From a virus: a stretch of DNA of 27,310 nucleotides. Location: IMG/VR virus record IMGVR_UViG_3300044825_002862, positions 1 through 27,310 of that record, one strand, 5' to 3'. Position 1 is the first letter of the stretch, and every line of letters begins with the position of its first letter. A program made the translations under genes and the position numbers. Under the pieces are notes generated by a model, which did no database searches, had not been told where the DNA came from, and saw only the letters and a program-made list of their open reading frames with translations. Positions 1 through 27,310 of this stretch are shown piece after piece.

Positions 1-434
1 CAGTTCTTAAAAGTTCTCCACATTCTACCAACACAGATGATTGGTTTCTTATCCATATGGTCAACTTGAACCAACTGATAGATGAGTGCCATTTCAAGAA
101 GTGTACCAATACCTCCAGGAGTGACAATGAATGCATCACAATCTGCAAAAGTTTTTAATCTTGAGTAGAACGTTTCGTGCTGTTCGTATTCTTGAACATA
201 CTTATTCACTCCTGCTTCAAAGGGAAGATAGATTGCTTGTGCAACTGAGCAAAGAGATTCTCCATTACAAGCACTCATTGCACCTTTGTTTGCTGCCTCC
301 ATAGTTCCGGGACCACCACCTGTAACCACAATCCAGCCTTGTTCTGCAATGTTTTTACCTAGTTTTTCTACTGCTTTATACAAACCAGATTCTGGTTTTG
401 TTCTTGCCGATCCAAATACTGCAACTTTTTTCAT
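1..434 (-). CDS. LOG-family (lysine-decarboxylase-like) protein, C-terminus outside the window
   Basis: The ATG is at 434 and the frame stays open to base 1, so about 144 N-terminal residues are visible. The protein opens MKKVAVFGSARTKP, a Rossmann-like start, followed by VVTGGGPGTMEAANKGA and later TPGGIGTLLEM. These match the two signatures of the LOG family, GGGxxGxMxA and PGGxGTxxE. Characterised members cleave nucleoside 5'-monophosphates into free base and ribose 5-phosphate; others are annotated as lysine decarboxylases without proof. The glutamate of the PGGxGTxxE motif is present, which suggests an active enzyme. It is the last visible gene of the talC-ORF-gnd run, and releasing ribose 5-phosphate would suit neighbours of the pentose phosphate pathway; that link is inference. 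A late-promoter match and a hairpin lie just upstream. Family confidence is high, substrate unknown. Confidence 0.85.
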   Translation of the reverse strand, partial: MKKVAVFGSARTKPESGLYKAVEKLGKNIAEQGWIVVTGGGPGTMEAANKGAMSACNGESLCSVAQAIYLPFEAGVNKYVQEYEQHETFYSRLKTFADCDAFIVTPGGIGTLLEMALIYQLVQVDHMDKKPIICVGRMWRTFKN

Positions 435-450
435 ACTTAATTTTAACTTA

Positions 451-484
451 AAATATCCATGATATCATGGAATCATGGATATTT
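451..484. repeat. 13-bp inverted repeat between gnd and the LOG gene
   Basis: The arms at 451-463 and 472-484 are perfectly complementary, with an 8-nt loop. The left arm and loop also contain a separate 14-bp palindrome (457-470, CCATGATATCATGG), so two alternative folds exist. On the minus strand the stem is followed by TTTTAAG, a poor U-tract. It may be a weak terminator after gnd or a structure controlling the LOG gene. Confidence 0.6.
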
Positions 485-487
485 ATT
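480..487 (-). promoter_or_regulatory. Candidate late promoter for the LOG gene
   Basis: The minus strand reads AATAAATA, matching the T4-like cyanophage late consensus NATAAATA. It lies between the gnd stop codon and the hairpin, about 46 nt before the ATG of the LOG gene. Transcription starting about six bases downstream would begin inside the first arm of the hairpin and so break it. Short A/T motifs arise by chance in this DNA, so this is tentative. Confidence 0.4.
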
Positions 488-1522
488 TTATCTAACGTGA
501 TGACCTCCAAACATATATCGCATTCCATTTAAGATCTTTGTCCCAAAAGATCCAAGATTACGTGAGTTAAATCTTTCAAATAACGCAGTGGTGATAACAG
601 GAGCGGGTACACCCAGATCCACAGCGGCAGAAACAGTCCAACGACCCTCACCGCTGTCGGATACGCCTCCAGAAAACTGTTTAAGTCTACCATCCCTGCG
701 TAGCACATCAGCAGTAAGATCAAGTAACCAAGACCCAACCACGCTACCACGACGCCATAACTCAGCAACCTCAGCAACGTCAATGTCATAACAATAGGAT
801 TCTGGATCGGACATTGGAGCGACCTCTGCATCTCCTTCTCTGACATACTGAGCACCTGCATTAGCATTCTTGAGAATATTGAATCCTTCTGCATATGCCT
901 GCATTATACCATACTCGATTCCATTATGAACCATCTTCACAAAATGTCCTGCACCTGGACCGCCACAATGCAACCATCCAAACTCAGCAGAAGTTATGTC
1001 TGAGTCAAATTGAGTCCTGGGAGCAGCGTCGATTCCTGGGGAGAGGGCATTAAAAATGCGCGAACAAGTGGCGACTGCAGTATCTCCACCTCCAACCATA
1101 AGACAGTATCCACGATCCAAACCATAAACACCACCGCTAGTGCCACAATCAATATATTGGATACCCATTTTTGCCAGACGTTCTGCTCTCTTCCGACTGT
1201 CTTTAAAATTGCTATTGCCATGATCAATAATAATATCTCCTTCACCACAATATCGTAGTAACTCATTAATCGTCTCCTCTACTGTTTCTGCAGGTACAAC
1301 CATCTGGAAAATTCCTGGTTGAATACCACCATTCTTTTTTTGTTTAACTACTTTAACAAGATTTTCAATAGTAGTTGTAACTCCATTCACATATCCTTTC
1401 TCATATGCTTCATTTGCCTTCTCATAATTTCTTCTATATCCATAGACTTCTATTCCTGCCTTCATCATACGACGAGACATGCCTTCTCCCATTCTTCCAA
1501 GTCCAATCAAACCAACTTTCAT
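488..1522 (-). CDS. gnd: 6-phosphogluconate dehydrogenase (decarboxylating)
   Basis: It oxidises and decarboxylates 6-phosphogluconate to ribulose 5-phosphate and produces NADPH, a step of the oxidative pentose phosphate pathway in the host cytoplasm. The 344-residue product begins MKVGLIGLGRMGEGM, with the GxGxxG NADP-binding loop at residues 7-12. DCGTSGG and KMVHNGIEYG follow; the second carries the conserved Lys, Asn and Glu of the active site. The length fits the short bacterial form rather than the roughly 470-residue form. The ATG at 1522 was chosen over a TTG at 1531 because it overlaps the upstream stop codon in an ATGA arrangement and has GAGG about 10 nt before it. It is translationally coupled to the 68-residue gene and sits in one run with talC. 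gnd is a known cyanophage auxiliary metabolic gene. Confidence 0.95.
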   Translation of the reverse strand: MKVGLIGLGRMGEGMSRRMMKAGIEVYGYRRNYEKANEAYEKGYVNGVTTTIENLVKVVKQKKNGGIQPGIFQMVVPAETVEETINELLRYCGEGDIIIDHGNSNFKDSRKRAERLAKMGIQYIDCGTSGGVYGLDRGYCLMVGGGDTAVATCSRIFNALSPGIDAAPRTQFDSDITSAEFGWLHCGGPGAGHFVKMVHNGIEYGIMQAYAEGFNILKNANAGAQYVREGDAEVAPMSDPESYCYDIDVAEVAELWRRGSVVGSWLLDLTADVLRRDGRLKQFSGGVSDSGEGRWTVSAAVDLGVPAPVITTALFERFNSRNLGSFGTKILNGMRYMFGGHHVR

Positions 1523-1725
1523 TTTTCCCAATCCTCGTAAATTTTTTTAAAATGCATATCCACTTTGTTCAAACTATCTAAGTGGATATCACAAATATAA
1601 TTATGGTCATCACACCATTGTAGTGCAATTTCATGAAACTTTTCTTCACTCATAACCCGTTTAACTCCATACAATCTGGAGAATGATGACATTACAAAAT
1701 GCCAACATTGGTTTTGTTGTTTCAT
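1519..1725 (-). CDS. Small protein of unknown function between talC and gnd
   Basis: The 68-residue product has the central stretch EEKFHEIALQWCDDHNYICD and an acidic, amphipathic C-terminus. It has no signal peptide or membrane segment, and I do not recognise a family. Its ATG at 1725 shares one base with the talC stop (TAATG), and its own TGA overlaps the gnd ATG by 4 nt. That double coupling makes it very likely a real gene of the talC-gnd unit. A role in pentose phosphate metabolism or its control is guilt by association only. Confidence 0.75.
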   Translation of the reverse strand: MKQQNQCWHFVMSSFSRLYGVKRVMSEEKFHEIALQWCDDHNYICDIHLDSLNKVDMHFKKIYEDWEK

Positions 1726-2381
1726 TACTTATTATCTAAAACGGATTCCCAATCTTTCTGAAAAAGTTCTAATCCTTTATCAGTCATAATATTCTTATAC
1801 ATTGCCCAGAATACAATAGGTGGAATTGTAACCACATCTGCACCACAAAGAGCAGATTGTTCCACCTGTCTTACATCACGAAGAGATGCTGCAAGAATTT
1901 GTGTGGATGTTCCTGAGTAATCAAATGCCTTACGAATATTTTTAATGAGTTCTATACCATCAACTGAATTATCCATCCAACGACCAACGAATGGTGAAAT
2001 ATACGTTGCTCCTGCCTTTGATGCCAGGATTGCCTGAGCAACCGAAAATACCAGAGTTACATTAACTTGAATTCCTTTATCAGTCAGAAACTTACATACT
2101 TTAAGTCCTTCCACAGTGCAAGGAACTTTAATTGTAACTGCTGGTGCAATTGTATAAAATTGTTGTGCTTGTGAAAGCATTTCTTCGGCAGTATCAGCAA
2201 CAACTTCAGCAGAAATGCTCTCTAGTTTTGAAAAAGATTTTGATATTTCTTCAATAACTTCTTGGAGTTGTCTATTACTTTTAAGAATTAAAGTAGGATT
2301 TGTAGTAACTCCATCTAATAGTCCAGTCTCATACGCTGGTCTAATCATTGAAACATCTGCAGTATCTAAAAAGATCTTCAT
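1725..2381 (-). CDS. talC: Transaldolase (TalC / fructose-6-phosphate aldolase type)
   Basis: It exchanges three-carbon units between sedoheptulose 7-phosphate, glyceraldehyde 3-phosphate, fructose 6-phosphate and erythrose 4-phosphate. From the ATG at 2381 the product is 218 residues, the usual length of the short TalC class. It shows MKIFLDTAD, GVTTNPTLI (24-32), TIKVPCT with the Schiff-base lysine K85, and SPFVGRWMD (129-137). Upstream in-frame starts (GTG 2402, ATG 2399) fall in or beside a hairpin, and TalC homologues begin at MKIF, so 2381 is preferred. Phage TalC is thought to pull host carbon from the Calvin cycle into the pentose phosphate pathway. It is first in the run talC-ORF-gnd-LOG. 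No clear Shine-Dalgarno site is visible. Confidence 0.95.
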   Translation of the reverse strand: MKIFLDTADVSMIRPAYETGLLDGVTTNPTLILKSNRQLQEVIEEISKSFSKLESISAEVVADTAEEMLSQAQQFYTIAPAVTIKVPCTVEGLKVCKFLTDKGIQVNVTLVFSVAQAILASKAGATYISPFVGRWMDNSVDGIELIKNIRKAFDYSGTSTQILAASLRDVRQVEQSALCGADVVTIPPIVFWAMYKNIMTDKGLELFQKDWESVLDNK

Positions 2382-2389
2382 ATAAAAAT

Positions 2390-2420
2390 AAGAACTCATC
2401 ACTAATTATAATGAGTTCTT
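2390..2420. terminator. Hairpin upstream of talC, possible bidirectional terminator
   Basis: A perfect 10-bp stem (2390-2399 and 2411-2420) encloses an 11-nt loop. T-rich tracts follow the stem on both strands, as in a bidirectional terminator. The loop contains TATAAT on the minus strand (2405-2410), with ATAACA 17 nt upstream (2428-2433, four of six matches to TTGACA). The same element could therefore end read-through from the psbD side and start talC transcription. Confidence 0.6.
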
Positions 2421-2457
2421 TTTAAAGTGTTATATTTTGTTATGAATTGGAGACATA

Positions 2458-2526
2458 TTATTCTATCATAGACATTACAAACATAAAGATACCAAAAAGA
2501 ATACAGACTGTAAGGATTAAAAACAT
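2458..2526 (-). CDS. Possible 22-residue membrane peptide
   Basis: An ATG at 2526 opens a 22-codon frame for the hydrophobic peptide MFLILTVCILFGIFMFVMSM plus IE. It would form a single membrane helix. It starts four bases after the stop of the 39-residue gene upstream, which suggests a tandem pair. No family is recognised, and no good ribosome site is seen. AT-rich DNA yields hydrophobic short frames by chance, so the call is weak. Confidence 0.35.
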   Translation of the reverse strand: MFLILTVCILFGIFMFVMSMIE

Positions 2527-2530
2527 ATGC

Positions 2531-2650
2531 TTAAAAGTACATTATAGAAAGAGTGAATATGACAAATATGATAACTGTGAACATCATAATTCCTACACCT
2601 GCCCAAACCACCCAAGGTTCCATTGGTTCATATTTACGATTGTGAGACAT
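2531..2650 (-). CDS. Possible 39-residue single-span membrane protein
   Basis: The ATG at 2650 gives a short polar head (MSHNRKYEPMEPWVVWAG) followed by a hydrophobic span of about 20 residues ending at YF. The shape, a soluble head with two tryptophans before one helix, resembles small photosynthetic membrane subunits, but I cannot match it to a named Psb or Pet protein. It lies just after the psbD terminator. The 2382-2728 gap otherwise holds only this frame, the 22-residue frame and two hairpins. Confidence 0.5.
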   Translation of the reverse strand: MSHNRKYEPMEPWVVWAGVGIMMFTVIIFVIFTLSIMYF

Positions 2651-2704
2651 AAAAATTAAGAATAAGATTTAAGATTTTCTACTTAGGATCATAAGACAAT
2701 AAAA

Positions 2705-2722
2705 AAGACCCCGAAGGGTCTT
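2705..2722 (-). terminator. Rho-independent terminator after psbD
   Basis: The minus strand reads AAGACCC-TTCG-GGGTCTT followed by TTTTATT: a 7-bp stem, a stable TTCG tetraloop and a T-tract. It starts 7 nt after the psbD stop codon. Confidence 0.9.
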
Positions 2723-2728
2723 GTAAAA

Positions 2729-3790
2729 TCAAAGAGCATTACCACGCGGTAATACCTCTTCGGGTAGCACCAGATTGAGATGAGGTTGATCTACTGGTGC
2801 CATCCAAGCACGAAGACCTTCATTTAGAAGAATATTCTTGGTGTAAAAGGTTTCAAATTCTGGATCTTCTGCTGCTCGAATTTCCTGCGATACGAAATCA
2901 TATGCTCGTAGGTTGAGAGCAAGACCGATAATACCAATACTACTAGTCCAAAGACCCATGACAGGAACGAATAGCATAAAGAAATGGAGCCAACGCTTAT
3001 TGCTAAAAGCAATTCCAAAAATCTGAGACCAAAATCTATTGGCAGTAACCATAGAATAAGTTTCTTCCTCCTGAGTTGGTTCAAAAGCTTTGAAGGTGTT
3101 TGCTTGCTTTCCATCTTCGAAGAGGGTGTTTTCAACTGTTGCACCATGAATTGCACAGAGTAGAGCACCTCCTAGTATACCAGCAACTCCCATCATATGG
3201 AAAGGGTTGAGGGTCCAGTTGTGGAAACCCTGAAGGAACAGAAGAAACCTGAAGATCGCTGCCACACCGAAGGAGGGAGCGAAGAACCAACTGGATTGAC
3301 CCAGTGGATACATTAGGAATACAGAAACAAATACCGCAATTGGACCAGAGAATGCAATTGCGTTATAAGGACGGATACCTACCAGACGAGCAATCTCAAA
3401 CTGGCGAAGCATGAAACCGATCAGAGCGAAAGCTCCGTGTAGTGCCACGAAAGGCCATAGTCCCCCAAGTTGGCACCAGCGGACGAAATCTCCCTGAGCT
3501 TCTGGACCCCAGAGAAGTAGAAGGGAATGTCCGAGAGCATCAGCGGGTGTGCTTACCGCAGCGGTCAAAAAGTTACATCCTTCCAAATAACTGGAAGCAA
3601 TACCGTGCGTATACCAACTCGTCGCAAATGTCGTTCCAGTCAACCACCCACCAAGAGCAAGATAAGCAGTGGGAAAAAGAAGAAGTCCAGACCAACCAAC
3701 AAAAACGAAACGATCTCGCTTAACCCAGTCGTCGAGTACATCAAACCATCCTCTTTGTTGAATAGGTTGTGAAAGTGTTGAAGAAGTCAT
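2729..3790 (-). CDS. psbD: Photosystem II reaction-centre protein D2
   Basis: D2 pairs with D1 to form the photosystem II reaction centre in the thylakoid membrane and binds P680 chlorophyll, pheophytin and quinone QA. The 353-residue product is full length (host D2 is about 352). Diagnostic stretches include [19 protein letters not shown] at the N-terminus, [35 protein letters not shown] with the helix-D histidine, and the C-terminus [15 protein letters not shown]. The ATG at 3790 follows an excellent AGGGAGGAT ribosome site. It has its own late-promoter match and a terminator, so it can be transcribed apart from psbA. The gene is intact, with no intron. Phage psbD is thought to replace photodamaged host D2 during infection. 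Confidence 0.99.
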
Positions 3791-3811
3791 ATCCTCCCTA
3801 GTAATTTCTCA

Positions 3812-3819
3812 TATTTATG
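3812..3819 (-). promoter_or_regulatory. Candidate late promoter for psbD
   Basis: The minus strand reads CATAAATA, matching the cyanophage late consensus NATAAATA, 21 nt before the psbD ATG. It abuts the palindrome at 3819-3834. Confidence 0.6.
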
Positions 3820-3834
3820 TTAACATATGTTAAC
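3819..3834. promoter_or_regulatory. Perfect 16-bp palindrome upstream of psbD
   Basis: GTTAACATATGTTAAC is fully self-complementary and sits immediately upstream of the late-promoter match for psbD. It contains two copies of GTTAAC separated by four bases. It has the form of a site for a dimeric DNA-binding protein, though it could also be chance in AT-rich DNA. Confidence 0.45.
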
Positions 3835-3841
3835 AAAGAGG

Positions 3842-4435
3842 TCAATAGGTGTTAGTGCTCAATTTTTGATTTGCATATTCCACAATTTCTTGAATGGGTA
3901 ATTCTTTTGTAAAATGCTCCGACCCACCAATTATACCATCAATTTTCTTTTGATATTGTTTGTAAGTGTCTAAAATATACCTCTCACAATCAAATACTTC
4001 CTTGTGAGATGCTTTCCATTCACCAAGTTCTTTTATAGTTTCAGTAAATCTATATTTTATTCCGTGAAATGACCTACCAATCTTATAAGTTCCATAAATC
4101 GTTTCAATAAAATACAAGTAATCTTCTCTATCAGACCATTCTTCCTTGAAACCAAAAAATCCATAACTTTTTGATACACCAACAGTTCCAGCATTCCAAG
4201 TTGGTTTTCCAAATGCAGGATTATTTTTCCCAAGTTTTGATTTTCTTTTGCAGCAGAATGCTTCATCACCCTTTTCTGCAACGGCAATAAAGTTTCTTAT
4301 GCTCATAGTTCTTTTTCCAGTGCAAGGACAACTAACAATCACATCAGTTGAACGACGAACAAGTTTTTCGGGAAGATAGATTAACTCTAATCCCCTCCTT
4401 TCACATTCAGTTATTACTAGTTGATGCAAGTCCAT
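3842..4435 (-). CDS. GIY-YIG-type homing endonuclease between psbA and psbD
   Basis: The 197-residue protein has a cysteine pair at C36 and C38 and another at C61 and C62, suggesting zinc binding. A NUMOD3-like DNA-binding stretch LGKNNPAFGKPTWNAG lies near 68-83. A GIY-YIG-like core follows: LYFIE (107-111), YKIGRS (117-122), R129, and E151 in DCERYI as the likely catalytic glutamate. It is free-standing, beginning 86 nt downstream of psbA exon 2, and has its own late-promoter match. As I recall, cyanophage S-PM2 has a free-standing endonuclease (F-CphI) just after psbA that cuts intronless psbA near the intron site. The position here is the same, so I infer a similar partnership with the ORF-less psbA intron. 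No clear ribosome site is seen. The family call rests on motif reading. Confidence 0.8.
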   Translation of the reverse strand: MDLHQLVITECERRGLELIYLPEKLVRRSTDVIVSCPCTGKRTMSIRNFIAVAEKGDEAFCCKRKSKLGKNNPAFGKPTWNAGTVGVSKSYGFFGFKEEWSDREDYLYFIETIYGTYKIGRSFHGIKYRFTETIKELGEWKASHKEVFDCERYILDTYKQYQKKIDGIIGGSEHFTKELPIQEIVEYANQKLSTNTY

Positions 4436-4460
4436 AAAGGTTGCTCATAACTTTCCAAAT

Positions 4461-4468
4461 TATTTATA
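4461..4468 (-). promoter_or_regulatory. Late promoter for the GIY-YIG endonuclease
   Basis: The minus strand reads TATAAATA, a perfect T4 late consensus. It follows directly after the T-tract of the psbA terminator, and its last base is 25 nt before the endonuclease ATG. The endonuclease can therefore be expressed late and independently of psbA. Confidence 0.7.
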
Positions 4469-4471
4469 AAA

Positions 4472-4494
4472 AAAGGACCCTTTTGGGGTCCTTT
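4472..4494 (-). terminator. Rho-independent terminator after psbA exon 2
   Basis: A 9-bp stem AAAGGACCC/GGGTCCTTT with a 5-nt loop is followed by seven T on the minus strand. It lies 26 nt after the true psbA stop codon in exon 2, which supports the spliced gene model. Confidence 0.92.
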
Positions 4495-4520
4495 GATTAT
4501 ACCATATATTTGGTTTTATA

Positions 4521-5858
4521 TCAACCAATTGCAGGAGCAGTAAGAGCAACTGGAGTTGCTTCTGCTGCGGCAAGGTCAAGAGGGAAATTGTGCAATTGTG
4601 TTATCGTAAAGACTTTTTATTCTTTACTTCTTACTGTCGCCAGTAAGTTCAGACTATCTCTTCATCCTTAAGGTTATTAAGGAGTCGGGCATTCGTGGGT
4701 GGATTATTGTTGGGACTCACCACCTAGTCGTTAGACCTTCCAGAAAACTTAAACCCTTTCTGGCTTGGTACGGGATTGTCTCATAGAGAGTTTCCCCGTT
4801 TAACCCGATTTTACTAATGCCTATTACTAGGCAACAACACCAACAAATCTAGCGTTGCGCTCGTGCATTACCTCCATTCCTAGGCCAGCACGGTTTAGAA
4901 CATCAGCCCAAGTGTTAAGAACTTTACCCTGACTATCCATAATGGACTGGTTAAAGTTAAAGCCATTCAAATTGAAGGCCATAGTAGAAACACCGAGAGC
5001 AGTAAACCAGATACCAACTACTGGCCACGCCGCTAAGAAGAAGTGGAGTGAGCGAGAGTTGTTAAATGAGGCATACTGGAAAATAAGGCGACCAAAGTAA
5101 CCATGAGCGGCTACAATATTGTAGGTTTCTTCTTCTTGTCCAAACTTATAACCATAGTTTTGACTTTCATTTTCAGTAGTTTCTCGTACAAGACTTGAGG
5201 TTACTAGTGAACCATGCATAGCACTGAAGAGTGAACCACCAAATACGCCAGCCACACCCATCATATGAAAAGGATGCATGAGGATGTTGTGCTCTGCCTG
5301 GAACACAAGCATGAAGTTGAAGGTTCCAGAGATTCCGAGAGGCATACCATCAGAGAATGAACCCTGACCGAAAGGATATACCAGGAATACCGCAGAAGCA
5401 GCAGCAACAGGTGCTGAGTATGCTACGCAGATCCAAGGACGCATTCCAAGACGATAGGAAAGTTCCCACTCACGACCTAGGTATGCATAGATACCGATGA
5501 GGAAGTGGAAAACAACGAGTTGGTAAGGACCACCGTTGTAGAGCCATTCGTCTAGACTTGCTGCTTCCCAAATAGGATAGAAGTGCAGACCGATTGCGTT
5601 GCTAGAAGGAACAACAGCACCAGAGATGATGTTGTTACCGTAGAGAAGTGAACCAGCAACAGGTTCACGAATGCCGTCAATGTCTACAGGAGGTGCAGCA
5701 ATGAAGGCAACGATGAAGCAAATAGTAGCAGCAAGTAGGGTTGGGATCATGAGAGTTCCGAACCAACCAACATAAAGTCGATTGTCAGTGGAAGTAACCC
5801 ACTGGCAAAACTCTTCCCAAGCACTACCTTGCTGCTTACGAGCGATTGAAGCAGTCAT
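4521..5858 (-). CDS. psbA: Photosystem II D1 protein, interrupted by a group I intron
   Basis: D1 binds P680, the manganese cluster and quinone QB, and is the fastest-turning-over photosystem II subunit. Exon 1 is 4851-5858 (336 codons) and exon 2 is 4521-4592 (23 codons plus stop). Joined, they encode 359 residues, the normal D1 length. Exon 1 ends MEVMHERNA (A336) and exon 2 begins HNFPLDLA, restoring the conserved D1 tail without a change of frame. Residue 130 is Glu, as in high-light D1 forms. A 15-residue tail follows A344, where the C-terminal protease would cut. Unspliced, exon 1 runs into a stop after seven intron codons (RFVGVVA) and lacks the manganese ligands H337, D342 and A344. 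GGAG lies about 13 nt before the ATG. A sigma70-type promoter lies upstream and a terminator downstream. Confidence 0.98.
4593..4850 (-). ncRNA. Self-splicing group I intron in psbA (258 nt, no ORF)
   Basis: The boundaries follow the group I rule: the 5' exon ends in U (AACGCU) and the intron ends in G. Intron bases 10-16 (GGUGUUG, 4841-4835) form a guide that pairs with exon CAACGCU over seven positions, with the required U·G pair at the splice site, closing a 9-nt P1 loop. R-like (UCUAACGACUAGG) and S-like (AGAGAUAGUCUG) elements are present. Their GACUA (4729-4725) and UAGUC (4656-4652) halves form P7. A 7-bp P9-like hairpin with a GCGA tetraloop lies at 4647-4630. No reading frame fits inside, so mobility would depend on an endonuclease supplied from elsewhere. 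Confidence 0.93.
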
Positions 5859-5907
5859 AGTAGTTAAAACTCCATTTAAGTTGTCTATGTACGTAGATGG
5901 GGATGTA

Positions 5908-5922
5908 AAGTTTTGTAAACTT
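5908..5922 (-). promoter_or_regulatory. Stem-loop in the psbA leader
   Basis: The leader RNA reads AAGTTT-ACA-AAACTT, a 6-bp stem. It is flanked by GGGGG on one side and CCCC on the other, which could extend the fold across an internal bulge. It lies about 50 nt before the ATG, between the predicted transcription start and the ribosome site, where it might stabilise the mRNA or tune translation. Confidence 0.4.
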
Positions 5923-5939
5923 CCCCCACCGACTTATTT

Positions 5940-5968
5940 AGTATAATACGAAACGCTTTGGGCGTCAA
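5940..5968 (-). promoter_or_regulatory. Sigma70-type promoter of psbA with -35 in a hairpin loop
   Basis: TTGACG (5963-5968) and TATACT (5940-5945) are separated by exactly 17 nt, with five of six matches to each consensus box. The -35 box sits at the loop of a short GC stem (GGGC/GCCC, 5960-5963 and 5969-5972) a few bases after the stop codon of the gene upstream. The predicted leader is about 75 nt. A host-type promoter implies psbA can be transcribed by host RNA polymerase before the late phase. Confidence 0.75.
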
Positions 5969-5974
5969 GCCCCC

Positions 5975-6235
5975 TCAGAGACCAATTTCATTCCACTTCT
6001 CCTGGTAGTCACCGCAACGTGCTTTTCTGACATTCTTCCAATAAAACAGAATACCAGTTAATCTCCAAATCCAGGCACGAATTGCATCTTCGATAACATA
6101 ATTCGTTGGTTCTTGAAAATTACCATAAGGATCAGGACCACCTGCAGGACAAGCAACTGGAGTAATACCTCTTCTCCAATAAACTGCCTCGGCAATAATC
6201 ATAGACCTTCTCATATGAAAATTATGAGTTACCAC
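5975..6235 (-). CDS. DUF218 / YdcF-like protein, probably truncated
   Basis: The frame shows VVTHNFHMRRSM, then RRGITPVACPAGGPDP and EDAIRAWIWRLTG, which resemble the C-terminal half of DUF218 (YdcF/SanA) proteins. Those are envelope-associated proteins of poorly known function. Complete members are about 150-200 residues and begin with an N-terminal DxIIVLGGG-type strand that is absent here. The frame is open from 6262, directly after and in phase with the stop of the 53-residue gene, giving NAKTYFTLY before the GTG at 6235. The start is uncertain (GTG 6235 or ATG 6214). It may be a remnant, a minimal phage version or a frameshifted product. The psbA promoter starts right after its stop. Confidence 0.5.
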   Translation of the reverse strand: MVTHNFHMRRSMIIAEAVYWRRGITPVACPAGGPDPYGNFQEPTNYVIEDAIRAWIWRLTGILFYWKNVRKARCGDYQEKWNEIGL

Positions 6236-6262
6236 GTATAATGTAAAATAAGTTTTTGCATT

Positions 6263-6424
6263 TTAGAACCTAAACTCCTCTAATTTATCTAGAACTTTAT
6301 TCAAATATGAATTTGCAAGATGTTTTGAATCAGAATATAAATTTGGATTTTCATTGCACAGTTCACCTTTTAATCTCAAAACATATGCTCTCATCTCTTC
6401 TTTAGTGAATTGTCCTCTTGGCAT
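6263..6424 (-). CDS. 53-residue protein of unknown function
   Basis: The ATG at 6424 encodes a charged protein beginning MPRGQFTKEEMRAYVLRLK and ending LDKLEEFRF. It is helical and amphipathic in pattern, with no membrane span. It starts a few bases after the T-tract of the peroxiredoxin terminator. Short proteins with a start of this kind are, as I recall, common in T4-like cyanophages, but no function is known to me. Its stop is in the same frame as the DUF218-like segment that follows. Confidence 0.65.
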   Translation of the reverse strand: MPRGQFTKEEMRAYVLRLKGELCNENPNLYSDSKHLANSYLNKVLDKLEEFRF

Positions 6425-6433
6425 AATATAAAA

Positions 6434-6464
6434 AAACTCTGCCTCTTATTTAGAGGCAGAGTTT
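6434..6464 (-). terminator. Rho-independent terminator after the peroxiredoxin gene
   Basis: A perfect 12-bp stem (6434-6445 with 6453-6464) closes a 7-nt loop and is followed on the minus strand by a run of T. It begins 20 nt after the peroxiredoxin stop, and the next gene starts ten bases beyond it. Confidence 0.92.
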
Positions 6465-6483
6465 AGAATCTTGTGAAATTAAA

Positions 6484-7059
6484 TTAAACTTGTGCAGTTT
6501 CCCTTACAGTTGATTTTACATACTCTAGAACTGCTTCTGGTGTCGTTGCTTCATAAGGATCAGAAGCAGCATTATCTTGCTTTCCTGCTTCATCAAAAAG
6601 TTTTTCAATAATCCCATCATCTACCACAGCAGCATATCGCCAAGAACGTTCACCAAAGCCAAGATTGGTCTTGGTAACGAGTTGACCCATAGAGCGAGTG
6701 AAGTAAGCATTGCCATCTGGAATGAGTTTTACATTTTTGATGTTTTGGTCTTGTGCCCAAGCATTCATTACAAAACCATCATTCACAGAAATACAATAAA
6801 TTTCATCAATACCTAGTGCTTGGAAATCTTCGTATTTTTCTTCAAATCCAGGAAGTTGATAAGAAGAGCAAGTAGGAGTAAACGCTCCAGGAAGTGAGAA
6901 GACCACCACTTTCTTATTTTTGAAAAGTTCATCACTTGTACGATTTACAAATTCACCATTCTCACGAAATACAAATTCTACTTGGGGAATTTGATAACCT
7001 TCTTTACGCATAGGAACCTCAATAGACTTTGTGTTGCGACGAATAAATTTTGGAAACAT
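6484..7059 (-). CDS. Type II (Prx5-like) peroxiredoxin
   Basis: It reduces hydrogen peroxide and organic peroxides through a reactive cysteine, using thioredoxin or glutathione/glutaredoxin as donor. The 191-residue product has the family signature LPGAFTPTCSS with peroxidatic C64, followed by QLPGFEEKYEDF, the ISVNDGFVMNAWA stretch typical of the Prx5 class, and GERSWRYAAVVDDG. There is no fused glutaredoxin domain. The ATG at 7059 is two bases after the stop of the 55-residue gene, with a weak AGAG site. A later Met at residue 17 is an alternative start. It sits with two hli genes beside psbA, so I infer protection of photosystem II from peroxide during infection. Confidence 0.92.
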   Translation of the reverse strand: MFPKFIRRNTKSIEVPMRKEGYQIPQVEFVFRENGEFVNRTSDELFKNKKVVVFSLPGAFTPTCSSYQLPGFEEKYEDFQALGIDEIYCISVNDGFVMNAWAQDQNIKNVKLIPDGNAYFTRSMGQLVTKTNLGFGERSWRYAAVVDDGIIEKLFDEAGKQDNAASDPYEATTPEAVLEYVKSTVRETAQV

Positions 7060-7061
7060 AA

Positions 7062-7229
7062 TTATGAATTTCTCTTAGTTTTATTTTGAATTACAATAAA
7101 TTTATCTTTTGGTAGGGTGCCCGCAATTTTGACTTCGAGTTCATCATCATTAGACCAGGCACCCGAATCAATCAGTTGCTGAAGGGCAATCGAAAATTGC
7201 CCTAGCATATCATTATTATAATTCACCAT
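7062..7229 (-). CDS. 55-residue protein of unknown function between hli and peroxiredoxin
   Basis: The frame starts at ATG 7229, overlapping the end of hli by 7 nt, and ends two bases before the peroxiredoxin ATG. The product starts MVNYNNDMLGQFSIALQQLI and continues with an acidic middle and a basic C-terminus (KTKRNS). There is no membrane segment. The tight packing on both sides supports translation as part of the hli-peroxiredoxin unit. Function unknown. Confidence 0.65.
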   Translation of the reverse strand: MVNYNNDMLGQFSIALQQLIDSGAWSNDDELEVKIAGTLPKDKFIVIQNKTKRNS

Positions 7230-7345
7230 ACACCAGGAATAATCTGATGAGTAGTGAGATATGTGCCGACTGCGATTACAAACCCTAACATCGCAAGTCT
7301 TCCATTTAGTTTTTCGGCAGTTTCAGTCCATCCAAAATTTTTCAT
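7223..7345 (-). CDS. hli: High-light-inducible protein (Hli), 40 residues
   Basis: Hli proteins are one-helix thylakoid proteins that bind chlorophyll and carotenoid and protect photosystem II under stress. The chlorophyll-binding motif EKLNGRLAMLGF starts at E11, followed by one membrane helix (VIAVGTYLTTHQIIPGVW). The ATG at 7345 was chosen because GGAG lies about 9 nt upstream and homologues start close to the motif; a longer frame to 7414 belongs to the endonuclease region. Its first 23 nt overlap the C-terminal coding sequence of the HNH gene in another frame. Confidence 0.95.
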   Translation of the reverse strand: MKNFGWTETAEKLNGRLAMLGFVIAVGTYLTTHQIIPGVW

Positions 7346-7866
7346 CTTTTTTCTCCAATAATAGTTTTTTAAAATTGTAAGTGATTTTTTCCAACTCTTC
7401 AAGTGTTGCATCATTTTTAATTTGATTTGCTCTATGAGATATTACCCATATATTATCTGGAGTATATCCCATTTTGCTATCAATTCGGTCTAGAGAAGGA
7501 GTATATTCCCTGTCTCCAATAGCAAGTTCTCTATTTAACAGGGGACAAATTTTTGGAATTTTTATATCCTCAACTTGTATAGAAAAATTCTAATCCTTTT
7601 TTAAGGGCACGTTCTTGTGCCGATTTCCACATTCTATATTCTTTAGTATTGGATATTCCACCAGCAGATGCTCTTTTGCATCCACAAGATTTAAATCTTC
7701 CACTTTTTAATTTGCAAGATTCAACAACAACTACTTTAGAATTTCCACAGTCACATTTACATTCATAATAACTTCTTTTTCTTCCATTAGGTTGTTCTAT
7801 TAAAGAATGTCCAACTACTGTTAGCATCCATATTTTATCACCAATATTGAATGTTTTAGTTCTCAT
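7323..7866 (-). pseudogene. HNH homing endonuclease with a single-base frameshift
   Basis: The N-terminal part (7866 to 7570, 98 codons) has the Cys-rich start of phage HNH endonucleases, YECKCDCGNSKVVVVESCKLKSG..CGC and EYRMWKSAQ. It then stops early. Dropping one T in the run of five at 7583-7587 (minus strand) lets GLEF continue as SIQVEDIKIPKICPLLN, then PSLDRIDSKMGYTPDN and VISHRANQIKNDATLEEL, the HNH nuclease core, ending at 7323. The repaired protein is 180 residues, a normal length. It may be a recent pseudogene, a site of programmed frameshifting or a sequencing error. The gene lies between the two hli genes. A hairpin with an embedded late promoter covers its start. Confidence 0.85.
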
Positions 7867-7912
7867 TTATACCTACCATTAATTTATTTTATTTATAATG
7901 GTAGGTATAAAT
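7865..7912 (-). promoter_or_regulatory. 17-bp hairpin over the HNH start codon
   Basis: The arms 7865-7881 and 7896-7912 pair perfectly and enclose a 14-nt loop. The 3' arm of the RNA contains the Shine-Dalgarno-like GTAGG and the first two bases of the HNH start codon (7866-7864). Long transcripts from the hli promoter would therefore hide the ribosome site. Transcripts begun from the late promoter in the loop would contain only the 3' arm and leave it free. Confidence 0.85.
7890..7897 (-). promoter_or_regulatory. Late promoter inside the hairpin loop
   Basis: The minus strand reads TATAAATA, a perfect T4 late consensus. It overlaps the loop of the HNH hairpin, and transcription is predicted to start near 7884, just before the 3' arm. 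Confidence 0.75.
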
Positions 7913-7972
7913 TTAACGAACTAAAGAAATTGCAATAAACAATAATATACACCCAATAGAAAGATACGCCAT
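7913..7972 (-). CDS. Possible 19-residue membrane peptide coupled to hli
   Basis: The stop of the upstream hli gene overlaps this ATG as TAATG. The frame encodes MAYLSIGCILLFIAISLVR, a single hydrophobic helix with a terminal arginine. Coupling to hli and location in a photoprotection block suggest a small thylakoid peptide, but I recognise no family and the length is at the edge of what can be called. Confidence 0.35.
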   Translation of the reverse strand: MAYLSIGCILLFIAISLVR

Positions 7973-8166
7973 TAAAAGACACCGAAGAAGAAGTTACCAG
8001 TTATTGCATATGAAATAAATCCACATACAATACCAATCATAGCCCATCTGGAATTGGTCCTTTCCTTGATTTCGTTTGGGGAATACATCCCGTAGTTTTC
8101 ATAATACATCGTTGGTTCTTTAGCAAACATATTCATTTGCCCGAACTCATTTTTTGTTACAGTCAT
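7972..8166 (-). CDS. hli: High-light-inducible protein (Hli), 64 residues
   Basis: The motif ERTNSRWAMIG (from E35) matches the chlorophyll-binding ExxNxRxAMIG signature and is followed by one membrane helix, IVCGFISYAITGNFFFGVF. The N-terminal 34 residues are polar, as in longer Hli proteins. It is the first gene after the strong sigma70-type promoter at 8193-8221, with a predicted leader of about 20 nt. The ribosome site is weak. Together with the 40-residue Hli it would bind chlorophyll near photosystem II and quench excess energy. Confidence 0.92.
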   Translation of the reverse strand: MTVTKNEFGQMNMFAKEPTMYYENYGMYSPNEIKERTNSRWAMIGIVCGFISYAITGNFFFGVF

Positions 8167-8192
8167 TCGTTTTGTAACGATTTACAACAGAA

Positions 8193-8221
8193 TTATATAG
8201 CAAAAAGAAAGGGGCGTCAAG
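8193..8221 (-). promoter_or_regulatory. Sigma70-type promoter of hli with -35 in a terminator loop
   Basis: TTGACG (8216-8221) and TATAAT (8193-8198) are spaced by exactly 17 nt, close to the ideal promoter. The -35 box lies across the loop of the terminator that closes the glycan cluster, and the T-tract of the terminator is the promoter spacer. Confidence 0.85.
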
Positions 8222-8229
8222 CCCCTTTG
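8209..8229 (-). terminator. Terminator ending the glycan cluster
   Basis: An 8-bp stem AAAGGGGC/GCCCCTTT closes a 5-nt loop, followed by CTTTTTG on the minus strand. It lies 29 nt after the stop of the GT25 gene. Confidence 0.88.
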
Positions 8230-8258
8230 TAGTAATTTATACTTAACTTTGTCAGGAT

Positions 8259-9053
8259 TTACTGATTTTGTTGTTGAGTTGGTTCAGAAATTCTACCAAG
8301 ATATGGATCATAATCCATTAAGAAATCAATACTTAAATCATATCCTTGATTTTCCCAAAACTTAAGTAGACCTTCATAATTTGCCTTATGAAAAATATCA
8401 ATATGTTCTGGATGAATAGAAGAACCTAATTCAATTTTATAAAGGAAAATAGGAATTGCGTAAGTATTTCCAGAATTGTAAATTAAATCATCAGCAACTG
8501 CTCTTGGTCTTACACCTTGATCTAATTTATACTTATCTCCACGAACATGAAACTTTAAAAGTTTTTCAGCATGATGACGAGTAATCATATATGCTGCTGT
8601 TGAAAAATCATTCACAAATCTTTTATGAATTCTAACGTGAATATTTCCTGTAGAAATAATGGCAAGTTGAACGACATCCCAATCGTAAGGAATTTTAGAT
8701 ACAAAATCTTGCCAAGTAAAATTCCAAAATTTTACAGTTTGAAAGTTAACATCATCTTCCATTATAATTGCATATGGAGAATCAGAAGTTTCATACCAAT
8801 GTTTAATTGCTTTAAGATGTGAAGTCGTACATCCTATTTCACTAGTAGTCATATTATCAGGATATTTTCCTTTAATGATGTCACTCAAATCATCATTGCG
8901 ACCATCATAGGCAGAAATTCTTGTATAATTTTCAATACTCCAGTATTTAAATTGTTCCTCCATATAGTCTTTACGTTCTGGTTGATCATCCAGATTTAGA
9001 TAATAAATTGGAGGTAGATTTTTTAATTTATAAAGAGATTTGTTTTTATCCAT
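8259..9053 (-). CDS. Glycosyltransferase family 25 (LPS-type) protein
   Basis: The 264-residue product shows the GT25 pattern: IYYLNLDDQPERKDYMEEQF near the start, GCTTSHLKAIKHW in the middle, and IIMEDDV, whose acidic pair is the metal and nucleotide-sugar site. Later GVRPRAVADDLIY matches the second acidic region. GT25 enzymes add galactose or glucose to lipopolysaccharide cores or proteins; the donor here is unknown. No membrane segment is seen, so the enzyme is likely cytoplasmic. It is the last gene of the cluster, one base after the GT11 gene, and is followed by the terminator. Confidence 0.88.
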   Translation of the reverse strand: MDKNKSLYKLKNLPPIYYLNLDDQPERKDYMEEQFKYWSIENYTRISAYDGRNDDLSDIIKGKYPDNMTTSEIGCTTSHLKAIKHWYETSDSPYAIIMEDDVNFQTVKFWNFTWQDFVSKIPYDWDVVQLAIISTGNIHVRIHKRFVNDFSTAAYMITRHHAEKLLKFHVRGDKYKLDQGVRPRAVADDLIYNSGNTYAIPIFLYKIELGSSIHPEHIDIFHKANYEGLLKFWENQGYDLSIDFLMDYDPYLGRISEPTQQQNQ

Positions 9054-9054
9054 A

Positions 9055-9912
9055 TCAAATAACTACCCAGTCTTTACAATATAAATCTTTAGTATTTTTA
9101 TCTGCGTAAGCAGGTCCAAACCACATTTTTGGAGCAATAATTTTTTTATTTTTATTTTTGATTAACCAAGCACCCCACCAGGATAAACTAGAATTAGCAA
9201 TAATTGCATGAGAACACAGAGACATTAAACACAAATCAACATAGGGGAGATAAGATCCATCTCCATATTTATCCTGAGGTTCTGAAAGCAAAAATCTATC
9301 ATCATCAAAAAATTTTTGTTCCTTACACCATTCAGGAGAATCAGAAAAAATAATTACAGGTTGTTGATCATCAAAATACGTTAATGCATTTTTATAATAA
9401 TCAATTGATTGTGTAGGATGTTGATCAGAGCATTGTGTATAAGACCATTTAAATCCTCGCGGATCTGTAAGGTTTGCATCACCACGACGAACATGAAGCA
9501 TAATAGGTTCTTGTCCATCATATTGTTCCATCATTTCCATACATGGTTCAAGATATTGATCTAAAAAAGTAAAGTCTTTTCTAATAATATCAGAAACATT
9601 TTGAAAGTACTTTTCAGATTGAAAAAATCCATGAAGACTTACATTATCAGGACAATTTTCAACAAGTTCTTCATCAAAATGAAAAAATCTTTCCCCAACA
9701 TATTGAAAATCTTCAATATGTTGAAGATTTTCTTCTTTAACAGATTCTAATTTAAAACATTCCCCAAGACTATAATTTTCAATTCCTTTTCTATAAAAAG
9801 GAGGGATACACCATTCATAATTATGTTTAGCAGCAATTCCACGAAGAGCTGCATATTCAAACATTTGGTTTCCTAGTCTTCCTAAGTTACCGATTTGATT
9901 AAATGCCAGCAT
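9055..9912 (-). CDS. GT11 alpha-1,2-fucosyltransferase-like protein (copy 1)
   Basis: The 285-residue product begins MLAFNQIGNLGRLGNQMFEY, the N-terminal GxLGNQMFxYA signature of GT11. It carries MLHVRRGD (HxRRxD, GDP-fucose binding) and SSLSWWGAWL near the C-terminus. GT11 enzymes transfer L-fucose from GDP-fucose to a galactose-type acceptor. A GDP-L-fucose synthase is encoded in the same cluster, which fits. Its start overlaps the preceding gene by 14 nt. It is clearly related to the GT11 gene at 11456-12295. Confidence 0.93.
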   Translation of the reverse strand: MLAFNQIGNLGRLGNQMFEYAALRGIAAKHNYEWCIPPFYRKGIENYSLGECFKLESVKEENLQHIEDFQYVGERFFHFDEELVENCPDNVSLHGFFQSEKYFQNVSDIIRKDFTFLDQYLEPCMEMMEQYDGQEPIMLHVRRGDANLTDPRGFKWSYTQCSDQHPTQSIDYYKNALTYFDDQQPVIIFSDSPEWCKEQKFFDDDRFLLSEPQDKYGDGSYLPYVDLCLMSLCSHAIIANSSLSWWGAWLIKNKNKKIIAPKMWFGPAYADKNTKDLYCKDWVVI

Positions 9913-10711
9913 ATTTTTTTAAATAAGGTTGAGATGAATAATAATCAATTAATTGTTGTTTGTTAAGTTTTTGAATTAATTCCCACAGATCAAGATTTTC
10001 TTTCATGTAAGGATTGCTAAACCAAGAATTCTCTCCACGAGAATGTTCTAAATGATAAACATAGTCATCAATTCTTCCAACATTATAACCTAAAGCACTA
10101 AATCTGTAAAATCTTTCCTTATCTTCTGGAGCATATGCTTTAAAATTTTCATTCTCCATCCCACCATCAATATAAACTTGGCGATCAAAAAATTGAACCC
10201 ATCCAAAATCAGAAGTGTGAATTTTTGAATGATCTTTAAGATAGTCAAAATCTGATGTTTGTAAAAAATAAGAAACTACATCATCAGTTGCCTGTACTTG
10301 ATATTGATACATTCCATTTCCATATGGATAAACAACATCATACACGTTATCAAAAATCAATTGATATGCATTTAAATAAGAGTTTAATGGAAGCAGAACA
10401 TCACAGTCATAGTTAATGACGATTTTTGTATTTGCTTCAGCAATCATTTCATTTAAAACTTTCTGTCTATGAAATAAAGGTTCATCACTTTTTTCAAAAA
10501 TATGATTTACAGTTATCTCTATATCAAGAATCTCATTAAGAATTGGAAGAGCATCTCTTTGAAAGATTGATTCGCTGTCAACTTCTTTAATAATAATATT
10601 TGTATTAAATTTTTCTAAGAGAAATGCTGTTGTTGTGATTACGTTTCTCAAACGATCCGAAGATTCAATTCTAATAGGAATGATAAAAGTAGCGTTAGAA
10701 AGATCAACCAT
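9899..10711 (-). CDS. Glycosyltransferase, GT-A fold, galactosyltransferase-like
   Basis: From the ATG at 10711 the product is 270 residues, starting MVDLSNATFIIPIRIESSDR. It has a DxD-type site in NYDCDVLLP, and GGMENENFKAYAPEDKERFYR resembles the C-terminal GGxxE...EDxxxxxR acceptor and catalytic region of galactosyltransferases. The ATG was preferred over an upstream TTG (10732); it overlaps the previous gene by 8 nt and has GGGA upstream. Cytoplasmic, metal-dependent transfer to a growing glycan is likely. Donor and linkage are unknown. Confidence 0.75.
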   Translation of the reverse strand: MVDLSNATFIIPIRIESSDRLRNVITTTAFLLEKFNTNIIIKEVDSESIFQRDALPILNEILDIEITVNHIFEKSDEPLFHRQKVLNEMIAEANTKIVINYDCDVLLPLNSYLNAYQLIFDNVYDVVYPYGNGMYQYQVQATDDVVSYFLQTSDFDYLKDHSKIHTSDFGWVQFFDRQVYIDGGMENENFKAYAPEDKERFYRFSALGYNVGRIDDYVYHLEHSRGENSWFSNPYMKENLDLWELIQKLNKQQLIDYYSSQPYLKKYAGI

Positions 10712-11471
10712 TTGGATATTCCCAGTTTTCAAAAAAATCTTTATGTTTTTCTTGCAAATATTCTAATTCACTTTGTATAAATTGCCAAGAGCATCCATCA
10801 CCTTCAACCACAATATCAAAATTTAGTTTAGATGTTGTGTTAGATTTATGTTGTCTGCTAGTTGTCAGTACATCATTAACAATTAATGGCATACCATACT
10901 TCATGCGAAGTCTATGATACCATTCAATATCCATGCTTAAATTTACATTCGTATCAAAGTATTCAATATTAAAATTTCTAATTGTCACATTTGTTGGAGA
11001 ACCAAGTAAATTATTTCCAATTAAAAGATGATTTGGATAATTTGGAGATCTTGGATCAAAAAAATTTATTGAATCATAAGTATGATTAAATTGATTTACT
11101 AACCAATATTTGTCACTATTATCAAGAGAATTAACTATAATCTCCAATGCTTTATCTGAAAAAAGAAAATCATCACAATGCAAAATTTTAATATATTCCC
11201 CATTACATAAATTTATTACAGCATTAGAATTGGCAGACATACCAACGCTTTCCAATTCCTTTTTATAAATTATGGAAAATCTATCTTGATATTCTAAACA
11301 CAGTTTCTCTACAAATTCATTATTTGAGTTATCAGAAATTACAACCTCATAATCTTTAAACGTTTGATTATGAATTCTTTCAAAACTTTCCTTTAAAAAT
11401 AAAAGTTCCTCTTTTGTATTGATATATGTTGGAATTGCAACTGAAATTTTAGGGATCAAATTCTTGTCCAT
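10704..11471 (-). CDS. Glycosyltransferase family 2
   Basis: The 255-residue product starts KISVAIPTYINTKEELLFLKESFERI, the GT2 N-terminal strand and helix, followed by YEVVISDNSNN with the nucleotide-binding aspartate and ILHCDDFL as the DxD-like metal site. DIEWYHRLRMKYG matches the later ED/W..R acceptor region. It is soluble in pattern and lacks membrane helices, unlike polymerising synthases. It overlaps the GT11 gene before it by 16 nt. Donor unknown. Confidence 0.88.
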   Translation of the reverse strand: MDKNLIPKISVAIPTYINTKEELLFLKESFERIHNQTFKDYEVVISDNSNNEFVEKLCLEYQDRFSIIYKKELESVGMSANSNAVINLCNGEYIKILHCDDFLFSDKALEIIVNSLDNSDKYWLVNQFNHTYDSINFFDPRSPNYPNHLLIGNNLLGSPTNVTIRNFNIEYFDTNVNLSMDIEWYHRLRMKYGMPLIVNDVLTTSRQHKSNTTSKLNFDIVVEGDGCSWQFIQSELEYLQEKHKDFFENWEYPNG

Positions 11472-12295
11472 CTTTCCGGAATTAAGTCACTATCATCTAT
11501 ATTTGCTTGTGATCCATACCAATTTTTTGGTGCAATAATTTTATCAGAATTTGATAACCAAGCACCCCACCAAGAAAATGAAGAATTTGCCATGATGCCA
11601 CCAGAACACAAAGACATCAAACAAAGATCAGTGTATGGAATAAGAGAGTGACGTATTTGACCATCAGCATCCACATGGACATGAGAATATTTTTCAGTAT
11701 TCTCTGAGAACAAAAACCTATCAGAATTGAAAAAACTTTGCTCTGCACACCATTCAATATCATCAGAAAAAACAAGAATAGGAATATCTTTATCAAAATA
11801 CTCTAATGCTTTTTCGTAATAGTCAAATCCACAAAGTGGATGATAATGTTGAAGATTTACATAATCACCCCTACGAATATGGAGAAAAATTGCATCACCT
11901 ACTAAGTTAATAAATTCAGTCGATGGTTCCAAATATTCTGACTTAAATTGGAAATCTTTGCGAATCTCATCTTCAATATGTTTAAAATATTTTTCAGTTT
12001 GAAAATAATCTTCAATGTTACAATTATCTGGACAATTATTAAAAAATTCTTGATCAAAAGAATCAGTACTTACTTTAAATGTTGGAAAATTTGAAGGAAT
12101 TATCCCTAGATTATCCTCGCTAACTCCTGACATTTCAAAGCAGTCAAATAACCCATAATTACTTTGATGCGGACCATCAGGTTTTGGAACTACCCAATTA
12201 TACCCATGATGTTCAGCAATACCACGTAAAGCAGCATACTGAAACATTTGATTTCCAAGACGACCATTTGAACCTAGTCTATTGTATCCGATCAT
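11456..12295 (-). CDS. GT11 alpha-1,2-fucosyltransferase-like protein (copy 2)
   Basis: The 279-residue product begins MIGYNRLGSNGRLGNQMFQY and contains IFLHIRRGDYVNLQHYHP (HxRRxD) and NSSFSWWGAWL. These are the same landmarks, in the same order, as in the copy at 9055-9912, so the two look like paralogues separated by two other glycosyltransferase genes. It is expected to use GDP-fucose or a related GDP-sugar. It follows the DUF5672 gene by four bases. Confidence 0.93.
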   Translation of the reverse strand: MIGYNRLGSNGRLGNQMFQYAALRGIAEHHGYNWVVPKPDGPHQSNYGLFDCFEMSGVSEDNLGIIPSNFPTFKVSTDSFDQEFFNNCPDNCNIEDYFQTEKYFKHIEDEIRKDFQFKSEYLEPSTEFINLVGDAIFLHIRRGDYVNLQHYHPLCGFDYYEKALEYFDKDIPILVFSDDIEWCAEQSFFNSDRFLFSENTEKYSHVHVDADGQIRHSLIPYTDLCLMSLCSGGIMANSSFSWWGAWLSNSDKIIAPKNWYGSQANIDDSDLIPERWTRI

Positions 12296-12299
12296 AATT

Positions 12300-13004
12300 T
12301 TATTCCTCTATTATAATTCCTGGGGGTAAACTTGAATGAAATCCAAATGGAATAATTCCTTGATTTTCTGGTACAGGAGATTCATACGAAAACCTAGCGG
12401 CAAGTTCTACAGAGGGAAATTTGCAACCTTGAGATTCATATAGATGTCTATTATGAATGCAAATATTACCATCCTCATTAAAACAATTATGATTAAAATG
12501 TTTATAAAAATCTCCTTTATTAACATCAAAAGGTATTTCTATATGCAATGGAACTTCCAAAAGTTTTTTAGTTCTTAAAGAAAATCCACCATTACCAACT
12601 CGCATATGTTCTCCAAATGGAGAGATAAAACAATCATCTCTAACTGGCCAAGGAGCTCCAATATAATCATATTCGAAAAACTCATCAGTCCATGCATCAG
12701 GATTAACTATAAAACCATGATCTTGTATAGTTAAACAAAATTCAGTATCAACATGACGATATAAGTCGTATAAAAAATAATGACTGTATATGACAATGTT
12801 GGTAATTGGATATACCATTTCTTCCATATGAATATTATCTTTCAACAATTCTTCTTCATATTGTTGAATAATTTCCTTAGATGTAATTAATTTAACTGCA
12901 CCAAAATTTGCTTGTTCAATGCAAGTATAAATTGCCTTTATTGTATTTTTTATTCTATGTGTATTATCAACAGCAATTAGAGTAACATTTTTAAAATCAA
13001 GCAT
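12300..13004 (-). CDS. DUF5672-like putative glycosyltransferase
   Basis: From the ATG at 13004 the product is 234 residues. It contains NIVIYSHYFL, CLTIQDHGFIVNPDAW, EYDYIGAPWPV and RVGNGGFSLR, the hallmarks of the DUF5672 family, which is found in glycan loci and presumed to be glycosyltransferases. The QDHG site takes the place of a DxD. The start is supported by GGAGA about 7 nt upstream and an 8-nt overlap with the 3-dehydrase gene. Activity and donor are unproven for the family as far as I know. Confidence 0.75.
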   Translation of the reverse strand: MLDFKNVTLIAVDNTHRIKNTIKAIYTCIEQANFGAVKLITSKEIIQQYEEELLKDNIHMEEMVYPITNIVIYSHYFLYDLYRHVDTEFCLTIQDHGFIVNPDAWTDEFFEYDYIGAPWPVRDDCFISPFGEHMRVGNGGFSLRTKKLLEVPLHIEIPFDVNKGDFYKHFNHNCFNEDGNICIHNRHLYESQGCKFPSVELAARFSYESPVPENQGIIPFGFHSSLPPGIIIEE

Positions 13005-14304
13005 AATTTTCTCCAATAAAAGAATTAACAATTTCATCCATGTAATCAATCATTTCATTAGTAATTACTGGAGAACATCCAACAAAAAATACATTATCAA
13101 GAACTTTGCAAGCATTTGGATAGTTTCTGGGATCTTCAAGATGCCTATAGGCAGGATGCATTAAAACATTGCCAGCAAAATAGTTTCTAGTCTGAACTTT
13201 ATGATTTTCAAGATACTTAACTAATTTTGCTTTGTTTTCTTCATAAACAATTGGAACACCAAACCAACTTGTTTCTGCTTCTTGTTTTTCTCCAATTACT
13301 CTAACACCTGGAATTTTTTCAAAAATTAATTGAATACGTGCTTTGTTTTCTCTACGAAGTCTATGAACTTCTTCATATTTTTCTAACTGAACAAGACCAA
13401 TAGATCCTTGAAGATCTGCTGGTTTTAAATTATATCCAATTTGACCAAAGACATATTTGTGATCAACAATTTGATCATATCCTTCCAACCATGTATCAAA
13501 TCTTTTTCCACATACACCACATTCAAGAAGATTTTGTGGACCAACACAATAACAATCACGACCCCACCAAGCAAAAGACCGTGCAATGTCTACAATTTCT
13601 TTAATGTTGGAAGAAACCATTCCACCTTCAATTGTAGAAATATGATGAGCTGGATAAAAAGAGCAAGAAGCAGCAACAGCGTTTTTAGTGAGATATTCTC
13701 CTTTCCATTTACTACCAAGACTATCGCAGTTATCTGCAATCAGTTCAATATTATAACGATGACAAATATCAAGAAGTTTATCATAATCATAAGGATTACC
13801 AAGAACAGGAGAAGAGAATACTGCCCGAGTTCTTGTCGTAATCTTTTCCTTTATTTGATCTAAATCCCAATTCAAATCATCATAACTAATATCAACAAAT
13901 ACTGGTTTCAGATTATTTTGAATAATTGGATTAATTGTTGTAGGGAATCCACAGACACATACAATAATCTCATCACCATCCTGCCAACCAAAATACTTTT
14001 TTAGTGCAGCAATCATCACAAGATTGGCAGAACTACCAGAGTTCACCATTACTGAATATTCAAATCCAAACTTTTTAGAAAATGCTTTTTCAAACTTGTT
14101 AACTTCTCCACCAGAAGGTAGCCATTTACCTGTTAACAAAGTAGTAATTGCGGCAACGACTTCTTTTTCATCCCAATAAGGACCCGAATAAAAAATATTA
14201 CTTTGTCCCTTTACATAATTTGAATTGCATAGATATGGAAAAAGTTTCTCGCCTCCATCCTGGAGACGAGAAATCAATGACGAAACTTCTTGCTCTATTG
14301 ACAT
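12997..14304 (-). CDS. rfbH: RfbH-type NDP-4-keto-6-deoxyhexose 3-dehydrase
   Basis: The family uses pyridoxamine phosphate and a [2Fe-2S] cluster to remove the C3 hydroxyl of a 4-keto-6-deoxy sugar nucleotide, the key step to 3,6-dideoxyhexoses such as abequose or paratose. The 435-residue length matches RfbH/E1. FYPAHHISTIEGG carries His (H220, H221) where ordinary DegT aminotransferases have the PLP-binding Lys, the defining change of the dehydrase. C193 in ADNCDSLG, C250 and C252 in GRDCYC, and C261 or C264 are placed as the iron-sulphur ligands of E1. It overlaps the SDR gene upstream by 10 nt. No reductase partner (RfbI/E3) is encoded in the window, so the phage may borrow a host ferredoxin-type reductase. 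Confidence 0.88.
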   Translation of the reverse strand: MSIEQEVSSLISRLQDGGEKLFPYLCNSNYVKGQSNIFYSGPYWDEKEVVAAITTLLTGKWLPSGGEVNKFEKAFSKKFGFEYSVMVNSGSSANLVMIAALKKYFGWQDGDEIIVCVCGFPTTINPIIQNNLKPVFVDISYDDLNWDLDQIKEKITTRTRAVFSSPVLGNPYDYDKLLDICHRYNIELIADNCDSLGSKWKGEYLTKNAVAASCSFYPAHHISTIEGGMVSSNIKEIVDIARSFAWWGRDCYCVGPQNLLECGVCGKRFDTWLEGYDQIVDHKYVFGQIGYNLKPADLQGSIGLVQLEKYEEVHRLRRENKARIQLIFEKIPGVRVIGEKQEAETSWFGVPIVYEENKAKLVKYLENHKVQTRNYFAGNVLMHPAYRHLEDPRNYPNACKVLDNVFFVGCSPVITNEMIDYMDEIVNSFIGENYA

Positions 14305-15110
14305 AATTCCAGAATAATTTGTTCATTATTAATTTCCTGAGTAAATCCAAGTTTGTTCAACTTAGTCGTGTCCATCCAAAAATCTTTTGCCTGGACAATT
14401 TTATGAAACTCAGGTGCTTCTTTGCTTTTAATATTTGAAGTAGAACCCAAATACTCTTTTGCTTTTTCTATTATACCAGAGATAGGGGTTGGTTGTCCAC
14501 TTCCAATATTATATATTTCATTAAGATTTCCCTTACTACACACCAAGTCAATTGCACGACAAACATCGTCAACATGCATAATATCACGAATTGGTGTGCC
14601 ATTATCATAAATGTAGACATCTTCATTCTTTTTGAGAAGATCTATCATGTAACTTAGAGCATTTTTCTTTGATGAGACTTTGACATCACCATTTCCCATT
14701 ACGTTACAAAGTCTTAGAATTCTATAATTCATTCCATAAGTTCTACAAAAAGAAATCAATAAATCTTCTGCTGCTTTTTTTGTTATAGAATAAAATCCTG
14801 TTGGGCAACAGTGATTTTCTTCTTTTGCTGGAAGTTCTGTTTCACCATAAACAAACCAAGAACTGATAAAATTAAATGTAATTTTACCATCTCTACAATG
14901 ATCTAATACCTCACAAAGAACTTTAAGGTTTGTCTCAACATCTAATGTAATATTTGTATGAACATTATAGTTATCAACGGTAGAAATAAAATAAAGAATG
15001 TCTTGAGTTTGTGATTGTCTATTTTCCCTTTCAATTTTTATGGTTTTATTGGGAAACATTTTACAATAATTACCACCAACAAAACCAGTTCCACCAAAAA
15101 TACTGATCAT
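14295..15110 (-). CDS. NAD(P)-dependent sugar epimerase/reductase (extended SDR)
   Basis: The 271-residue product starts MISIFGGTGFVGGNY, the GxxGxxG nucleotide loop, and has SSWFVYG with the catalytic serine region and YSITK as the YxxxK catalytic pair. RDIMHVDDVCRAI and NIGSGQPTPIS are typical of extended SDR sugar-nucleotide enzymes. It directly precedes and overlaps the RfbH-type gene, so it could be the 4-reductase that finishes a 3,6-dideoxyhexose (the RfbJ or RfbS role), but sequence alone does not separate reductase from epimerase. Confidence 0.85.
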   Translation of the reverse strand: MISIFGGTGFVGGNYCKMFPNKTIKIERENRQSQTQDILYFISTVDNYNVHTNITLDVETNLKVLCEVLDHCRDGKITFNFISSWFVYGETELPAKEENHCCPTGFYSITKKAAEDLLISFCRTYGMNYRILRLCNVMGNGDVKVSSKKNALSYMIDLLKKNEDVYIYDNGTPIRDIMHVDDVCRAIDLVCSKGNLNEIYNIGSGQPTPISGIIEKAKEYLGSTSNIKSKEAPEFHKIVQAKDFWMDTTKLNKLGFTQEINNEQIILELCQ

Positions 15111-15145
15111 ATATTTTATCTCAGTTAATTTAATCTACAATTCAT

Positions 15146-15841
15146 TTAAGATCGACCAAAAAATTTTTTATCAAAATAATTATTTGGTTTTACAGGATGA
15201 TCTTGATGGTCAATATAATCAATTCCAGCAAAATATCCTTCTTGTGCAAATATCATTCCAAATATTCTTTCCCAAGCGTTATCTTGAGTTTTATGTTCAA
15301 CGTGTATATTAGATAATACTCCACTATTAATTATTGTTTTTGCCAAATCAGATTTAATAATAAAATGATGAAATGGAACAAGACTTCCAAATTCTAATGT
15401 ATTATACTTAGTATTTTTAAAAATTTCATCTGCATATGAAACAATATCATAATTTACAATACCAATAGAACTTGTACCCCAAACTCTTGTAAGATCTACA
15501 TTAATTCCTCCATTAAAAAAAGAATGAAATTGATAATCAGTGTCAATAAATTCAGACAAATTTGATTTTAAACTAGTATTGTCATGAATTAGACAATAAA
15601 ATTTTTGATTGGGATATTTTAAAACAACTTTAGCAAATGCTCCTGGAGGATAATCTTTATTTTTCTGATCAAAAACAATCACATTAGGTTTTTTTTCAAT
15701 CTCTATTAAGTATGAATCGTCTTCGGAAAAAGAATCTACAACAACAATACTATCATTTGGTCTGTATTTGTAGATTGAATCTAATGTTTCATTTAGAGTA
15801 TTAAAAATTTCTTTATTGAATTTACAAGGAATTATAAACAT
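15146..15841 (-). CDS. Putative glycosyltransferase-like protein
   Basis: The 231-residue product begins MFIIPCKFNKEIFNTLNETL, then DSIVVVDSFSEDDSYL, which looks like the first strands of a GT-A fold with an aspartate at the nucleotide position. YCLIHDNTSL could be a degenerate DxD site. Later FHHFIIKSDLAKTII and TQDNAWERIFGMIF recall acceptor regions of hypothetical glycan-locus proteins. It abuts the nucleoside phosphorylase gene with no gap. A glycosyltransferase role is likely from context, but no family is certain. Confidence 0.5.
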   Translation of the reverse strand: MFIIPCKFNKEIFNTLNETLDSIYKYRPNDSIVVVDSFSEDDSYLIEIEKKPNVIVFDQKNKDYPPGAFAKVVLKYPNQKFYCLIHDNTSLKSNLSEFIDTDYQFHSFFNGGINVDLTRVWGTSSIGIVNYDIVSYADEIFKNTKYNTLEFGSLVPFHHFIIKSDLAKTIINSGVLSNIHVEHKTQDNAWERIFGMIFAQEGYFAGIDYIDHQDHPVKPNNYFDKKFFGRS

Positions 15842-16531
15842 TTATCTAATACTTTCAAGTACAAATTCTATCATACTATTTAAACCTACTTCTCTTTCCT
15901 TACTAGTCATTTCCATACCACCTAAAACATGATCAGATACTGTATTAACAGATAGAGATTTTTTTCCATACTTCATAGACAAAGTATATAATAAATTTGT
16001 TTCCATATCAACTGCTAAAGTTCCAAAATTAATGAATGGTTTAAACCATTCTTTATCATTTTGATAGAAATAATCATTAGAAACCATTGAACCAACATAA
16101 GAATCTGGGCATACTTTTAAAAATTTTTTCAATAACGAATAATCACAGCATGGAGAAAATGTAAATCCAGGAATAATATTTTTTGACATTGCACTATCAG
16201 TAGATGATGTCAAAGCAACAACAATATCTCCAACTTTTATATTTGGAGATATTCCTCCACAACTACCAACTCTAATAATATTTTCTACGTCATAAAAATT
16301 AAAAAGTTCATGTACATATATACCTAAACTTGGTTGACCCATACCACTAGATTGTACAGAAACTTCTTTACCTTTATAAAATCCACTGTACCCAAAACAA
16401 TTTCTAACTGTATTAACTTGTTTTACATTCGTTAAAAAATTTTCAGCAATGTACTTAGATCTCAATGGATCACCTGGCATTAATACTGTTGAATAATAAT
16501 CGCCAAAACTTGCTTCAATATGTGGTGTCAT
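15842..16531 (-). CDS. deoD: Purine nucleoside phosphorylase, DeoD type
   Basis: It splits purine (deoxy)nucleosides with phosphate into base and (deoxy)ribose 1-phosphate. The 229-residue product follows E. coli DeoD closely: MTPHIEA with H4, LMPGDPLRSKYIAE with G20 and R24, R43, IIRVGSCGG with R87 and S90, DMETN with M176 and E177, and VSDH with the catalytic D200. Phosphate-, ribose- and base-binding residues are all present, so it should be active, normally as a hexamer. It lies inside the glycan cluster and overlaps the HAD phosphatase gene by 17 nt. Such a gene is unexpected among glycan genes. It could serve nucleotide salvage, or supply pentose 1-phosphate to the nucleotidyltransferase two genes upstream; the latter is speculation. 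Confidence 0.95.
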   Translation of the reverse strand: MTPHIEASFGDYYSTVLMPGDPLRSKYIAENFLTNVKQVNTVRNCFGYSGFYKGKEVSVQSSGMGQPSLGIYVHELFNFYDVENIIRVGSCGGISPNIKVGDIVVALTSSTDSAMSKNIIPGFTFSPCCDYSLLKKFLKVCPDSYVGSMVSNDYFYQNDKEWFKPFINFGTLAVDMETNLLYTLSMKYGKKSLSVNTVSDHVLGGMEMTSKEREVGLNSMIEFVLESIR

Positions 16532-17105
16532 TTGTTACCAACTGATAAAATTCTTTCCAATTTTTAACTCTTAATCCTTGCCAATCTTTATTATATTCAT
16601 GATCCATAATTACACTTTTTAATCCCAAGTTTTCACCAGATTTTGCATGATTTACAGAATCTTCTATCCAATAATATTTTTTTCCTTGATATCTATAAGA
16701 CAAATAATCTTCCTTTCCTTTAGTATAATCTAAACTACAATCAATGAAATCAAAAACATCTCCAAATAAATGTTTTAAATTTTTCTCTCTTAGTTTTTGA
16801 GAAAACTTATCTTTATCTAAACAACTAATTACCTCAAATGTGTATCCACAATTAAATAATTTAGTGACATATTCGACAGAATCTTTAAACGCTGGAATAA
16901 ACCCAACACAACCAGATTGATTAAATTTTTTTATTAAATTATTCGATTCATCATCGGATATACCATATCTAATTGATTGACTATAACATTTGTCAGTATT
17001 TGGAACTTTTTTGTAACCATTTTCTAACATCCATACATCAAATGCATATGCCCAATCAAGAAGAACTCCATCACAATCAGCAATTATTTTTTTTTGTAAA
17101 TTCAT
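16515..17105 (-). CDS. HAD-superfamily phosphatase
   Basis: The 196-residue product begins KKIIADCDGVLLDW, with the DxD nucleophile and acid pair of HAD motif I (near residues 10 and 12). VISCL follows as motif II, and YYWIEDSVNHAKSG as the acidic motif IV. A helical cap lies between motifs I and II. HAD enzymes of this size include 5'-nucleotidases and sugar-phosphate phosphatases; the substrate cannot be read from the sequence. It overlaps the nucleotidyltransferase gene by 29 nt and the phosphorylase gene by 17 nt, forming a coupled trio. A nucleotidase making nucleosides for the phosphorylase is an attractive but unproven reading. Confidence 0.8.
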   Translation of the reverse strand: MNLQKKIIADCDGVLLDWAYAFDVWMLENGYKKVPNTDKCYSQSIRYGISDDESNNLIKKFNQSGCVGFIPAFKDSVEYVTKLFNCGYTFEVISCLDKDKFSQKLREKNLKHLFGDVFDFIDCSLDYTKGKEDYLSYRYQGKKYYWIEDSVNHAKSGENLGLKSVIMDHEYNKDWQGLRVKNWKEFYQLVTNDTTY

Positions 17106-17808
17106 ATATTTTTTCCCATGTTCCTAAGTCAACATACTCATCAACTTCAATTGCTTTAGATTTGTAAATTGGAGTATTTTCAATTTCTCCAACCAAAAAC
17201 CTGTGATTTAAAGTAGACTTTTCCATAAATTCTATACAAGTATCAAATACTCTTTTTCTAAAAGCAAAAGAACACCAAAAAGAATTAAATTTATTTAAAT
17301 TTTCTTGCGGTTTATCTTCATAATCAAGAACCAAATTATCATCAGAAACAACTAAAGATCCTTTTGTTTTCAACATATTTGGATCACTTTCTTTTTTATA
17401 AAAGAATGCAAATCCAGTTTCATTTAAACTATCATTAACAATTTCAAGAATGTCACCTTTGTCTTTTAATTTCAAATATGTGTCTGGAAGTAGTATTAGA
17501 TTTTTTTCTCCAAACAAATGCTTTGCACTCTTAATAGATCCAGTATATTCCTTTTCCAATGGATTGAAAAAAGTAAAAGAAATATTGTATCTAGATTTAT
17601 ATTTACTTAAGTATTTTATAATTTCTAGTTTATTTTCACTTATTGTAATAATAAAATCAACATCTTTTCTTCCATAATTTGAAAATAAATCAAAAGAATA
17701 ATCAATTAAAGATTTATTTTTTTCTATTGAATGTATTTCTTTTGGATATGGTAAAGAAAGGCGCGTTCCTTCCCCAGCACAAGGCATTATTACTGTTAAT
17801 TTAGACAT
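17077..17808 (-). CDS. Sugar-1-phosphate nucleotidyltransferase
   Basis: The 243-residue product starts LTVIMPCAGEGTRLSLPYPK, a variant of the GxGTRxxxxxPK nucleotide-binding signature of NTP_transferase enzymes, which make NDP-sugars from sugar 1-phosphate and NTP. LILLPDTYLKL carries the metal-binding aspartate, and DEYVDLGTWEKIYEF resembles the closing region of glucose-1-phosphate thymidylyl- or cytidylyltransferases. It lacks an extra C-terminal beta-helix domain. It could make CDP- or dTDP-glucose for the RfbH and RmlB steps, or use another sugar phosphate. It overlaps genes on both sides. Confidence 0.85.
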   Translation of the reverse strand: MSKLTVIMPCAGEGTRLSLPYPKEIHSIEKNKSLIDYSFDLFSNYGRKDVDFIITISENKLEIIKYLSKYKSRYNISFTFFNPLEKEYTGSIKSAKHLFGEKNLILLPDTYLKLKDKGDILEIVNDSLNETGFAFFYKKESDPNMLKTKGSLVVSDDNLVLDYEDKPQENLNKFNSFWCSFAFRKRVFDTCIEFMEKSTLNHRFLVGEIENTPIYKSKAIEVDEYVDLGTWEKIYEFTKKNNC

Positions 17809-18781
17809 TTTTCATTACTTTTTTATAAAATTCTCTTGTTTCTTTATACATTTGATATTCTTTTTTACATTCTGTTCCTGTCATCAAGTCACCTTCACGA
17901 TCCAACCAATACCAATCATCAACAATTGAATCATCAGGTCTCCACCATCCATCAGAAACTTTCCAATCAAACCAATATTTTGGAGCAATTACATCACATT
18001 CCTTATTTGTCCAGACAGGCCAAAAAGCAAATGTAGAAGAAGAAATAATTACGTTTTTAGCAGTATTTAAAATTGAGTAATCAATACCAACAGGTCCACC
18101 TGGATAAGTATACCACCCAATACTACCTTGATAGGGATCTTTCTCTTCCATTATAGCAGATCCAACAACTTCACCATAAGGAATAAACTTACTTGCATTA
18201 GGTGCATCATCAGTGACAATTACAAACTTCATATTTGGATTTTTATCCAACATATGCTTTACTGCCATTTCATAATATTGTGGGGGAAGATATGATGCTC
18301 CTGTCAAATAATCACCACCACGAAATTGAACAACACAAATATCATCTGAAGAATAATCAAAAATTTTGTTGTCATATTCTAACCATTTGATAATATCATC
18401 TCTTCGATCATTAATGTAGGACATTTTTTGAAAACATCCCTCAACTTTTGTATTATCTTTAAGATCATTCCAAAGATATTCATCAAAAATAGCAGCATCA
18501 CATCCTCCCATATGAATTGGGTACGGATCAATGCGTTCCTTATAATAATAAGCAATACCTTCAGGAAGTTCAATAGGAGGACCACCTTCAGGACCATAAC
18601 CACCAATAACTGGTTTTCCCATATCAAAGTTAGTCATAAAAGCACATCCTTTAAATGGGGTTGTTGGTTTTTTCTGTATCCCCCATTCATATCCTTTTTT
18701 TTCTGCAATGATTTTGGGAACAACAATCATCCAAAGTTGATTACCAAGACCAGATCCATCATAAATTTCAGAAACAATCAT
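17801..18781 (-). CDS. Divergent GT11-like glycosyltransferase
   Basis: The 326-residue product shows GSGLGNQLWMIVV at the N-terminus, VVQFRGGDYL in place of HxRRxD, and NVIISSSTFAFWPVW near the C-terminus, the three landmarks of GT11 in altered form. It has long insertions rich in Pro, Gly and Trp. The donor may be GDP-fucose or a different GDP-sugar; GDP-mannose 3,5-epimerase products are one option. It overlaps the next gene by 8 nt and the previous one by 4 nt. Confidence 0.75.
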   Translation of the reverse strand: MIVSEIYDGSGLGNQLWMIVVPKIIAEKKGYEWGIQKKPTTPFKGCAFMTNFDMGKPVIGGYGPEGGPPIELPEGIAYYYKERIDPYPIHMGGCDAAIFDEYLWNDLKDNTKVEGCFQKMSYINDRRDDIIKWLEYDNKIFDYSSDDICVVQFRGGDYLTGASYLPPQYYEMAVKHMLDKNPNMKFVIVTDDAPNASKFIPYGEVVGSAIMEEKDPYQGSIGWYTYPGGPVGIDYSILNTAKNVIISSSTFAFWPVWTNKECDVIAPKYWFDWKVSDGWWRPDDSIVDDWYWLDREGDLMTGTECKKEYQMYKETREFYKKVMKNV

Positions 18782-19719
18782 TTAATTAATTCTTTATGTG
18801 TATTTACAATATTACTATAAAAATTCAACAAAGTCAAATTATCCATATTCATAATTTTTGCAGTTTTATACAAAAAATCATTTTCTTTTAAAAGTTCTTC
18901 AGTAACATCTTCATATCTATCTACAAAAAGAACTGGATAATCTTTATAAAGTTCTTGTAAGTAGGGATGTTTTTTCATTACAGGAACTCTTCTAAGATAT
19001 AAAACTTCCCAATTTCTATGACAATCTATAGCATTACCAATTGGACATAATACAAATTTAAAGTTTTTAATAGTTCTTAGGAATTGATGATATTGAACTC
19101 GATCTCTGTCAACCAAAGACCAACTTTCATTATCAAATAATTCATTGATTCCACTTCTTTCTTTTGGATTAGTTTCTATATTATGATTTACATACAACAA
19201 ATTTTTTGGAAAAATATTTTCACACATTACATGTTTAAGTATATCACATTTGTTATCATTTGGATGCATTTTTCTCTGTATTCCATAAGGAGCAGGAATT
19301 ACTTTATGATTCCAAAAAATAGAGTTTACTGCAGAGATACAAAGAATATTATCAGGAATAAGATTTTCAATAGACTCGTCAATTGGAGTATCTTCAAGAT
19401 TTGTAAAAATTATAAAATTCATTTCTCTAAAGTTAGAACATAACTCTAATAAGTCATTTCTATCCATTAAAGATTGAACATATTTTTTGTCCTCTTTTTT
19501 TATACTTTTTATTTCTCTATTATAAAGTCTAATATTATCAATAAAAAGAGTCATATAATTTCGACTTTTCTTTATTTGATGTATCTTATCGATAAATTCG
19601 GTATTTTGTAAATTTGCTTCCTTCATAAAGGAAGTAAAAATATTACTCCATTGTCCAGACTGATCACCAAAAGAATAATCACATAACTTTGAAAGTGCCA
19701 CTCCTTCTATCAATTCCAT
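18778..19719 (-). CDS. Exostosin-like glycosyltransferase
   Basis: The 313-residue product has an unrecognised N-terminal half. The C-terminal region FVLCPIGNAIDCHRNWEVLY, then RVPVMKKHPYLQEL and YPVLFVDRYEDVT, matches the GT-B donor-binding half of exostosin-type and related enzymes (CPxGxxxDxHRxWE...G.IPV). Donor and acceptor are unknown. The gene overlaps the GT17 gene upstream by 10 nt. No membrane anchor is visible, so it is likely cytoplasmic. Confidence 0.75.
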   Translation of the reverse strand: MELIEGVALSKLCDYSFGDQSGQWSNIFTSFMKEANLQNTEFIDKIHQIKKSRNYMTLFIDNIRLYNREIKSIKKEDKKYVQSLMDRNDLLELCSNFREMNFIIFTNLEDTPIDESIENLIPDNILCISAVNSIFWNHKVIPAPYGIQRKMHPNDNKCDILKHVMCENIFPKNLLYVNHNIETNPKERSGINELFDNESWSLVDRDRVQYHQFLRTIKNFKFVLCPIGNAIDCHRNWEVLYLRRVPVMKKHPYLQELYKDYPVLFVDRYEDVTEELLKENDFLYKTAKIMNMDNLTLLNFYSNIVNTHKELIK

Positions 19720-20558
19720 GGTCTAATAAATTTAGAATATTTCTCAGTATTTTTAATTATATACTCTGGAAAACTGTCATCAATAGGAACAGTGGTTGGA
19801 TTATATAACCACTTCCTGTCATATATATCTTCACCATTTTTTATTTTTTCTTCTACTGAATTCCTATAAACTAGAAGATTATTTTCTTGGTGCTCATATG
19901 CATTCATTTTTTCACGAATTAAATCAGCATCTCCAAAAAAACTCCAGTGCCATGCTGAATTTTCAATATGCCAAGAATCTTGATGCGATTGTCTTAGTTT
20001 ATCCACACTCATAGATTTTAACATTTTCATAGTAGACACCCTTGTACTCATCCATCCAGGTTCGCATAAAAGATTTAAATAATAATAATAGACAGGTCCT
20101 TTTAAAACATAATGATTTTCAGGATCAAACCATTCATCGATAATCTCTATTGCTTTTGGATTTGCTATTTCATCAGCATCACTAGTTAAAATAATATCTT
20201 CATCTTTTGCAACATCCAACAAAGCATAAATTGCACTATCTTTATGAAAACACGCACGTTGATAAGGAAGAGGAGCTTTGTAAATATCATTTTCAATCAT
20301 ACTTCTATGATAAGGAACACCCTCCCAATATTTTTCAAGAGTTTCATTATCATCTACAGTTACATGATGAATTATTTTATGTTCCCATTTTTCAAATCTT
20401 TTTCTATTTTCATAATAATATAGAGGTTTTTCCTTTCCTGTAAAGGTTATATTTGCCTCATTAATTACAAAATAATCAACAACATCATTTAAGATGTTGA
20501 ATCTGATCTCAAGCAAATCTAGTTCATTAAAAAATGTGATTGTGTCAAAAATTTTCAT
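19710..20558 (-). CDS. Glycosyltransferase family 17-like protein
   Basis: The 282-residue product starts MKIFDTITFFNELDLLEIRF and continues VVDYFVINEANITFTGKEKP, the typical GT17 N-terminus. ILTSDADEIANPK supplies the DxDE metal site, and NSAWHWSFFGDADLIREKM matches the conserved later region. GT17 is named for animal beta-1,4-N-acetylglucosaminyltransferase III; microbial and viral members are common, with unknown acceptors. N-acetylglucosamine transfer is therefore only the default assumption. Confidence 0.88.
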   Translation of the reverse strand: MKIFDTITFFNELDLLEIRFNILNDVVDYFVINEANITFTGKEKPLYYYENRKRFEKWEHKIIHHVTVDDNETLEKYWEGVPYHRSMIENDIYKAPLPYQRACFHKDSAIYALLDVAKDEDIILTSDADEIANPKAIEIIDEWFDPENHYVLKGPVYYYYLNLLCEPGWMSTRVSTMKMLKSMSVDKLRQSHQDSWHIENSAWHWSFFGDADLIREKMNAYEHQENNLLVYRNSVEEKIKNGEDIYDRKWLYNPTTVPIDDSFPEYIIKNTEKYSKFIRPWN

Positions 20559-21355
20559 AATTCGTAATTAAGAATAAAGTCTCTTTGCTTTTTAGTATTC
20601 TTCCATTCACCGATTTTGATATAATTATCAAGTTCCATTACATTAACGTTAACGTTTTCATCAATTATCATGTTGTAGTTTAAATGTTCTGTTAATAATA
20701 GATCTGTACAATAAAAATTTTTTAAATTTTTATTACATAATGCTGCAGCAATACAAAAAGTTCCAACTCCAGATGATGCAAGATTTTTTGCGGAAGTTAA
20801 TGTTGCAAAGTCTTCTGCCAAACTTTTTGATTGAATTACTACCTTGTCAATTTTTTTGAGTTTTTCAACTATCGGATTGTAAGAATCTTGTTCGGTAACT
20901 ACTATCACTTTATCAAACATATCCACTAAAGTCAAATAATAACTCAAAGGATTTGGTACATAATTTACATTTGGAACATTCAATGATGATTCTTCATAAA
21001 TTACTTCAAAAAGATCTCCGCTTCTAATATGAATAACGATAGTATCATCATCTATAGAATTAACTTCAGGAATTTTTAACTTAGGAGTTATATATTCTAA
21101 AGCGACTTTTCTTATGTTATTATAAAGATAATTAATATTAATATCAAAATCTTTATTTTCAGTATCATAATAAAAAAATCTACTAGATCTAAGTGTAGAT
21201 TTGTTCTCATTATCAATATAAATTTGTTCTATCATTTCATGAGGAGGACTAAAAAATCCACACCCATTTACTTTAGAAAATATAATTCCATTACAAATTT
21301 GTTGTATATTATTTCCTAGTCTACCATACCAGTGTGAAATTGTATTTAAATACAT
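20555..21355 (-). CDS. GT11/fucosyltransferase-like protein (divergent)
   Basis: The 266-residue product has HWYGRLGNNIQQICNGI at the N-terminus, IVIHIRSGDLFE (HxRxGD) in the middle, and SAKNLASSGVGTFCIAAAL in the C-terminal half. These parallel the GT11 landmarks, with the last motif altered. It is probably a GDP-sugar-dependent glycosyltransferase and is the fourth gene of this broad group in the cluster. It overlaps the methyltransferase gene upstream by 10 nt and the GT17 gene by 4 nt. Confidence 0.68.
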   Translation of the reverse strand: MYLNTISHWYGRLGNNIQQICNGIIFSKVNGCGFFSPPHEMIEQIYIDNENKSTLRSSRFFYYDTENKDFDININYLYNNIRKVALEYITPKLKIPEVNSIDDDTIVIHIRSGDLFEVIYEESSLNVPNVNYVPNPLSYYLTLVDMFDKVIVVTEQDSYNPIVEKLKKIDKVVIQSKSLAEDFATLTSAKNLASSGVGTFCIAAALCNKNLKNFYCTDLLLTEHLNYNMIIDENVNVNVMELDNYIKIGEWKNTKKQRDFILNYEL

Positions 21356-22128
21356 ATTTTTTTACCATAAACAACTTTATTGCAAGTTTCCATAGACTCA
21401 CTTTCAAATTCACAATAATAATCAATATTAAATTTACTTGAAAAAAGTTCTAAGAATTCATCAAACTGAAGATTGTTTTTTGAAATTGGATTAAAAGTTA
21501 TATAAAAATTATCAGTCTTACATATTACTTTTTCATAATATTCAATTTGGAGATCTTTAGATAATTCTGAAAAAGCATAATTGCTAATTAAAAGATCTAT
21601 ATTGTCTATTTCTTCTAATTGATCTAATGTAAATGCTTGAACTTTATCCCTAATTTTAGGAAATTTTGAAATATATTTTTCAATTAATCTATTTACTTCT
21701 AAAAGATCGAACATTACATAATTATCATAATCAATTACAGAACTAATAACTTTACACAATCCACCATACCCACCACCGATTTCTACAATATTTTTGATTT
21801 CAATATCTTTAAAATAATTTAGAATATCATAAGAATTTTTAATATATCTAATTGTTGTTGGTGAAAGTTTTCCTAATTCCCCATATTCAAATAGATCAGG
21901 TTGTCCATAAAAATCATTTTCTTTAAATTCATCTATTTTCAATAATACATTTTCAATTGGACACTTTAGTTTTTCAATATATTCTAAACCAGTTTCATAA
22001 GAAACATGCTCCAAAATTTGCCTATATGCAGGTTCTTGCTTAAATCTAGAAAAAACTCTCTCATCTTTTGATGCGTGATTACATAATGAAAGATAAGATT
22101 GTATATCATTTAAAATTTCCCAACTCAT
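21346..22128 (-). CDS. Putative sugar O-methyltransferase
   Basis: The 260-residue product contains NIVEIGGGYGGLCKVISSV, a glycine-rich S-adenosylmethionine motif I, then YVMFDLLEVNRLIEKY with the acidic ribose-binding residue and NIDLLISNYAFSEL as a later motif. The pattern matches putative sugar O-methyltransferases found in glycan loci. The N-terminal 90 residues are helical and not recognised. It would cap or modify sugars with a methyl group. Target unknown. Confidence 0.75.
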   Translation of the reverse strand: MSWEILNDIQSYLSLCNHASKDERVFSRFKQEPAYRQILEHVSYETGLEYIEKLKCPIENVLLKIDEFKENDFYGQPDLFEYGELGKLSPTTIRYIKNSYDILNYFKDIEIKNIVEIGGGYGGLCKVISSVIDYDNYVMFDLLEVNRLIEKYISKFPKIRDKVQAFTLDQLEEIDNIDLLISNYAFSELSKDLQIEYYEKVICKTDNFYITFNPISKNNLQFDEFLELFSSKFNIDYYCEFESESMETCNKVVYGKKICI

Positions 22129-22140
22129 TTAAATATCCCT

Positions 22141-22992
22141 TTAACTATGTTGTTTTTTAAATTCTTTAAAAATTTTACTAATACCTTGTTCAATTGATGT
22201 TTTTGGAATCCACCACTTCATAATAAAAGTATCTGCTTGATTTCTTTTATCAAGTTGAACTGAATCTTTTTCTGTAGAAGGTTGTACTTTTATATTGTAT
22301 TTTCCAATCAAATTAAATTGACCAGCAATGATATTAGCAATATCTTTAATCTTAGTATACTTAAAACTAGTGATATGAAGATTATCTTCCGAAGTAAATT
22401 CGGTGTAATGTTCCATCACAGTCTCAAGTGCTTCACAGCAGTCTTCAGCATAAAGAAAATCTCTCTCTTCTTCACCGTCAGTCATCATATCAATTACACC
22501 AGTTTCAAATCCTTTACGAATAAAGTCTGTGATAACATGTGCTTTTTCATAGTCATTTTCAATACCATATACATTCCAAAATTTTACAATCAAACCATTC
22601 AGTGATTTAGTATAAAGTTCTCCTACATTTTTTAAAACACCATAAGGAGAATAACTCATATTACTCATCTGAGATGAAGCAAATACAAATTGTTTATTGT
22701 ATTTTTGAAGAAGAGTAAAAGCATTTGCCATCAAACGGCAATTATTATTGATGAATTGGAATGTATGTTGATATTTTTTAAGATATCTTGATCCACCAAC
22801 ATCAAAAGCAAGAAAAAATACAAAATCAGAATCAGCAATTCTTTTTTCAAGAAGTGTATTAGGAATTAAGGTCATATCCTCTTCAGGATTGTTTACAAGA
22901 TCAAACTTATAAACATAATGTCCTTTTTCACTCAAATATTCAGTTAAATAGGCACCAATTTGCCCACTGGATCCAAGTACAGTAATTTTCAT
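22141..22992 (-). CDS. NAD-dependent epimerase/dehydratase (extended SDR)
   Basis: The 283-residue product starts MKITVLGSSGQIGAYLTEYL, the GxxGxxG NAD loop. It has FASSQMSNMSYSPYGVLK, with the serine region and the YxxxK pair, and GEEERDFLYAEDCCEALE, the RDF(L/I)YxxD motif of sugar-nucleotide SDRs. The substrate is not clear. It lies two bases after the GDP-mannose epimerase-like gene, so it may act on the same sugar line. Confidence 0.85.
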   Translation of the reverse strand: MKITVLGSSGQIGAYLTEYLSEKGHYVYKFDLVNNPEEDMTLIPNTLLEKRIADSDFVFFLAFDVGGSRYLKKYQHTFQFINNNCRLMANAFTLLQKYNKQFVFASSQMSNMSYSPYGVLKNVGELYTKSLNGLIVKFWNVYGIENDYEKAHVITDFIRKGFETGVIDMMTDGEEERDFLYAEDCCEALETVMEHYTEFTSEDNLHITSFKYTKIKDIANIIAGQFNLIGKYNIKVQPSTEKDSVQLDKRNQADTFIMKWWIPKTSIEQGISKIFKEFKKQHS

Positions 22993-22993
22993 A

Positions 22994-24067
22994 TTAAACG
23001 GAATGATAAAATGGTACGTAGTTTTCGTTTTCTATTTGCATATTAATCCAATTATAAGTTCTTGAAATACCTTCTTCAAGTGTCATTGAATAATCCCATT
23101 GTAGTTTCTCACGGATCAAATCGTTATTTGAATTACGACCACGAACTCCAAGAGGACCATCAACATGGTTTTTCGTAATAGTTTTTCCAGCAACTTTAGC
23201 GGCAAGATCAGCAAGATGATTAATTGTCACCATTTCTTCAGATCCAATGTTTACTGGTCCCATAAAATCGGATTGAACAAGACGGTATGTTGCTTCAATA
23301 CATTCATCAATATAGAGGAATGAACGTGTTTGTTCACCATCACCCCAAATTTCAATTTCACCACCTTCAGGAGGAAGTTCTGCCACTTTACGACACATCG
23401 CTGCTGGAGATTTTTCTTTTCCACCTCTCCAGGTTCCTTCAGGACCAAAAATGTTATGATAGCGAGCAACACGAACAGGAATGCCATAATTACGGTTATA
23501 AGCAAAATATAAACGTTCGCTGAAAAGTTTTTCCCATCCATATTCACTATCGGGTCCAGCAGGATAAGCATCATCTTCCTTTAACCCTGGATTTTCAGGA
23601 TCCATTTGAATATGCTCAGGGTAAGCACAAGCAGATGAAGAAAAGAATACAACTGTCTTATTAATTCCTGTTCTATCATTCAGATCTTTCATCGAACGAA
23701 GAACGTTTAAATTAATTGATGCTGAGTTGTTCATAACATCAGCGTCATGATCTCCAGTGAAAATATATCCAGCACCACCCATATCAGCAGCAAACTGATA
23801 AATTTCATCAAAAGGTTGAATATATTTTGATGGAACAAACTTATAAAAATTATTTCCGTATCCTCGGAATTGAACTACCTTTTCAACAAAAAGTTGATCT
23901 GTTAAATCTCCACGAATAAATTCATCTGCTTCAGTTTTAGAATGATCTGGATTTTTAAGATCTACTCCACGAACCCAATATCCTTCTTTTTTTAATCTTT
24001 TAACCATGTGACTTCCAATGAAACCACCAGCACCAAGTACAAGTGCTGTCTTTACATATTGTGTCAT
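22994..24067 (-). CDS. GDP-mannose 3,5-epimerase-like SDR protein
   Basis: The 357-residue product closely follows the plant GDP-mannose 3,5-epimerase plan: ALVLGAGGFIGSHM, QFAADMGGAGYIFTG, FFSSSACAYPEH, SEYGWEKLFSERL (YxxxK), ARYHNIFGPEGTWRGGKEK, WGDGEQTRSFLYIDEC and GPLGVRGRNSNNDLI. The plant enzyme makes GDP-L-galactose and GDP-L-gulose from GDP-mannose. Related bacterial proteins take part in other sugar pathways, so the exact product is open. A GDP-sugar product would fit the several GT11-type transferases here. The ATG at 24067 has only a weak ribosome site, and a 38-nt AT-rich gap precedes it. Confidence 0.9.
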   Translation of the reverse strand: MTQYVKTALVLGAGGFIGSHMVKRLKKEGYWVRGVDLKNPDHSKTEADEFIRGDLTDQLFVEKVVQFRGYGNNFYKFVPSKYIQPFDEIYQFAADMGGAGYIFTGDHDADVMNNSASINLNVLRSMKDLNDRTGINKTVVFFSSSACAYPEHIQMDPENPGLKEDDAYPAGPDSEYGWEKLFSERLYFAYNRNYGIPVRVARYHNIFGPEGTWRGGKEKSPAAMCRKVAELPPEGGEIEIWGDGEQTRSFLYIDECIEATYRLVQSDFMGPVNIGSEEMVTINHLADLAAKVAGKTITKNHVDGPLGVRGRNSNNDLIREKLQWDYSMTLEEGISRTYNWINMQIENENYVPFYHSV

Positions 24068-24105
24068 AAATGAATTAATAATCTTTTAGTATATATTATA
24101 CAATA

Positions 24106-25038
24106 TCAAACAACATTTTGCTTGTACCACTCATAAGTTTTTTGAATTCCATCACGAAGTTCAATTTTTGGATTCCAACCAAGTGATTTGATTTTATCAA
24201 TATTTAAAACTTTACGAAGAGTTCCGTTTGGTTTTGTAGTATCCCAATTTATATCACGATCATACCCAACAATATCAGAAATTATTTCAGCAAGTTGTTT
24301 GATTGTTATATCACTTCCCGACCCAATATTGATATGTTCGAAGTCATCATAGTTTTGCATACAAACATAACATGCCTCTGCTAGATCATCTGCATGTAAA
24401 AACTCACGCATCGCAGATCCATCTCCCCAAAGTTTAACTTCCGAAAGATCACTATGATTTACAGCAGCATGAAATTTTGCAATCAATGCAGGAAGAACAT
24501 GGGAAGTTTCTAAATCAAAATTATCATAAGGTCCGTAAAGATTGCATGGCATTAAACTAATTGCATTAAAACCATATTGTTCCCTATAAGATTGGCACAT
24601 TTTAATGCCTGCAATTTTTGCAATCGCATAAGCATCATTTGTTGGTTCAAGATGTCCAGAAAGAAGAGAAGATTCAACAATAGGAACCTCACAAAACTTA
24701 GGATAAATGCAAGAAGAACCAAGAAATAAAAGTTTTTTAATACCAAATTGATATGAAGTATCTATGATATTTGATTGAATCATCAAATTATCATAGATCA
24801 TTTCTGCTTTATAGTTTTTATTACCAAGTATTCCTCCAACCTTTGCAGCGGCAAGAAAAACATATTCAGGTTCTAAAGAAGAAAAGTATCTTTGAACTTC
24901 ATCTTGATTTGTAAAGTCTACATCCTGACGAGTTCCTTTAATAATACAAGTGTAACCTTTACTTTCAAGATTTCTGACAATTGCCGATCCAACCATTCCA
25001 TTGGCACCAGCAACTAAAACTTTAGATTCTTTGTTCAT
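24106..25038 (-). CDS. fcl: GDP-L-fucose synthase
   Basis: It converts GDP-4-keto-6-deoxy-mannose to GDP-L-fucose by 3,5-epimerisation and NADPH reduction. From the ATG at 25038 the product is 310 residues, the usual length. VLVAGANGMVGSAIVRNL is the nucleotide loop. FLAAAKVGGILGN, LFLGSSCIYPK, NDAYAIAKIAGIKM (YxxxK) and PCNLYGPYDNFD are classic GDP-fucose synthase stretches. The ATG is preferred over a TTG at 25068, which would overlap rmlB more. The partner GDP-mannose 4,6-dehydratase is not in this window and must come from elsewhere in the phage or from the host. It supplies the donor for the GT11 enzymes. Confidence 0.94.
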   Translation of the reverse strand: MNKESKVLVAGANGMVGSAIVRNLESKGYTCIIKGTRQDVDFTNQDEVQRYFSSLEPEYVFLAAAKVGGILGNKNYKAEMIYDNLMIQSNIIDTSYQFGIKKLLFLGSSCIYPKFCEVPIVESSLLSGHLEPTNDAYAIAKIAGIKMCQSYREQYGFNAISLMPCNLYGPYDNFDLETSHVLPALIAKFHAAVNHSDLSEVKLWGDGSAMREFLHADDLAEACYVCMQNYDDFEHINIGSGSDITIKQLAEIISDIVGYDRDINWDTTKPNGTLRKVLNIDKIKSLGWNPKIELRDGIQKTYEWYKQNVV

Positions 25039-25954
25039 TTTTTTGATACCATTCAATCGTTTTTTCAAGTCCCTTATCTATATCAAATCTAGGAGACCAT
25101 TTTAATTCATGTCGAATCTTAGTAATATCTGTAGAATAACGTCGATCATGTCCTGGTCTATCATCAATATATTCTATCATATTTTCTTTCATGTTCAAAC
25201 GATCAAGAATCATTCGGATTAAATCAATATTCTTGACTTCACATTCACCACCGATGTTGTATTTTTGACCTATTTTTCCACGATAAAAAACTTCCAAAAG
25301 TGCTTCACAATGATCTTGGACATATAACCAATCACGAATTTGTTTTCCATCACCATAAACTGGAACTTTTTTACCAGACATCAAATTTGTAATTGCCTTA
25401 GCAATCATTTTTTCAGTGTGCTGTCTTGGTCCATAGTTATTAGAACAATTGGTAACTATAACTGGAAGACCATAAGTATTGTGATATGCCATTACAAAAT
25501 GATCACTTGCGGCTTTTGATGCAGAATATGGATTTCTAGGAGAATAATTTGAAGTTTCAGTGAAATATCCTTCATCAACTGATCCATAAACTTCATCTGT
25601 AGAAATATGAACAAATTTTTCTATTTGATACTTTACTGCCAAATTTAATAGATTAACTGTTCCATTAATATTTGTAGTAATAAAACTTGAACAATCCTTA
25701 ATTGAATTATCTACATGACTTTCTGCTGCTAAATGAAAAATTGCTCTTGGTTTATGTTTCTTAAAAACAAATTCACAATTATGCTTGTCAGCAATATCAG
25801 TTACATATAACTTAACTTCCTTAGGAATATTATTTTTATTAGATGCATAAGTCAAGTTATCAATGCAAATAACTTCCTCATCTAAAGATGTAATTAAATG
25901 ATGTAGCAAATTACTACCAATAAATCCTGCACCGCCGGTAACTAAAATGGTCAT
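25022..25954 (-). CDS. rmlB: dTDP-glucose 4,6-dehydratase (RmlB type)
   Basis: It converts dTDP-glucose to dTDP-4-keto-6-deoxyglucose with bound NAD. From the ATG at 25954 the product is 310 residues. Diagnostic stretches are ILVTGGAGFIGSNLL, FHLAAESHVDNSI, HISTDEVYGSV, NPYSASKAASDHFV (YxxxK), YGDGKQIRDWLYVQDHC and DRPGHDRRYSTD. RmlA, RmlC and RmlD are absent from the window, so the product is probably not taken to dTDP-rhamnose by phage enzymes. It could instead feed the RfbH-type dehydrase, if that enzyme accepts dTDP- rather than CDP-sugars. It overlaps fcl by 17 nt. Confidence 0.93.
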   Translation of the reverse strand: MTILVTGGAGFIGSNLLHHLITSLDEEVICIDNLTYASNKNNIPKEVKLYVTDIADKHNCEFVFKKHKPRAIFHLAAESHVDNSIKDCSSFITTNINGTVNLLNLAVKYQIEKFVHISTDEVYGSVDEGYFTETSNYSPRNPYSASKAASDHFVMAYHNTYGLPVIVTNCSNNYGPRQHTEKMIAKAITNLMSGKKVPVYGDGKQIRDWLYVQDHCEALLEVFYRGKIGQKYNIGGECEVKNIDLIRMILDRLNMKENMIEYIDDRPGHDRRYSTDITKIRHELKWSPRFDIDKGLEKTIEWYQKNEQRI

Positions 25955-25956
25955 AA

Positions 25957-26454
25957 TCAATTATTCTTTATTGAATACTTTTCTAATAATTCTGGAGAGT
26001 ATTGCTGAATATCTTTAATATTTTTTTCTTCCCTTTTTACAGTTTCAAGGTCATAAACTCTATTCCTGAGTTCAGTAGTAGAGTATTGATGTCTCCTCTT
26101 GTGATAATAAATTTCTATACCATTATCAATACAATATTGCTTTCCAGTAACTTCAACATCCCTATATTCTTCACTTAAAAATCGAATGTGGAAAGTTTGA
26201 GTTTTGATTAGATTGAGAAGATCTGCCTCCGTATCATAAACAAGAATTTCATCAACATATTTACATCCCTGTATTTGTGCATATCTTTCGTAAATTGACT
26301 GAACTGGTTTATTTTTTAAACCAGGTCTATCTACAGTAGGATCAACTTGAAGTGCTACTTTTAAATAATCACACATTTCTTTTTCCATCTTAAGCATTGT
26401 AACATGCCCGGCATGAAAAAGATCAAAACAACTACAATTAAATCCTATTTTCAT
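25957..26454 (-). CDS. Cytidylyltransferase-like protein (TagD family)
   Basis: The 165-residue product has FNCSCFDLFHAGHVTML, with the HxGH nucleotidyl-transfer motif, and HQYSTTELRNRV near residues 125-135, matching the (I/Y)STT second motif of the glycerol-3-phosphate cytidylyltransferase fold. It would couple a phosphate ester to CTP or a similar nucleotide. Glycerol phosphate, ribitol phosphate and heptose phosphate are all possible substrates. It is the first gene after the cluster promoter and has a C-terminal extension of about 30 residues. The ATG at 26454 is used. Confidence 0.85.
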   Translation of the reverse strand: MKIGFNCSCFDLFHAGHVTMLKMEKEMCDYLKVALQVDPTVDRPGLKNKPVQSIYERYAQIQGCKYVDEILVYDTEADLLNLIKTQTFHIRFLSEEYRDVEVTGKQYCIDNGIEIYYHKRRHQYSTTELRNRVYDLETVKREEKNIKDIQQYSPELLEKYSIKNN

Positions 26455-26472
26455 ATGTATTTCTTTTTTATA

Positions 26473-26501
26473 ATTATACTAAAAAAGATGGGTTTATGCA
26501 A
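26473..26501 (-). promoter_or_regulatory. Sigma70-type promoter of the glycan cluster with -35 in a terminator loop
   Basis: TATAAT (26473-26478) is perfect, and TTGCAT (26496-26501, four of six matches) lies exactly 17 nt upstream, spanning the loop of the terminator at 26484-26510. It is 18 nt before the first gene of the cluster. No comparably good promoter was seen inside the following 18 kb. Confidence 0.7.
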
Positions 26502-26510
26502 CCCATCTTT
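26484..26510 (-). terminator. Terminator upstream of the glycan cluster
   Basis: An 11-bp perfect stem AAAGATGGGTT/AACCCATCTTT closes a 5-nt loop and is followed by TTT on the minus strand (six T in all). It touches the stop codon of the 40-residue frame at 26509-26511, ending the small-gene group to the right. Confidence 0.88.
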
Positions 26511-26631
26511 ATGTGCTCAGGCTCGCCACCAATTCTTTGACTGGAAATTGGAAACCAGGCGGGAGTATTCTCCATCCGCACCACTTGCTCTTTAAGGAAG
26601 CAAGAAACCTTGAAGGGTCATTTGACTCCAC
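26509..26631 (-). CDS. Possible 40-residue protein with a GTG start
   Basis: The frame is open from about 26687 to the TAA at 26509-26511, which meets the terminator exactly. The GTG at 26631 would give a compact protein with SNDPSRFLASLKSKWCGWR, PPGFQFPVKEL and ASLST. It is rich in tryptophan, proline and charged residues and looks more protein-like than the other two frames, but no good ribosome site precedes the GTG and no family is recognised. It overlaps no other supported gene. Confidence 0.45.
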   Translation of the reverse strand: MESNDPSRFLASLKSKWCGWRILPPGFQFPVKELVASLST

Positions 26632-26642
26632 CAGTATAAGTT

Positions 26643-26894
26643 TTACGTCATTCCAGGACTGTGATAAAGTTGCATTAACTTAGAAATCTCAGTGATTCCA
26701 AAAAATACACACAGGAATAATACATCCCATAATTTAAGTTTTATAGCAAATGGAACAGTGAGTAACCCACCAATACATTTGATAATCAAACCATTTTTAA
26801 AATCTCCCCATAGCATAGTTTGATAACCAACTATAAGAAGAATGTTTCCAAGATATCGCAAGATACCTTCTTTGGAGATAAAGGGGGTTTTCAT
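26643..26894 (-). CDS. Small membrane protein of unknown function
   Basis: The 83-residue product from the ATG at 26894 (a GTG lies one codon upstream) has a short polar head KTPFISKEGILRYLG followed by about three hydrophobic stretches (LLIVGYQTMLW, LIIKCIGGLLTVPFA, LFLCVFFGITEI), so two or three membrane helices. It ends HSPGMT at the repeated element described in the findings. No family is recognised. Confidence 0.6.
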   Translation of the reverse strand: MKTPFISKEGILRYLGNILLIVGYQTMLWGDFKNGLIIKCIGGLLTVPFAIKLKLWDVLFLCVFFGITEISKLMQLYHSPGMT

Positions 26895-26932
26895 CACCGA
26901 CCAGGGCTAGTTTTAAGTCATACCGAGACTAT

Positions 26933-27169
26933 TTAATCATTATCTCTCACGTAACAAGGAACTCCATCAGGGTCAATCCAACGAGCGTAGTCAATGTCTT
27001 CCATTGCTAGAGAACACTGCATACCATTATCAAAAAGATAAATGTCGTTCCAGCGTTTAGTATAATAATTTTGCTTTTGCATACGGTAATCAGGTTTACC
27101 GTTGATTTCAAGAATACCCGCTTCAACAAAGCGATATCCTTCACGTTCCATAAGAACTTTGGTTTTCAT
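26933..27169 (-). CDS. 78-residue protein of unknown function
   Basis: The soluble, charged product begins MKTKVLMEREGYRFVEAGIL and ends DYARWIDPDGVPCYVRDND. It is probably a small beta-rich domain, with no membrane segment and no recognised family. The ATG at 27169 is one base after the stop of the preceding 44-residue frame, which indicates coupling. Confidence 0.7.
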   Translation of the reverse strand: MKTKVLMEREGYRFVEAGILEINGKPDYRMQKQNYYTKRWNDIYLFDNGMQCSLAMEDIDYARWIDPDGVPCYVRDND

Positions 27170-27170
27170 A

Positions 27171-27305
27171 TCAATTCAAGTAGATATAATCTGGATGCTG
27201 TTCTTTAAACAAATTAACCTGTTCTTCGGTTTTAAAAAACTTACTAAGAACAGCATTTTGATGTTCTTTGAACTGATACTTTACTTCAATTAGTTTTTCC
27301 ATCAT
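27171..27305 (-). CDS. 44-residue protein, possibly partial at the window edge
   Basis: The frame runs from tandem ATG codons at 27305 and 27302 to a TGA one base before the next gene. The product starts MMEKLIEVKYQFKEHQNAVL and is helical and charged. The frame remains open to the window edge (27310), so the true start may lie outside. Function unknown. Confidence 0.55.
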   Translation of the reverse strand: MMEKLIEVKYQFKEHQNAVLSKFFKTEEQVNLFKEQHPDYIYLN

Positions 27306-27310
27306 GCAAC

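Follow-up and report, generated by a model that had tools for sequence, protein, structure and literature searches.

Predicted terminator-promoter composites with the -35 box in the hairpin loop at gene borders of T4-like cyanophages

Introduction

In Escherichia coli, the promoter-attenuator of ampC overlaps the terminator of frd, and this terminator is situated downstream of the promoter start and acts as an attenuator. In T4-like phages, the PeSL (promoter-early stem-loop) cassettes, reportedly described by Arbiol et al. in 2010, contain stem-loops that are said to terminate transcription. The initial annotation of the DNA analyzed here knew of no named description for such a joined terminator and promoter. 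This was mistaken, as the promoter-terminator composites of T4-like phages bear the name PeSL in the title of Comeau et al. (2014) as it is cited in PMC4503421. The citing paper itself, devoted to the cyanophage S-PM2, discusses PeSLs and found few of them in the region studied (PMC4503421). PeSL-like motifs made of a promoter and an inverted repeat also precede many genes of the haloarchaeal virus HGTV-1 (PMC3950731). Another element that is relevant to the present locus is wcaG, a riboswitch candidate of T4-like cyanophages proposed to regulate exopolysaccharide or high-light genes (Weinberg et al., 2010, PMC2864571).

Here, we analyzed a 27.3-kb virus fragment, the whole of which is called the window. 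Its closest annotated relatives are T4-like cyanophages (Kyanoviridae), with S-SRM01 at the top. Nearly all long ORFs are carried by the minus strand, and they include psbA with a group I intron, hli genes, a peroxiredoxin gene, a run of glycosyltransferase-type genes and a cytidylyltransferase-like gene. The initial annotation had reported one design, a hairpin whose loop holds the -35 box, at three gene-block borders (psbA, hli and 26.5 kb). All three sites were found where it had placed them, each read on the minus strand (Table 1). The common design holds at hli and at 26.5 kb, both of which have a strong hairpin and a T-run, but not at psbA, where a plain promoter is found.

Results

Features of the window

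Table 1. Predicted features at the three borders (positions in the window; hairpin loops in square brackets).
Feature	Position	Strand	Basis or content
psbA promoter	5940-5968	-	-35 TTGACG 5963-5968, 17-nt spacer, -10 TATACT 5940-5945
4-bp inverted repeat GGGC[TTGAC]GCCC over the psbA -35 box	5960-5972	-	without U-tract; probably not a terminator
hli gene (high light inducible protein), which the hli composite would start	7972-8166	-	phrog_178
hli composite, promoter	8192-8220	-	-35 TTGACG 8215-8220, 17-nt spacer, -10 TATAAT 8192-8197
hli composite, U-tract CTTTTT within the promoter spacer	8202-8207	-	sequence
hli composite, terminator hairpin AAAGGGGC[TTGAC]GCCCCTTT	8208-8228, loop 8216-8220	-	folding and orthologous sites
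Glycosyltransferase family 25 gene, with a transcript predicted to stop at the hli composite	8259-9053	-	PF01755
Cytidylyltransferase-like gene, which the third composite would start	25957-26454	-	PF01467
Third composite, promoter	26473-26501	-	TTGCAT 26496-26501, 17-nt spacer, TATAAT 26473-26478
Third composite, terminator hairpin AAAGATGGGTT[GCATA]AACCCATCTTT, then T-run	26484-26510	-	folding, covariation
wcaG RNA (RF01761)	26515-26612	-	95.9 bits; 3' end 4 nt before the third-composite hairpin

Several other elements lie on the minus strand of the window. A group I intron (RF00028) splits psbA at 4630-4860, and the last part of D1 follows at about 4523-4597. Downstream of psbA, a terminator hairpin at 4461-4494 has a U-tract that runs into a T4-type late promoter, TATAAATA, which represents a second class of composite; across cyanophage contigs, the stretch 1-9 nt ahead of TATAAATA is strongly enriched in hairpin ends relative to other positions. 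A 13-bp terminator at 6434-6464 comes after the peroxiredoxin gene and precedes TATATTATG; relatives contain further hairpins of this type, with AGTATTATG-like ends and no -35-like sequence in the loop. An HNH endonuclease-like ORF (phrog_374) is inserted between hli genes at 7570-7866.

Hairpins and promoters are coupled in sequence beyond chance

The broader sample comprised 160 contig loci around psbA and peroxiredoxin genes, taken from viral_contigs, with identical sequences removed. At the 1053 promoter-like sites of these contigs, hairpin centers peak on the -35 box, with 87 in one 4-nt bin against 0-24 in the other bins, although the contigs, being related, do not give independent counts; all of them were sampled around photosynthesis genes. 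When the search starts from terminators with TTGAC at the loop, a -10 box matching at least five of six positions stands at a loop-to--10 distance of 19-22 in 53 of 61 distinct cases, against 0-4 at any distance outside this range; a looser rule raises the number to 55 of 61. The 1084 terminators without TTGAC display a smaller rise of -10 boxes at a distance of 18-23, with degenerate -35 boxes. The initial annotation had proposed a comparison with shuffled DNA, in which an equal frequency would speak against the design. Equality was not found, because 86 composites with TTGAC in the loop were observed against 3, 1, 0, 1 and 1 (hence 0-3) in five sets of sequences with dinucleotides shuffled in 300-nt blocks. 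The composite design exceeds chance, while the psbA copy does not.

The elements are placed between genes and are not bound to one gene family. The genes that come after the 89 distinct elements fall into 32 clusters, or about 30 unrelated genes; two of the clusters have no downstream ORF in the sequence stretch used. The T-run follows the hairpin with at least four T in the first six nucleotides in 73 of these 89 elements. Genes behind composites include hli and psbA, together with others that we take, from recognized sequence, to encode a ThyX-like thymidylate synthase, a sliding clamp and a clamp-loader subunit. IMG/VR was also scanned with a pattern that is blind to hairpins (TTGAC-N10-TTTT-N4-TATAAT), and this returned 84 promoter-like sites, with a hairpin on the -35 box in 27. 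The ORFs were mostly like those of T4-like reference phages at 17 of 24 typed hairpin loci, compared with 7 of 56 other loci.

Composites are present in S-PM2, S-SRM01, P-SSM2 and contig G003. A universal cyanophage feature was rejected, as hairpins on the -35 box are missing from Syn9 and HTVC008M, and S-CRM01 has a single one without a T-run. An origin of the design in the host was likewise rejected, since 1.4 Mb of cyanobacterial chromosome around psbA genes gave no hairpin peak, most of the sampled hosts not being marine picocyanobacteria.

Stems covary around fixed promoter boxes at hli and 26.5 kb

A G+C-rich hairpin followed by a U-tract, the mark of an intrinsic terminator, is found in both the hli and the 26.5-kb copies, whose regions fold more stably than shuffled sequence (z -2.96 and z -3.93, respectively). 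Orthologous hli promoters were picked by their downstream protein and promoter, without regard to hairpins, and 49 of 66 proved to have the hairpin, about a quarter being without it. Among distinct sequences it occurs in 44 of 60, compared with 25.9 after swapping of 3' arms (sd 2.3, maximum 32, 300 shuffles); swapped arms still pair often (26 of 60), as G-runs lie opposite C-runs. The boxes TTGAC and TATA.(A)T hardly change among these promoters, in contrast to the variable arms. No Rfam match was obtained at the hli composites of 11 loci.

At the third site, the hairpin is present in 46 of 49 orthologous sequences, against 14.5 after arm swapping (sd 2.7, maximum 23). Changes on both sides were seen in 6 of the 11 pairs of the stem, and the covariation score of 0.438, compared with 0.213, was matched by none of 500 shuffles. 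The TTGCAT of the window matches TTGACA at only three of six positions, and the orthologues have TTGACA, TTGACT or TTTACA in its place with the 17-nt spacing kept, which is the behavior expected of a -35 box in the loop. Two details of the proposed design need correction. The hexamer does sit at the tip of the hairpin, but its last base or bases already belong to the 3' arm. Similarly, the spacer has the proposed 17 nt, but it is made up of the remaining 3' arm together with the U-tract, and not of the run after the stem alone.

The psbA site is an ordinary promoter

The 4-bp repeat, whose shortness the initial annotation had already pointed out, is the sole hairpin on the psbA -35 box, and the bases that follow it, AAAGCGTTTCG, form no U-tract. 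Shuffling does not weaken the fold of the 53-nt region (z 0.23; 109 of 200 shuffles were as good), and the 4-bp hairpin is absent from its minimum-energy fold. Thus, the psbA copy does not display the G+C-rich hairpin and U-tract of an intrinsic terminator. In related phages, psbA is preceded by a TTGAC-N17-TATNAT promoter whose distance to the start codon is mostly 150-185 nt, compared with 81 nt in the window. A hairpin on the -35 box was found in only 3 of 87 distinct psbA upstream regions having a promoter, and psbA was rejected as a conserved composite site on this count.

The initial annotation had suggested that the psbA copy may be a decayed form of the composite. Intact composites upstream of psbA in three loci (L007, L067 and L132) favor such decay, as do the 14 bases that the psbA and hli copies have in common; this exact sharing, claimed in the initial annotation, is borne out by the 14-mer GGGGCTTGACGCCC present in both. 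However, GGGGC-TTGACG is also common at psbA promoters in relatives with neither a hairpin nor a matching C-rich arm, so that the identity conveys little information apart from the final CCC and the 14-mer appears to be mostly a recurrent psbA promoter motif. The rarity of the hairpin at the psbA promoters of relatives, the missing T-run and a folding score about zero also argue against decay, which we regard as unlikely; the repeat is indistinguishable from chance. The psbA site, at 5940-5968, is an ordinary promoter. In several relatives, psbA and its promoter are separated by a PhotoRC-II RNA (RF01717), for example at 9866-9960 of L007; no match to this family was obtained in the window, where the psbA leader is about 80 nt.

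The composite at 26.5 kb follows the wcaG RNA

The wcaG RNA occupies the same place next to the third composite in 20 of 20 related loci. The hairpin starts 3-15 nt past the end of the wcaG model in 17 of 18 loci, and in L408 the search picked another hairpin. S-SRM01 and contig G003 also have a composite of this kind after wcaG, and there the downstream genes are different. In S-CREM1, wcaG is directly followed by a TTGACA-N17-TATAAT promoter with a hairpin of at most 4 bp, before a tRNA. In all cases examined (the window, L398-L424, L221, L273 and L556), a promoter was seen a few bases after wcaG, usually in a terminator hairpin.

A conserved promoter between wcaG and the gene would place wcaG outside the mRNA starting there, and this calls the reading of wcaG as a 5' leader into question. 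The third composite is, by prediction from the sequence, the 3' boundary of the wcaG RNA, upstream of the predicted mRNA start. The wcaG RNA may form the tail of the transcript that precedes it, may be a free RNA, or may control a terminator bypassed by a second promoter. The view that wcaG is a tail or a free small RNA and not a 5' UTR, which forms part of the joint reading of geometry given at the end of this paper, has in our estimate an even chance of being right. A different role would have the third-site hairpin serve as the terminator platform of the wcaG candidate riboswitch, with the TATAAT behind it belonging to a secondary promoter. The short distance from wcaG to the hairpin in most orthologues fits this role, as does the listing of wcaG among the riboswitch candidates of T4-like cyanophages (PMC2864571). 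Nevertheless, with a consensus-like promoter placed after the terminator, downstream transcription would escape such control, and S-CREM1 has its promoter directly after wcaG with hardly a hairpin. In a crude complementarity test, the terminator 5' arm scored 16.3 with its own wcaG against 16.1 with that of other phages, and no conserved anti-terminator pairing between wcaG and the terminator arms was seen. A platform role is rather improbable.

Upstream of wcaG, at 26613-26660 on the minus strand and in the orthologues, the wcaG pattern repeats, with a short hairpin and then TGGTGGAGTCA. It looks as if the structured wcaG RNA were longer than the Rfam model and built of repeated units.

Discussion

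The sequences at 8192-8228 and 26473-26510 are very probably terminator-promoter composites with the -35 box in the loop, the psbA site being a promoter of the usual kind. As double-stranded DNA, TTGAC(N)-N17-TATAAT would serve as a promoter for the host RNA polymerase carrying its main sigma factor. In transcripts arriving from the upstream gene, the element would fold into a G+C-rich hairpin whose loop holds the -35 core, and upstream transcription would end at the U-tract that fills the promoter spacer. As the hairpin is located upstream of the predicted start point, it would never be part of the downstream mRNA and would act for the upstream transcript only. The outcome would be a border of less than 40 nt that ends one gene block and starts the next. 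Sequence statistics and covariation strongly favor this dual reading, put forward in the initial annotation, at hli, at 26.5 kb and at dozens of related sites, but they do not support it at the psbA copy.

An inverted repeat at a promoter can also be explained at the level of DNA. Palindromes over -35 boxes are typical operators, and a regulator binding such a palindrome would control the promoter without any RNA hairpin. Many hli stems, with G-rich left arms and C-rich right arms, would agree with an operator; but the stem sequences vary widely between sites, even within one genome, they contain G-U pairs, and they covary pair by pair, which a fixed binding site would not need. The T-runs, moreover, lie on the correct side for a terminator. 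The operator palindrome was rejected on the covariation and the T-runs and is, in our judgment, very improbable. Even less credible is a hairpin that acts as DNA, as an extruded cruciform or a single-strand hairpin promoter like the early promoters of phage N4 or those of the F plasmid leading region. The hairpins of these promoters provide recognition bases for special polymerases or are located in single-stranded DNA. The location of the inverted repeat at a promoter is what this explanation has in common with the present elements, which nonetheless keep consensus -35 and -10 boxes at 17-nt spacing and have T-runs after the stem.

A more serious possibility is that dense packing is all there is: genome economy would join terminator and promoter with no interplay beyond insulation, and the -35 box would end up in the loop because only loop bases are free. 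The compactness of T4-like genomes and the fusion of terminators to late promoters as well, with TATAAATA directly after the U-tract, are in its favor. It is compatible with the terminator-promoter composite preferred here and denies only an extra coupling, for example a re-use of the terminating polymerase; the 17-nt spacing, too, suits both views. We consider packing without such interplay a balanced proposition.

The composites provide a compact, searchable and testable rule for the ends and starts of cyanophage transcription units. They would be natural insulators of less than 40 nt, stopping one unit and starting the next, in phages whose hosts are without Rho (PMC13289151). The conserved promoter between wcaG and its gene also bears on whether this riboswitch candidate is to be read as a 5' leader.

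Several described systems resemble the composites in part. In ampC/frd, the terminator of one operon likewise overlaps the control region of the next, but this is a single case with the terminator 3' of the promoter start and no -35 box in the loop. The motifs of HGTV-1 share a conserved promoter and an inverted repeat, the promoter being of the archaeal TATA-box type. For wcaG, the third composite directly follows the RNA, yet the family model ends before the hairpin, so that the composite is outside the described motif; it also occurs without wcaG.

The closest likeness is to PeSLs, which are reported to be likewise short composites, joining a stem-loop to a sigma70-type promoter in T4-like phages where plastic gene blocks meet. 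A sigma70-type promoter overlapping a stem-loop in a T4-like phage is what the hli copy, the 26.5-kb copy and dozens of related sites display. In RB49 (L164, L173-L180), it is the spacer separating the -35 and -10 boxes that holds the hairpin, centered at about +11, and the 12 sites have near-identical arms, shared GGGGATC-type sequences, and no U-tract. In KVP40 (L252-L264), seven sites have the -35 box in the left arm of the hairpin and the center at +4 to +5. Unlike both, the cyanophage elements have the -35 box in the loop (center -2 to 0), a U-tract as the spacer and site-specific stems. The hairpin position measured in RB49 and KVP40 is not found in them, nor are near-identical recombinable copies within a genome: stems differ in every genome with at least two copies, the 14-mer of psbA and hli in the window being the one exception to this divergence. 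Thus, the kind of element, PeSL, is already known, and the loop geometry, which differs from those measured in RB49 and KVP40, would be new as long as no such geometry is listed in the PeSL papers. On this comparison, it is an evenly balanced proposal, the boundary reading of wcaG included, that T4-like phages have written a terminator into a promoter at least three times, with different geometries, and that in cyanophages the -35 box in the loop has been jointly selected as DNA and as RNA.
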